The notes under the pieces are model-generated. The model did not search any database. It saw nothing but the letters and a program-made list of their open reading frames with translations, and was not told where the DNA came from. Positions 1 through 64,000 of a stretch of DNA of 64,000 nucleotides are shown piece by piece. How positions within the stretch are numbered: the stretch's first letter is position 1; the number at the start of each line of letters is the position of its first letter. The stretch spans positions 1-64,000 of the forward strand of contig JAJPJB010000092.1 of assembly GCA_021324465.1 (NCBI GenBank), in the 5' to 3' direction. A program made the position numbers and the translations under genes. This stretch comes from Hyphomicrobiaceae bacterium. GTDB lineage: Bacteria > Pseudomonadota > Alphaproteobacteria > Rhizobiales > Xanthobacteraceae.

Positions 1-1
1 A

Positions 2-1855
2 GGCATCGGCGCGCTGCGCGATGAATCAGACCGCGACGGCTATCGCGTGGTCATCGAACTGCGGCGCGAAGCGATGCCCGATGTGGTGCTCAATCAGCTC
101 TATCGCTTCACGGCACTGCAGTCCTCATTCGGCGCCAATATGGTGGCGCTCGACGGCGGGCGGCCGCAGGTGATGAATCTGAAGGATCTTTTGCAGTCCT
201 TCATCTCGTTTCGCGAACAGGTCGTCTACCGCCGGACCAAGCATCTGCTTGGCAAGGCGCGCGACCGCGCGCATATCCTGGTCGGGCTGGCGATTGCAGT
301 GGCCAATATCGATGAGGTCATCCGGCTCATTCGCGCCGCGCGCGATGCCAACGAGGCGCGCGAGCAATTGATGAGCCGGGACTGGCCGGCGCGCGATGTG
401 GCGGTCATGGTCACGTTGATCGACGATCCGCGCCACGTCGTGACCAATGCGGGCACCACTCGGCTCTCCGCGGAGCAGGCCAAAGCCATTCTCGATCTGC
501 GCCTGCAGCGGCTGACGGCGCTCGGCCGTGACGAGATCAAGGAGGAACTCGACAAGCTCGCCACCGAGATCGCCGATTATCTCGAGATCCTGCGCTCGCG
601 CGCGCGCATTCAAGCGATCGTCAAGGACGAGCTCGCCGCCATCAAAAACGAATTCGCCACACCGCGCAAAACAGTAATCGTCGACCAGGAAGGCGAGATG
701 GAAGACGAGGATCTGATCCAGCGCGAGGACATGGTCGTCACCGTTTCGCACGCCGGCTACGTCAAGCGTGTGCCGCTGTCGACCTACCGGGCGCAGAAGC
801 GCGGCGGCAAAGGCCGCGCCGGCATGCAGACGCGCGACGAGGATTTCGTTACGCGGCTGTTCGTGGCTTCCACGCATACGCCTGTACTGTTCTTCTCCTC
901 GCTCGGCAAGGTCTACAAGGAGAAGGTGTGGCGGCTGCCGCAGGCCGCACCCCAGGCGCGCGGCAAGGCGCTGATCAATATCCTGCCGCTGGAGCAGGGC
1001 GAGAACATCACCACCATCATGCCGCTGCCAGAGGACGAACAGAGCTGGGACAAGCTCGACGTCATGTTCGCCACCACGCGGGGCACGGTGCGGCGCAACA
1101 AGCTGTCCGACTTCGTCGATGTGCGGCGCTCCGGCATCATCGCCATGAAGCTCGACGAGGGCGACGCCATTGTCGACGTGCAGATCTGCAAGGAAAGCGA
1201 CGACGTGCTGCTCACCTCGGCCGGCGGCCAGTGCATCCGCTTTGCCGTGACCGACGTGCGCGTGTTCCAGGGCCGTACCTCGATGGGCGTGCGCGGCATC
1301 AATCTGGCCGAAGGCGACAAGGTGATTTCGCTCTCCATCCTGCGCCATGTCGAGGCGACGGCGGATGAGCGCATGGCCTATCTGAAGCGGGCCAACGCGG
1401 TGCGCCGCGGCAGTAACGGCGAAGCCGAGGAGAACGGCGGCACGGATCAGGAGGAGGCCGAGGGCGCAATCGAGCTTGGTGAGCGGCGCTATGTTGAAAT
1501 GTCGGCGGCCGAGCAATTCGTGCTGACGATTTCAGAAAAAGGCTTTGGCAAGCGCACCTCATCCTACGAATACCGCACTACGGGCCGCGGCGGCAAAGGC
1601 ATTGTTGCCATGTCCGTCACCGAACGGAACGGGCGGCTGGTCGCCTCCTTCCCCATCGAGGAGAGCGATCAGATCATGCTGGTCACCAACGGCGGCCAAT
1701 TGATCCGCTGCCCGGTCGACGGCATTCGCATCGCCGGCCGCTCGACACAAGGTGTCATCGTGTTCTCGACAGCCGACGGCGAGAAGGTGGCGTCGGTCGA
1801 GCGGCTGTCCGAAGAAGGCGAGCAGGGCGACGGCAACGGCAATGGCAGTGAGTAA
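2..1855 (+). CDS. gyrA: DNA gyrase subunit A, C-terminal part (5' truncated by window edge)
   Basis: Continuous reading frame from window edge; GyrA coiled-coil and beta-pinwheel C-terminal repeats (e.g. YRAQKRGGKGRAGM, YRTTGRGGKGIVAM). Confidence 0.97.
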   Translation, partial: GIGALRDESDRDGYRVVIELRREAMPDVVLNQLYRFTALQSSFGANMVALDGGRPQVMNLKDLLQSFISFREQVVYRRTKHLLGKARDRAHILVGLAIAVANIDEVIRLIRAARDANEAREQLMSRDWPARDVAVMVTLIDDPRHVVTNAGTTRLSAEQAKAILDLRLQRLTALGRDEIKEELDKLATEIADYLEILRSRARIQAIVKDELAAIKNEFATPRKTVIVDQEGEMEDEDLIQREDMVVTVSHAGYVKRVPLSTYRAQKRGGKGRAGMQTRDEDFVTRLFVASTHTPVLFFSSLGKVYKEKVWRLPQAAPQARGKALINILPLEQGENITTIMPLPEDEQSWDKLDVMFATTRGTVRRNKLSDFVDVRRSGIIAMKLDEGDAIVDVQICKESDDVLLTSAGGQCIRFAVTDVRVFQGRTSMGVRGINLAEGDKVISLSILRHVEATADERMAYLKRANAVRRGSNGEAEENGGTDQEEAEGAIELGERRYVEMSAAEQFVLTISEKGFGKRTSSYEYRTTGRGGKGIVAMSVTERNGRLVASFPIEESDQIMLVTNGGQLIRCPVDGIRIAGRSTQGVIVFSTADGEKVASVERLSEEGEQGDGNGNGSE

Positions 1856-2171
1856 AACATCCGCGCAGTTCCTGTCGTGCGCGTGGGTTGGCCGCGCCGC
1901 CGCGTAATCCGCCACTCATGGCGCTGCCCCCGGGAAACCTGACGGCTGATCGCGCGGCGGCGCGGTGCTTGTGGGCGGCAGCATTTGGCTGTCGCTGGCG
2001 CGGCGAACGGTTTGAGCCGCGATCTGCGGTGTATCGCGCACGCTGTCACTTGGCGGCATTGCTTTTGGCGCGATGATGGGTTTGGCTGAGCTTGCCGCGG
2101 GCCGCGCTTAACCGCGCTGTCGGCAGGCCGGGACGGGGCCGGACGGAGGGGACCGGGGGGCCGATGCAATC

Positions 2172-3044
2172 ATGATAGGCCGCGATGCCGGCATGGGGCT
2201 TATCGCCTTGGCGCTGTGGTTCGCTCCCGCGACGCCGGCAGGAGCGGCGTCGCGCGCCCATGTCTATCTGTTTCGCGGGCTTGCCGATGTGTTCTCCACC
2301 GGGATGGACACGCTCGCTGACGAATTGAATCAGCACGGCGTCTATGCCACCTCGCACAGCCATAACGATTGGAAGTCGTTGGCCGACAGGGCGGCGGCGG
2401 AGTTCAAGGCAGGCAAGGAAGGCCCGATCATTCTCATCGGCCACTCGCTGGGCGCCGACGCCGTGATGGAAATGGCCGATTATCTCGGCGACAAGGGCGT
2501 CCCCGTAGCGCTGGTGATGCCCTTCGACGGCACGCAGTCATTTCCGGTCCCCGGCAATGTCGGCCGCGTCGTCAATTTCACGCAGCGCGACTATGCCTTC
2601 ATGCGGCCGGGCGCCGGATTTCACGGTTCGCTCAACAATGTCGATCTACGAGGGGACGGCGACATCGGCCATCTCAACATCGACAAGGTGCCGCGGCTGC
2701 ATGCGCGGGCGATCAAGGAGGTTTTGGCCGTGGTCGGCGGACATGTCGCGCCGGTCGCGGCGAAGCCTGTGCCGCGCGCCGTCGAAGGCGAGGAGACCGC
2801 GCATCGTGACGGGACCGCGCGCAGCGATCACGATATCCGACGAAGCGAGGAGCCGGCCGCCCCGACGCCGCCAAATACGGATCAGGCGGCAAAGGCATCT
2901 GCGGTGAAGATCGAGACAAGCACGCCTGCCGCCGTCGCTCAACCGACGCCGCCCGTGGCGCCGGCAAACGCTGCGGCGCCGCCGGCACCGCCGCCACAGC
3001 CGTCTCGTGTCGCGCCGGCTAAGCTGTTGCAAATTCCGGACTGA
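2172..3044 (+). CDS. alpha/beta-hydrolase-like (lipase/thioesterase-type) protein with proline/alanine-rich C-terminal tail
   Basis: Signal-like N-terminus; GHSLGAD nucleophile-elbow motif; low-complexity PTPP/PAPP tail. Confidence 0.7.
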   Translation: MIGRDAGMGLIALALWFAPATPAGAASRAHVYLFRGLADVFSTGMDTLADELNQHGVYATSHSHNDWKSLADRAAAEFKAGKEGPIILIGHSLGADAVMEMADYLGDKGVPVALVMPFDGTQSFPVPGNVGRVVNFTQRDYAFMRPGAGFHGSLNNVDLRGDGDIGHLNIDKVPRLHARAIKEVLAVVGGHVAPVAAKPVPRAVEGEETAHRDGTARSDHDIRRSEEPAAPTPPNTDQAAKASAVKIETSTPAAVAQPTPPVAPANAAAPPAPPPQPSRVAPAKLLQIPD

Positions 3045-3049
3045 GCGCA

Positions 3050-3895
3050 ATGAAGGGGCGGGGGGGCGTCGCGACGGCATCAGGAAGAATTGGTCTGGTG
3101 CTTTCGGTCTTATTGTTGCTCGCCTGCATTGAAGTCGGCCGCACCGCTGCACGCGCCCAGAGTGCTGACCCGCGGATCGCCGATCTTGTGCAAGCTGGAC
3201 GAGTTCGTGTCGGACTTGGTCTCGGCAACCATGCCGCCGCGATCAAAGATCCCACGACCGGCGAGATGCACGGCATGGCCGTCGACCTCGCCCGCGCGCT
3301 CGCGGCCCGTATCGGCGTCGCGCTCGAACCGATCATGTATCCGCGGCCCGGCGCCGTGTTCGAGGGCGTACGCAACAGCGCCTGGGACGTGACGTTTCTG
3401 GTGGTCGATCCGGAACGCACCGCCGAGGCGGACGCATCGCCGATCTATATGCAGAGCGAGTTCACCTATCTGGTGCCGGCCGGCTCGCCGATTCGCCGCG
3501 TCGCGGATGCCGACCGGCCAGGTATGCGCATTGCGGTACGGCGCGGGGACGCCGTCGATCTGCGCTTGAGCCGCATACTCAAACATGCGCAATTGCGGCG
3601 CGCCAATGATCAAGTTGCCGGCATCGGCTTGTTGCGCTCCGGGCGCGTCAATGCTTACGCGGCACCGCGCTCGACGCTGCTTGCGATCGCGGCGCAAGTG
3701 CCGGGCTCCCATGTTTTGGACGACGCTTTCGGGACGACATCGTGGGCGGCTTTCGTGCCCAAGGGCCATGCCGGGCGACTTGCTTATGTGAGCGAGTTTG
3801 TCGAGGCTGCCAAAGCCAACGGGCTGATCGCGCAATTCATCGCGCGCGAAGGCTTGCGCGGCATAACAGTGGCGCCGCCGTCGAAAACGCAATGA
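3050..3895 (+). CDS. ABC transporter substrate-binding protein (SBP_bac_3-like)
   Basis: Signal peptide followed by family-3 SBP-like sequence (VRVGLGLGNHAAAIKDPTTGEMHGMAVDLARALAARIGV). Confidence 0.8.
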   Translation: MKGRGGVATASGRIGLVLSVLLLLACIEVGRTAARAQSADPRIADLVQAGRVRVGLGLGNHAAAIKDPTTGEMHGMAVDLARALAARIGVALEPIMYPRPGAVFEGVRNSAWDVTFLVVDPERTAEADASPIYMQSEFTYLVPAGSPIRRVADADRPGMRIAVRRGDAVDLRLSRILKHAQLRRANDQVAGIGLLRSGRVNAYAAPRSTLLAIAAQVPGSHVLDDAFGTTSWAAFVPKGHAGRLAYVSEFVEAAKANGLIAQFIAREGLRGITVAPPSKTQ

Positions 3896-3960
3896 TCAGC
3901 AGCGCCCGCGCTTGCACGTGCGGCAGATGCGGCTAACATTGCAAAAGCAGGAGCAGCGCC

Positions 3961-4842
3961 ATGACGATGCCGCTTGCGCTCGACGATATCTCGATCCATC
4001 CGGTGGTCGAGCAACCGCAATGCACGTCGTTTGAAGCTTTCAGCTTCTTTCCCGCGCTCACCAAAGACATGGTGGCGGAAAACCGCGATTGGCTCATGCC
4101 GCGCTACGTCACGCCTGCCGGCAACCTCGTGATGTGCATTCAGAGCTTTGTGATCAAGACGCCGCATCATAATATTCTCGTCGATGCCTGCGTCGGCAAT
4201 CACAAGCCGCGGCCAAGCCGGCCGTTCTGGCACATGCTCAACAGCGACCGTTTCGAAAAAAGCCTCGCGGCGCTCGGGCTTGGCGTGAACGATATCGATT
4301 ATGTGATGTGCACGCATCTGCACACCGATCACGTCGGCTGGAACACGCGGCTTGAAAATGGTCGCTGGGTTCCGACCTTTCCAAAGGCGCGTTACATCAT
4401 GTCGGAGCGCGAGCTGAACCATTGGACGGAACGCGAAAAGCAGAATCCGGCAAGCGTGCCTTGGATCACCGATTCCGTGCTGCCAATCGTGGCTGCAAAA
4501 CGCGAGCAGGTCGTCAAAAGCGATTTTGCGTTCAACGAACACATCCGGTTCATTCCGACGCCCGGTCACACCATCGACCATTACTCGATCCTGGTCGGCA
4601 GCCCCGGCGCAGATGTATTGATCACCGGCGACATGATCCATTCGCCGCTGCAGGGCAGATATACCGACCTGGGCATGATGTCGGACTACGATTCGGTCCA
4701 GGCCGGGCGGACGCGGCGGCAGATTTTCGATCGCTTCAGCGAGACGCCGACAATCCTGTGCGCCACGCACTTTCCGGCGCCTTCGAGCGCACGCGTAAGG
4801 CGTTGGGGCGATGGTTACAAATTTGTCGCGACGGAAGGCTGA
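3961..4842 (+). CDS. MBL-fold metallo-hydrolase
   Basis: HLHTDHVGWN and TPGHTIDHYS metal-binding motifs. Confidence 0.9.
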   Translation: MTMPLALDDISIHPVVEQPQCTSFEAFSFFPALTKDMVAENRDWLMPRYVTPAGNLVMCIQSFVIKTPHHNILVDACVGNHKPRPSRPFWHMLNSDRFEKSLAALGLGVNDIDYVMCTHLHTDHVGWNTRLENGRWVPTFPKARYIMSERELNHWTEREKQNPASVPWITDSVLPIVAAKREQVVKSDFAFNEHIRFIPTPGHTIDHYSILVGSPGADVLITGDMIHSPLQGRYTDLGMMSDYDSVQAGRTRRQIFDRFSETPTILCATHFPAPSSARVRRWGDGYKFVATEG

Positions 4843-4914
4843 GCCTGATGATATGGTGATGCTATCGGAGGCGGCCGGGATGTGAACGTGCTGCTATTGT
4901 CCCGGGAGGCGGCC

Positions 4915-5415
4915 ATGAACGAGCATCGTCATACCAAGGTTGCCGCGGACGAACGCTGGAAACATGACGGCGTGCGCGTCATTCCCGGCAATCAGTTGGA
5001 CCCGAACGTCCCCTCGACTCCCGGCATGGATCGCAAGGCCGCGATCAATTTCGCCCGCGTCGGCGCGCAAAAGCTCTGGGCCGGCACGGTGACGATCAAG
5101 CCCGACGCCAAGACCGGCGCGCATCATCACGGTCACCTCGAGAGCATCATTTATGTGGTGCGCGGCAGAGCGCGTATGCGCTGGGGCGAACATTTGCAAT
5201 TCACCGCGGAAGCAGGTCCGGGCGATTTCATCTTCGTTCCGCCTTACGTGCCGCATCAGGAGATCAATGCCTCGACCGAAGAGGTACTGGAATGCGTGCT
5301 GGTACGCAGCGACGGCGAGGCGATCGCCATCAATCTCGACATCGAGCCGGTGGAGAAGCCCGAGACGGTGTTGTGGATCGATCCGATCCACCGCGATCCG
5401 CACGCGCAGAAATAA
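4915..5415 (+). CDS. cupin domain protein
   Basis: Cupin motif GAHHHGHLESIIYVVRGRARMRWG...PGDFIFVPPYVPHQE; start with RBS at 4915 preferred over the 4882 ORF start. Confidence 0.85.
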   Translation: MNEHRHTKVAADERWKHDGVRVIPGNQLDPNVPSTPGMDRKAAINFARVGAQKLWAGTVTIKPDAKTGAHHHGHLESIIYVVRGRARMRWGEHLQFTAEAGPGDFIFVPPYVPHQEINASTEEVLECVLVRSDGEAIAINLDIEPVEKPETVLWIDPIHRDPHAQK

Positions 5416-6018
5416 TTATTGCAGCAGCCGATAGCCGAAGGTGTGGCATTCGCCCAGGCCACATTGCATGACGGCCGAAACAAAATTGATCGCGCAGAGC
5501 AGGGTGATGTAGACGGCGAGTGCGCGAGCCAGGCGCGCGAAGTGGTGCTTATCGTCCGATGCATCGCACACGCCGCCGAACAGCGCCAGTCGGGCGGCAA
5601 GACCGAACAGGAGCGCAAGCGCGATCAGGGCGGACCAGACCGGCAAGTGCAGGCCGAGTACGGCGCTGCCGATATAGGCGTGGCCGGGGCGCGGGTAAAT
5701 ATCGAGCAGCGTTTGGCGTAGCGCAATCACCAAGAGCAGCACGGCAAAGATCAGCGCCACACCGGTGCCGCGTTCCGAGCGGCCGGAGCGCAATTGCAAA
5801 ATGAGGCCAAAGCAGCAGCCAAACATGGCATAGCGCTGCAACAGGCAGAGCGGGCAGGGAATTTCGCCAAAGGCATATTGCATGCCCATGGCCGCGGTCA
5901 GAATGGCAGCAAGGATCGCCAGCATCGCCAGGAGGGCCAGGCGGCCCAACGCAGGCGGCAGGGGGAAGTGCCCCCCAGAGCTTTGCTCATAGCTGCAGCC
6001 AGGGCATGCGGAAGCCAT
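5416..6018 (-). CDS. dsbB: disulfide bond formation protein B family
   Basis: Four-TM protein with CPLCLLQRYAM motif typical of DsbB; start at 6018 is my choice within the longer ORF 5416..6144. Confidence 0.8.
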   Translation of the reverse strand: MASACPGCSYEQSSGGHFPLPPALGRLALLAMLAILAAILTAAMGMQYAFGEIPCPLCLLQRYAMFGCCFGLILQLRSGRSERGTGVALIFAVLLLVIALRQTLLDIYPRPGHAYIGSAVLGLHLPVWSALIALALLFGLAARLALFGGVCDASDDKHHFARLARALAVYITLLCAINFVSAVMQCGLGECHTFGYRLLQ

Positions 6019-6160
6019 AGTCGGCGCTGTAAATCTCGAAAAGAAACAACCAAATACACAAGACCGACGACAGCAGCAGGCAGGCGACCGCCATGCGACC
6101 CAGCCCGGAAAGGTCAAGGATGAAAGCGAGCAACAAGCTTGCAAAGACGGCTGCCATCAT
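5987..6160 (-). CDS. small membrane protein (57 aa), DUF5993-like, upstream of and overlapping dsbB
   Basis: Not in ORF track (<60 aa). Hand translation: MMAAVFASLLLAFILDLSGLGRMAVACLLLSSVLCIWLFLFEIYSADYGFRMPWLQL*. Two hydrophobic stretches; position next to dsbB fits DUF5993-type proteins. Confidence 0.65.
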   Translation of the reverse strand: MMAAVFASLLLAFILDLSGLGRMAVACLLLSSVLCIWLFLFEIYSADYGFRMPWLQL

Positions 6161-6963
6161 GGGTGCGAACGTCCCCGCATTGACGGCTCAGCCGTGGACA
6201 AGAGCGCTGCGGCCCGTGCGAGCACGGCCAGCACGACAAAGTTTTGCCGCAGCGTTCCGAGGACTGATCCCATGAAAGCGCGCCGCGGCGCAAACCCAGT
6301 CCGCCGCGAACCCCAAGTACGCGTCTTTGACAGACGAGATTGTCATCGCGCCCCCGCTACAGCAATGCGGTCGATGAATACCACAAATTGATTACCGCAA
6401 ATTCTGAACCAACCCGACACGCGATGCACTGCAGGATTGTCTTGATCTCTCAAGTCACCGGAACGTGTCTGATGGACAAACGCGATGGTCTCGGTCGAAA
6501 GGCCGCCGGGCCGGGATCTGTTCTCCGTGCTCTACCGTGCGGCAAGCGCGCGAAGAGGCGCAAGGATGACACGGCGCCTGCCGCAGCAATCGGCGGCGTT
6601 CATTCGGCTGCCAAACGGGCGGATCAGCGGCCAATACGCCCTCCCTGGCATATAATCTGCGGTTAAGTAATTGGCCTGGCTATCGATTGCATCTTTGGCC
6701 GCGCTTGCAGTAGCACGCTACCGGCGAACCGCTGCAAGTGTGCTTTGCACCATTCCTGTGCATTGCAGCGCGGCTCGCTAGTTCGCCTTGCTTCCAGTTG
6801 CATTGCGCAAAATTACAGAATGCCGTTCGCAACCCGTTGCCATTGTGCAACAAAATCCGAAATTGCAAGCATGGAACCTTGCGCGGCCTGTTCTTGTGTG
6901 TGAGAGTGAACTGTTCCCCCAGGGGGCTTTTCCGAGGGGTGTCTCACGTTGGAGGAGGAACTT

Positions 6964-7209
6964 ATGCGCCGTTTTGGGCTTTCGCTGTGCCTCGCACTGG
7001 CAGTATCGGGGCTTGCCTATTCTGCTCAGGCTGCCGGGTTGAATTGCGCTGTCGGGTTGTCCGTTCACAAGGGTGCGTCGATCTGGCTGCACCACAAGAA
7101 GCTGACATCCTGCGCAGGCGCCATGGGCTGCAAGTGCGTGTCCTGCTACGATCTTAACGGCTCCGTCTATTCGGCCTGCTACCCGCTGGTAGCGGCGATG
7201 CCAAAGTAA
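6964..7209 (+). CDS. small secreted cysteine-rich protein (81 aa)
   Basis: Strong RBS (GGAGGAGGAA), signal peptide ending SAQA, mature part with 6 Cys (NC..SC..GCKCVSC..AC). Confidence 0.75.
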   Translation: MRRFGLSLCLALAVSGLAYSAQAAGLNCAVGLSVHKGASIWLHHKKLTSCAGAMGCKCVSCYDLNGSVYSACYPLVAAMPK

Positions 7210-7258
7210 CGCCGGCGTATTCGCGCATTTCTCACGGCGTTTAAGTTCGGATAGCTGC

Positions 7259-7308
7259 GCCGGCGCCAAGCTCCGCTGAAAAGCGCAGCTTGGGCGCTGG
7301 CTTTTTTT
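7259..7308 (+). terminator. Rho-independent terminator downstream of the Cys-rich gene
   Basis: GC-rich imperfect stem gccggcgccaagct...agcttgggcgctggc followed by TTTTTTT. Confidence 0.75.
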
Positions 7309-7658
7309 GTCTATTTGGATCGAGCGACTCGGTGAGCCTGAACCGGCTTGCCCGAAGCCATAGCCTTTGCGCCGTCGCCGGCGTGGAAGCGGCAACCCGG
7401 TGCGAGAATGGCGCCGCAAGGCACGGCTAGGCATTTGCGGGCCACCACGCCTGTAGTTCCGCTCAACAATCCGTGACGCCGATGTCCGGAAACTTTCGCA
7501 TGGCACCCTTGTTGGCTCCATAGCGTTCCGTATCTCCTATGCCGATGATCGCGGCGCAAGGCGCCCGCAGATGGCTCTGGATGCGCAAATTGCACAAGCA
7601 TATTTCGCGCCGACTGTGCTCAACGCCGGACGCCTAATCGGAACAAAGGATGCTTGCC

Positions 7659-8153
7659 ATGAAAATCGACAGCTTGGAGAAAATGTACATCGCCGAACTG
7701 CAGGAACTCGCCAGCGCCGAGCGGCAGCTTTCCGAATGTCTACCGCGCGTGGCGCGCGCCGCAGCGCACGCAGCGCTCAGAGATGCTCTGTTCGACCACC
7801 AAGACGTGGCAACGGCGCAGGTCTCGCAGCTTGAAGCAACCCTGAAGAAGCACGGCGCAAATCCCAATGAGCATATCGATCAAGCCATGCAGGCTCTGGT
7901 TTACGAGACCGAAAAAATGCTGCCCATGCTGAAAGGTCAGCGGATTCGCGACGCCGGTCTCATCGCGTCGATACAACGATTGAAGCACTACCAAATCGCG
8001 GCTTATGGAACGGCCGCGGCGCTCGCCGGACAGCTCAAATTCACAGATGACGAGAAATTGCTGCATCAATTCGTCGAGGACGAAAAGGAAGGCGACGCCA
8101 TTTTGACTGATCTCGCCGAAAGCGAAGTCAATCCCGACGCGCTGGCAGCGTAA
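7659..8153 (+). CDS. DUF892 / YciE-like ferritin-like protein
   Basis: MKIDSLEKMYIAELQELASAERQL...VEDEKEGDAILTDLAE matches the YciE/DUF892 pattern. Confidence 0.88.
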   Translation: MKIDSLEKMYIAELQELASAERQLSECLPRVARAAAHAALRDALFDHQDVATAQVSQLEATLKKHGANPNEHIDQAMQALVYETEKMLPMLKGQRIRDAGLIASIQRLKHYQIAAYGTAAALAGQLKFTDDEKLLHQFVEDEKEGDAILTDLAESEVNPDALAA

Positions 8154-8378
8154 TCAGACCGGCCGAACCGAACCACGATTTCGCGGCGCTGAGTTTCTGG
8201 GGCAGGTCGCGCCGGAGGGCGCCCCGAAACCGGATGACGCTCTTTTGCTCTGGAGACGCCCGCGCTGCTGCCGAATGCGGCGGCGCGGGGACTGATGTTT
8301 GTGCGCTCTTGCAATGAACCCCGGCACATGAGGACGCGTTTTCAAATAAGCAATCATGGACAGACAAAAGGGACCCCG

Positions 8379-8944
8379 ATGAACCGTTCTGAGCCCCTGT
8401 TAAGGCCGTGGGCTCAAGCTAGGCCTGATCCCGGCATCGATCAGCCGCCGCCGGAACATTATCTCGGCGCGTTCAACAAGACCTTGGCCGACAAGGGCTT
8501 CATCGTCACGACGGTGGACAATCTGATTAGATGGGCGCGCAGCGGATCGCTGATGTGGATGACGTTTGGGCTTGCTTGTTGCGCCATCGAGATGATGCAG
8601 ATGGCGATGCCGCGTTACGATGCCGAGCGGTTCGGCTTTGCGCCGCGCGCCAGCCCTCGCCAGGCCGATGTGATGATCGTTGCGGGCACGCTCTGCAACA
8701 AATGGCGCCCGCTTTGCGGAAGGTCTACGACCAAATGCCGGAGCCACGCTATGTAATCTCAATGGGCTCCTGCGCCAACGGCGGCGGCTATTATCACTAT
8801 TCATATTCGGTGGTGCGTGGCTGCGACAAGATCATTCCGGTGGACATTTATGTTCCCGGCTGCCCGCCGACTGCCGAAGCATTGCTCTATGGCGTCCTGT
8901 TGCTGCAGCAAAAGATTCGCCGCAGCGGCAGTATCGAGCGCTAG
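8379..8944 (+). pseudogene. nuoB: NADH-quinone oxidoreductase subunit B (NuoB) paralog, interrupted by a -1 frameshift near 8701
   Basis: 5' half in one frame ([49 protein letters not shown]), 3' half in another ([69 protein letters not shown]). Confidence 0.9.
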
Positions 8945-9103
8945 TTGCCACTTTGCCGAGCTCATGACCCAGGTCCGATCAAGATGCGGACTTCCATCCT
9001 GCGACAATTCACGCCTGGAACTTTGCGCCACCGCCGCCGATGATGGATGGGGGCGCTCACCAAAAGAACGACCGCCGGATCAACGGCGCCGTGAGGAGGA
9101 CGA

Positions 9104-9256
9104 ATGTTCGGCGATACGGCTGTTGATGCCACGCTCTGGCTCATTCTCGCGGCCATGGCCGCGCTGGTCTATGGGGGCTGCGTTTTTACATCCAAAAAGA
9201 AGACGCTAAAGGCGGACGAAACGGCGCCTGAACTAAAGTTTGATCGTGCGGCTTGA
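9104..9256 (+). CDS. small single-TM membrane protein (50 aa)
   Basis: Not in ORF track. GAGGAGG RBS; MFGDTAVDATLWLILAAMAALVYGGCVFTSKKKTLKADETAPELKFDRAA*. Confidence 0.55.
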   Translation: MFGDTAVDATLWLILAAMAALVYGGCVFTSKKKTLKADETAPELKFDRAA

Positions 9257-9297
9257 GGCTAGGGCCAAGCGAGAGGAGTCAGTTGGCGCAGCGCGCG

Positions 9298-10641
9298 CTA
9301 AGCCGCACGTACGCGACTAAAGAAATCACTGACTTTGGCTTCCAAGTCGCGGGCGCGCGAGGCAAGGCGGGCGGTCAAGTCCGCGATCTCGCCGAACGCA
9401 GTGGCGCTTTGCCGTGCTGCTCGTTCAACCGACATGATTTCAGTCGAGACACTGGTGGTATGGCCCGCGGCGGTCTGGATGCTGCCGGCGATATCGCGCG
9501 CGGTGTTGCTTTGCTGTTCCACGGCTGTGGCGATGCTGGTTGCAGCGGCGGTGAGTTGCTCGATGATGCGCGCGATCGCGGAGATTTCATCCACGGATTT
9601 GCGGGTCGCGTCTTGAATCGCGTTGACCTGCTGGGAGATTTCTTCGGTCGCGCGCGAGGTCTGGTTGGCCAGCGCCTTGACCTCCGAGGCGACCACGGCG
9701 AAGCCCTTGCCGGCGCTGCCGGCGCGCGCCGCTTCGATCGTGGCATTGAGCGCCAACAGGTTGGTCTGCGACGCGATCGTGGAAATGATGCTCACCACGG
9801 TGCCGATCCGCTCGGCGGCGTCGTTTAAGGAAAAGATGGCCTGCTGTGTGCGCTGGGTATCGCCGACCGCAGTTTTGGCCATGTCCAGCGCGCGCGCCGT
9901 CTGTTGTCCGATATGGTGAATCGAGCCGTACAATTCGTCGGTCGCTTCGCTTGTGATCTTAACCCGCTGCGTGGTTTCCGCCGCGGCCGTCGAGGCGACC
10001 GTCATTCGATTGACGGCATCAGTGGCGAGCCCGCGCATCGTGGTGCAGGTCGCCGTCAGCGATGCCGAGGCCTCTTTGATCGCTTCCAGCACCTGACCGA
10101 TAGTGCCGGCAAAATCTGAAATGGCGGCATCGATGGCTTGACGCCGGTTGTCCGCGCTCCGTTCTGCAGCTTCGCGATGCAGCGTCATTGCATTGGCCAC
10201 ATCAAAGGCGATCACTTTCGATACGAGCTTGGCGCCTTCGACGAGCTTCTTGCGCGAGAATTTATGCTGCCGCGAGAGCCCATCAATAACGCCGCGCAGC
10301 AAGTAGTTTCCGGCCGTGCTGCGAAAGCGCGCGTCGAAGCCGAGAGCCATCTCCTGCTCGACGGTTTTGCGGCAGGATTCAAAGTAGCGATGGTCAAGGT
10401 CACCATTGAGCAGCGCTTCGAAATGCGCCACTTCAAGCTCTTTAATGAGGTGTCTATGCTCGCGGATGACGCTGGCCAGATGCGGCAGTTCCGCAGCGAC
10501 GTCGAGAATGCCGTCAACTGCCTTGTCGATGTGTGGCGCGATCAGCGGCCAAATCAGTTTGACGGCCCGGCGCGAGCGCGCATCAAGCTCGTAGAGCCGA
10601 TAGCGGGACTCCACGCCCTGGATGGGCTTGTCTTGCGTCAC
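9298..10641 (-). CDS. globin-coupled methyl-accepting chemotaxis transducer (protoglobin sensor + MCP signalling domain)
   Basis: N-terminal protoglobin-like region ([35 protein letters not shown]); C-terminal MCP hairpin ([51 protein letters not shown]). Confidence 0.88.
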
Positions 10642-10742
10642 GGCGAATCCTCAATTCCGCCTATGAGAGGCGCATTTTTTCGCCACGATAGACCAGATTG
10701 GTTGTGCCAATGTTAACGATGAGGAAACCTTTTGCAGCGACC

Positions 10743-12260
10743 TCATTGGCCACGCCGCGCGGCGCTGGCGAAGCGCCTGGCTTCCTCCGCAGCGCGGAAC
10801 AGGGCTTTGGCCTTATTGATGCATTCCTGCTGTTCGAACTCGGGGTCGGAATCGGCGACAATGCCGGCGCCGGCCTGCACATACATCGTGCCGTCCTTGA
10901 TCAGCGCGGTGCGCAAGACGATGCACGAATCCATTTCCTCGCCGGCGGAGAAGTAGCCGACGCAGCCGGCATAAAGCGAACGCTTTTCCTTCTCCAATTC
11001 GTCGATGATCTGCATCGCCCGCACTTTGGGCGCGCCGGCCACCGTGCCGGCCGGAAAGCCGGCGGCGAGGGCATCGATCGCGTCGCGATCCTCGCGTAGC
11101 CTGCCTTCGACATTGGAGACAATGTGCATCACTTGGCTGTAGCGCTCGACGAAGAACTGATCGGTGACCTTGACCGTGCCTATCTGTGCCACTCTGCCGA
11201 CATCATTGCGGCCGAGATCGAGCAGCATAAGATGCTCGGCGCGCTCTTTTGGATCGGCGAGCAATTCCGCCTCGAGCGCCTGATCTTCATGCGGGGTCGC
11301 GCCGCGCCGCCGCGTGCCGGCAATAGGGCGGATGGTGACGGTGCCGCCGCTGGTTTTGACCAGAATTTCGGGGCTCGACCCGGCAACTGCGAAGGCGCCG
11401 AAGTCGAGGTAATAAAGGTAGGGTGACGGATTGACCCGCCGTAGCGCGCGGTAGAGCGCGAATGGCGGCAACGCGAATGGCGCCTCGAAGCGCTGCGACA
11501 GCACGACCTGAAAAATGTCGCCGGCGGCAATATAATCCTTGGCGCGAAGCACCATGGACTTGAATTCGTCCGGCGAAGTGTTTGAGCGCGGCTCGACATG
11601 AAGCGGACCGGCGTGAAACGCGCTGGCGGACTTGTCGAGCGGCCGGTCGAGCGCGTCGACGACGCCGGTAATCCGATCGATTGCACGGGCGAGCGCCGTC
11701 TCGGCGCCGACGCCGGCATGGACCCGCACCGGCGTGATGACGGTAATCGTATCTTCAACGGCATCGAAGGCGATGACGAGGGTAGGGCGGATCAAGACTG
11801 CATCCGGAATGCCGATCGGGTCCTTGCCTGGCGGCGGTAGATCCTCCATCAGTCGGACCATGTCGTAACCGAGGTAGCCGAACATACCTGCGGCCATCGG
11901 CGGCAAGGATGGCGGCAAAGTGATGCGGCTCTCCGCGATCACCCTGCGTAATGCCGTGAGCGGCGGATCATTAAGCGGCACGAAAGCGACCGCATCGGTC
12001 TGCACGGTGCGATTGAGCTCAGCCTGCGCGCCGTTGACGCGGAAGATCAGATCCGGTTCGAGCCCGATGATCGAATAGCGGCCGCGCACCGCGCCACCTT
12101 CGACTGATTCCAGAAGGAAACTCATAGGCCGCGCGCCGGCGACCTTCAGAAAAGCGGAGACCGGCGTTTCCAGATCGGCGACCAGTCTCGTCCACACGAA
12201 TTGCGGCTCGCCCGCCGCATAGCGTGCCGCGAACACGTCCGCGGAGGGCTCGATCTGCAT
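10743..12260 (-). CDS. trpE: anthranilate synthase component I
   Basis: Chorismate-binding motifs (IAGTRRRGATPHEDQALEAELLADPKERAEHLMLLDLGRNDVGRV; FPAGTVAGAPKVRAMQII). Confidence 0.95.
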   Translation of the reverse strand: MQIEPSADVFAARYAAGEPQFVWTRLVADLETPVSAFLKVAGARPMSFLLESVEGGAVRGRYSIIGLEPDLIFRVNGAQAELNRTVQTDAVAFVPLNDPPLTALRRVIAESRITLPPSLPPMAAGMFGYLGYDMVRLMEDLPPPGKDPIGIPDAVLIRPTLVIAFDAVEDTITVITPVRVHAGVGAETALARAIDRITGVVDALDRPLDKSASAFHAGPLHVEPRSNTSPDEFKSMVLRAKDYIAAGDIFQVVLSQRFEAPFALPPFALYRALRRVNPSPYLYYLDFGAFAVAGSSPEILVKTSGGTVTIRPIAGTRRRGATPHEDQALEAELLADPKERAEHLMLLDLGRNDVGRVAQIGTVKVTDQFFVERYSQVMHIVSNVEGRLREDRDAIDALAAGFPAGTVAGAPKVRAMQIIDELEKEKRSLYAGCVGYFSAGEEMDSCIVLRTALIKDGTMYVQAGAGIVADSDPEFEQQECINKAKALFRAAEEARRFASAARRGQ

Positions 12261-12268
12261 GCTGAGTT

Positions 12269-14179
12269 CTAATCTGGCCCGCCCGAGCTGTTGCCCGTAG
12301 CCTGCGCCAGGACCGAGGTATTGATGCTGGTGCCGAGATCGCTTTCCAGCCGGCCGAGATATTGACCGATCATGTCATCGGTGAGCTGGCGTTGCACGGT
12401 TTGCGCAACCGCCTTGCTGTCGGTCGAATTCGGATCGAGTTTCGGCACCTTGATCCCGGTGACGCGGAACACGACCCATTGCGTGGGCGTCTCGCCTTGC
12501 GCGCTGCCATAGGCGTCCTTGAGGGTGTGGAAGATGGCTTCCGTCATTCTGGGCGTGATCGGGCCGTTGGTGCTACCGCGTTTGAGGTCGGTGGCGGCCT
12601 GAATCTTGAGCTTATTTGCGGCCGCCAGAGCGTCGAATGCATTGCCGTCTTTGAGCTTGGCGAGAAGGTCGTCGGCCTCGCTTTTCAGCCGCTCGGCAAT
12701 CTGGTCATCGCGCCAGCGCTGCTCGACTTGGGCCTTGACCTCGTCAAGCTTGCGATTGCGCGCGGGTGTGATCGCAGCCACCGAATACCAGATATAGCCG
12801 CCGTCGGCGTCGATCGGATCGTTGTCGACGCCGACATCCGACGCATAGGCAGCGTTAAGCACGTCGGCGGCATGCGGGATGTTCATCGCCGGCTTGCCCT
12901 GCGGATCGCGGCCCGAGCGATCCACGTCGAAGGTCGTGACCGGAAGCTTGAATTTGGCCGCTGCCTGCTCGAGCGAGTCACCGCCGGCACGATCGTCCTC
13001 GATCTTGTCGTGGAGATCTCCCACCTGCTTTTTGGCGCGATCGAGCGCAAGCTCGTTGCGCAGCTGCGGCGTTGCTTCGGCCAGCGTCTCCGTGACCGAT
13101 GGTGCGATCTTAAGCACGGTGGCGAGGACCACACCGAAGCGCCCCTGGATCGGCGCGCTCACTTCGCCCTCCTTAAGAGCGAAGACGGCATCCGCCTCGG
13201 TCGGATCGACAATGCCCGATTTGGCGACCATGCCGAGATCGATATCTTGTTCCTTCAAGCCGCGCTCGGCAGCGATAGCGGCAAAGCTCGTGCCGCTCTT
13301 GATGCGAGCGGCGGCGGCTTGCGCCTCTGCCATCGTCGGGAAGGCCATCCGTTGGACGTGCCGGCGCTCCGGGGTCGTGAAGCGCGCCTTTTGCTTTTCG
13401 TAGGCGCGCTTGATGTCGTCGTCGGACACTTCCATCCATTTGGCCAGCTCCGTCGGCGTCGCGACGACGACGTCGATCTTGCGATATTCCGGCGCGCGGA
13501 ACAGAATTTTGCGGTCATCAAAATATTTGCTGAGTTGCTCGTCTGTCGGCTGGGGAATGTCGCCGGCCTGAGCGGGCCCGAGCAGCACATAATCGACGCT
13601 GCGCTGTTCATTCTGATATTGATTGATGGCATCGAGCCAAGCTTTCGGCGCATTCATACCGCCGGAGATGCTGTCAATGAGTTGCCGGCGCAGCAGCGCC
13701 TGCCGCCGCTCATTGACAAAGCGCTGTTCGGACATGCCGATACTGCGCAAAAACTGCTCGAATTTGACGCGATCGAATTGGCCATTGACGGTCTGCAGCT
13801 GGGGACTGCTGGTAATGCTGCGGACGATCTCCGAGTCGGGAATGCCGAGGCCCATTTGGTGGGCGCGCTGATCGATGCCGGCCTGTGCCAGGAGTTCGCC
13901 GAGAACCTGCTTGTCGAGGCCAAGCGCGCTCGCCTCCTGCGGCGGCAGCGGCTTGCCCATCTCATGGCTGATCTGATTGAGCCGATCCTGGTAGGTCTGC
14001 CGAAACAAATCGATGGGAATCTCGGTATGGCCGATCTTGGCCAGCGTCGAGCGGCCAAAGCCGGTGAAAATGTCGTTGATGCCCCAGAGGCCGAAGACCC
14101 CGGCCAGCAGGGCCATCACCGCCGCCATGACAATGCGGCCGAGCCAATTTTCGGAGGCTTTGCGGATACCTCGAAGCAT
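12269..14179 (-). CDS. SurA N-terminal/PpiC-type peptidyl-prolyl isomerase (PpiD-like foldase)
   Basis: N-terminal TM anchor (IVMAAVMALLAGVFGLWGINDIFTGFG), SurA-N-like and rotamase-like regions. Confidence 0.88.
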   Translation of the reverse strand: MLRGIRKASENWLGRIVMAAVMALLAGVFGLWGINDIFTGFGRSTLAKIGHTEIPIDLFRQTYQDRLNQISHEMGKPLPPQEASALGLDKQVLGELLAQAGIDQRAHQMGLGIPDSEIVRSITSSPQLQTVNGQFDRVKFEQFLRSIGMSEQRFVNERRQALLRRQLIDSISGGMNAPKAWLDAINQYQNEQRSVDYVLLGPAQAGDIPQPTDEQLSKYFDDRKILFRAPEYRKIDVVVATPTELAKWMEVSDDDIKRAYEKQKARFTTPERRHVQRMAFPTMAEAQAAAARIKSGTSFAAIAAERGLKEQDIDLGMVAKSGIVDPTEADAVFALKEGEVSAPIQGRFGVVLATVLKIAPSVTETLAEATPQLRNELALDRAKKQVGDLHDKIEDDRAGGDSLEQAAAKFKLPVTTFDVDRSGRDPQGKPAMNIPHAADVLNAAYASDVGVDNDPIDADGGYIWYSVAAITPARNRKLDEVKAQVEQRWRDDQIAERLKSEADDLLAKLKDGNAFDALAAANKLKIQAATDLKRGSTNGPITPRMTEAIFHTLKDAYGSAQGETPTQWVVFRVTGIKVPKLDPNSTDSKAVAQTVQRQLTDDMIGQYLGRLESDLGTSINTSVLAQATGNSSGGPD

Positions 14180-14362
14180 GCGTCCGACGTCGGATGAGGC
14201 TTGTGCGTGCCGGCGGGCGGCGAAGGCGGTGCACTATACGGAGCGCCCCCTTGCGCTGCAACCGACCGCGATGTCGCCCCTTTCCCGCCCGCAAGGGCTC
14301 TGGTAACGGCTCTCAGCGCATGGCTTTTTTGAGGCCGGCTTGATGCTGTTGGGGCCGATAGA

Positions 14363-15103
14363 ATGACGCGTCGTCCGTTGGTCGCTGGCAATTGGAAGAT
14401 GAACGGGCTGAGCGCCTCGATCGGCGAACTCGAAAGGATCGTCGCCGGCGCACGGATGCTCGCAAATGTCGACCTGATGGTGTGTCCGCCAGCGACGCTG
14501 CTTGCGCGCTTTGCCGGCGCAGCGCGCGGTTCCCACGTGGCGATCGGCGCGCAGGATTGTCACGCGCAGCCGTGCGGCGCCTATACCGGCGATATTGCGG
14601 CCGAGATGCTGAAGGATGCCGGCGCTTCAGCCGTCATTGTTGGTCATTCCGAGCGGCGGCAATTGCATGATGAGTCGGACGCGACGGTGCGCGCCAAGGC
14701 ACTGGCGGCGCGGCGCGCCGGCTTGACCGCGATCGTCTGCGTGGGCGAAACCCGCAACGAGCGCGATGCCGGCCGCGCTCACGAAGTCGTCGGCGCCCAG
14801 CTTGAAGGCTCGCTACCAGATGGTGGCCACGATTTTATCATTGCCTATGAGCCGGTTTGGGCGATCGGCACCGGCGTGACCCCGACGCCGGATGACGTCC
14901 GTGGCATGCATGGTTTTGTTCGTGCGCGTCTAGCCGCGCGATTTGGCCAAATGGCCGAAGCAATCCGGATTCTCTACGGCGGATCGGTGAAGCCGTCGAA
15001 TGCCAAAGAACTCTTGACGGTCGAGCAGGTCGATGGCGCGCTCGTCGGTGGCGCAAGCCTCAAGGCCGACGAATTCCTGGCGATTGCGGGCGTATATCGC
15101 TAA
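14363..15103 (+). CDS. tpiA: triosephosphate isomerase
   Basis: [30 protein letters not shown] motifs. Confidence 0.97.
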
Positions 15104-15118
15104 ACCCCTCGTGCGCCA

Positions 15119-15352
15119 TTAATGCTGCGCTGCGGCAGGCGGAGCTTGATGCGCCTGCCCTGTCTGCGGCACGTCATTGGACGCCGTCACAATGTCGGAA
15201 TTGGCGCTCCGATACACGATGACGCCCGCAGCAAGTGCGGCGCACAACACAGCGGCCGCGAACCAGAAGCCGGTGGCATCGGCCGCGTTGCTGAATTCAA
15301 GTTTTCTCGACGGCTCCACCTCGTGACTTTGCTTGGTCATTTCCTTGTCCAT
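15119..15352 (-). CDS. small single-TM hypothetical protein
   Basis: 77-aa ORF with one clear TM segment (FWFAAAVLCAALAAGVIVY), convergent with tpiA. Confidence 0.5.
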   Translation of the reverse strand: MDKEMTKQSHEVEPSRKLEFSNAADATGFWFAAAVLCAALAAGVIVYRSANSDIVTASNDVPQTGQAHQAPPAAAQH

Positions 15353-15717
15353 CGAGCCCTCCTCTCAAAGGGGCATAGGGACAACGCTACAACCCTCCGC
15401 CGCGGCGGCAGCGTAGGCATGCAAGCTTGAAGCTGAGTTAAGACTCTCAGAGCCGCCGCCGTTTCCGGCCATGCCGGGTTTAAGGCTTATCTTCTAACAG
15501 ATAGGAACCACCGCGAGTTCCGCAAGTGCGCGCCTGTGGACAGTGTGGTCGTGTTCGCGTTGCCGTGATCAGCGGGTTATCCGTGCAGGGTTCAGGGCGG
15601 CAATGGGCTGCCATGCTGCGAGCCTTCTTTTCCCGTGGCGGCAGAGGGCGCTATGGTTAAACCAACACAGAAGGACGCACCGCGTATGGACGAGGGCGCG
15701 AAAACGGGGAGGTCGCG

Positions 15718-15930
15718 ATGAGCGAGGAGGCGCTTCCACGCCGCAAATTCTTGTTGGGTGCGGGCCTACCAGGGACCGCGGTCGCGACCGGGCTAACGCA
15801 GTCCACCGCGGCAGGGGCAGAAACGCCGGATGCGGCGGCGAATGCGCCGCCGCCGCTCCAACCGCAATCGCGCCTCTTTTTTAACTGACCAAAGCGGGAC
15901 TGAACGTGGTGTCGCTCGAGCGCGGCAGAG
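15718..15930 (+). pseudogene. remnant of a gluconate 2-dehydrogenase-like operon: Tat-type N-terminus of subunit 3 joined to a short GMC-oxidoreductase-like segment
   Basis: RBS then MSEEALPRRKFLLGAGLPGTAVATGLTQSTAAGAETPDAAANAPPPLQPQSRLFFN*; immediately downstream in another frame LTKAGLNVVSLERGRGE. Confidence 0.5.
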
Positions 15931-15949
15931 GAGAGCGTGCCAACGTGCA

Positions 15950-17701
15950 TCATCGGATTTCATTGGCTCCGTTGTGCGCAAGCGTGGGGCCGGCGAGCGA
16001 GCGTCGGTCTTTCACCACGCCAATCATCACGCCGAGCCGCTCGACCTTGGCAATGATTCTGCCGTTAAGCGCGCGATCACAATTCATATGCGTGGGCGCG
16101 ATGAAGAAATCGGCATGGCGCCAGTCGCGCGTAAATTGCAGTCGGGCATCGGCCGTCTTCTCGAAAGGCAGCCGTTCGCCGCAGACTGCCACCGAGTAAT
16201 GCTGCAAAGGCCGCTTGCCAAGAGGGTCGCCGCTGCGGTCGAGATATCTTTCCAGATCGCTCACGGCTTCAGGCATGATATTGACCCAATAATCGGTGGC
16301 GTAGCGGCGTGAGGCGCCTTCGAGACCACCGACCAACGGATTGAAGAACAGATATTCGTCCGGATGCAGGCGGTAGAGCGTCGTGGCGTTGAAGGTCAGC
16401 GCCAAAAGCACCGTTGCCCCGCCTGTAAGCCCGGCGAGCGGATGAAAGGCTTGCAGGCGACGCAGCCCTCCGTCGAGCCCCAGACCCGCCAAGACGGCGA
16501 TCGGCGGCGCCGTGAACAGAAAGTGCCGCATGCCGGTATCGCCCGGTGCGTTGGCAATCACGTCGCAGAGCAACGGAAACAGGGTCGCGAGCGCCATAAG
16601 CACGGCCTCTCTGCGCCATGTATTGGCGGCGGCGTTGCTCGCGGCATGGGGCAATGTCGCAAGCAGGAGACCAAGCCCCGCGCCGATTAGAAGCGGCAGA
16701 GTGAGCTTAATGCCGATATAGACCGGCACATACCAGCGCGGGACGTCGGCCATGTAGTACACGTGGCCATCCAAGATCGTGCTGATCGGATAGTGAAAGT
16801 GGTCAAATAAATAGACTGCGCGCAGCGGATTGAGCGGCGCCAGGCCGGCCCAAGGCCATGCGGCAATCATGATGACATAGGCGATCAAAAAGGCGGGAAC
16901 GAGTCTCATGGCGCTGCGCGTTACGAAGGCCGACAAGCGGCGCCAATCGCCACCGCTGATCGGTGCGCAGATGACGACAGCGAAGGCCGCATAACCGAGC
17001 GCGAACAGTCCAAGGACCCGTATGCCCAGCGCGCAGCCGCTGAGCACGCCGAACGCCAGCACGAGCGACCAGCGTGGCCGCGGCAATTCGCGGCTCAGTC
17101 GAAGCAGGACATACGACGCGCCCATCATCGCCGCGGCAAAGGGGATGTCCTTGGTATGGGCGAACATCGCGCCGTACCAGATGCCGCAAACCGCGAGCGC
17201 CGTCGCTGCCAAAAGCCCCGCACGCGAGCCGCCAATCATCCGAGCGGCAGCCCAGGCGGCGCCGATGCCGCCGACTCCGGTCAGGGCCGAAAGCAAGTGG
17301 CGGACCTGATAAGGATCAAGCGGAAGAATTTTTTGCAGCCCGATGGCAACAATGTCGAACAAGCCGCCGTAGAGGTAAAGATCCCTGAAATGGAAGAGCG
17401 CCTGATCAGTCAGTCCGCTCGCATAGTAGGCGATAATCAGACCGCCGTATTGCTGCTGCACTTCCTCATCGTTGGAGATCGCATAGTCGCGGAAGGTCGT
17501 TGCGACGAGAACGAACAGCGTAGTGAATAATGCGGCCGCAGCGAGGTCATAGCAGTCGGCGCGTAATAGCGCGGTCCATCGATGGTCCTGCGAACAGGTT
17601 GGTGCTTTGCGAAACAGGGTGGAAGGCAATGCGCGCAGTTTCGCGCCTAACGCGCGTGCGAGCGTCACGACAATTCCCCCAGCAAGAATTCGCGGGCTCA
17701 A
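15950..17701 (-). CDS. membrane glycosyltransferase, PMT/ArnT (GT39/GT83)-like
   Basis: Multi-TM; ISNDEEVQQQYGGLIIAYY near N-terminus resembles the acidic first-loop motif of such GTs; DLYLYGGLFDI. Confidence 0.7.
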   Translation of the reverse strand: MSPRILAGGIVVTLARALGAKLRALPSTLFRKAPTCSQDHRWTALLRADCYDLAAAALFTTLFVLVATTFRDYAISNDEEVQQQYGGLIIAYYASGLTDQALFHFRDLYLYGGLFDIVAIGLQKILPLDPYQVRHLLSALTGVGGIGAAWAAARMIGGSRAGLLAATALAVCGIWYGAMFAHTKDIPFAAAMMGASYVLLRLSRELPRPRWSLVLAFGVLSGCALGIRVLGLFALGYAAFAVVICAPISGGDWRRLSAFVTRSAMRLVPAFLIAYVIMIAAWPWAGLAPLNPLRAVYLFDHFHYPISTILDGHVYYMADVPRWYVPVYIGIKLTLPLLIGAGLGLLLATLPHAASNAAANTWRREAVLMALATLFPLLCDVIANAPGDTGMRHFLFTAPPIAVLAGLGLDGGLRRLQAFHPLAGLTGGATVLLALTFNATTLYRLHPDEYLFFNPLVGGLEGASRRYATDYWVNIMPEAVSDLERYLDRSGDPLGKRPLQHYSVAVCGERLPFEKTADARLQFTRDWRHADFFIAPTHMNCDRALNGRIIAKVERLGVMIGVVKDRRSLAGPTLAHNGANEIR

Positions 17702-18009
17702 TGGCAGCCTAGCTTAAGATGCAGCCGCGTGGCGCAATCTGTGTCACGGCGCCGCATGCCAGGCGGGCGGCACAATCATCGCACGCAATGGTCGGGTTTT
17801 TTTACGGGCAACGCCCAGCGATGTGCCGGGCGGCCTTTCGTCTCAGACTGGCGGAGTCTTTGACGCGAGGCTCGATTTTCAGCCATAGAAATGCCCCGGC
17901 GGATCGTGTAGAGACGCCGCAACTTCCCATATAGAGGGTTGGATATCGGGGTCTTTCCCCGGCTGTTCTTTGCCGTTTGCGCCGCCAACGCGTATCAAAC
18001 AGGTACTAA

Positions 18010-18411
18010 ATGGTCGTCCTGATTGTCATTCATCTCATGCTGGTCATCGCCCTGATCGGCGTAGTGCTCCTGCAGAAATCTGAGGGCGGCGGCTTTGTCA
18101 GCTCGACCAGCGGCTTTTTGACCGGCCGCGGTACCGCCAATGTGCTCACCCGCACGACAGCGCTGCTGGCGGCAGGGTTTTTCCTCACCAGCTTGGCGCT
18201 GTCATGGCTCGCAGGGCTCGATCGCAAGCCGGCCTCAATCATCAATACCAGCGCCCCCGGCCAGGAAAGCTCCGGCACCCCAACGGCACCACTTAATCAG
18301 GGCAGCGGCGGCCTGTTGAACCAGTTGCAGAAGGGCATCCCAAATGCCCCGTCCGCTCCCGCCGCGCCGGCACCCTCGCCCAGTGGCCCGCAGGTTCCGC
18401 AATCGCATTAG
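18010..18411 (+). CDS. secG: preprotein translocase subunit SecG
   Basis: VVLIVIHLMLVIALIGVVLLQKSEGGGF...GFLTGRGTANVLTRTTALLAAGFFLTSL. Confidence 0.95.
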   Translation: MVVLIVIHLMLVIALIGVVLLQKSEGGGFVSSTSGFLTGRGTANVLTRTTALLAAGFFLTSLALSWLAGLDRKPASIINTSAPGQESSGTPTAPLNQGSGGLLNQLQKGIPNAPSAPAAPAPSPSGPQVPQSH

Positions 18412-18598
18412 GCGCAATTTGCCGCTGCGGTTCGCCCAAATCGTCCGAAATAACCACAGCGCCGGGTTCTGTTTCGGCCTGAGACTATCCATATAATGCC
18501 ATGGAAATGAAGCGCTTTTCCGAAAACTTGGGCGCCGCTGCGCGGGACGCGGCAGATATTACGGAAAATCGCTCGTCGAATCGAAAAAGTCGCGCTAA

Positions 18599-20239
<1,641 letters not shown>

Positions 20240-20240
20240 C

Positions 20241-20351
20241 ATGTCGTCATTCCGGATTGCCGCACAGCGACAAATCCGTAATCCGTAATCCCAGTGCAGG
20301 GGGTACGGACTCCGGGCTGCTCGCTTTTGCTGTAACCCGGAAGACGACGAG
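20241..20351. repeat. degenerate copy of a dispersed intergenic palindromic repeat (ends CGTCATTCCGG / CCCGGAAGACGACG)
   Basis: Imperfect terminal inverted repeats and internal AATCCGTAATCCGTAATCCC...GGACTCCGGGCT between pyrG and the NIPSNAP gene. Confidence 0.5.
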
Positions 20352-20365
20352 GAAGGAACGCGTCC

Positions 20366-20692
20366 ATGATCTACGAACAGCGCATCTACCGTTGCATTCC
20401 CGGCAGATTGCCGGCGCTGCTCAGCCGGTTCGAGAACCACACGCTGAAAATCTGGGAGAGGCACGGCATCAAACAGGCCGGCTTCTGGACCGTCCTGGTC
20501 GGCGACGGCAATCATGATCTGCATTACATGCTTGCCTGGGACTCGCTTGCCGATCGCGAGGCGAAGTGGAACGCGTTTCAGGCGGATCCCGCCTGGCACA
20601 AGGTGCGCGACGACAGTGAAAAGGACGGGCCCATTATCGCCAATATCACAAGCGCTTTCCTGCGGCCGACGGCATTTTCTGCCGTGCAATAG
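20366..20692 (+). CDS. NIPSNAP family protein
   Basis: MIYEQRIYRCIPGRLPALLSRFENHTLKIWERHGIKQAGFWTVLVG. Confidence 0.85.
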   Translation: MIYEQRIYRCIPGRLPALLSRFENHTLKIWERHGIKQAGFWTVLVGDGNHDLHYMLAWDSLADREAKWNAFQADPAWHKVRDDSEKDGPIIANITSAFLRPTAFSAVQ

Positions 20693-20744
20693 GACCAGTT
20701 GACCTCGTCCGGCGCGGCGGTCATGGTCGCCGGGAAGGACGATA

Positions 20745-21581
20745 ATGACTGCAAAGCCAAATCCCATCGTCACGGTCGGCAAGGCGCGTTTCGGCAACGA
20801 CCTACCGCTCGCTTTGATTGCGGGACCCTGCGCGCTCGAAAGCGGCGCGCACGCTTTCGACATGGCCTCTGCGCTCAAAGAACTCGCCGCAAGGCTCGGC
20901 ATCGGCTTCGTTTACAAGACTTCGTTCGACAAGGCGAACCGCACCAGCGCCGCGAGCGCGCGCGGCCTTGGTCTCGATCAGGCGCTGTCGATTTTCGCCG
21001 AGCTCAGGCAAAAGCTCGGCGTGCCGGTGCTGACCGATGTGCACGAGCCCGGGCAATGCGCACCGGTCGCCGAGGCGGTCGACGTTCTGCAAATTCCGGC
21101 ATTCCTTTGCCGACAGACTGATTTGTTAGTTGCCGCCGCCAAGACCGGGCGCGCAGTGAATGTCAAAAAAGGTCAGTTCCTTGCGCCGTGGGACATGGGC
21201 AATGTTGTTGCCAAGATCACGGGCGCCGGCAATTCCAATGTGCTGGTGACCGAGCGCGGCGTCTCGTTCGGCTATAACACGTTGGTCTCCGACATGCGCG
21301 CGCTGCCGGTGCTGGCGAAAATTGGTGCGCCGGTGATCTTTGATGCGACCCATTCGGTACAGCAGCCAGGCGGGCAGGGCACGTCATCGGGCGGCGAGCG
21401 CCGGTATGTGCCGGTGCTGGCGCGTGCGGCGGTCGCCGTGGGCGTAGCCGGCATCTTCATCGAGACGCACCAGGATCCGGACAGGGCGCCATCCGACGGA
21501 CCGAATATGATCCCGCTCAAGGAATTGCCGGCGCTCCTTGAGCGGCTGTTGCAATTCGACGCGCTGGCCAAGATCAAATAA
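20745..21581 (+). CDS. kdsA: 3-deoxy-8-phosphooctulonate synthase
   Basis: [43 protein letters not shown]. Confidence 0.97.
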
Positions 21582-21716
21582 TCGATCATTCAGCCGTTCT
21601 CTGAGCGGCAACGCACATTTGCTCACAACATCAAGGTTTGTGCCATTCCGCCTCTTCTTCGTATCGTCAGCCTCGTAGTCTTTGCTTCGACGCTGTTTAC
21701 GCGCGCGGTTGATCCG

Positions 21717-22820
21717 GTGGTGCCGAAGATAGCCCACGACCTCGGCATTGAAGTCTCTACCGCGGCGCTGCTTTCGACGGCCTTCACTTTCCCTTATGCG
21801 TTCATGCAGCCGGTGCTTGGCCTCGTCAGCGATTTTTTCGGCAAGACGCGGCTGATGAATCTGAGCTTGATGATGGTCGTGGTGACCACGCTCGTTTGCG
21901 CCTTTGCCGGCAATTTCTCTTTGTTGGTGGCGATGCGCATTCTCGCCGGCATGCTGGCGGGCGGTATCTTTCCGGTCGGCGTCGCCATTGTGGGTGACCT
22001 GGTGCCGGTGCAGGAGCGGCAGGTGGCGATCGGCCGTCTTCTTGCGGTCGGGCTCACCGGTAATCTCATCGGCGCAACGATTTCCGGCGTTATCGGCGAC
22101 TTACTCGGGTGGCGCGGCGTATTTCTCACCATCGGCGCTTTCGGCTTGGTGGTCGCGGTCACGGCTTTCTTTGCCTTTCGCAATCTCGCGCGCGGCAAGC
22201 CCAAGCCGTTCAATCTGGCCGCTGCGGCTTCGGGCTACCGGGGAATTTTTGCCGATCCGCGCGCCAAGATCTGTTTCAGTTCCGTGTTCTTCGAAGGCAT
22301 CACCATCCACGGCATGTTTCCCTACGTTGCGCTCTTGCTGCTTGCGAGCGGCCTGACCCATTCATCCTATGCCGGCATCGTGATTGCCGCGTTTGGGCTC
22401 GGCGGGATTCTGTTTTCGCTGTCGCTGCCGCTCTTGGTCGCGCATGTCACCGAACGGCACATGATGCTGGCCGGAGCGGCCTGCGCTTGCGCGGCTTTTG
22501 TTCTGATCGCCCTGAATCTGCCCTGGTATGTCTTGACCGCCGTGTTTCTTTTGTTCGGCATCGGCTTCTACATGCTGCATAACTGTATTCAGGTGCATGT
22601 TACCGACTTGAGCCAGACGGCACGCGGCACCGCGATGTCAATGCATTCCTGTTCCTTCTTTTTCGGCCAGGCGATCGGTCCGATCTATTACGGCTTTGCC
22701 TTCAGTCATTTTGGTTTGAGTGTGCCGCCGCTTCTCGGCGCCGCCGTGATCATCGCCGTGGGCCTTGTCTGCGCGCGGTATCTGCGGCACCGCCGGCAAA
22801 TGGATTCGCACGCAATGTAA
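21717..22820 (+). CDS. MFS transporter (true start probably upstream; first TM open in frame from about 21640)
   Basis: 12-TM-like MFS sequence; upstream in-frame residues IPPLLRIVSLVVFASTLFTRAVDP look like the missing TM1. Confidence 0.85.
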   Translation: MVPKIAHDLGIEVSTAALLSTAFTFPYAFMQPVLGLVSDFFGKTRLMNLSLMMVVVTTLVCAFAGNFSLLVAMRILAGMLAGGIFPVGVAIVGDLVPVQERQVAIGRLLAVGLTGNLIGATISGVIGDLLGWRGVFLTIGAFGLVVAVTAFFAFRNLARGKPKPFNLAAAASGYRGIFADPRAKICFSSVFFEGITIHGMFPYVALLLLASGLTHSSYAGIVIAAFGLGGILFSLSLPLLVAHVTERHMMLAGAACACAAFVLIALNLPWYVLTAVFLLFGIGFYMLHNCIQVHVTDLSQTARGTAMSMHSCSFFFGQAIGPIYYGFAFSHFGLSVPPLLGAAVIIAVGLVCARYLRHRRQMDSHAM

Positions 22821-22877
22821 TCTGCCGGGGTCGGGCTGCCCTTGCCGAGGACCCATAAAGTGCCCAATATAAGCAGA

Positions 22878-22957
22878 TCGGCCAGGGGTGCCGCGTTTGC
22901 GCGCGGCTGAGATCAAACCCGTCGAACCTGTCTGGGTCATTCCAGCGAAGGGAGCCG
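22878..22957 (+). promoter_or_regulatory. TPP riboswitch (THI element)
   Basis: Consensus blocks aggggtgcc...gcggctgagatcaaacccgtcgaacctgtctgggtcattccagcgaaggga directly upstream of thiO. Confidence 0.93.
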
Positions 22958-22959
22958 CG

Positions 22960-24126
22960 TTGAGCCAAGCGATTTCCAGCCCATCCATTGCTAAACGGCC
23001 GCGGGTTGCCATTATCGGCGCGGGCGTCATTGGCCTTGGCATCGCCTGGCGGCTGGCCCGGCGTGCCGATGTGTCGGTGTTCGATCGCGGCAAGGCCGGC
23101 GCCGGGGCGAGCCACGCGGCGGCCGGTATGCTGGCGGCGTGCGCGGAAGCCGAGCCGGGGGAAGAGGCTTTGTTGACGCTCAACCGTGACAGTCAGGCGC
23201 GCTGGCCCGCCTTCGCCGACGAACTCAAGCACGCGACTGGCGTCGACGTCGAATTGCGCCGCGAAGGCACGCTGGTGCTGGCGCTGACGGCCGACGATCA
23301 GGCGGTCCTGGCGCATCGCCTCGACTTTCAGAAAAAGCTTGGCCTGCCGCTCGAATGGCTATCCGCCGCCGCGACGCGGGCGAAAGAGCCGCATCTTGCG
23401 GGAAAGATCGCCGGCGCCGTGTTCAGCCCGGAAGATCATCAGGTCGACAACAGGAAGGTCGTCGCGGCCTTGCGCATTGCCGCCGAAAATGCGGGCGCGA
23501 AGATTCATGAGCATCAAGCGGTGAGAGAAGTCTCGGTTCAATCCGGCGCCGCCCGCGGTGTCGGTCTTGAAGACGGGACGAGAATCGACGCCGACATTGT
23601 GGTGCTCGCCGCCGGCGCCTGGTCGCGCGGCATCGCGGGACTGCCGCCGGATCGACGACCGCCGGTGCGGCCGGTCAAAGGGCAAATGTTCGCGCTGCGC
23701 ATGGATGCAGCTGCACCGCTGCTCAATCATGTGCTGTGGGCGCCTGGCGCTTATCTTGTGCCGCGGTGCGATGGCCGGCTGATCGTGGGCGCGACGGTCG
23801 AGGAAAAGGGCTTTGACGACACGATCACGGCCGGTGCAATGCTGACGCTGCTCGAAGCGGCTTGGCGCGCCATTCCCGCAATTGAAGAATTGCCGATTGA
23901 CGAAATCTGGGCCGGACACCGGCCGGGCAGCCGCGACGATGCGCCAATTCTGGGCCGCGCGCCTCTGGAAAATCTGTTCTACGCCACGGGCCATCACCGC
24001 AACGGCATCCTGCTTGCGCCGGTAACGGCAGACACACTTGCAAAGCTCATTCTCGACGATGTGACCGAGCCGGTGATCCAGCCGTTTGGCCTTGAGCGAT
24101 TTCTGCCGGCGCGGGCGGCGGAGTAG
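22960..24126 (+). CDS. thiO: glycine oxidase ThiO (start TTG 22960 preferred; ORF-track start 22888 lies inside the riboswitch)
   Basis: FAD motif VAIIGAGVIGLGIAWRLARR; GHRPGSRDDAPILGRAPLENLFYATGHHRNGILLAP. Confidence 0.92.
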   Translation: MSQAISSPSIAKRPRVAIIGAGVIGLGIAWRLARRADVSVFDRGKAGAGASHAAAGMLAACAEAEPGEEALLTLNRDSQARWPAFADELKHATGVDVELRREGTLVLALTADDQAVLAHRLDFQKKLGLPLEWLSAAATRAKEPHLAGKIAGAVFSPEDHQVDNRKVVAALRIAAENAGAKIHEHQAVREVSVQSGAARGVGLEDGTRIDADIVVLAAGAWSRGIAGLPPDRRPPVRPVKGQMFALRMDAAAPLLNHVLWAPGAYLVPRCDGRLIVGATVEEKGFDDTITAGAMLTLLEAAWRAIPAIEELPIDEIWAGHRPGSRDDAPILGRAPLENLFYATGHHRNGILLAPVTADTLAKLILDDVTEPVIQPFGLERFLPARAAE

Positions 24127-24136
24127 GGAGCGTACG

Positions 24137-24352
24137 ATGAATCAAAGATCGATCCGCGTGAATGGAGAGACCGAGCCGCTCACCGACGACACGACACTCG
24201 AAGGACTGATAGCAGACAAGGCCGGCGACACGGCACGGCGCGGCATCGCGGTCGCACTCAACGGTTCTGTCGTGCCGCGTGCGGCTTGGCCGAACACGCG
24301 GCTGCAGGCCGGCGACGATGTCGAAATCGTACGCGCGCGACAGGGTGGGTAG
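24137..24352 (+). CDS. thiS: sulfur carrier protein ThiS
   Basis: ~71 aa, IRVNGETEPL...VALNGSVVPRAAW...GDDVEIVRARQGG with C-terminal GG. Confidence 0.92.
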   Translation: MNQRSIRVNGETEPLTDDTTLEGLIADKAGDTARRGIAVALNGSVVPRAAWPNTRLQAGDDVEIVRARQGG

Positions 24353-24397
24353 AGGTGAATTTCTTCGAAATGACGCATCCGGGGAGCCAGGAGCTGA

Positions 24398-24418
24398 ATT
24401 CCCGCTTTTCGCGGGAAT
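24398..24418. repeat. REP-like hairpin ATTCCCGC-TTTTC-GCGGGAAT between thiS and thiG
   Basis: Perfect 8-bp arms; resembles dispersed TTCCCGCGAAAGCGGGAA elements. Confidence 0.6.
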
Positions 24419-24442
24419 GAGCGGAGCTTAGGGAGACAGACA

Positions 24443-25213
24443 ATGTCCGATCCTCTTATCATTGCCGGCCATGAATTCGGCTCGCGGCTTTTTCTCGGCA
24501 CGGCCGGCTATCCCAATCGCAAGATCATGCTGGATGCGGTTGCGGCGAGCGGCACGCAGATGGTCACCGCCTCGATCCGTCGCATCAGCCTCGCCGGCGA
24601 GGACGAGAGCTTGGTTGATCTCCTGGCCGGGCGCGCAAAATTTCTGCCAAATACCGCGGGCTGCCAGACTGCGAAAGACGCAATCCTCACCGCTGAGCTC
24701 GCGCGCGAGGCGCTCGACACCAACTGGATCAAGCTCGAAGTGATCGGCGACCGCGAGCTGCTTTATCCCGATGTCGAAGAGTTGGTGCGCGCCACGGACG
24801 AACTGGTCCGCAAAGGCTTTGTTGTGCTGCCCTATTGCACCGAGGACCCTGTGACCTGCCGCAAGCTTGCCGATGCAGGCGCGGCCGCCGTGATGCCGCT
24901 CGGCTCGCCGATCGGTTCGGGGCTCGGCATTTCCAATCCACATCTGATCGAGCTCGTTTGCGCGCGTTCGCCGGTGCCGGTGGTGCTCGATGCCGGGATC
25001 GGCACCGCCTCCGACGCGACGCTCGCCATGGAGCTCGGCTGTGCTGCGGTGCTGGTCAATACCGCGGTGTCGAAAGCGCAAAATCCGGTGCTGATGGCAA
25101 AAAGCATGCGCGCCGCGGTCGAAGCCGGCCGCCTGTCGCGGCTTGCCGGGCGCATCGCCAAGCGCATGTACGCCGAACCGTCCAGCCCGCAGTTCGGGCT
25201 GGTGGGCACGTGA
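24443..25213 (+). CDS. thiG: thiazole synthase
   Basis: [52 protein letters not shown]. Confidence 0.96.
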
Positions 25214-25222
25214 GGGACCACC

Positions 25223-26278
25223 TTACGCCGATATAGCGTGATTCGATTCTCCCAGCATCTCCCGCACCATCGGCATGACTTTGCGGCCGAACAGCTCGAT
25301 GCAGCGCATGATCTTGTCGTGCGAGAGCGTACCGGCCGAGTATTTGATATCGAAGCGCGATAATCCGAGCGCCCGCACGGTGGCGCAGATGCGCCGCGCC
25401 ACGGTTTCCGGCGAGCCGACATAGAGGGAGCCATGATCGGCCTCGCGGTCGAATTCGGCACGCGTCATTAGCGGCCAGCCGCGTTCGGCGCCGATGCGGT
25501 CGCGCATCCGCTTATAGTCGGGCCACAATTCTTCGCGCGCGATCTCGTCGCTTGCGGCGACATAGCCGTGCGAGTGCACGCCGATTGCTTGCGCCGGCTT
25601 GCCGATCTGCGCGTAAGCGCGATGGTAGAGGTCGACATAGGGTGTAAAGCGCCGCGGATCGCCGCCGATGATGGCAAGCATCAACGGCAGATCGTAGCGC
25701 ACCGCGCGCACCACCGATTCCGGGCTGCCGCCGACACCGATCCAGGTGCGAAGGGTCCCGGTTTCGATCGGCGGAAAGACACGCTGGTTTTTGAGCGGGG
25801 CGCGCGTTGTGCCTTGCCAGGTGACGCTTTCATTGCGCAGCAGCGCGGCAAACAGATCGAGTTTTTCCTCGAATAATTTCTCGTAATCCGACAATTCGTA
25901 GCCGAACAAGGGAAAGGATTCGATGAAGGAACCGCGGCCGAGCGTCACCTCGGCGCGTCCATTGGAGGCGGCGTTGAGTGTGGAGAAACGCTGAAACACG
26001 CGCACCGGATCGTCCGAAGACAACACCGTGACGGCGGAGCCCAGCCAGATACGCTTGGTGCGCGCGGCAATTGCCGCTAGCACGACATCGGGCGTGGATA
26101 TGGCGAAGTCGGCGCGATGGTGCTCGCCAAGCCCGAAGGCATCGACGCCGACCGCGTCAGCGAGCACGCCTTCCTCGATCACATGGCGGATGACTTGCGC
26201 CTGGCTGAGAGCCTGCCCATCCGGCCCGGCCTGAATATCGCCGAACGTATCGAGGCCAAGTTCAATCTGCTGGGTCAT
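25223..26278 (-). CDS. LLM-class (luciferase-like) flavin-dependent oxidoreductase
   Basis: GLGEHHRADFAISTPDVVLAAIAARTKRIWLGSAVTVLSSDDPVRV...GRGSF. Confidence 0.9.
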   Translation of the reverse strand: MTQQIELGLDTFGDIQAGPDGQALSQAQVIRHVIEEGVLADAVGVDAFGLGEHHRADFAISTPDVVLAAIAARTKRIWLGSAVTVLSSDDPVRVFQRFSTLNAASNGRAEVTLGRGSFIESFPLFGYELSDYEKLFEEKLDLFAALLRNESVTWQGTTRAPLKNQRVFPPIETGTLRTWIGVGGSPESVVRAVRYDLPLMLAIIGGDPRRFTPYVDLYHRAYAQIGKPAQAIGVHSHGYVAASDEIAREELWPDYKRMRDRIGAERGWPLMTRAEFDREADHGSLYVGSPETVARRICATVRALGLSRFDIKYSAGTLSHDKIMRCIELFGRKVMPMVREMLGESNHAISA

Positions 26279-26367
26279 TCAAATGAGTCTCGCTGTTATG
26301 AGCAGGATCGCGGATGCTCAGGGAAATATGGCGCATTTTCACGTTAGCAAGCAGCATGCTGCCGGGG

Positions 26368-27171
26368 TCAGATCAATTGCTGCTGCAATTCAACGGCCAG
26401 ATCCTGCAGCCTGGCAAAGAATCGGCCATGCATCGCCTTAAGCGGCGCGCGTTCGCTGTGAACCCCGATATTCAGTGCGGCAACCGTTCGGCCATCTGAT
26501 TTCTTCAGTGGAATGGCGATCGAGCGAAAGCCAAGCTCGACCTCCTGGTCGGCGAGCGCATAGCCCGATTTGCGCACATTCAGAATGATCCTTCGCAATT
26601 CGGCTTTGTCCGTGACCGTGAATTTGGTGACTTTTCTCGGGCGCAGGCGCGCGAGAAAGCTTTCCAAGGCGCGGTCGTCCAACGCCGCCAGCAGGATACG
26701 GCCCAGCGAGGTTGCAAAGGCCGGCAGCCGAAAGCCGATCTGGTCGCTCACCGGAATGATGCGTTTGGGCGAAGCATGCGCAATCATCGTGATGTCTTCG
26801 CCATCGAGGACGGCTGCGGAGCAGGATTCACCGACGTCCTCGCTCAAACGCTCGAGCGCCGGCTGCACAATGGCGCTCACCGCATTCGATTGCAGATAGG
26901 AACGCGCCAGCGCGAGAACGCGGGGTGTCAGGCGGAACAGTCGATCGTTCATCTCGGCATAGCCGAGCGCGACCAGCGTATGCAAAGTACGGCGGACGGA
27001 AGCGCGCGGCAGATCGACCAGCTTGGCGATATCGCTGAGCGTGAGCTGTCGGCGGTCCCCGTTGAAGCTTTCGATCACGCGCAGGCCGCGGGCGAGCGCT
27101 TCGAGGAATTCCGATCCCGAGCGCTCGGCCAGGGCGTATTCGGCGGATGATCGCTTCAAGGGCGGCATCAT
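26368..27171 (-). CDS. IclR-family transcriptional regulator (PcaR/PcaU-like)
   Basis: SEFLEALARGLRVIESFNGDRRQLTLSDIAKLVDLPRASVRRTLHTLVALGY plus IclR effector domain; start at 27171 preferred to 27255. Confidence 0.92.
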   Translation of the reverse strand: MMPPLKRSSAEYALAERSGSEFLEALARGLRVIESFNGDRRQLTLSDIAKLVDLPRASVRRTLHTLVALGYAEMNDRLFRLTPRVLALARSYLQSNAVSAIVQPALERLSEDVGESCSAAVLDGEDITMIAHASPKRIIPVSDQIGFRLPAFATSLGRILLAALDDRALESFLARLRPRKVTKFTVTDKAELRRIILNVRKSGYALADQEVELGFRSIAIPLKKSDGRTVAALNIGVHSERAPLKAMHGRFFARLQDLAVELQQQLI

Positions 27172-27224
27172 GAAGTCCCGATCTGCGCGCTTGCCAGGGC
27201 GCGGTTTGTTTGCTCTAATTTCAA

Positions 27225-27249
27225 CGAACATATGTTCGGTCAGCGAACA
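27225..27249. promoter_or_regulatory. candidate IclR operator: palindrome CGAACATATGTTCG plus third half-site CGAACA
   Basis: Perfect 14-bp palindrome 27225-27238 and CGAACA at 27244-27249, between the divergent iclR and Rieske oxygenase genes. Confidence 0.65.
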
Positions 27250-27300
27250 AAGCAAGCTTTTGCTGGTTCCGGCCGTTCGGCCGTCGGGGAGGAGTGAGCC

Positions 27301-28614
27301 ATGCTCAGCGCGGAACAGAACGATCGCATCACCCGCATCACACCCGACAGGCCCGCCGGCAAATTATTGCGCCGTTACTGGCAGCCCGCCGCCTTGGTCA
27401 ATGAACTCGACAATCGGCGCCCGATCAAACCGGTACGGCTGATGGGCGAGGACCTTGTGCTCTATCGCGACGAGAAGGGGCGCTACGGGTTGCTCGGCCG
27501 GGCCTGCCCGCATCGCGGCACCGATCTTGCCTACGGGCGTCTCGAGGACGGCGGCTTGCGCTGCGCCTTCCATGGCTGGCTGTTCGACGTCGAAGGCAAA
27601 TGCCTAGAGACGCCGGCGGAGCCGGAGGGCAGCAAGCTCTGCCGCAATATCCGGCACAAGGCCTATCCCGTGGTTGAGCGCAGTGGCATTTTGTTCGCCT
27701 ATATGGGCACTGGCGCATTGCCGGAATTCCCGCATTTCGATTGTTTTGTCGCGCCGAGCTCGCACACTTTCGCCTTCAAGGGCTTGATCGATTGCAACTG
27801 GCTGCAGTCGCTCGAGGTTGGCATCGATCCGGCGCACACCTCGTTCCTGCATCGTTTTTTCCACGACGAAGATCCGAATCAGGGTTACGGCAAGCTGTTC
27901 CGCGACACCTCGATCGATTCGGAAATGCCGATGACCAGGATCATGCGCGAATTTCCGCGCCCGCGCATTGAGGTCGAGCCGACCGATTTCGGCTTGCGCA
28001 TTCTCACGCTGCGCGAAATCAGCGCACAGAACACCCATGTGCGCGTGACCAACCTGATGTTCCCGAATGCTTTTGTCATTCCGATGAGCCGGGAGATGAC
28101 GATCACGCAGTGGCACGTGCCGATCGACGACTACAAACATTATTGGTACGCGATCTTCACCAGTTTTGGCGCGCCGGTCGACAAAGATGAGATGCGCCGC
28201 CAGCGCCTGGAGCTCTACGAGTTGCCGGACTACCTTCCGCGCAAGAACAAGAGCAACAATTACGGCTATGATCCGCACGAACAGAATCGCGAGACCTATA
28301 CCGGCATGGGCGCCGACATCAATGTCCACGACCAATGGGCCTGTGAATCCATGGGCGCGATCGCCGACCGCACGCGGGAGCATCTCGGCCAGTCCGACAA
28401 GGCGATCGCCGCCTATCGGCGGCTCCTGCGCCACGCGATTGATGCGGTGGAGAAGGGTGACGCGCCGCCGATGATTTTTGATGCAGCTTCGGCAAAAATG
28501 ATCACGGGGCCCGCCGCCATCGACGGCATCGGGCCGACCGATGATTGGCAAGGCTATTGGCAGAGAACCGATGCCAACAAGCGCAGCGCCGCGAGTTGGG
28601 CTGTTCCGCACTAA
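27301..28614 (+). CDS. Rieske [2Fe-2S] aromatic ring-hydroxylating oxygenase, alpha subunit (phthalate/vanillate type)
   Basis: CPHRGTDLAYGRLEDGGLRCAFHGW Rieske motif; DPAHTSFLHRFF mononuclear iron site. Confidence 0.93.
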   Translation: MLSAEQNDRITRITPDRPAGKLLRRYWQPAALVNELDNRRPIKPVRLMGEDLVLYRDEKGRYGLLGRACPHRGTDLAYGRLEDGGLRCAFHGWLFDVEGKCLETPAEPEGSKLCRNIRHKAYPVVERSGILFAYMGTGALPEFPHFDCFVAPSSHTFAFKGLIDCNWLQSLEVGIDPAHTSFLHRFFHDEDPNQGYGKLFRDTSIDSEMPMTRIMREFPRPRIEVEPTDFGLRILTLREISAQNTHVRVTNLMFPNAFVIPMSREMTITQWHVPIDDYKHYWYAIFTSFGAPVDKDEMRRQRLELYELPDYLPRKNKSNNYGYDPHEQNRETYTGMGADINVHDQWACESMGAIADRTREHLGQSDKAIAAYRRLLRHAIDAVEKGDAPPMIFDAASAKMITGPAAIDGIGPTDDWQGYWQRTDANKRSAASWAVPH

Positions 28615-28653
28615 ACGCGTGGCCGTGGCCCGGGCCGTGATTTGGATATCGCC

Positions 28654-30153
28654 ATGTCTTCGCATAAACGCCGGTCGCTCGCCTTGAATTTCGTCGAGCG
28701 GCATGGGCTGTGGAGCGAGGAGCAGGCGCGCGCGGCGGCCGGCGTCGACAAAGCGATTGCGCAGAAGAGCCTGGAACTGGTCCGTTTCTCTTTCCCGGAC
28801 CAGCACGGCATTCTGCGCGGCAAGACCCTGGTGGCGAAGGAAGCTTCACGCGCGTTGCGCAGTGGCGTGACCATGACGAGCACCCTGTTCGCCAAAGACA
28901 CCTCGCATCGCACCGTCTTTCCGGTGTTTGAGGCCGGGGCCGGCATGGGTCTGCCGGAAATGGGCGGTGCCGGCAATTTTATCATGGTCGCCGATCCGCA
29001 AACCTTTCGGGTGCTGCCCTGGGCAGAAAATTGCGGCTGGGTGTTGTGCGACAGCTATTTCCGGAACGGCAAGAAGGTGCCGATCGCGACACGGCAGCTC
29101 TATCGCGAGGCGCTGTCAAAACTCGCCAGAGCCGGCTTCGATTATATGGCTGGCCTTGAAGTTGAATTTCATCTCTTCAAGATCGAAGATCATCAACTCG
29201 CACCTGAAACGCTCACCTGGCCGGCCGCGCCGCCACGCGTGAGCCATACCACGCACGGCCATCAATACCTCACCGAGGCGCGTTACGACCAGGTCGCGCC
29301 CATTCTGGATGCGCTGCGAAAGAGCGTCGAAGCGCTTGGCCTGCCGCTGCAATCGCTCGAGGTCGAGTTCGGGCCGAGCCAGTACGAATTCACTTTTGCG
29401 CCGCAGATCGGCCTGGCGGCTGCCGATGCCATGGTGCTGTTCCGCAGCGCGCTCAAGCAAGCGGCACGGCGGCACGGCTATTTGGCGAGCTTCATGTGCC
29501 GGCCGCGTCTACCCAATACGCTCGCCAGCGGCTGGCATCTGCACCAATCGCTGATCGATACGGCTTCCAAGGCAAATGCCTTTATCTCTCCGAGCCAGAA
29601 GGACGCCTTGTCGCCGCTTGGCCGCAATTTTCTCGGCGGCCTTCTGGCCAATGCCTGTGCCGCCACGGCATTTACGACACCGACGCTCAACGGCTACAAG
29701 CGCTATCGCGGCATCAACACCATGGCGCCGGTACAGGCCGTTTGGGCCAAAGACAATCGCGGCGCGATGATCCGCGTCATGGGCGAGCCCGGCGATCCGG
29801 CAACCCATTTTGAGAACCGCAGCGGCGAGCCGCTCGCCAATCCGTATCTCTACATGGCGTCGCAGATTTATGCCGGCCTGGACGGGATCGCTCGCGCTCT
29901 CGATCCCGGCCCGTGCGCGGGCGCGCCGTATCAAAAATGCGCAGCCGCCGCGCTGCCCGCGGCGCTCGATGATGCCCTTGCCGCGCTGCGGACAAGCAAC
30001 TGCTTCAGGAGCGGCTTTGGCGACGGCTTTGTCGACTACTACCTCCGCCTGAAAGAGGCAGAGATCGCGCGATGTCGCAAAGCGATGCCTGACACAACCG
30101 AGCAGGACACCGTCAGCGAATGGGAGCACCACGAATATTTTGACATGCCGTGA
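28654..30153 (+). CDS. glutamine synthetase-like ligase (candidate gamma-glutamyl-amide synthetase)
   Basis: GS catalytic-domain features (GLEVEFHLFKIEDHQ; SGWHLHQSLID; NRSGEPLANPYLYMASQIYAGLDGI). Confidence 0.88.
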   Translation: MSSHKRRSLALNFVERHGLWSEEQARAAAGVDKAIAQKSLELVRFSFPDQHGILRGKTLVAKEASRALRSGVTMTSTLFAKDTSHRTVFPVFEAGAGMGLPEMGGAGNFIMVADPQTFRVLPWAENCGWVLCDSYFRNGKKVPIATRQLYREALSKLARAGFDYMAGLEVEFHLFKIEDHQLAPETLTWPAAPPRVSHTTHGHQYLTEARYDQVAPILDALRKSVEALGLPLQSLEVEFGPSQYEFTFAPQIGLAAADAMVLFRSALKQAARRHGYLASFMCRPRLPNTLASGWHLHQSLIDTASKANAFISPSQKDALSPLGRNFLGGLLANACAATAFTTPTLNGYKRYRGINTMAPVQAVWAKDNRGAMIRVMGEPGDPATHFENRSGEPLANPYLYMASQIYAGLDGIARALDPGPCAGAPYQKCAAAALPAALDDALAALRTSNCFRSGFGDGFVDYYLRLKEAEIARCRKAMPDTTEQDTVSEWEHHEYFDMP

Positions 30154-30236
30154 CGCGCCGGCCGCGGGCCACGCCCTGGTTTGGCTCATGTGACCAGCCC
30201 GGGGCCATGCACTATTTCTCAGATCTGCGCCGCTTG

Positions 30237-30265
30237 CCTGCATTATAATGCAGGTCCATAATGCA
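30237..30265. promoter_or_regulatory. candidate operator: CCTGCATTATAATGCAGG palindrome plus downstream ATAATGCA half-site (contains TGCA-N6-TGCA)
   Basis: Perfect 18-bp palindrome 30237-30254; ATAATGCA repeated at 30245-30252 and 30258-30265; ~110 bp upstream of the boxA-like gene. Confidence 0.6.
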
Positions 30266-30373
30266 ATCGGACGCGGAACTGCCAACGACTGCGACCGGGG
30301 AAAATTCAGGCCTTATGCTGGTGAAGCGAGCGCCGCGAGCGCACCAACTCCCGGCAAGACCGTGTGAGTCGAA

Positions 30374-31594
30374 ATGACCGAGCTTGTGCGACAGCATCTG
30401 ATCGATCCCGCGGTTTGTATCCGCTGCAACACCTGCGAGGTGACTTGTCCGAGCGCAGCGGTGACGCACGATGACAACAATTACGTCGTCGATGCCGACA
30501 AATGCAATTTCTGCATGGAATGCGTGTCACCCTGTCCAACCGGCTCGATCAATCACTTTGTCTCGGTCGCAACGCCATTCTCCTTGGAAGATCAGTTTTT
30601 GTGGAGCGAGCTTCCGGATACGCTTCCTGCGGCGGAGGAGGCCAACATCCGCGGCGGGGTCGAGGCGATCGACCAGGAAGTCGCCGCACTGCTCGATGAG
30701 GCCCATCAAGGTGCGCGCGGCCGCATGCGGGCACCGGCGTCGGCAAGCACGCCGCGCGTCAATCTGTTCGGCCGCAATAATCCAGCTGAAGCGACGGTGA
30801 CCGGAAATTTCCGGCTCACCAACACCGACGCCAGTGCCGATGTCCGCCATATCATTCTTGATTTCGGCACGACGGCATTCCCGGTGCTGGAGGGCCAGAG
30901 CATCGGCATCGTCGTTCCCGGCACGGATTCAGCCGGACGTTCGCATCGCATGCGGCTCTATTCCGTGGCAAGTCCGCGTGACGGTGAGCGGCCGAATACC
31001 AACAATCTTGCGCTGACAGTGAAGCGGGTGCTGGAAGAGCGAGCCGACGGGACTGTCTTTCGCGGTGTCGCTTCGAACTATGTTTGCGATCTAAAGCAAG
31101 GCGCGAAGGTTCAGGTCGTCGGCCCATTCGGATCGACGTTTCTGATGCCGGATGATCCGCAGGCCGATATTGTGATGATTTGCACCGGCACCGGCTCCGC
31201 ACCATTCCGCGGTTTTACCGAGCGGCGCCGGCGCGCAATGCCCAACGCAAAGGGCAAGCTTTTTCTGTTTTTTGGCGCACGCAACCCGCAGGAGCTTCCG
31301 TACTTCGGTCCCTTGCAGAAGGTGCCGAAGACCTTGCTCGACCAGGAGCTGGTATTTTCGCGCTTGCCCGACAAGCCAAAGGAATATGTTCAGGATCGCA
31401 TGCGCGCACGCGCAGCCGACCTGGCGTCGCTGCTGCGACGCGAGACCACGCATATCTATGTCTGCGGGCTACGTGGCATGGAAGCAGGCGTCGAAGCCAG
31501 CTTCGCCGACATTTGCCGTCAGCATTCGCTGTCGTGGGAGGAGTGCCGCGAGCGCTTGCGCGATGCCGGCCGCTTCCATGTCGAGACGTACTAG
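30374..31594 (+). CDS. boxA: BoxA-like NADPH-dependent reductase (2x[4Fe-4S] ferredoxin fused to FNR-type flavoreductase)
   Basis: [17 protein letters not shown]...[19 protein letters not shown] motifs [26 protein letters not shown]. Confidence 0.88.
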
Positions 31595-31616
31595 CGCCGT
31601 TAGCCCAAGCACGACC

Positions 31617-31850
31617 CTATTCGTCGAGGAAGGCCTGGACCTGATCGATCAATTACATGCGGTTCTTTTCCAGCGCCACCGTATGGGTGCCGTCGTCAAT
31701 CACAACATAACGCTTTGAGGGCATGTATTGATCAGTTTCGCAAAGACGTCCTGCACCATGTAGAGCGGAGCATTTCGGCGAGGTCTTTGCAGGACCCATT
31801 GGGGCGCCTATCACCGGCGGTAAGTGCTTCGTGCCGGCGACACCGGGCAA
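31617..31850 (-). pseudogene. alpha/beta-hydrolase C-terminal remnant with in-frame stop and frameshift
   Basis: Minus strand reads KRYVVIDDGTHTVALEKNRM*LIDQVQAFLDE* in one frame and APLYMVQDVFAKLINTCPQ in the adjacent frame. Confidence 0.6.
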
Positions 31851-32146
31851 ATGATACGGCAGCATCGCCCAGCGCGCCGTCTCGGTCGCTGTCGCGGTGG
31901 CAGCGCGAGACTGAGGACGTCTTTCCTCGTCCGGATATATATTTCCGCTCGCCACGTGGGCGATAACCTTGATGCCGCAGATTCCACTAAGGAAATGCGG
32001 ATGTATTGATTGAGGTCGAGCATGTAATATAGTGCATATGGCGCGACACGGATATGCGGCGTAAGGGAATGGTAGCTCGTGGTCCCGCGCGATCGCCGCA
32101 AACAAGAACGTCAACGTGTCCACGGGGAAGCAGAGGGGATAGTGTC

Positions 32147-33352
32147 ATGACAAACAGGTCTCACGCGTTATCTCGAATGCCGCAGATTATGGGTGCCGTA
32201 TCGGTCGCTGCGCTCGCGCTGGCTGGCGGACCGGCATTGGCGCAAAACAAGACGGTCAAGATCGGTTTCATCTCGACCTTTACCGGCCCGCCGGCCGCCA
32301 TCGGCAACGACATGAAGAACTCCTTCGAGCTCGGCCTCGACCATCATGGCCGCAAGCTCGGCGGACTTCCCGTCGAGGTGATTTACGAAGACGATCAGAC
32401 CAAGCCGGAAGTCGGCGTGCAGAAGACGCAAAAGCTGATTGAATCCGATCACGTCGACTTTGTTGTCGGCTATATCTGGTCGAACGTACTGCTCGCGTCG
32501 CTCAAGCCACTGGTCGATTCCAAGACCATGACGGTGGTCACCAATGCCGGCGCTTCGCAGCTCGCCGGCGAATTATGCTCGCCCTATGTGTTCTCGACAT
32601 CCTGGAACAACGACCAGACACCGGCTGCGGTCGGACTCTACATGAACCAGAAGGGCGTCAAGACTGCCTTCCTGATCGGACCGAATTACGCCGCCGGCAA
32701 GGATATGCTGGCGGGTGTGCAGTCGACCTTCAAAGGCCAGATCGTCGGCCAGGAATTGACGCGCTGGCCCGATCAGCTGGATTTCTCGGCTGAATTGTCG
32801 AAGGCGCGCGAGACCAAGCCGGATGCGATTTTCGCCTTCTATCCGGGCGGCGCCGGCGTGCAATTCGTTACGCAGTACGCGCAGTCGGGGCTTAAAGGGC
32901 AGATCCCGCTCTATACCGCCTTTACCGTCGACGATCTTTCGCTGCCGCGGCTAAAAGATCTCGCAATCGGCATTCCGGGCGCGCAGGAATGGGTGGCCGA
33001 CTTGCCCAACGACGCCAACAAAAAATTCGTCGCCGATTACAAGGCAAAATATCACGCCTCGCCGTCGTTCTACGGGGCACAGACCTATGATGCAGTCGGC
33101 CTGATCGACAGCGCTGTCACGGCGGTCAAGGGCAACCTCGCCGACAAAGAAGGCATGCGCAAGGAAATGGAAAAGGCCGACTTCAAATCCGTGCGCGGTG
33201 CGTTCAAATACGGCAACAACCATATCCCGATCCAGAATTTCTATCTGCAGGATGCGGTGAAGAATGCCGATGGCAGCTATTCGCTGCATACGGTGGCCAC
33301 CATCGTCAAAGACGATCAGGACAAATTCCACGACAAGTGTCCGATGAAATAG
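32147..33352 (+). CDS. branched-chain amino acid-type ABC transporter substrate-binding protein (LivK-like)
   Basis: Signal peptide; VKIGFISTFTGPPAAIGNDMKNSFELGLDHHGRKLGGLPVEVIYEDDQTKPEVGVQ; start 32147 preferred to 32054. Confidence 0.93.
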   Translation: MTNRSHALSRMPQIMGAVSVAALALAGGPALAQNKTVKIGFISTFTGPPAAIGNDMKNSFELGLDHHGRKLGGLPVEVIYEDDQTKPEVGVQKTQKLIESDHVDFVVGYIWSNVLLASLKPLVDSKTMTVVTNAGASQLAGELCSPYVFSTSWNNDQTPAAVGLYMNQKGVKTAFLIGPNYAAGKDMLAGVQSTFKGQIVGQELTRWPDQLDFSAELSKARETKPDAIFAFYPGGAGVQFVTQYAQSGLKGQIPLYTAFTVDDLSLPRLKDLAIGIPGAQEWVADLPNDANKKFVADYKAKYHASPSFYGAQTYDAVGLIDSAVTAVKGNLADKEGMRKEMEKADFKSVRGAFKYGNNHIPIQNFYLQDAVKNADGSYSLHTVATIVKDDQDKFHDKCPMK

Positions 33353-33412
33353 ACCTGCGGCGTCGCGTCCGGGTCATCATGCCTCGACGGGCGCCGCGCG
33401 CCTATTTAGGAT

Positions 33413-33438
33413 GACGCAGCAGCAACATCTGCTGCGTC
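33413..33438 (+). promoter_or_regulatory. perfect stem-loop between SBP and permease genes (GACGCAGCAG-CAACAT-CTGCTGCGTC)
   Basis: 10-bp perfect arms, 6-nt loop, no following U-tract. Confidence 0.75.
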
Positions 33439-33486
33439 GCCGCCGCCGATCTTGCACCCGGCCGGGACCGCCGGAGCTTGAGTTTT

Positions 33487-34404
33487 ATGCTCTATCTCAT
33501 CGAGCAATTTCTCAACGGCATTCAGCTTGGCATGCTGCTGTTTCTGCTTGCCGCCGGATTGACCTTGATCTTCGGCATCATGGATCTGGTCAATCTGGCG
33601 CACGGTTCGCTGTATATGATTGGCGCCTATTTCGCCGCGACTTTCGCGGACTGGACCGATAGCTTCGTGCTGGGGACGGTGTTGGCGCTGATTGCGACGC
33701 TGATTGTCGGCATGGCGCTGGAAGTGATCGCGATACGGCGTCTTTATGGCCGCGATCATCTCCATCACGTGCTCGGCACGTTCGGTCTGTTGCTTTTCTT
33801 CAATGAGCTGGTGCGGTTGATCTGGGGACCTGCGGGCATGACCTTGTCGCTGCCGAGCGAGATGCTCACCGCCGTGCAAGTTCTCCCCGGCCTCTACTAT
33901 CCCGTGTATCGCCTCGTGATCATCGCGGTGACGCTGGCCGTGGCGGCGCTACTCTATCTGCTGGTGATGCGCACGCGATTGGGCATGCTGATCCGCGCTG
34001 GTGCTTCCAATCGCGAAATGGTCGGCGCCCTCGGGATCAACATCAAGCTTCTCTATACGCTGGTTTTCGGTCTTGGCGCGGCGCTTGCAGGCTTCGCCGG
34101 CTTGATGCAAGCCCCGATCCTCACCGTGCAGATCGGCATGGGCGAGAACATTCTGATTGCGGCTTTCGTCGTGGTCACCATCGGCGGCATCGGTTCGATC
34201 CGCGGCGCTTTTGTCGCTGCGCTGCTTGTCGGCCTTGTCGATACGATCGGCCGCGCCTTCGTTCCCGACCTGCTGCATCGCTATCTGAGCGAGGCCGCAG
34301 CGTCCGGCCTTGGCCGCAGCCTGTCGTCGATGCTGGTCTATGTAGTGATGGCGCTGATTCTGGTCGTGCGTCCTGAAGGCTTGTTCCCGGCAGCCTCACG
34401 ATGA
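33487..34404 (+). CDS. livH: branched-chain-type ABC permease (LivH-like)
   Basis: FLNGIQLGMLLFLLAAGLTLIFGIMDLVNLAHGSLYMIGAY. Confidence 0.94.
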   Translation: MLYLIEQFLNGIQLGMLLFLLAAGLTLIFGIMDLVNLAHGSLYMIGAYFAATFADWTDSFVLGTVLALIATLIVGMALEVIAIRRLYGRDHLHHVLGTFGLLLFFNELVRLIWGPAGMTLSLPSEMLTAVQVLPGLYYPVYRLVIIAVTLAVAALLYLLVMRTRLGMLIRAGASNREMVGALGINIKLLYTLVFGLGAALAGFAGLMQAPILTVQIGMGENILIAAFVVVTIGGIGSIRGAFVAALLVGLVDTIGRAFVPDLLHRYLSEAAASGLGRSLSSMLVYVVMALILVVRPEGLFPAASR

Positions 34405-35384
34405 GTCAGCTGTCTGCGAGCCCACGCGGCATTGTATCGGCACCAGGCTGGCTGACGCCACGCCTGACCGTCATTGCCGCGCTTCTACTCATATTTGGAT
34501 TGGTTCCGGTCTATGCCGCGGTCAGCGGCAACAGCTTTGCGCTGGCGCTGTTCAATCGCATTTTGATTCTGGCGCTGGCGACGCTGAGCTTGAATCTGAT
34601 CATGGGCTTCGGCGGCATGGTGAGCTTCGGTCATGCCGTCTATCTCGGCATCGGCGGCTATGCCGTGGGCATTCTGGCCAAGGAAGGCATAGGGTCAGGC
34701 TTTATCCAATGGCCGGTCGCGATCGCGGCTTCCGCCTTCTACGCACTGATCGTCGGCGCACTGTCGCTGCGCACGCGCGGCGTCTATTTCATCATGATTA
34801 CGCTCGCTTTTGCGCAGATGATCTATTACGTCGCAATCGGGCTCGACCGCTATGGCGGCGATGATGGCTTGACGATCTATCGCCGCAGTCAGTTCGGCAG
34901 TCTCGATCTCAATAACAAGACCCTGTTCTACTATCTGTGCTTCGCAATTCTCTTGGCAGGCATCTATGCCCTGTGGCGGGTCATCAATTCGCGCTTTGGT
35001 CTGGTGATCCAGGGCGCCCGTTCCAATGAGCGGCGCATGCGCGCCATCGGTTTTCCGACTTTCCGATACAAGCTGGTCTGCTTCGTCATTGCTGGAGCGC
35101 TGTGCGGACTGGCGGGCGCCCTGCTCGCCAATCACACCAATTACATCAGCCCGGCAATGATGAGCTGGCCTCGCTCGGGCGATCTCATCGTCATGGCGGT
35201 GCTCGGCGGCATGCGCGCGGTGTTCGGCCCATTGATCGGGGCGACAGTCTTCCTGTTGCTGGAAGAATGGCTGTCGCGCGTCACCGACTATCCAAACTTG
35301 ATTGTGGGACCGCTCCTGCTTGTGGTGGCGCTTTATGTCCATGGCGGCATCGATGGGTTGTTTGGGAGAGCGCGCCGTGGCTGA
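34401..35384 (+). CDS. livM: branched-chain-type ABC permease (LivM-like)
   Basis: LNLIMGFGGMVSFGHAVYLGIGGYAVGIL. Confidence 0.94.
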   Translation: MSQLSASPRGIVSAPGWLTPRLTVIAALLLIFGLVPVYAAVSGNSFALALFNRILILALATLSLNLIMGFGGMVSFGHAVYLGIGGYAVGILAKEGIGSGFIQWPVAIAASAFYALIVGALSLRTRGVYFIMITLAFAQMIYYVAIGLDRYGGDDGLTIYRRSQFGSLDLNNKTLFYYLCFAILLAGIYALWRVINSRFGLVIQGARSNERRMRAIGFPTFRYKLVCFVIAGALCGLAGALLANHTNYISPAMMSWPRSGDLIVMAVLGGMRAVFGPLIGATVFLLLEEWLSRVTDYPNLIVGPLLLVVALYVHGGIDGLFGRARRG

Positions 35385-36135
35385 AGCGCTGCTTGCGATC
35401 GACAATCTGACCAAGCGTTTCGGCGGCGTCGTGGCGTCGGATCGGATTTCACTTTCCTTGACGCGCGGGGAGCTACACGCGATCATTGGTCCTAACGGCG
35501 CAGGCAAGACGACGCTGATTGGTCAATTGACCGGCGAGATCGCTCCCGATACCGGCAGCATCCGCTTCGAAGGGCGCGATATTACCGCGCTGGCTGCGCA
35601 TCGGCGCAGCGCCATCGGGCTCGCGCGCTCCTTTCAGATTACCTCGCTGTTTGTTGATTTTACCGCGCTCGACAATGTGGCGCTTGCGGTGCAGGCGCAT
35701 GCCGGCCATTCGTTCCGATTCTGGCGCAATGCCCGCGCAGACAGCGCGTTGCGTGAGCCGGCGCGTGCGGCTCTTGCCGGCGTCGGTCTTGCCGAACGGG
35801 CCACTGTGCTGGTCGCCGATCTCAGCCATGGCGAGCGCCGGCAGCTCGAAATCGCCATGGCGCTGGCGACGCGGCCGCGCATGCTGCTACTGGACGAACC
35901 GATGGCCGGTATGGGGCCAGAGGAGTCGGCGCGGCTTGTCGAAACACTGCGGCGGCTCAAGGGCAGCCTCACCATACTTTTGATCGAGCACGATATGGAC
36001 GCGGTATTCGCGCTGGCGGACTGCATTAGCGTTCTGGTTTATGGCCGTATCGTTGCATCGGGTGAGCCATCGGCGATCCGCGCTGATCCGGTTGTGCGGC
36101 AGGCTTATCTCGGTGAAGGCGAGGGGGCCGCATAG
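35377..36135 (+). CDS. livG: branched-chain-type ABC ATPase (LivG-like)
   Basis: IIGPNGAGKTTLIGQLTG; LSHGERRQLEIAMAL; GTG start at 35377 overlapping livM end. Confidence 0.94.
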   Translation: MAEALLAIDNLTKRFGGVVASDRISLSLTRGELHAIIGPNGAGKTTLIGQLTGEIAPDTGSIRFEGRDITALAAHRRSAIGLARSFQITSLFVDFTALDNVALAVQAHAGHSFRFWRNARADSALREPARAALAGVGLAERATVLVADLSHGERRQLEIAMALATRPRMLLLDEPMAGMGPEESARLVETLRRLKGSLTILLIEHDMDAVFALADCISVLVYGRIVASGEPSAIRADPVVRQAYLGEGEGAA

Positions 36136-36146
36136 GCTATACAGTC

Positions 36147-36863
36147 ATGGCTGATGCTGCCTTGCTCGAACTTGTGAATATCGAGACTAGCTACGGCCTA
36201 AGCCGCGTCTTGTTCGGCGTCTCGCTCACCCTTGCCAAGGGCGAAGTGGTTTCGCTTTTGGGCCGCAACGGCATGGGCAAGACAACGACGGTCCGCTCGA
36301 TCATGGGGCTGACGCCTGCCGGCGCGGGTTCGATCCGGTTTGAGGGTCGGGAAATCCGCGCGCTTGCGGCTTACCGGGTCGCCAAGCTCGGTATTGGTCT
36401 CGTGCCAGAAGGACGTCAGGTTTTTCCAAACCTGACCACGCGTGAAAACCTTGTCGCGACGGCGGCCAATCGCAGCCGCGCCGCGGATCCGTGGACGCTT
36501 GAAAAGGTCTGCGCGCTGTTTCCACGACTGGCCGAGCGCGCTGACAGCATGGCGAACTTGCTGTCCGGCGGCGAGCAGCAGATGCTGGCGATCGGCCGCG
36601 CCTTGATGACCAATCCGCGCCTGTTGATCTTGGACGAAGCGACCGAAGGTTTGGCGCCGACGATCCGCGACGAGATCTGGCGTTGCCTGCAGAGCCTGCG
36701 CGCGAGGGGACAATCCATTCTGGTGATCGACAAGAACATCGAGGCGCTGATGCGCATAGCCGACCGGCACTATATCATCGAGCGCGGTCGGGTCGTATGG
36801 AGCGGCACCTCGCCGCAACTGGCGGCGGCGCCGGAAATCCAGCACCGCTATCTCGGTGTTTGA
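36147..36863 (+). CDS. livF: branched-chain-type ABC ATPase (LivF-like)
   Basis: LLGRNGMGKTTTVRSIMGL; LSGGEQQMLAIGRALMTNPRLLILDEATEGLAP. Confidence 0.95.
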   Translation: MADAALLELVNIETSYGLSRVLFGVSLTLAKGEVVSLLGRNGMGKTTTVRSIMGLTPAGAGSIRFEGREIRALAAYRVAKLGIGLVPEGRQVFPNLTTRENLVATAANRSRAADPWTLEKVCALFPRLAERADSMANLLSGGEQQMLAIGRALMTNPRLLILDEATEGLAPTIRDEIWRCLQSLRARGQSILVIDKNIEALMRIADRHYIIERGRVVWSGTSPQLAAAPEIQHRYLGV

Positions 36864-36939
36864 AGGCGCCGGGGTTCGGTGAGCAGACCAAGGCCACCGA
36901 TCTGGCGCACCATTCTCAAGACGGTCGCGATCCCAGCCT

Positions 36940-37043
36940 AAAGCGCTTTCCCATTCGATGGAATCAGAAAACGCTCCAGGGCTTCTTGGTTTGCCGCGTT
37001 TTCTTACGGAAAACCACCACCCACTTTTCCGAAAAATGCTCTA
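36940..37043. repeat. dispersed ~104-bp double-hairpin intergenic repeat, copy A
   Basis: Same length and about 85% identical (hand count 16 mismatches) to 55611-55714. Confidence 0.85.
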
Positions 37044-37177
37044 TCAGGTGTCATTCACCGGCGGCGAAAAGCCGATGCCTTACGGCTGGGCTACCGGCAG
37101 CGTGCAAGTGACCGCTGCAATTTTCGGCCCGAGTGGATTAAGCGGCGCGAACGGCTAGCCTCGCAGTCCAGCTTGGA

Positions 37178-38155
37178 TCAACTCTCGGCAGCCGCAAGCG
37201 TGTGCACCGGCCGTTCGCCGAATTCACAGAAATAGTCGTGTGCAAAACGATGAACGTCCGCGAATCCACATGTTGCGGCTACTTCAGCCACCGTGGTCGG
37301 GGCCTGAGATGAACGAAGCAATTCGCGCGCACGGTGGAGGCGCAGCCGATTTGCAAATTGCCGCGGCGTATATCCGCGCAGTCTCTTGAACGCGCGAAAG
37401 AGTGAAAATGCGCTTACGCCGGTCACTTGCGCAAGATCTTCGACTGTCAGCGGCGCCCGCCAATTCGCTTCGATATGGTCTTCGGCGAGGCGGACCTTCG
37501 ATAGCGCAACTTCCGGTATTGGCCGCTGAAACAAGTGGCTGTAATTGTGTTGATTGGCTTGAAGCGACATCACCATGAGCGTCTGTTCGAATTCGGCTAG
37601 CAGAATCGGCGGGAGCGGCGAGGCCGACTTGCTGATCTTGTCGACAACAAACAAAACGTGGTCGCGCAGCACCCTGGTCAAGGGCTGGGCGTCACTGCGA
37701 ATCGGATGAAACTGCAAAGCGCAACGGACCGTAGCGCCGGTCATGGCGGCAAGTTTGCAGGCCAATACGTCCACATCCATCAACACGACCAGGTGCTCGT
37801 AGCTCGCATCGACTCGGGTGGAAAAGCTCATCCCCGGCGATATTGCCACCCCCTGGTGTTGGTCAAGCGGATTGGCCGTACCATTGACCGTCGCTTCGCC
37901 CGCCCCGCGCAGCGGAAAACTTTGCATCAGAAAGACGCTCGCCGGATAAGCCATGTTCAATGCGACGCCGTATTTGGTGTAGCCGAAAGCGAGGCTTTGG
38001 CTCCGATAGAGATTGAGTCTCGCGTCGATGGCTGTGGCGGCGCTCTCGAGCCGCACTTTCGGCTCGGCATAGACGCGGGCCAGCGCCGCACACATCTCAT
38101 CGACGCTGCGCGCATGAACGAGCGGAAAGCGATCGAGCAGTGGGGCGGTCGGCAC
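37178..38155 (-). CDS. AraC-family transcriptional regulator
   Basis: Two C-terminal HTHs (LTVEDLAQVTGVSAFSLFRAFKRLRGYTPRQFANRLRLHRARELL...VAEVAATCGFADVHRFAHDYFCEFG). Confidence 0.92.
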   Translation of the reverse strand: MPTAPLLDRFPLVHARSVDEMCAALARVYAEPKVRLESAATAIDARLNLYRSQSLAFGYTKYGVALNMAYPASVFLMQSFPLRGAGEATVNGTANPLDQHQGVAISPGMSFSTRVDASYEHLVVLMDVDVLACKLAAMTGATVRCALQFHPIRSDAQPLTRVLRDHVLFVVDKISKSASPLPPILLAEFEQTLMVMSLQANQHNYSHLFQRPIPEVALSKVRLAEDHIEANWRAPLTVEDLAQVTGVSAFSLFRAFKRLRGYTPRQFANRLRLHRARELLRSSQAPTTVAEVAATCGFADVHRFAHDYFCEFGERPVHTLAAAES

Positions 38156-39006
38156 TAACGGATGCTCCCGCGTTGCGAGCGCACTCGCATCTGAAATGCA
38201 AGCGGGGAATAGCCGCGGTATTTTTTGAATGCGCCGTAAAGGCGCAAACTGCTGGTGCCGGTAACCTCGGCTAGTTCCTCCAGCGGGATCGCGCGCTCGG
38301 CATTCGCCTCGATATATTCCTCAGCGTGTCGCACTTCGCGCGGCGCAGCGTCAGCCTCTTCTTGCTCCAACAAGTGGCTGTAATTGTGCCGGTGAGCATA
38401 GAGGAATAGTGTCATCAACAACTGCTCGGCTTGCGCAATCCACAAATCCGAAAAAGGCGGAGTGGCTGCGCTGAGCGCGTGGGCCAGAAGCGGTATGTAT
38501 TCGTGCAGCATCCGCGCTGCGGGCCCGCCTACATCTTGCCCCGGGTCGATACGCAACGGTTCGCCGATCACGGCCCCGGTCATCGCCGCAAGCTTGTCGG
38601 TCAAGACCCGTGCATTGATGCGTAGAACGAGATGCTCGTAATCAGCGCTGTAATTGATCCGATGGGGTGTATCGGGGGCAATGACCATGCCGGTCCCAAT
38701 ACTCAGAGTCGTGGATCTGCCCTCCAAAATGGCATCGGCGGTGCCGCGGATCGGGAACAGCTGCGAGAAAAAACCGGAAGCAGGGAAGGCAAAGCCTAGC
38801 GGCGCGCCGAATGTGGCGTAGGCAAGCTCGACATTCTGCAGCCGGCAATTGTTGAATGTAGCCTCGATTCTTCTGACCCCCCGCGCCGCCGTCAGGTCGG
38901 GGATCAGATCAGGCTTGGCATAGACCCGCGCAACCGCATCACGCACCTCCTCGACATTGCGCGAGCGAATGACCGGAAAATTGTCAAGAGGCTTGGCTGA
39001 AGTCAC
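38155..39006 (-). CDS. AraC-family regulator paralog, apparently lacking the second HTH
   Basis: First HTH present (IPLEELAEVTGTSSLRLYGAFKKYRGYSPLAFQMRVRSQ) then GSIR stop; 1-nt overlap with downstream full-length paralog. Confidence 0.85.
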   Translation of the reverse strand: MTSAKPLDNFPVIRSRNVEEVRDAVARVYAKPDLIPDLTAARGVRRIEATFNNCRLQNVELAYATFGAPLGFAFPASGFFSQLFPIRGTADAILEGRSTTLSIGTGMVIAPDTPHRINYSADYEHLVLRINARVLTDKLAAMTGAVIGEPLRIDPGQDVGGPAARMLHEYIPLLAHALSAATPPFSDLWIAQAEQLLMTLFLYAHRHNYSHLLEQEEADAAPREVRHAEEYIEANAERAIPLEELAEVTGTSSLRLYGAFKKYRGYSPLAFQMRVRSQRGSIR

Positions 39007-39032
39007 GGTCGTAGCGAATGCAGTTGGCGCCG

Positions 39033-39773
39033 CTATCGCATATGGCCAATACGCTGAAAGCGCTCAGGATCCAAAATCGTCAACGAACGTTCGCTGATCT
39101 TGATGAGCCCGCTGCGGCGAAACTCCGAAAGCACCTTGCTGACGTGGACGGGGGTCAGGCCGGTCGCATCAGCAATGTGATGTTGCCGCAGCGGAAACTC
39201 CATCTCCATGGTGCCGCGCTGGGTCATGCCACGCTGAGCGAGCCGTTCGGCGAGATACAGGAGCAAGCGAGCTATCCGCTCATCGGCCGTGCGGCGCCCG
39301 AGATCGACGATCAGCTGATCCGCGCGCGCCGTCGCTTGCGCCCATGTCCTGCAGAACGAATCAAGCAAATCTGGCTGCCTGGCGAGAACCGTCCGCACGT
39401 CGCTGCGCTTGAAGCCGCGATAATGAACGTCGGTGATAGCTTCGACCATAAAATAGGGTCGCGCATCGAACAACAAGGCGGTCGAGACGGCGTCCCCCGG
39501 CAACAAGAAGGACAGGATTTGCCGACTGCCATCCGAGAGCATGACGATCGAGGCAGCCCATCCCCGGCAAATCACCGGAACGACGTCAAGCAGTTCGTGC
39601 TGACGGCAAAGAATGCGCCGCGCCGGGACGGTATATTCCGAATATTGCAGCGCTAGCGGCGCCTCGGACAGAGTGCGGCACAAGCTGAGATCATAGGCTG
39701 CGCATGCGGCGCACGTCGTGGATGTCCGGGACTGAGGGAATTCGGCAATTGTCGAATGAGGCCGAGCGCTCAT
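39033..39773 (-). CDS. Crp/Fnr-family transcriptional regulator
   Basis: cNMP-binding-like domain and C-terminal HTH (FPLRQHHIADATGLTPVHVSKVLSEFRRSGLI). Confidence 0.9.
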   Translation of the reverse strand: MSARPHSTIAEFPQSRTSTTCAACAAYDLSLCRTLSEAPLALQYSEYTVPARRILCRQHELLDVVPVICRGWAASIVMLSDGSRQILSFLLPGDAVSTALLFDARPYFMVEAITDVHYRGFKRSDVRTVLARQPDLLDSFCRTWAQATARADQLIVDLGRRTADERIARLLLYLAERLAQRGMTQRGTMEMEFPLRQHHIADATGLTPVHVSKVLSEFRRSGLIKISERSLTILDPERFQRIGHMR

Positions 39774-40331
39774 TGAGATCCTGGGTACTCCTCGGGCAGA
39801 TTCGTTGTTTGTTGCTGAGGACGGCGGCCGCGGTCGTTGCCGTGCCCCGAAGGTCGCTGCCTGCCGCCGGCGCCTCCGCGAGCCTGAACGTTACGTCACA
39901 TTCCACCACGAATCGTCCCTATAGTATCTGCAATTTGTCGCAATGCACCGGATAAACCGGGCGAGAGCTCGCCTGTTCACAGGGACGCCGCGGCGGTAGA
40001 TCACGGCGGCGGCGCTACTTGCGGTAGTGATCGGGCTGAAACCCGCTCCGCATTTGGGATGTAAGTAGCCTGTTTTTGTTGCGAGAAAATTCCGGCCTCC
40101 TGGCGCGCCCGGGAATAGGTGACGGTGGCGCAATCGCAGGTGGGCGCTATTGCACAGATTGGTTCTCCGTTTTCCGCCCTTAACCGATCAGAAATCGTGT
40201 CCGGACTAATACTTACACCGCAACAATTTGAAGTGCTGCGGTGTGCGCTGGATCTCATTGAGCGGGCCCGTCGGGCTGCCGCTGGGATGAAGAGGTGGAT
40301 GCCGCCTACGGAGAACGCCCGGCCAACCGCC

Positions 40332-40880
40332 ATGAGCAATTCCGCACTATCCGCAGCTCAAGCGCGCCAAGGCGCTGCGCAAGCCACGCAAATCCCGCCT
40401 AGTGAATGCAGCACGGTCAGTTCGCCCGGAGCCAAGAGCGGCTCCTTGCAGTTCATCAGCTTTGCTATCGGCGCCGATCAATACGGCGTCGATATCATGG
40501 CGGTCCGTGAGATCAAGGGTTGGACAGCTATCACGCATCTGCCGCGGCAGCCGGACTATGTCCGCGGCGTGCTCAATCTGCGCGGCGTCATCGTCCCCAT
40601 TGTGGACCTGCGTTGCCGCTTCGGCCAGGGGCTGACCGAGGCGACGCCGCTGCACATCGTGATCATCGTCCAGATCGGATCGAAGCTGGTGGGACTGCTG
40701 GCCGACCGCGTGCTCGATATTGTGTCGCTCGATGCGTCGCAAATCCAGTCGGTGCCGCGTGTGGTGCAGTCCGCACGCCTCGATTTCCTCTCCGGCATCG
40801 TGACCGTCGAGGATGCCTTGATCGCACTCATCGACCTGTCCAATCTTCTCTCCGTCAACAATGTGAGCGAGGCGGCGTAG
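40332..40880 (+). CDS. cheW: chemotaxis coupling protein CheW (copy 1; ORF open from 40119)
   Basis: FISFAIGADQYGVDIMAVREIKGWTAITHLPRQPDYVRGVLNLRGVIVPIVDLRCRFG. Confidence 0.92.
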   Translation: MSNSALSAAQARQGAAQATQIPPSECSTVSSPGAKSGSLQFISFAIGADQYGVDIMAVREIKGWTAITHLPRQPDYVRGVLNLRGVIVPIVDLRCRFGQGLTEATPLHIVIIVQIGSKLVGLLADRVLDIVSLDASQIQSVPRVVQSARLDFLSGIVTVEDALIALIDLSNLLSVNNVSEAA

Positions 40881-41559
40881 CGCGTCCATCGCTGGCTGGG
40901 CATCGTTTCGTGTCGCCCGTGCCGATCAGGATCTTCAACGTTCTGTGCGCCTGCAAAGACTGTAGAGCAATCGCGGCCAAGGCCGGCTCCGGCAGCGAAG
41001 CCGATGATGCAGCGCAAAGCTGTCAACAGTTCGGCTCGCAGCGTAGCCGCCGCCGTCGACTGCGAGCGCAGACTGGAAAAAGTTTTAAGATTTGGCGGCG
41101 AATGCGCCCAGCTGAACTCGGTGCTTCATCTTCGAGCGCCGCTGAGCACCGGCGGTCGGCGGCGCGCTGTTCTAGATTGATGAAGCAGGCCAACAAGAAG
41201 GCTGCTCGGGCAATGATTTCGTGCGCCAAAGGTTTGCGATCGAAGCGCACACAGACGAATCTGCGGCGCATGCGCTGGTCGTCGCGGTTTCGATGCGGCC
41301 GCCCCACCGCTGCGGGCGCTGCAGCATAACGGCTGCCGGGCCTGCCTATTAAGCTGAAAAACCACATAAAACTACGGCGCAGCGATTCAGTAAGAATTCG
41401 CACTATTAACCAATCCGCAATCGTCTCCGCAGTAGAAATATCCGGCAAATCTTGAGTTTCTGCAGCGCGTCGCCGGGACGGCTCGGGTCTTAAGTCTCGC
41501 GCTGATGGTGCGGTGCCGAGAACCGACGTCCAGGGGGGCATAGCGAGGCACTGAGCGTC

Positions 41560-42099
41560 ATGAGCGAAATTGCTGCTTCTGCGAGTTCTCCTCAGCATAG
41601 CTCCGTTGATCCCTTGCTGGCGAGCACGTCCGCCACAACTGCGGGACCCGCCCAGCTGATCAGCTTTGCTATCGGCGCCGATCAGTATGGCGTCGACATT
41701 ATGGCGGTGCGCGAGATCAAGGGATGGACCGCCATCACGCATCTGCCGCGGCAGCCGGACTATGTGCGCGGCGTGCTCAACCTGCGTGGCGTCATCGTCC
41801 CCATCATCGATCTGCGGTGCCGGTTTGGACAGGGGATGACCGAGGCGACGCCGCTGCACATCGTGATCATTGTGCAAGTCGCATCAAAGCTCGTCGGGCT
41901 GTTGGCCGATCGCGTCCTCGACATCGTGGCGCTCGATGGTCTGCAGATTCAGCCCGTTCCGCGCGTCGTGCAGTCCTCGCGTGTGGAATTCCTGGCCGGT
42001 CTCGTAACCGTCGACAGCGCGATGATCGCTTTGATCGATTTGCCGCATTTACTGGCAATGCCGGCAAGTGCGGCTGATGGCGCGCGTCCAACTCATTGA
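41560..42099 (+). CDS. cheW: chemotaxis coupling protein CheW (copy 2)
   Basis: Nearly identical core to copy 1 (LISFAIGADQYGVDIMAVREIKGWTAITHLPRQPDYVRGVLNLRGVIVPIIDLRCRFG). Confidence 0.93.
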   Translation: MSEIAASASSPQHSSVDPLLASTSATTAGPAQLISFAIGADQYGVDIMAVREIKGWTAITHLPRQPDYVRGVLNLRGVIVPIIDLRCRFGQGMTEATPLHIVIIVQVASKLVGLLADRVLDIVALDGLQIQPVPRVVQSSRVEFLAGLVTVDSAMIALIDLPHLLAMPASAADGARPTH

Positions 42100-42155
42100 A
42101 GCGCCATGCCACCGGCGCCTTGGGATGGGAATGGGAAGTAGGGAGTTTCACGTCA

Positions 42156-44942
42156 ATGCCAAAGTCCCTGTTCGATGCCGGCAATTGGCGCATCGGCGTG
42201 AAGGTCTTTGCCGGCTTCGGTTCGGTCATTGTCCTCTTGGCGGCTGTGTCCGGGTTCGCCGTTTACGAGCTCTCGTCGACGGGTGCAAGCGTTACCCGGC
42301 TGAACATGGCCTCGGAGGCCTCGCGGCGTATTCTTGAGCTCGATCGGAACATGGAGGTGATGCGGCAACGGGCCCTGCGTTTCAAGACGCTGCACGACAA
42401 GACATCGGTCGACGAATTCAACGAGGCCTACAGGGAATCGGCGGCGCTACTGGCGCAGAGCGAGAAGAATGCGCCGACCGAGGAGCGGCGGCGCCTCTAC
42501 GAAGGGGCCGCCCGGCAGGTCGATGTGGCCAAGCAAAAGTTCGATGACCTGGTCAAAACAGTCGGCATCCTTTTGCAGGCGCAGGATCACTTCGCGCTGG
42601 TCGGCAATAAGCTGAACAGTTCGGCGCACAAGGTCTTCGCCGCTGCCGAAATCGCCAACAATCCAGACACGATGCTGGCGGTGCGCGACATCGAGGTCGC
42701 GCTCGATATTATGCGCGCCACGGTCTGGCGTTTCATGGCGACGCTCGATGCCAAGGATCAGTCGTCCTTCAAGTCGAATGTGCAAAATCTGCTGGCGACG
42801 ATCGAGACTTTCGGCCAGCTTGCCGATGAGCGCTCACGCGCCTCGCTGCCTGATCTGCGCGCCTCAGTCGGTGCCTATGACGAGGCGTTCGCGGCCGTCG
42901 CCAAAACGCTGTTGGCCGACGAGGATCTTTACAGCAAGCAGATCCGCCCGGCGCTCGCGGAAGTCTACAAGGTAACGAGCGCCGCCAAGGGATCGATCGT
43001 CGAAAACCAGCAACTTGCCAAGAAAGCGGCCGACGCTGCGGTGTCGACGGGCGTGATCACAACTGGTGTGACGGCAACCGCAACAATCGTATTGGGCATT
43101 GTGCTGGCGTGGTTCATCGGACGGGGCATCGCTAATCCGCTGCGCAAGACGGCGGAAGTGCTGAACGACCTGACCAATGACCGTATCGTCGAGGTACCCT
43201 ACACCGGACGCGGCGATGAAATTGGCGCCATCGCCAAGGCAACCGAGGTCTTCAAACAGTCAATCGCGCAAAGGGTGGTGAATTTCCGGGTGCGCTGTGC
43301 GCTCGATGTGGTCGGTTCCGGCGTCATGCTGGTCGATGACAGCTATAACGTTCTGTACATGAACGGTGCGCTCATTGCGATGATGAAGGAGTGCGAGCCC
43401 GAGATTCGCAAAGTGTTTCCGAGCTTCGATGCGGGGAAAATCGTGGGCGCGCCGCTCGATCTCCTTGACAAGGATCCGACACGTCAGCGCGAACTGCTAG
43501 ACGCGCTCACCGGCGCGCGCGAGTGGCAAGCTGCCGTCGGAACGCTGAAGTTCAACCTTGTGGCCACGCCGGTCATCGATCAGCACGGTCGGCGCACCGG
43601 CACTGTGATCGAGTGGCGCAACGTCACCATGGAAAAGGCGGTCGAAACCGAGATTGACTCGGTGGTCAAGGCCGCTGTGGCCGGCGATTTCTCGCGGCGC
43701 CTGTCGCTCGAAGGCAAGAAGGAATTCATGCTCAATCTTGCCACTGCGATGAATTCGCTTTTCCAGAACACCGCCGAGGCGCTCGATGATATCGTGGCTA
43801 TGCTGAGTTCGCTCGCCGAAGGCGATCTCACTGCGCGCATCACCGCCGACTATCAAGGCGCGTTCGGCCGGCTCAAGAACGATGCCAATACTATGGCGGA
43901 ACGGATCGAGTCGACGATTGCCGAGATCAAAGCTTTGGCGCGCGAAGTGACCAACGCATCAACGGAGATTTCAACAAGCACCATAGACCTGTCGCAGCGG
44001 ACCGAACAGCAGGCGGCGAGCCTGGAAGAGACATCCGCCTCAATGGAGCAAATTGCGACGACGGTGAAGAAAAATGCCGAGAACGCGCAAGCGGCCAACC
44101 TGTCGGCAAGCGGCACGCGCGAGGTGGCCGAGCGGGGCGGCCAGGTGGTCGCCAAGGCCGTCGACGCCATGGCGCGCATCGAAGAATCCTCGCGCAAGAT
44201 TTCCGACATTATTACCGTGATCGATGAGATCGCCCGGCAGACCAATCTGCTCGCGCTGAACGCCGCGGTCGAGGCGGCGCGCGCTGGTGAGGCCGGCCGC
44301 GGCTTTGCCGTCGTGGCATCTGAGGTTCGCAGCCTTGCCCAACGCTCGTCGCAGGCCGCCAAGGGCATCAAAGATCTTATCACGAGCAGCAACAGCCAAG
44401 TGAGAGACGGCGTCGATCTTGTCAACAAAGCAGGCGCGGCGCTGACCGAGATCGTCGAGTCGATCAAAAAGGTCGCTGACGTTGTTTCCGGCATTGCCAC
44501 CGCCAGCGCGGAGCAGGCAGCCGGAATTGCGCAGGTCAACAAAGCGCTCAGCCAAATGGACCAGGTCACCCAACAGAACTCAGCCCTGGTCGAGGAGAAT
44601 GCCGCGACCGCCAAAACGCTCGAGCAGCAGGCGAGGACGATGGACGAGCGGGTGGCGTTCTTCTGCATCGGCGCTGGCGCTGCGACGCGCGAGGCGCCGG
44701 TTGTGCAACAACAGGTGGCTAACGCCTCGGGGAACGCAGCCGCGCGTCAGGTTGCTGGCGCGAAGCCGGTTGCGCCGCAGGCGTCGGCAAAATCGATCGC
44801 AGCGAATGTCGTTACGGCACGTCAGGCTGCCAATGGACATGCCAAGGCCGACGCTGCAGCTGTCATAGGGCGAGGTCCAGTTGCGCGCATGCAGGCGGCG
44901 ATTGCCCAAACAATGAGCGATCCGGATTGGAAAGAGTTCTAG
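42156..44942 (+). CDS. methyl-accepting chemotaxis protein with HAMP and PAS-like region and C-terminal pentapeptide
   Basis: [56 protein letters not shown] hairpin; C-terminus DPDWKEF; start at 42156 preferred. Confidence 0.93.
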   Translation: MPKSLFDAGNWRIGVKVFAGFGSVIVLLAAVSGFAVYELSSTGASVTRLNMASEASRRILELDRNMEVMRQRALRFKTLHDKTSVDEFNEAYRESAALLAQSEKNAPTEERRRLYEGAARQVDVAKQKFDDLVKTVGILLQAQDHFALVGNKLNSSAHKVFAAAEIANNPDTMLAVRDIEVALDIMRATVWRFMATLDAKDQSSFKSNVQNLLATIETFGQLADERSRASLPDLRASVGAYDEAFAAVAKTLLADEDLYSKQIRPALAEVYKVTSAAKGSIVENQQLAKKAADAAVSTGVITTGVTATATIVLGIVLAWFIGRGIANPLRKTAEVLNDLTNDRIVEVPYTGRGDEIGAIAKATEVFKQSIAQRVVNFRVRCALDVVGSGVMLVDDSYNVLYMNGALIAMMKECEPEIRKVFPSFDAGKIVGAPLDLLDKDPTRQRELLDALTGAREWQAAVGTLKFNLVATPVIDQHGRRTGTVIEWRNVTMEKAVETEIDSVVKAAVAGDFSRRLSLEGKKEFMLNLATAMNSLFQNTAEALDDIVAMLSSLAEGDLTARITADYQGAFGRLKNDANTMAERIESTIAEIKALAREVTNASTEISTSTIDLSQRTEQQAASLEETSASMEQIATTVKKNAENAQAANLSASGTREVAERGGQVVAKAVDAMARIEESSRKISDIITVIDEIARQTNLLALNAAVEAARAGEAGRGFAVVASEVRSLAQRSSQAAKGIKDLITSSNSQVRDGVDLVNKAGAALTEIVESIKKVADVVSGIATASAEQAAGIAQVNKALSQMDQVTQQNSALVEENAATAKTLEQQARTMDERVAFFCIGAGAATREAPVVQQQVANASGNAAARQVAGAKPVAPQASAKSIAANVVTARQAANGHAKADAAAVIGRGPVARMQAAIAQTMSDPDWKEF

Positions 44943-44943
44943 G

Positions 44944-45831
44944 ATGGCAGGCACCCGTAACGGCGCGACGGTCCAGGTCCTTGCCGACCAGCCTAATGTC
45001 GCTCGAGAATTTGCCTTTTCGAAAAGTGACTTTCAGACGCTTGCAAGGCTGGCTTATGAATATGCCGGGATCGCGCTGTCCGAGAGCAAGCAGAACCTGA
45101 TCTATAGTCGGCTGTCGCGCCGGCTGCGCGCGTTGAAGCTTGGCTCATTTCGCGACTATTGCGACTACCTCGCCAGCGAGGCGACCGAGATCGAAAATTT
45201 TATTAATTCTCTGTCAACCAATCACACGAAGTTCTTTCGCGAGGTACATCATTTCGAACACCTCCGCGCGCACGTGGCGCTTCCGTTTGCCCAGGCCGTG
45301 GCCCGCAAGCCCGGGGGGCGCTTGCGAGTCTGGTCGGCGGGGTGCTCGAGCGGCGAGGAGCCTTATACAATCGCCGTCGTTCTCAAGCGCGAGATACGCG
45401 ATTTCGAAGCAAATGACGTGAAGATACTGGCGACCGACATCGATACAGACGTTCTGGGGCGGGCCGCCACCGGTGAGTTCGCGGTGGCTTCGATCGACGA
45501 AGTGCCGAAGGAATACCGCACCTATTTTTTGGACCGCGTCGGCGCGGACGCAATCGACAAGATAGCCATCAGCGAGGAGGTGAAGTCGCTGATCACGTTT
45601 CGGCGCTTAAACCTGATGGAAACCTGGCCGTTTCATGGTCTGTTCGACGCAATCTTCTGCCGCAACGTGATGATCTACTTCGATGGTCCAACCAAAGCGG
45701 CGCTGGTCGAGCGCTTCACGCGGCAGCTTAAACCGGGCGGCTTTCTTTACATCGGCCATTCGGAGTCTCTGGTCGGCGCGCATCCCGGACTCGAGCTTAT
45801 TGGCCGAACCACCTACCGGAGGGTCACATGA
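44944..45831 (+). CDS. cheR: chemotaxis methyltransferase CheR
   Basis: VWSAGCSSGEEPYTIAVVL; IFCRNVMIYFD; GFLYIGHSESL. Confidence 0.96.
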   Translation: MAGTRNGATVQVLADQPNVAREFAFSKSDFQTLARLAYEYAGIALSESKQNLIYSRLSRRLRALKLGSFRDYCDYLASEATEIENFINSLSTNHTKFFREVHHFEHLRAHVALPFAQAVARKPGGRLRVWSAGCSSGEEPYTIAVVLKREIRDFEANDVKILATDIDTDVLGRAATGEFAVASIDEVPKEYRTYFLDRVGADAIDKIAISEEVKSLITFRRLNLMETWPFHGLFDAIFCRNVMIYFDGPTKAALVERFTRQLKPGGFLYIGHSESLVGAHPGLELIGRTTYRRVT

Positions 45832-46487
45832 CCGGGGCGGTGGCTCTGCGGCAATCCGACGAGGTCTGGGACAGCGCGATCGATACGTCGGCCGGCCGGC
45901 GATTTTTCGACAGCGCCGCATCTGCCTGGATGGTGAAGGTCTTTCCCGGCGAGTTCTACGTCACCAAGAAGGCGGACGAAGTGGTGCTGACGGTGTTGGG
46001 ATCATGCGTTGCGGCCTGCATTCGCGATCCCGCGGTCGGCATCGGCGGCATGAATCATTTTATGCTTCCTTCGCACAATTCCGGCGATTGGGGCGGCAGC
46101 CTGAAATCGACGCGGTTCGGCAATTTCGCGATGGAGAAGCTCATCAACGAGTTGATCAAGGCGGGTGCCGCCCGAGAGCGCATGGAAATCAAGGTGTTCG
46201 GCGGCGCCAATGTGACCGAATCGAGCAATGCCGTCGGTACCGACAATGCGGAATTCGTGCTGCGGTATCTCGAAGCGGAAGGCCTGCGCTGCGCCGCGAA
46301 GGATCTCGGCGGCACGCTGCCGCGGCGCATTCACTATTACCCGACCACAGGGCGAGTTGTACGGCGGCTCCTTGGCGTCAACGAGCGCGGTGCGGTCGGG
46401 CGTGAGGAAAACGATTACGGGAGGAGGCTGCTCAGACAGCAGCAGCAGCAGCCCGCAGGCGAAATCGAGCTGTTTGGGGATAGCTGA
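45828..46487 (+). CDS. cheD: chemoreceptor glutamine deamidase CheD
   Basis: VLTVLGSCVAACIRDPAVGIGGMNHFMLP; IKVFGGANV. Confidence 0.93.
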   Translation: MTGAVALRQSDEVWDSAIDTSAGRRFFDSAASAWMVKVFPGEFYVTKKADEVVLTVLGSCVAACIRDPAVGIGGMNHFMLPSHNSGDWGGSLKSTRFGNFAMEKLINELIKAGAARERMEIKVFGGANVTESSNAVGTDNAEFVLRYLEAEGLRCAAKDLGGTLPRRIHYYPTTGRVVRRLLGVNERGAVGREENDYGRRLLRQQQQQPAGEIELFGDS

Positions 46488-47587
46488 TGACACATTGGAG
46501 TAGCCCAGTTCGCGTCTTGGTCGTCGACGATTCGCAGGTCATGCGGCAGCTGTTGTCGACGCTGCTTGCCGCCGACCCGGAAATCGAGGTCGTCGGCACC
46601 GCCGCCGACCCGCATATCGCGCGCGAGCAGATCAAGGCCCTCAATCCCGACGTCGTTACGCTGGACGTCGAGATGCCGCACATGGACGGCCTGACCTTCC
46701 TGAAAAAGATCATGACGCTGCGACCGATGCCGGTTGTAATGGTCTCGACCCTGACGCAAACGGGGGCGGAGATCACGTTCGAAGCGCTGGAGATCGGCGC
46801 GGTCGATTTCATCCCGAAGCCTACCAGCGGCGGCCTCGCCCACGGTCTCGAGGATCTCGCTTCCGAGCTACAGCGGAAGGTCAAGGCCGCGGCAAACGTC
46901 AAAGTTGGCAGCCGTCTCATTGCCGCTCCCTCCACGCCGCGCCAACCGCGCTTGCGCCCGGCGACCGGCAAGTCCGGAAAGATCGTTTTTGTCGGTGCCT
47001 CGACCGGCGGCGTCGAGGCGCTCAAGGCGCTGCTTTTGGGCCTGCCGGCGGATTGCCCGCCAACCCTCATCACCCAACACATGCCGCCTCGCTTCACTGC
47101 GGGCTTCGCCGAGCGCCTTAATCGGCAATGCCCAATGACCGTCTGCGAAGCGGCCCACGACCAGCGGATCGAGCCGGGCCACGTTTATATTGCGCCCGGT
47201 TCACATCATCTCGAGATTGCCCGTGTCGGCACGCATCACGTGTGCCGTCTGTCTGACGGGCCTCCGGTCAGCGGACACCGCCCGTCCGTCGACGTCCTAT
47301 TCCGCTCCGCGGCGCAGGTTTGCGGCAAATCGGCGGTTGCTGCGATTTTGACGGGCATGGGCAAGGACGGCGCCGAGGGCATGTTGGAGCTTCGCCGGGC
47401 CGGCGCCTTCACGCTGGGGCAGGACGAGGAATCCTCATTGATCTACGGCATGCCGCGCGCCGCCTTCGAGCGCGGCGCAGTCATGCAACAGCATTCGCTT
47501 GCGCATTTGGCCGACGCGATTCTGGACGCCTGCGAGGTCGAGGGGTACGGCGAAGCGCGCGCGGGACATGGCATCCATGCCGCCTAA
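46487..47587 (+). CDS. cheB: protein-glutamate methylesterase CheB
   Basis: Receiver domain plus FVGASTGGVEALKALLLGLPADCPPTLITQHMP. Confidence 0.96.
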   Translation: MTHWSSPVRVLVVDDSQVMRQLLSTLLAADPEIEVVGTAADPHIAREQIKALNPDVVTLDVEMPHMDGLTFLKKIMTLRPMPVVMVSTLTQTGAEITFEALEIGAVDFIPKPTSGGLAHGLEDLASELQRKVKAAANVKVGSRLIAAPSTPRQPRLRPATGKSGKIVFVGASTGGVEALKALLLGLPADCPPTLITQHMPPRFTAGFAERLNRQCPMTVCEAAHDQRIEPGHVYIAPGSHHLEIARVGTHHVCRLSDGPPVSGHRPSVDVLFRSAAQVCGKSAVAAILTGMGKDGAEGMLELRRAGAFTLGQDEESSLIYGMPRAAFERGAVMQQHSLAHLADAILDACEVEGYGEARAGHGIHAA

Positions 47588-47627
47588 CCGACTTTGAGGG
47601 ATGTATCCGAGAGAACAGGGTGCCGAC

Positions 47628-48398
47628 ATGCAGGATCAAGCAGATACAGCACGGTTGAAGCTGCCGACGGTACTCGACCTTGCCGCTGCGGAGCGCTTTC
47701 TCGACATGATGTGCCAGCATGTGACGGCGCAGGCGCAGCTGCGTATCGACGCCTCTGAAGTCGAAACGCTGACAGTCCCCTGCATCCAGATCATCTTGGC
47801 GGCGATGCAGACCGGCCAGGTCTCGATTGAAAGTCCGTCGCGGGCGTTTGTCAGCGCCTTCGAGGACCTCGGTCTCGACTGTGACGGATTTGTTCATATC
47901 GATCCGGAAAGTGCTGCACCCGCCATCAGCCGGAGCAACGCGGACCAGGCGCGGCCTGAATCGCATGCGATCGAACACTTGCCACTCGCCGAAGCTCTCA
48001 GTCCGCCGTCTGAAAAAGCGATAGAGCAAGATATGGCCAAGCGCGTCCTCACAATCGATGACTCTAAAACCATTCGCGACATGCTCATGCTGACGCTTGC
48101 GGACGCTGGCTTCGAGGTTCTGCAAGCGGTCGACGGTCAGGACGGTCTTCAAGTGCTCGATCGCGAAGAGGTCGACGTCGTCATTACTGATATCAACATG
48201 CCGAAGATGGATGGCTACGAGGTGATCCGGCACATGCGCAGCAATGCCGCGCATAAGACAACACCGATTCTGGTGCTCACCACCGAAAGCGAAGTGGAAA
48301 AGAAAAATCTTGCGCGCGCTGCAGGGGCGACCGGTTGGATGGTGAAGCCGTTCGATCCGGATCGGCTCATCGCAACGATCAACAAGGTCGCGCCGTAA
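47628..48398 (+). CDS. STAS domain fused to CheY-type receiver domain
   Basis: N-terminal STAS-like LKLPTVLDLAAAERFLDMMCQHVTAQAQLRIDASEVETLTVPCIQIILAA; C-terminal MAKRVLTIDDSKTIRDMLMLTLADAGFEVLQAVDGQDGL...VVITDINMPKMDG. Confidence 0.88.
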   Translation: MQDQADTARLKLPTVLDLAAAERFLDMMCQHVTAQAQLRIDASEVETLTVPCIQIILAAMQTGQVSIESPSRAFVSAFEDLGLDCDGFVHIDPESAAPAISRSNADQARPESHAIEHLPLAEALSPPSEKAIEQDMAKRVLTIDDSKTIRDMLMLTLADAGFEVLQAVDGQDGLQVLDREEVDVVITDINMPKMDGYEVIRHMRSNAAHKTTPILVLTTESEVEKKNLARAAGATGWMVKPFDPDRLIATINKVAP

Positions 48399-48420
48399 CG
48401 GCGATCGAGGAACATTGACC

Positions 48421-50706
48421 ATGTCCAGCCTTGACCAGTTGAAGCAGACATTCTTCGACGAGTGCAGCGAAGCGCTTCAACAAATCGAGCTCGGTCTGCC
48501 GGATATCCGCGACGGCGCGGGCTCGGAGGACACGATCAATGCCGTATTTCGGTCGGTTCACTCGGTGAAGGGCGGTGCCGGCATTTTCGGCTTCGAGGAT
48601 CTCGTCAAGTTCGCGCATGTCTTCGAAACTGTGCTTGACGAGATGCGCAGCGGCAAATTGGCTTCGACGCAAGAAATTGTCGATACACTGCTGCAGGCAA
48701 ACGACGTGCTGACCGACCTCGTCTCGATGTCGCGATCGGGCGAACCGATTCCGCCCGATTTCGGTTCTGAATGCCGCGCTGCCCTTCAGCAAATCTTGCG
48801 CGCCAATTCGGACGGCGAAGAAATCGGTGACGACGATTCCCCGGCGCCCGCCGAATTCGAAGGACTCGACTTCATCCCGGTGCGCGTCGACAACTTCGAT
48901 GAAGCGCCGCCGGAAAACCTTGAGTCGGAATATAAGATCGTTTTCCGTCCTAAGCCCGATCTGCTGAAGAAGGCCAACGAGCCGCTCTATATTATTCGCG
49001 AACTGCGCAAGCTCGGAAAGCTTGATCTCACAGTCGAGACGGATCGGCTGCCGCCGCTTGAGGAGATTGAAGCAGATCGGCCTTATCTCGGTTGGACCGG
49101 TACGTTGCGGACCTCGGCAACGCGCCAAGAGATCGACGAAGTGTTTGAGTTTGTCGTGGGCGACTGCGAGCTTGAGATTACACCGGCCGAAGCGGCTTCG
49201 GCTTGCGGCAATTTCGGCTCTGTTGCGCCGTCCGATGAGACGACAGCCTTGCCGAGCATGGATGTTGCACCGAGCCTGGTGCCCGGGACGGAGCCGACGC
49301 CGACCGTCGTCGAAGCGACAGTGCCGCTCTCGGCCACGCCGGCAGATCGCGCTGCTCCGGCCGCACCGGTTGCCGCACCGAGCAGCATTGAGCCCGCCGA
49401 AGCAGTAGCGCCCAGAGGGCAGGCCGCCAAACCCGTTGTCGGCGCAACCACAACCCGCGTCGAGCTCGAGAAAATCGACCGTGTCGTCAACATGGTGGGC
49501 GAGCTCGTCATTGCGCAAGCTATGCTGGGTCAAGTCGTGCATGGGCTGCCGGAAGATGTCAGTGCCCGACTGGTCCAGGTCCTTGAGGAAGTCGTCCATC
49601 ACACCCGCGAGCTCAAAGACAGCGTGATGTCGATGCGCGCGCAGCAAGTAAATGCCGTATTCCAGCGCATGCCGCGGCTGGTGCGTGAACTCGCCATGAA
49701 GACCGGCAAGAAAGTGCGGCTGGAAATGACCGGCGAAAACACCGAAGTCGACCGTTCGATCATCGAGCGTCTCGGCGATCCGCTGACCCATATCATCCGC
49801 AATTCGATCGACCACGGCATCGAGGCGCCGCAGGATCGCCTGGCGGCGGGTAAAGCGGAGGAAGGAACCATTCGTCTGTCCGCCGAGCATCGCGGCGGCC
49901 GCATTGTCATCGAGATCAAGGATGACGGCGCGGGAATCAATTCCGAGCGCGTCCTGCAAAAGGCACGGGATCGCGGCTTGGTGAGCCCAGATGCCGCGCT
50001 CACCGAAGACGAGATAAACAACCTCATCTTTCTGCCGGGTTTTTCGACCGCCGAGAAGATTTCCGACATTTCCGGCCGTGGCGTTGGCATGGACGTCGTG
50101 CGGCGCAATATTCAAGATGTTGGTGGCCGCATCTCGCTCAAATCAGATCGCGGCCGCGGCATGACGATCCAACTGGCGCTGCCGCTGACGCTTGCGGTCA
50201 TGGACGGAATGGTCATTCGCGTCGGCACCGAGACTTATGTCATGCCGATGTCGGCCATCGTCGAATGCCTGCGCCCGCCGGCCTCCGACATTCATGCCTT
50301 GATCGGCACGCCGGGGATGCTGCGCTTGCGCGGCAATCTCGTGCCACTGGTCCAGCTTTGCGTGCTCCTTGATATCGACTCGTCGGCTTCGGCGTCTGAC
50401 GAGCGGGTCATCATCATCACCGATGCCGGCGAGGGTGCGCGCTTCGGCATCGTCGTCGACGAGCTCTGCGGCCATCAGCAGGTCGTCGTCAAAAGCATTG
50501 AGGAAAGTTACGGCTCGGTTCCCGGCATTGCCGGCGCCACGATTCTCGGCAACGGGCGGGTCGCCTTCATCCTTGATGTTGAGAAATTGTCCGATATTGC
50601 CAGCAGCCAAAATGTCCAAACAGGCGTCACCCGGTTCGTCAACGGAGAATCCAGAGCGGCGGTCGCCGTGAACCAGATGGACGCAATGCGATCTCTTCAC
50701 CAGTGA
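48421..50706 (+). CDS. cheA: chemotaxis histidine kinase CheA
   Basis: HPt SVHSVKGGAGIFGFEDLVKFAH; HATPase/CheW-like regions (GDPLTHIIRNSIDHGIE; ISGRGVGMDVVRRNI). Confidence 0.96.
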   Translation: MSSLDQLKQTFFDECSEALQQIELGLPDIRDGAGSEDTINAVFRSVHSVKGGAGIFGFEDLVKFAHVFETVLDEMRSGKLASTQEIVDTLLQANDVLTDLVSMSRSGEPIPPDFGSECRAALQQILRANSDGEEIGDDDSPAPAEFEGLDFIPVRVDNFDEAPPENLESEYKIVFRPKPDLLKKANEPLYIIRELRKLGKLDLTVETDRLPPLEEIEADRPYLGWTGTLRTSATRQEIDEVFEFVVGDCELEITPAEAASACGNFGSVAPSDETTALPSMDVAPSLVPGTEPTPTVVEATVPLSATPADRAAPAAPVAAPSSIEPAEAVAPRGQAAKPVVGATTTRVELEKIDRVVNMVGELVIAQAMLGQVVHGLPEDVSARLVQVLEEVVHHTRELKDSVMSMRAQQVNAVFQRMPRLVRELAMKTGKKVRLEMTGENTEVDRSIIERLGDPLTHIIRNSIDHGIEAPQDRLAAGKAEEGTIRLSAEHRGGRIVIEIKDDGAGINSERVLQKARDRGLVSPDAALTEDEINNLIFLPGFSTAEKISDISGRGVGMDVVRRNIQDVGGRISLKSDRGRGMTIQLALPLTLAVMDGMVIRVGTETYVMPMSAIVECLRPPASDIHALIGTPGMLRLRGNLVPLVQLCVLLDIDSSASASDERVIIITDAGEGARFGIVVDELCGHQQVVVKSIEESYGSVPGIAGATILGNGRVAFILDVEKLSDIASSQNVQTGVTRFVNGESRAAVAVNQMDAMRSLHQ

Positions 50707-50732
50707 AGAGTCGACTTTAGGAGCGATGAACA

Positions 50733-51122
50733 ATGCCAGTCGCAGCAGTTCTAAAAGTCCTCGTTGTTGACGATCAAAACAGCGTGCGACAAATGACCCG
50801 CATCACACTCGAACAGATCGGGATCCGGCATATTCATGAAGCCGAGAATGGCAAGGAGGCCATGGGTACGGCATCCCTGCAGCCGCTCGACTTGATTATC
50901 TCCGACTACAACATGCCGGAAATGGACGGGCTTGCGCTGTTGCGAGCCGTGCGCGGCCATCCCGCCGCGCGAAAGGTGCCGTTCATTCTGCTTACCGGTC
51001 GTGGCGATCGCGAACTCGTCGTCAAGGCGGCGCAGGCGGGCGCCAACAACTATCTGATCAAGCCATTCACGGCCGACATTCTGCGGCAGAAGATTGAACA
51101 GGTGATGGGAAAATTATCGTGA
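50733..51122 (+). CDS. cheY: CheY-type response regulator
   Basis: VLVVDDQNSVRQMTRITLEQIG...LIISDYNMPEMDG...LLTGRGDRELVVKAAQAGANNYLIKPF. Confidence 0.93.
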   Translation: MPVAAVLKVLVVDDQNSVRQMTRITLEQIGIRHIHEAENGKEAMGTASLQPLDLIISDYNMPEMDGLALLRAVRGHPAARKVPFILLTGRGDRELVVKAAQAGANNYLIKPFTADILRQKIEQVMGKLS

Positions 51123-51538
51123 CAAGCGTAATGAGAACAGAGATACCGGCAGGGCAGCTCGTCGACGAAATTTCCACATTCTTGGTCGCCGCCGCCGCAG
51201 TGCTGCGCGAAGCGATCATGCGTTACGAAAAGACCACCGCGCGTATCACCGAGCACGTGGCCAACCGGCCGAACGAAGCCAATCGCGATCTCATCGTGAC
51301 GCTCCAGGAATTCGATCGCCTGCATCAGGAATTTGCGGCGATCGCCGAGGTTCTGACATCGGCGGCGGCAAAACCCAGCGAATCCTGGCGGCGCGCTGAG
51401 GGCGGGGTGCATCCCGCCGAGGACGCGATCGCGAACATTTCGATCGCCGACCTTAAGGAGCGCATGATGCGCCGCCTCGGCATTTCAATGATTGACCTGA
51501 CGATGCTTGTGCCGACCGGCGAAGAAGTCGAGTTCTAG
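51119..51538 (+). CDS. hypothetical protein at the end of the che operon
   Basis: 4-bp-type overlap with cheY; coding-like composition. Confidence 0.65.
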   Translation: MTSVMRTEIPAGQLVDEISTFLVAAAAVLREAIMRYEKTTARITEHVANRPNEANRDLIVTLQEFDRLHQEFAAIAEVLTSAAAKPSESWRRAEGGVHPAEDAIANISIADLKERMMRRLGISMIDLTMLVPTGEEVEF

Positions 51539-51618
51539 CGGCTTTGTCGGGCGCACGGTCACTTGCCTGATTGTCGCCGCCGACTTTGCACCTTCTTCGG
51601 TACATCGCGAGTCGTGCA

Positions 51619-52203
51619 CTAAATCGTCACGTGCTTGACCACGCGTTGCAGGCCCTTGGTCAATTCCGGAACCTGTTCAGGCTTCATGTGGCGATAGGAT
51701 CCTTGGCGGGCCAGCATCAGCGCATCAATGTGGCATGCGATCGACTCCATGTTGCATTCGCTGTCCGCCTCGAAGGAATCCAAGAGCTCACAGAGCGAGC
51801 CGGCAATGAAGGCAAGCAGCTCATAGCCAAGGGGTGCCGCGGTGTCGCGTATTTCGCGGCAGCGGAACGCCGCCGTGTCGATCCAGCCCGGGCCGGCTTT
51901 GCCGGTTTCGGCAGACTTGATGAGCTCCCATAATCCCTCCAGCTCGCGTTCGAGCCACTCATCGTAGCCTGGCCTCGCTTCTTCGAGCGCGGCCTCGGCA
52001 CGTTCGATGGCGCGGTCGCGCGGAATTCCGCCGGCCCGCCGCGCCATTTGCTGAAAGCGCGTGTCCACCGGGAAAATCCGTGCATCCGCACTATCGTCTT
52101 GCGTTGCGCCGACTTTCGCGGCGGCCACCTTGCCGCCCGCGACCTTCGGATCGGCCATCGGCCGTTCTCGGCTCCCGGCGCTGCGATTTTTGGCTCTGAC
52201 CAT
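51619..52203 (-). CDS. hypothetical protein coupled to the adjacent response regulator
   Basis: Overlaps end of 52203..52805 gene; acidic helical protein with no recognised domain. Confidence 0.65.
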   Translation of the reverse strand: MVRAKNRSAGSRERPMADPKVAGGKVAAAKVGATQDDSADARIFPVDTRFQQMARRAGGIPRDRAIERAEAALEEARPGYDEWLERELEGLWELIKSAETGKAGPGWIDTAAFRCREIRDTAAPLGYELLAFIAGSLCELLDSFEADSECNMESIACHIDALMLARQGSYRHMKPEQVPELTKGLQRVVKHVTI

Positions 52204-52805
52204 CAGTCTTGTCCGGTCCGCACCGCGCTGAACAAGCTGTCGATGTCGTCTTGCGCGAGCGCGGGTCCGCTTTCGGCGCCGACATCAAGCTCTTTGTCGC
52301 TTTTGCGCCGGCCTACGCCGCCCGGATAGCCTTCGATCTTGAAACGTCGATCCGGACCGAAATAAGTGGCGGTATCGACAAATTTTCGCGGATTGAATGC
52401 GATCCAGCTCAGCCGATCGTAGAGGCTCGCCGGCGAAATCGGCTTGGCGATCACCATATTGGCGCCGGCATCGCGGGCGCGCTTGATCGTCGCTTCGCGG
52501 GCGTCGCTCGACATGATGAGGATCGGCATGGTCCGGTGTTCGTTGTCGGTCTTGCTGCGAATAGCACGCGTCAGGGACAAGCCGCCATGCGGCGGCAGAT
52601 GCATGTCGCAGATCATGATGTCGATCTTCTGTCCGGTCAGGGTCTGCAAGACGCCATTGGAGTTGCGGACCTCCAGGATTTTGTTTGCTCCAAACCCCCG
52701 CAACATGCCGTGGATCAGCATGGAAATGTATGAACTCGGGTCGGCGATGAGGATCACCAAATCCCGGAGATTCATATTGGGAGGTGTCGCTATCACGCGG
52801 CTCAC
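52203..52805 (-). CDS. CheY-like receiver-domain response regulator with C-terminal extension
   Basis: VILIADPSSYISMLIHGMLRGFG...IMICDMHLPPHGG...PILIMSSDAREATIKRARDAGANMVIAKPIS. Confidence 0.88.
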   Translation of the reverse strand: MSRVIATPPNMNLRDLVILIADPSSYISMLIHGMLRGFGANKILEVRNSNGVLQTLTGQKIDIMICDMHLPPHGGLSLTRAIRSKTDNEHRTMPILIMSSDAREATIKRARDAGANMVIAKPISPASLYDRLSWIAFNPRKFVDTATYFGPDRRFKIEGYPGGVGRRKSDKELDVGAESGPALAQDDIDSLFSAVRTGQD

Positions 52806-53860
52806 GCGGCCCCATCCCGACGGTTCTTGGATCGCAGTATCAAATTCGGGCAGCTGCCGACCGTGCGAGACCGGATATGCATCAGCCTGCTCGGACAGGC
52901 GAAATGTGATCGATCGCGCATCGCCGCCGCTGCTTGCACAAGCTCTCCTTCCCCCCGACCGTGCCGCAGGCAGAACTCCTGGCCCGCCAGTAACTCCGCA
53001 TCGGCAGCCGTCGAGTTGTCCGGCTCACTCCATCCGATTCGCAATTTTGATCCGATGGGATTCTATCCATGAAATAACAGTAATGTCGAATATTAAAGCG
53101 CGGCGTTCACATGTCGAACGGTCGCGCTGATTCGGCCCATCGGCAAAGACGGCAATGAAAAATGGACAGGCTGATCATTGCGGTCGCCTGCGATTCCAGG
53201 ACGTCCTTTCGAAGTCGAATGCTTCCTTACCGGCGCATTGCCGGCGCATTCTGGAATCTCGATCAATCCGCAGGGGGCTGCCTCAAGAGAGAGGCCTATG
53301 CGGCGCTGTTTCTGGTTTGGCCTGGCGCCGGCACTCGGACCCTGCCGACCGAAAAGGCGCTGATCTGGCGGTCGATCACCTCCCGACGGAGTGGATCCAG
53401 AATGCGGGCGTAATGGACTCGCGGGAACACCCGGTTCAGGCTGAGGGCATGATGAATGTGGCGCAGGGGCTCGGCCGCGGCCTCGTCACGCAGAGAGAAG
53501 TTCGGCAAATTCTTGGGCTCGCCGAACAACAAGTGCCGGCGCTCTGTCCCAAGCCCGGGGTGCCCGACTGTCTTTACCGCATCGCACAAAGACAGAGTGT
53601 GCGCAAATGCTTGGAAAACAGCCCGCCTATTCCTTGGGCAATTGCATCGAACATGACAACTGTTATGGTTATGTTGGGGGCAGCGAGCGTTGCCGAGTTT
53701 TGCCATGCCGGCACACTCGTGCCAAAAGGGAAGTCCGCGCGCCGCAACGATCGCTCGGCAGGCAAAACGGCCAACGGTATTCGGCGTCGCCACAGATTCT
53801 GTTCGGTAATCTCGCCGCAAAAGAGCGGGGACGCGTGGCGTCGAAACAAAGGGGAGGACA

Positions 53861-55486
53861 ATGTTCACGCAAATCACCGATCCACTCGGCAATATTGGGC
53901 TGACCTGCATCGTTGCGTTGATCCCGGTCGCCTTCCTTCTCATTTTGCTCGCGGTGTTCCGCGTCTCGGCTTGGCTGGCGGTCCTGCTCGGCTCGATTGT
54001 GACCTTCATTCTTGCGGCTTGGGTCTGGAAAATGCCGCTCGACACCGGCGCGCAAGCTTATGTCTACGGCTCGGCAACAGGCGTCTGGAACGTCGATTGG
54101 ATCACGTTCTGGGGACTGGTGCTGTTTAACACGCTCGGCTTTAGCGGCGTCTTTGAGAACTTCCGTCGCTGGCTGATCTCGCAGGGCACGCTCGACGTGC
54201 GCGTCCAGACCATGCTGTTCGCCTGGGCGTTCGGCGCGCTGCTCGAGGGCCTGGTCGGCTTTGGCTATCCCTGGGCGGTAGTGGCTCCGATCTTGATCTC
54301 GCTCGGTTTGGCCGATCTCGACGCAATCCGTGTCGCGGCGATCGCCAATAACGCTCCGGTATCCTATGGCGCGCTCGGCGCGCCTATTATTGCGCTGGCT
54401 GCCGTGACCGGTTATCCGCTGCTGGCGCTGTCCGGCTCAGTTGGCACGGTCGTTGCGGTTCTCGCGCTGTTGCCGCCATGGGTGCTGATCTATCTCGTCT
54501 CCGGCAAAGCGGGGTTCAAGGACGGTTGGCCACTCGCCATTGTTGGCTCATTGGGCTACATCTTGGGTCAATGGCCGACTTCGGTTTATTTCGGCCCCTA
54601 TCTGCCCGACGTGATCGGTTCAATTGTTTGCTTCGTGGCCTTGTTGATCCTGCTCAAGGTCTGGAGGCCGTCACGCATCCTCGGCTACGGTGGTACGCCG
54701 GTCGATGCCGCGAAGATGGCCGAACAGTCGCGCGAGCATGGGCTCACCACCAATGAGCTTTTGCTGGCGTGGATGCCGTTCGCGGTACTGGTCATTGTCG
54801 TCGGACTATGGACCGGCCCGTGGTCGAGCCTGCCGGCGATCGGCTGGTATTTCGTCCAGGTTCAAGCGCTCGCACCGGAAACCAAGGCTACGATTTCCGC
54901 GGCGTTCAAATTCGCGCCGTGGGTCGGCGGCAGCGCGATCCTGGCCTCCTGGCTGATTGTTGCCGCGCTGCTTGCGCTGGCCGGCAAGCTTAAGGCGAGC
55001 GATATTGGCAATATCTTCGCCAAAACGTTCCAGCAGATGTGGGGAGCGCTGTTGGTCGGCGTGTTCATCTTCGGGCTTGCCTATGTGTTCAATTATTCCG
55101 GCATGGCCGCTTCGCTCGCCAAGGGCTTCTCCTATCTCGGGCCTTGGTTTGTTGTCGTGGCGCCAATTCTCGGCTTTATCGGCGTAGCTTTGTCGGGCTC
55201 GAACACCTCGACCAATGCCATGTTCGGTAAATTCCAGGCGCTTGTCGGGGTCCAACTCGGCATGCCGACGCTGCTGCTCCCGACCCTAAACTCGGTCGGC
55301 GCCGAGATCGGCAAGCCAGTGGCGCCGCAGACGGCAAGTGTGGGCGTCTCGACCAGCAAGTTTGTCCGGAACGAAGGCGAGGTCATCCGCCATAATTTCG
55401 GTTGGACGCTTGCCCTGCTTGTCTATCTGATCGTCATCGGCGTTGGCTTCTACCTTGTCAACCCAGGCATATTGAGCTTGCACTAG
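53861..55486 (+). CDS. lctP: L-lactate permease family transporter
   Basis: LLEGLVGFGYPWAVVAPILISLGL; GALGAPIIALAAVTG; VALSGSNTSTNAMFGKFQ. Confidence 0.92.
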   Translation: MFTQITDPLGNIGLTCIVALIPVAFLLILLAVFRVSAWLAVLLGSIVTFILAAWVWKMPLDTGAQAYVYGSATGVWNVDWITFWGLVLFNTLGFSGVFENFRRWLISQGTLDVRVQTMLFAWAFGALLEGLVGFGYPWAVVAPILISLGLADLDAIRVAAIANNAPVSYGALGAPIIALAAVTGYPLLALSGSVGTVVAVLALLPPWVLIYLVSGKAGFKDGWPLAIVGSLGYILGQWPTSVYFGPYLPDVIGSIVCFVALLILLKVWRPSRILGYGGTPVDAAKMAEQSREHGLTTNELLLAWMPFAVLVIVVGLWTGPWSSLPAIGWYFVQVQALAPETKATISAAFKFAPWVGGSAILASWLIVAALLALAGKLKASDIGNIFAKTFQQMWGALLVGVFIFGLAYVFNYSGMAASLAKGFSYLGPWFVVVAPILGFIGVALSGSNTSTNAMFGKFQALVGVQLGMPTLLLPTLNSVGAEIGKPVAPQTASVGVSTSKFVRNEGEVIRHNFGWTLALLVYLIVIGVGFYLVNPGILSLH

Positions 55487-55610
55487 CGACACCGCGCGCG
55501 GGTCGTTCGCTTCGGCGACCCGCGCGTTCTCTTGGGCCGAAACGCGGCCAACGCGCAACCCGACGGACCGTAGCCTCGATTTGGTCTCCGTGACCTGCCG
55601 ACGCCCGCCT

Positions 55611-55714
55611 GGAGCGCTTTCCGATTCGATGGAATCGGAAAACGCTCCAGAGGTTTTTGTTCTGGCGCGTTTTCTTACGGAAATCCGGTACCCGCTTTTC
55701 CGGAAAATGCTCTA
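55611..55714. repeat. dispersed ~104-bp double-hairpin intergenic repeat, copy B
   Basis: GGAGCGCTTTCCGATTC-GATG-GAATCGGAAAACGCTCC stem followed by a second hairpin ending GCTCTA; homologous to 36940-37043. Confidence 0.88.
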
Positions 55715-57058
55715 GTCACCGGCCTGCACCATCACGCCGCGCAGCTCTTCCATAAGCCGGAGCAGCGCCTCACGCGAGCACGGCGCCGTCAGCGCTGAGT
55801 GCCAAATCCGATCGGTTGCTTGGCCGCAAACGGGTGCAACGAAATGCACGAATTTCCGGCGGATATCGGCAGCCGAAAGCGGGCGGGCGGGGTCGCCGGG
55901 CACATTTTGAACCTCTCGCGAATGCTCGCCCGACCGCGTCGTCACAACGATGCGCGCCGGCCAGACGGCCGGGTAATGACGAAGCAGTTTTTCGTCGCCC
56001 GCGACTTTGATTTTCATCATGAATGATTCAAGCAGCGGCAGAGGAGTCGGCGCCGCCGGATCGAGAGTGGCCATCTGCGCGGGCTGCAACGCCGCCAGAG
56101 CAAGCTGATAGGGCAGGCTGGTCAGAAATGATGCGCGGTCGCCCAGTTTAACGCCATGATCAATCATTTTCAGATGCGGCGGCGGCACATGGGCCGTCAC
56201 ATCCCAAATATCATCCGCCGTGATGCCGGTGGCCAGAACCTCGCGCAAAGCCTGCGTGGCAGCCATGGTCTGCCGCGCCGCGCACCATGGCTTCAAAGAC
56301 ACTCCCTCAAATACAGGCAGATTCGGTTCGGCCAGTGCCGCAACGTCTGGTTCGATGCCATAGACCTCGGCGAACAAATGCGACCGCAGGATTTCGACGT
56401 CGGCGGTGAAGCCTGCTTGCGCGGCGCGCGCCGCTGTCAGGCCATTGCGCGCAGCATTGCCGACCGAGAACCAGCGCGCGGTCGTCGCGGCATGATGTTG
56501 GCCAACCGAAGGCGAGGCGAAGCTCAGCGACAGCGCCAGTGCGTGGGCCGTCTGCTTCAGATCAAGCCGCAGCAGTCGCGCTGCGACCGCAGCTGTCGCA
56601 AAGCCCGCGCCAAAATAGGTCGGCCAGATGCCGCGATAGAGTACATCCGGGCCCTTGATTGCGAGGCCAAGCCGGATCACCGCTTCATAGCCCGCCAGCA
56701 TTGCCGCGATGACATCGCCGATCTCGGCCTGCGGCAGTGCTGCCGCCAACGTCAATGCCGCCGGAACTGCAATCGCACCGGGCGTGGTCATCGATTGCAA
56801 ATGGATATCGTCAATCTCGCTCAGCCGCACCAGCGCAACATGGGTTGCTATATCAATATCGAGGCTTGGCGCAGCGCTCCGGTCCGCTATCTGCGAATGT
56901 TTGCGGAAAGCGATCAGTGCCTTGCCTTCCGAGGTCTTACTTGCCGCAATCCAGGCGCCGATCGCGTCGGCGACATGATGTGCGAGCTTTTCGAGCACCG
57001 GCGCGTCCGCGCCAGTGCGCTGTTGCACAATTTCGGCAAGCGCGTCGATGCCGTTCAT
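55712..57058 (-). CDS. MmgE/PrpD family protein
   Basis: AMLAGYEAVIRLGLAI; HALALSLSFASPSVGQHHAATTARWFSVGNAARNGLTAARAAQAGFT. Confidence 0.9.
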   Translation of the reverse strand: MNGIDALAEIVQQRTGADAPVLEKLAHHVADAIGAWIAASKTSEGKALIAFRKHSQIADRSAAPSLDIDIATHVALVRLSEIDDIHLQSMTTPGAIAVPAALTLAAALPQAEIGDVIAAMLAGYEAVIRLGLAIKGPDVLYRGIWPTYFGAGFATAAVAARLLRLDLKQTAHALALSLSFASPSVGQHHAATTARWFSVGNAARNGLTAARAAQAGFTADVEILRSHLFAEVYGIEPDVAALAEPNLPVFEGVSLKPWCAARQTMAATQALREVLATGITADDIWDVTAHVPPPHLKMIDHGVKLGDRASFLTSLPYQLALAALQPAQMATLDPAAPTPLPLLESFMMKIKVAGDEKLLRHYPAVWPARIVVTTRSGEHSREVQNVPGDPARPLSAADIRRKFVHFVAPVCGQATDRIWHSALTAPCSREALLRLMEELRGVMVQAGD

Positions 57059-57076
57059 GGCTATGTCATATGCGTT

Positions 57077-58060
57077 TTAGAACTCGTCGGCGCCGCTGGC
57101 GTCGCCGAGATCGGTATCCTCGAACAGCTGATCGAGCGGCATCATCTTGCTGATCAGGCCTTGCTCATGACAATAGCGTTGCACCGTCTGCAGATTCTTG
57201 CGATTGGCGGGCTTTAGCCCATATGACCACGGATCTTTGCCCAGCGTGCCTTCCTGCTCTTCGACCGCAGTGCGCACGAAAGCAAGCGGAACCATACGCG
57301 GATCGGCGAGCCGCCGATAGGCGAGTTGCTTCGACTGTTCGAAAGCCTTGACCAGATTGGCGGCCACCCACGGATATCTTTCCACGATCTCGCACTTGAT
57401 TGTGGTGACATGCATGATCGGAAAAATACCAGTTCTCCGGAAATAGGCGAGCTCGACGTCTTTATGATTTGGGAACAGGCGGCCGATACGCTCGTCGCCT
57501 TCGACAAAGGGCCGCGGCAAAGTCGGAGAGATCATCGCGGGAATGTCGCCGTCGGCAAGCATATTGCTCAGCGGCTTATCAGTCCTTTTCATTTCGATGC
57601 GCAGGCCCGGCGGCGGCTCGAATGAAATGTCGTCGCTGCGATCGACCAGCCAAGTGATCGAGCGATGCTCGAGGCCGTAATGCTCTTCGAGAATGCCGCG
57701 AATCCAAACGCTGGCGGCCGGCTGAAAATTGGTGCCGCCGACCACTTTGCCATTGAGATCTTTCGGCGCTTTGATACCGGCCGCCGTGTTGACGAAGACA
57801 AAGCCGTGCCGGAAGCGCCGGTGTAGAAACACCGGAATGGCGCTGAGCGGCTCGCCCTGATCGCGGATCATGAAGTAAGCGCCGACATTTTCTTCACAAA
57901 CGTCGAATTCGCGCTTGCGCCCCATACGCCAATGACGCTCGCGCGGGCCCATCTCGGACGGGAAAATCAAGTCGAGGCCGTCGGCCTTAACAGCGCCCTC
58001 TTTGAGCGGGCGCACAATGTCGTAGTCGCCGCAGGCCACCGTCAACCTGAGTTTACTCAT
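57077..58060 (-). CDS. substrate-binding protein of the 4,5-dihydroxyphthalate decarboxylase-like family
   Basis: LRLTVACGDYDIVRPLKEGAVKADGLDLIFP; type-2 periplasmic fold-like, no obvious signal peptide. Confidence 0.8.
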   Translation of the reverse strand: MSKLRLTVACGDYDIVRPLKEGAVKADGLDLIFPSEMGPRERHWRMGRKREFDVCEENVGAYFMIRDQGEPLSAIPVFLHRRFRHGFVFVNTAAGIKAPKDLNGKVVGGTNFQPAASVWIRGILEEHYGLEHRSITWLVDRSDDISFEPPPGLRIEMKRTDKPLSNMLADGDIPAMISPTLPRPFVEGDERIGRLFPNHKDVELAYFRRTGIFPIMHVTTIKCEIVERYPWVAANLVKAFEQSKQLAYRRLADPRMVPLAFVRTAVEEQEGTLGKDPWSYGLKPANRKNLQTVQRYCHEQGLISKMMPLDQLFEDTDLGDASGADEF

Positions 58061-58071
58061 TGCTTTCCTTG

Positions 58072-58884
58072 CTATGCTCGCCAGCGCCCGTAATGCAGTT
58101 CGGCGCGGCGGACGATTTCGTTCAGCACGACGGCGATTACCGCGAGCATCGCGACCAGACCAATCAGCCTCGTCGGTTCGAGATTTTGGGTAAAAAGGCT
58201 GGTGAAAAAACCGATGCCTGCGGTCGAGACGTAAAGCTCGGCGAGCAGAACGCCGAGCAGCACGCCGGTCATGCCGAGCCGCAGCCCGGTGAAGAACGAG
58301 GGCACCGCATGCGGGAAGATCACATGGTACAGGATCTGGGCGCGGCTGGCGCCCATCGAGCGGGCGCTGGTGCGCAGGACGGGATTGATCTTCTGCACGC
58401 CGGCCGCCACGGAGATCATGATCGGGAACATCCCGTGACTGACGCCAAATGCAATTTTTGATGCGGCGCCGATGCCAAACAGCAGCACGAAGATCGGCAG
58501 GATCGTGACCTGCGGCAGGCCATAGAGCAAGAGAATGATCGGCATGAAACTGCGATGCGCGAAACGGCTCAGGCCGACGGCCAGACCAATGCCGGCGCCA
58601 ATGACGGCAGCCAGCGCAAAGCCGATGGCAATCTCATAAAGCGCAAGCCCCAGCGCTTTCGGTACGCCCGGCGTGGCGAACAGAGTGCCGAGCGACATCA
58701 ACACTACGGATGGAGGGCTGATGAAATCACTATCTAGTAGAAAGCGCGCCGCAAATTCCCAGATTAGCAAGAGAAGCGCGATGACGAGGCCGCGCATGGC
58801 GCCGGGATGCCGCAAGAACCAGCGCTTAAGCGGCGCTTCAGTACGCACGATCGCCGTTCGAGCATGGGGATGCGTCACTGCCAT
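58072..58884 (-). CDS. ABC transporter permease (SsuC/TauC-like)
   Basis: BPD permease loop (GVSHGMFPIMISVAAGVQKINPVLRTSARSMGASRAQILYHVIFPHAVPSFFTGLRLG). Confidence 0.93.
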   Translation of the reverse strand: MAVTHPHARTAIVRTEAPLKRWFLRHPGAMRGLVIALLLLIWEFAARFLLDSDFISPPSVVLMSLGTLFATPGVPKALGLALYEIAIGFALAAVIGAGIGLAVGLSRFAHRSFMPIILLLYGLPQVTILPIFVLLFGIGAASKIAFGVSHGMFPIMISVAAGVQKINPVLRTSARSMGASRAQILYHVIFPHAVPSFFTGLRLGMTGVLLGVLLAELYVSTAGIGFFTSLFTQNLEPTRLIGLVAMLAVIAVVLNEIVRRAELHYGRWRA

Positions 58885-59642
58885 CGCGCGTAGGCCTCGA
58901 TCATTGTGAGCGCGACATTGAGCACCGCAACAATTGCCACGACGAAAACGATGTAGGCAAACATCCGCGCCATCTCCATGTTTTCGGCGAGATTGACAAT
59001 GCGATGGCCGAGACCGGCAAGCGCCGCAATGGTCTCGCTGCCGATCACGGACAAAAGCGCGACCGTAAAGCCCATGCGCAAGCCAGCGAGCACAATCGGC
59101 AGCGCCGCGGGCAGCAGCACATGCCAGAACATCTGCATATCGCTCGCGCCCATTGAGCGCGCGGCAGAGGTCAACGTGCGATCGACGCTGCCGAAGCCGG
59201 AAATGGTGTTCAGCACAATCGGAAAGAAGCCGATGGTCGCACCGAGCGCGATTTTCGACGGCGGCCCGAGTCCCCAGATCATCACGTAGAGCGGTAGAAA
59301 CAGTATGATCGGTATCGCATAGATGGCCGAAAAGAGCGGCTCGAAAACCTTGATCAGGTAGCGTGAACGGCTGATGGAATACCCCACCGTTACGCCAAGC
59401 GCCACTGCGATAGTGAAAGCGGAGGCGAATTCAGTCAGCGTGATTCGAAGATCGCCGACGAATTCACCGGAGCGGACGACATCGATCAGTTGCTGCCAAA
59501 CATTGAGCGGGTTCGGCAGTAGAATGGTGCTGATATGCCAGACATTCGTCGCTACAAACCATACAAGAAGCAAGCCAAGCAAAAAGAAGGCCTGAACGCC
59601 GCGGCTGGCAATCCTGATCGCCAAGGGCTCGCGGCTATTCAC
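58875..59642 (-). CDS. ABC transporter permease (SsuC/TauC-like)
   Basis: GATIGFFPIVLNTISGFGSVDRTLTSAARSMGASDMQMFWHVLLPAALPIVLAGLRMG. Confidence 0.93.
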   Translation of the reverse strand: MNSREPLAIRIASRGVQAFFLLGLLLVWFVATNVWHISTILLPNPLNVWQQLIDVVRSGEFVGDLRITLTEFASAFTIAVALGVTVGYSISRSRYLIKVFEPLFSAIYAIPIILFLPLYVMIWGLGPPSKIALGATIGFFPIVLNTISGFGSVDRTLTSAARSMGASDMQMFWHVLLPAALPIVLAGLRMGFTVALLSVIGSETIAALAGLGHRIVNLAENMEMARMFAYIVFVVAIVAVLNVALTMIEAYARWQ

Positions 59643-60508
59643 GCGACACCCTCGTTCTTTTCGGCAGTGTCGTCGTAGCGCCGCCGCAATGGCGCGGTCT
59701 CTGCGATCGATTTGCGGATCTCATCGTGCAACAGCCCGTAGAGTTGATCGCGCAGCGCGTGGAATTTGAGTGCGGTCATGAAAGAGGGCTTGCGCGGATG
59801 CGGCTCATCGACTGCAATGATCTGCTTGATCGTGCCGGGCCGCGCCGAAAACACGGCGACGCGATCGGCCAGAAAGACGGCTTCACCGAGGCTGTGCGTG
59901 ACAAAGACGATGGTCTTGTGCGAGCGCGAAAGCAGCACCGACAGATCTTCGCCAAGCACCATGCGCGTCTGCTCGTCGAGCGCACCAAACGGCTCGTCCA
60001 TCAGCAAGATGTCAGTTTCGAGACTTAATGCGCGAGCCAGCGCCGCGCGTTGGCGCATTCCACCAGAGAGTTGCCCGGGAAAATGTTGAGCAAAGGCCTC
60101 GAGCCCGACCGCTTCCAGCGCGCGGCGCGCGCGGTCGCGGCGTTTCGCCTTGGGCACGCCCTGAAACTTCATCCCCAGCACGATATTTTCCAGCACGGTA
60201 TTCCAGGGAAATAATGCGCTCTCCTGGAACACATAGGCAATGTCGTGCGGCATGGGTCCACGCACGGGTTTGCCGCTTACGGTAACACTGCCGGTGGTCG
60301 GCTTGGTCAGGCCACCGATGACGCTGAGCAAAGTCGACTTGCCGCAGCCCGACGGCCCGATCAGGCAATGCAGTTCGCCGCGCGCGATGTCGAGCGAAGT
60401 ATCCTTAAGCGCCTGCACATGCCGCGCTTGGCCGATCTCGCCGAACTGATGCGAGACGTCGCAGATCCGGATGGCGGCTTCGGCAGCGGTCATGATCGAG
60501 CGGAGCAA
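59639..60508 (-). CDS. ABC transporter ATPase (SsuB/TauB-like)
   Basis: LIGPSGCGKSTLLSVIGGL; LSGGMRQRAALARALSLETDILLMDEPFGALD. Confidence 0.95.
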   Translation of the reverse strand: MLRSIMTAAEAAIRICDVSHQFGEIGQARHVQALKDTSLDIARGELHCLIGPSGCGKSTLLSVIGGLTKPTTGSVTVSGKPVRGPMPHDIAYVFQESALFPWNTVLENIVLGMKFQGVPKAKRRDRARRALEAVGLEAFAQHFPGQLSGGMRQRAALARALSLETDILLMDEPFGALDEQTRMVLGEDLSVLLSRSHKTIVFVTHSLGEAVFLADRVAVFSARPGTIKQIIAVDEPHPRKPSFMTALKFHALRDQLYGLLHDEIRKSIAETAPLRRRYDDTAEKNEGVA

Positions 60509-60514
60509 GGATAC

Positions 60515-61486
60515 CTATCGGGGCAGAAATTGTTCGGTGTACAGCGTCTTAAGATCCGGCTCGGCCGGCAACGTGCCAAGTTCGACCCATGATTTCGCCA
60601 GTACGTCTAAGGCCGCTTGTGAGAATTTACCGTTATCGGAAAACATCGGCATCAGCTCGTCATAAGTGCGGCCGGTGATGCCCGCATCCTTGCCCATAAC
60701 GGGCGCAGCGATCTTCACCGTTTCATCCTTGTGCGAGCGCATGAAGGCGATTGTCTCAAACCAGCCCTTGACGAAGTTGCGCAGATCGGCCGGCCGATTG
60801 GCGATGGCTTTGTTGGTCGCATAGATGACGTGGATGATGAAATCCTTGATGTCGGTGAAGCGCACCAGAATGCGGCCTTCGCCTTTCTTCTCCAGGTCAA
60901 AGGCATTGCCGATATCCATGATGGCACCGTCGATATCGCCGCGTTTGAGCGCCGCAATCTGGCCTGGCATGGCACCCATCGGCTCAATCTCGATGCCCCG
61001 CGGGCCCCAGCCCTGACGGCGTGCAGTCTGACCGACCAACCACGCGGTCAGCGACCCTGCGGTAGAGACGCTGACTCTTCTACCCTTCAGATCGTCGACC
61101 GTCTTCGGCCCGTCAGGCCGCACCACGATGGCGAGCAGAAGCGGCGGCCCTGCCATCGCCGCGATCGCCTTGACCGGAGAGCCTTTGACGATAAAGGCCA
61201 TGCCAGGACCGGAGCCGAGCGCGACGTCGATACCGTCGGCCGCCATGGCCTGCTGCAGCTTGGCATCGCCGGCGAAGGCGGTCGGCCGCACGTCAAGCGC
61301 GTTTTTTGTGAAAATGCCTTCCTCAATGCCGATATCGAGCGGCACGAAGGAGAATGCCTCCGGCACTGCCTTGCCGACCCGGAGCGGTTCGCCAGCCTTG
61401 GCGTGGCCGCCAAGCATAAGGACGGCGGCAAAAACTGCGCCCACTATCTGGCGCACGAGGCAAACAGCTGTGATGGCTTTGTACAT
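60515..61486 (-). CDS. ABC transporter substrate-binding protein (NMT1/SsuA-like)
   Basis: Signal peptide starting MYKAITAVCLVRQIVGAVFAAVLMLGGHAKAG; SBP-like body. ORF track extends to 61696 through an apparent remnant (see finding). Confidence 0.85.
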   Translation of the reverse strand: MYKAITAVCLVRQIVGAVFAAVLMLGGHAKAGEPLRVGKAVPEAFSFVPLDIGIEEGIFTKNALDVRPTAFAGDAKLQQAMAADGIDVALGSGPGMAFIVKGSPVKAIAAMAGPPLLLAIVVRPDGPKTVDDLKGRRVSVSTAGSLTAWLVGQTARRQGWGPRGIEIEPMGAMPGQIAALKRGDIDGAIMDIGNAFDLEKKGEGRILVRFTDIKDFIIHVIYATNKAIANRPADLRNFVKGWFETIAFMRSHKDETVKIAAPVMGKDAGITGRTYDELMPMFSDNGKFSQAALDVLAKSWVELGTLPAEPDLKTLYTEQFLPR

Positions 61487-61516
61487 GGCTGGCTGTTGTC
61501 CTCCCGCGCCTCGCCA

Positions 61517-61696
61517 TTTGGGCAGGAATGCCTCGGTGAGAAGTTTGCTCATATTAGGCACCTGCGGCAACGCGTTCATCTCAACAAAAGATCGGGCCAG
61601 AATCGCCAAAGCTGCGCAATCAAAATGCTCGTCATCTGTGAACATCGGCATCAGCTCACCGTAGATTTTCCGAAAACGAAAGCCACCGAACGGCAC
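61517..61696 (-). pseudogene. C-terminal tail of a second, lost substrate-binding-protein paralog
   Basis: YGELMPMFTDDEHFDCAALAILARSFVEMNALPQVPNMSKLLTEAFLPK aligns with the C-terminus of the downstream gene (26/49 identical by hand). Confidence 0.75.
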
Positions 61697-61747
61697 CGCT
61701 AAAATTGACTTGAGCCACTGTACACCTTTCCTCCGCGGGTCGCATTC

Positions 61748-63607
61748 TTATGCGCCCCTGCTGCTGCGCGCTTGCGGCGGCGCGCGAACAGACTTTGCGC
61801 GCATCTGCCTGCGCAACGCTTCCGTTGCCGCAGCGTCAAGCGTCAGGTCATCGCTCAGCACCACGCCATACAGTTCGCGAGCGGCTTTGCGCGAGACGAA
61901 TTCCTCGCGCACGTCATTGATCACCAGTGCCGGATCGCGCTCCCACGGATCACCCCAACCGCCGCCACCCCCGGTGCGTACGATTGCGGAGGCGCCGACC
62001 GGGACCGGCAGCCGCGCGCCGCCGAGCGGCCTGAACTCATTTTCCTGGGGCAGCCGCAACAGGTAGCCGCCGGGCTCGCCTGGCATGCCGCCCCACAGCC
62101 CCCAAGGCGGGCACAAAGCGCGCCGAGTCTGCTCGAAATTCCAATGGCCTTCGACCAGGTTGCGCACGCGCATGTCGATACCCAAGCCGCCCCGATACTT
62201 GCCGGCGCCGCACGAATCCTGGCGCAGCGCGCGGCTCTCGACCAGGACCGGACACTTGAGCTCGATGCCCTCGATCGAGCCGTTGCGGACGTCGCCCTGA
62301 CAGACAGAGACCGTACCGGATTCGCCATCCTCTGTCGGCCGTCCGCCCCAGCCCCCGCCTTCCAGACTCTGCACGACAAAGCGCCGTCCGGTTTTCGGAT
62401 GCAGACCAAAAAACACGACCGCGCCGCCGAGCAGCCCATGATGCCCTGCAGGCACGCGCTCGGGCATCGCCTTGGCAAGCGCGGCGACAATGCAGTCAAC
62501 GACTGTCGGCACAATTGCGCTCCAGCCCGCCATCGGTGCGGGGAAGCGCGCCATCATGATATTGCCCTCCGGAATAATGACCTTGAGCGCGCGAAAGGAT
62601 CCTTCGTTGACCGGCTCGAGCGGCCCGGTGAGCGCCTTGTAAGCGACCCGCGCGCCGGCGAGGGTGCGCGAATTGATCGCGGCTTTGCGCTCGGCGGAGC
62701 AGCCTGAAAGGTCGATGGTCATCGACGAGCCCTGGATTGTGATCTTGACGTGAATTGGCACGGGCTCACCCTTGCGCACGCCGTCGTCGTCGATTGAGGC
62801 AGAGGCCTCGTAGACTCCGTCCGGAAGCTGCGCCACAACATTGCGGCATTTGCGTTCGGTTTCGTCGAAAATGCGATCGATCGCGGCCAGAATCGTGTCC
62901 TGTCCGTATTTTTCGAACAGCTCGTCCATGCGGCGCGCGGCGAGACGGCACGCCGCCATCTGCGATTTCATGTCGCCGAGCGACGATTCCGGGAAACGGA
63001 TGTTGTCCTTGAGCACGCGGTAGAGCGTCTCGTCGAGCTCGCCCTTGCGATAGATTTTTAGCTGATCGAGCTGCAAGCCTTCAAGCCACGGATCTGCAAC
63101 CTGAGGGCCCGCTCCGAAGCCGGTGGAAGTGCCGCCAATGTCGATCCAATGCGCGCGCACCATAGCGAACATCAAGAGCCTGCCGCGGTAAAAATACGGC
63201 ATGTAAATGACGACGTTGTTGAGATGCTGTCCCGCCACCGCCTGATGGTTGGTGATGATCACATCACCGGGCGCAAAGCCGTTTTCGCCGTAACGCTTCA
63301 TGCCGTCGATGATGACAACGCCGAGATCGGCGACAAAGTGGGAAACGCCGCCCACGTTTTGCGAGATCAGCTGACCCTTAGGATCGACGAGTGCCGTACA
63401 AAAATCGCGCACCTCGTAGATCATCATGTTGTACGACGTGCGCTGCAGGTCCGCTGCCATCTCATTGGCGATTGCGGGGAGCGCATTGCGGATCACTTCC
63501 AGCGTCACCGGATCGAGCCTGACGCCGTGTCGACCCGACGATTGGCGCGAGGCTTCGCCCCGAACCCCCTTTGCTGATTTCGAGTTTTTGATCGCAGCTT
63601 TGCTCAT
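61748..63607 (-). CDS. hyuB: hydantoinase B/oxoprolinase family protein
   Basis: LDPVTLEVIRNALPAIANEMAADLQRTSYN; GDVIITNHQAVAGQHLNNVVIYMPYFYRGRLL. Confidence 0.94.
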   Translation of the reverse strand: MSKAAIKNSKSAKGVRGEASRQSSGRHGVRLDPVTLEVIRNALPAIANEMAADLQRTSYNMMIYEVRDFCTALVDPKGQLISQNVGGVSHFVADLGVVIIDGMKRYGENGFAPGDVIITNHQAVAGQHLNNVVIYMPYFYRGRLLMFAMVRAHWIDIGGTSTGFGAGPQVADPWLEGLQLDQLKIYRKGELDETLYRVLKDNIRFPESSLGDMKSQMAACRLAARRMDELFEKYGQDTILAAIDRIFDETERKCRNVVAQLPDGVYEASASIDDDGVRKGEPVPIHVKITIQGSSMTIDLSGCSAERKAAINSRTLAGARVAYKALTGPLEPVNEGSFRALKVIIPEGNIMMARFPAPMAGWSAIVPTVVDCIVAALAKAMPERVPAGHHGLLGGAVVFFGLHPKTGRRFVVQSLEGGGWGGRPTEDGESGTVSVCQGDVRNGSIEGIELKCPVLVESRALRQDSCGAGKYRGGLGIDMRVRNLVEGHWNFEQTRRALCPPWGLWGGMPGEPGGYLLRLPQENEFRPLGGARLPVPVGASAIVRTGGGGGWGDPWERDPALVINDVREEFVSRKAARELYGVVLSDDLTLDAAATEALRRQMRAKSVRAPPQARSSRGA

Positions 63608-64000
63608 CGGCTTTCACCCACGGCAATGATCAATTCGCCCGACGGCGCAACGCGGCAGCGGTCACCAGCGTAAAGCACGGTCGTGGTGCCATGCTCCACG
63701 ATCAGGGCCGGTCCGGCAATACGACGGCCAGCCGCGAGCGCCTCACGCGCATAGATCGGGCAAGAAAGCGGCTTGTCGGCATTGCCGAGATAGACCGGCC
63801 GGCTGTGCGCTGAAGGGTGTCGGTAGGAGCGCTTCTTTGGGAATGTCAGCTTCGGTCGCTTGCCGATGACGGCGAGCCGGATATTGAGCATCTCCACCGG
63901 CTCGTCCGGCGAGTGGTGGGCGTAACGCTGTTCGTAGAGCCTGTCGAAAGCGGTGCGGATGGCCCGGTGGTCGCCGTTCTTCAGCTGCGCCATTGTAACC
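63604..64000 (-). CDS. hyuA: hydantoinase A/oxoprolinase family protein, C-terminal part (truncated by window edge)
   Basis: C-terminal HyuA sequence (AGRRIAGPALIVEHGTTTVLYAGDRCRVAPSGELII); overlaps hyuB start. Confidence 0.9.
   Translation of the reverse strand, partial: VTMAQLKNGDHRAIRTAFDRLYEQRYAHHSPDEPVEMLNIRLAVIGKRPKLTFPKKRSYRHPSAHSRPVYLGNADKPLSCPIYAREALAAGRRIAGPALIVEHGTTTVLYAGDRCRVAPSGELIIAVGESR

Follow-up and report, generated by a model that had tools for sequence, protein, structure and literature searches.

The window analysed here, a stretch of 64,000 nucleotides, is contig C67 of an assembly of 4.57 Mb in 107 contigs. Reading of its open reading frames (ORFs) revealed three consecutive, intact genes on the plus strand: a SadA-like Rieske oxygenase alpha subunit of the LigXa_C/phthalate-dioxygenase type (27301..28614), a glutamine synthetase (GS)-like gamma-glutamyl-amide synthetase of the GoaS/SadB-like kind (28642..30153), and BoxA, in which two [4Fe-4S] ferredoxin motifs are fused to an FNR-type reductase (30374..31594). 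Upstream, on the minus strand and divergent from the Rieske gene, lies an IclR-family regulator (26368..27255), assigned to the PcaR/PcaU/PobR subfamily by the NCBIfam profile TIGR02431 (288.1 bits, cut-off 284.75); IclR genes were found close to the Rieske-GS pair in several relatives too. Downstream on the plus strand is a LivKHMGF-type importer (32054..36863), identified by the Pfam families Peripla_BP_6, BPD_transp_2 (twice) and ABC_tran (twice), whose LivK and LivH were 77% and 80% identical to the Liv pair upstream of the box cluster in another genome (G029, locus L252). In these respects, that is the coordinates and kinds of the three genes, the divergent regulator and the importer, an earlier note made from the letters of this DNA was confirmed.

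The Rieske protein scored above cut-off for both Pfam families Rieske and LigXa_C and displayed the motifs CPH-x17-CxxH at residue 69 and D-x2-H-x4-H at residue 176. The solved structures closest to it were those of phthalate dioxygenase (7fjl) and its kin, an alpha-only enzyme. Among the ORFs read between 23 and 40 kb, neither a Rieske beta subunit nor a GAT-like gene was recognised, in agreement with the earlier note, which had reported neither a beta subunit nor a separate amidotransferase. A ferredoxin or reductase gene of the pair was found neither in the window nor beside the pair in same-genus loci. The GS-like protein matched Gln-synt_C (Pfam, 259 bits), and its best solved match was NpaA1 (E 2e-127), the 1-naphthylamine glutamylase (PMC11335346). 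The residues of the aromatic-lined amine tunnel of NpaA1 are partly changed in the window protein: F86 is kept as F96, whereas W235, F75 and M81 are replaced by F243, K85 and T91, and V201 by Y209, as in AtdA1. Since NpaA1 is the nearest solved structure, we may soundly infer that the GS-like protein gamma-glutamylates an amine-bearing aromatic compound.

A strong Rieske match was present in 38 of 121 relatives, and in 33 of these 38 the GS gene was the same-strand neighbour of the Rieske gene. The five exceptions were three cases at contig ends and two, from one genus, with separate loci. At the class level the two genes were adjacent in 25 of 28 genomes. The Rieske and GS-like genes are thus a genuine conserved adjacent pair in Alphaproteobacteria and on plasmids of Burkholderiales. 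In several relatives the pair had a [2Fe-2S] ferredoxin together with an FAD reductase as redox partners, and in none of them BoxA. Their genes lie 3′ of the pair in Polaromonas JS666, Cupriavidus pinatubonensis and Caballeronia insecticola, and divergent from it in Methylobacterium nodulans and Nitratireductor; the Polaromonas cluster continues with a Liv importer and a GATase. Novosphingobium resinovorum SA1, a sulfanilate degrader, carries the pair on pSA3 together with ferredoxin, reductase and maleylacetate reductase genes, and the window Rieske and GS-like proteins were 66% and 53% identical to this pair.

Because the SA1 pair is the best match with a likely function, the window pair looks sadAB-like and is likely of the 4-aminobenzenesulfonate 3,4-dioxygenase kind, the SA1 pair being assigned as the sulfanilate enzyme from its context and the kinship being measured against the SA1 pair itself. 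The sad operon of Hydrogenophaga sp. PBC encodes a Rieske oxygenase, a GS-like protein, a ferredoxin and SadD (PMC5632844; PMC3704786), and a naturally occurring analogue has been suggested as the native substrate of the sad enzyme (PMC5632844). In sadABCD, of which the genes on pSA3 of SA1 are the likely counterpart, an alpha-only Rieske gene adjoins a GS-like gene as it does in the window, whereas the SadC ferredoxin and SadD reductase genes have no equivalent at the window locus and boxA is inserted there. The AtdA1-A5 (aniline) and NpaA1-A5 (naphthylamine) systems likewise combine a GS-like glutamylase with a Rieske oxygenase, but there the Rieske enzyme has both an alpha and a beta subunit, the set includes a GAT-like hydrolase and its own reductase, and tunnel residues differ from those of the window protein. 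The GS-like enzyme would link glutamate to an aromatic amine through its amino group, after which the Rieske oxygenase would dihydroxylate the resulting gamma-glutamyl amide, yielding a catechol-type product. A ring-carboxylated or sulfonated aniline, e.g. 4-aminobenzoate, is the probable substrate.

The distribution of the pair bears on another possible substrate. BoxB was present in 33 of the 38 genomes with the pair versus 58 of 121 overall, and in the other families of the order in 9 of 9 having the pair versus 14 of 48 overall, the latter count taking the handles G073-G120 as one genome per family. The pair lies close to the box cluster in one genome (G042) and adjoins a benzoate-CoA ligase gene in another (G107). 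Both observations would suit a pathway in which the GS-like enzyme glutamylates a benzylic amine and the Rieske oxygenase hydroxylates the benzylic carbon, giving benzaldehyde, then benzoate, which would enter the box pathway. Against such a pathway, which we consider very unlikely, the nearest relatives of likely function are arylamine systems (sad, NpaA1), and the co-occurrence, which gave no signal within the genus, may reflect a shared aromatic-degrader lifestyle. A benzylic amine would concern the substrate of the pair, and is compatible with the reading of boxA that we prefer below.

The third protein matched the NCBIfam profile TIGR03224 over residues 5-406 (585 bits, cut-off 459). Motifs for two [4Fe-4S] clusters, FAD and NAD(P) were found, and Pfam read it as a ferredoxin-FNR fusion. 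By sequence, the window BoxA is a canonical benzoyl-CoA epoxidase reductase. It has in common with the BoxA of boxRCBA clusters the TIGR03224 match, the two [4Fe-4S] motifs, the FNR domain and an upstream BoxR operator. The boxA of such clusters usually adjoins boxB, whereas the window boxA is apart from boxB and boxC (C67 versus C101), has its own operator and is set in a Rieske-GS-Liv gene string. Of 121 relatives, 26 had a BoxA match at E 1e-100 or better, as did 73 of 392 family genomes. Among the 44 BoxA loci of relatives with flanks read, boxB adjoined boxA in 42 and the Rieske-GS pair lay beside it in none. An earlier scan of 80 loci displayed the order boxC-boxB-boxA in most, and no Rieske gene lay next to it in any of the 80. 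At one locus (L022) a distant GS homologue (31%) was located approximately 2 kb downstream. No report of a Rieske-GS-BoxA combination was found in the literature searched.

The earlier note had joined the three genes into one catabolic module, in which BoxA would serve the Rieske oxygenase. Neither proposal was supported. The Rieske and GS genes are co-conserved, but BoxA stands beside them in no other locus examined, and in five congeners (G007, G008, G011, G013 and G014) the same pair is present in a genome that gave no BoxA match; the pair thus does not depend on BoxA. The gamma-glutamylation of an amine-bearing substrate, also proposed there, stood on the conserved pair and the nearness of NpaA1, though not as part of a three-gene module. 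Recruitment of BoxA to supply the Rieske oxygenase with electrons, in place of the ferredoxin and FAD reductase that are missing, would account for the co-directional position of boxA between the GS gene and livK and for the lack of any other redox partner gene at the locus, and BoxA, as a fusion, is similar in role to the ferredoxin and ferredoxin reductase of the relatives. It is nevertheless highly improbable, given the five congeners, the presence of BoxA beside the pair in this genome only, among the loci read, and the perfect BoxR operator located 5′ of boxA.

That BoxB and BoxC are missing, as the earlier note had it, is true only locally, since boxC and boxB adjoin each other on contig C101 of the same genome; BoxB was placed at C101:44311-45732 (921 bits). 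No boxA other than that of the window exceeded the cut-off in the whole genome, and the genome's BoxR contains an HTH and a shikimate kinase domain. BoxR and BzdR recognise TGCA repeats, in most cases spaced by 6 bases (PMC6449761; PMC6678401), and the published BoxR consensus is ATGCACTATAGTGCAT (PMC6449761). Between the GS gene and boxA, the sequence TGCATTATAATGCA at 30239-30252 is a perfect match to the BoxR-type operator, with the TGCA-N6-TGCA palindrome, and is therefore a predicted BoxR operator. When the pattern TGCAYTATARTGCA was searched in the whole genome (4.57 Mb) with up to one mismatch, four sites were detected: the window site with 0 mismatches, one site 5′ of boxR and two 5′ of boxC. 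The number of sites expected in the window by shuffling was 0. Of 28 box loci, 22 carried an operator-type site 5′ of a box gene. A single site turned up in the 577 kb of the 33 Rieske-GS loci, L184:2891 (G042:C1:455890), and the overlapping locus L254 puts this site 46 bp 5′ of boxC. The putative operator overlaps a sigma-70-like promoter match, TTGCCT-17-CATAAT (30234..30262, plus strand), which was identified by a consensus scan, agrees with the consensus in 9 of 12 positions and is weak by itself.

Because the perfect operator is found 5′ of boxA and the other sites of the genome are found 5′ of boxR and boxC, boxA is most likely a member of the benzoyl-CoA (box) regulon whose product reduces the BoxB encoded on another contig. 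Through binding of BoxR, the BoxR-controlled promoter would induce boxA along with the box genes, and electrons would pass from NADPH through the FAD and the two [4Fe-4S] clusters of BoxA to BoxB. The co-directional position of boxA relative to the pair speaks against this reading, as read-through is possible. BoxA might instead supply two oxygenases, BoxB as well as the Rieske enzyme, by way of two transcripts. Its own operator combined with its co-directional placement, and the tendency of Rieske-GS and box genes to share genomes, are consistent with such a double service, but the partner in relatives is a [2Fe-2S] ferredoxin system, and we think a double service quite unlikely. A broader version, in which the sad-type pair is functionally tied to the box pathway in the order, either as a source of benzoate or through shared redox partners, and boxA serves both oxygenases, is also judged unlikely.

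Comparison with a member of the same genus (G010) identified an inserted block of approximately 2 kb with boxA (30173..32211). Collinearity of the G010 genome with the window extends to 30172, immediately after the stop codon of the GS gene, and resumes from 32212 in livK; the gap between the collinear blocks is approximately 47 bp in G010 versus approximately 2 kb in the window. G010 thus displays the same site without boxA. At 3′ of boxA, on the minus strand, the block contains a decayed gene remnant (31597..32150) whose reading frame is broken (...MPSKRYVVIDDGTHTVALEKNRM*LIDQVQAFLDE*) and which may be the C-terminal end of an alpha/beta hydrolase; it was named by eye, and a Pfam search of it gave no match. 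The idea that the insert derives from DNA next to boxA in donor-like loci was rejected, the flanking gaps being similar only to the G010 relative.

In the phylogenetic tree of BoxA, the window protein joined a clade of box-cluster BoxA from four genera (g23, g32, g27 and g15) with 97% SH-aLRT support, and all other rows of this clade were boxB-linked loci. The window BoxA thus nests among the BoxA of box clusters; together with boxB and boxC elsewhere in the genome, and with the lack of co-conservation of the three genes, this is what the earlier note had said would make its module idea fail. The BoxB of the same genome fell in the clade of its own genus (97%). Grouping of the window BoxA with the other family clade was rejected by the AU test (p 5.4e-10), the BoxA and BoxB trees being quick ones and the grouping having been picked after the identities were known. 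Because the BoxA tree conflicts with the BoxB tree of its own genome, boxA was probably gained horizontally, and would have been inserted between the GS gene and livK. The box loci of the genus with readable flanks contained boxR, a hydrolase gene, boxC and boxB, and no boxA; on this and on the AU test against the family clade, a displaced native copy was rejected.

BoxB was frequently encountered without its usual partner. No BoxA match was found in 33 of the 58 relatives with BoxB, and BoxB occurred without a recognisable BoxA in 14 congeners, so the BoxB of this genome may not need BoxA either. A box cluster without boxA is on record in Paraburkholderia xenovorans (PMC10803450).

The best explanation of the locus, which we hold to be quite probable, is that two separate things adjoin: a sad-type Rieske-GS pair, and a horizontally acquired boxA with a BoxR-controlled promoter that would serve BoxB. 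The arrangement is unusual and both parts are of known kinds. The nearness of the genes reflects an insertion, and it is the control site that indicates the pathway of boxA, which corrects a tempting misreading of the locus as one unit. The Rieske-GS pair, conserved as it is, points to a natural arylamine substrate. The genome may also offer a natural test of the need for BoxA: 33 of 58 relatives with BoxB are without BoxA, and this genome would have regained boxA under a BoxR site.

Among the 121 relatives compared, co-occurrence of the Rieske gene and BoxB was strong outside the genus, amounting to 9/9 versus 14/48 in the other families of the order, which were taken as one genome per family. 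Within the genus, no such co-occurrence was found in the same set. A box cluster lay within a few kb of the counterparts of the window's adjacent Rieske and GS-like ligase genes (27301-28614 and 28642-30153, plus strand) in two relatives belonging to different families, G042 (locus L184) and G107 (L186), and in the latter locus a benzoate-CoA ligase gene was divergent from the Rieske gene.

A recognisable BoxA was absent from 33 of the 58 BoxB-bearing relatives, and boxA did not adjoin boxCB in any of the 20 loci inspected (L237-L256). The window boxA (30374-31594, plus strand) is intact and adjoined by a broken reading frame on the minus strand (31597-32150) that is similar to the terminal portion of an alpha/beta hydrolase.

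Further genes flank this region on the minus strand. An LLM-class monooxygenase (25223-26278; TIGR03858, over cut-off) was among the loci inspected found at the same place only in G010, of the same genus. Two tandem AraC-type genes (37178-39006) carry AraC_binding_2 domains, and Pfam detected no HTH domain in the second (38155-39006).

In the relatives G060 and G029 (L171, L174), the Rieske and ligase genes are adjoined by a gene similar to those for 4-hydroxybenzoate 3-monooxygenase and by one encoding a PcaD-like hydrolase. Also in G029 (L252), a Liv pair with 77-80% identity to LivK and LivH of the window importer (32054-36863, plus strand) is located upstream of a box cluster, a placement that hints at a role in aromatic-acid uptake.
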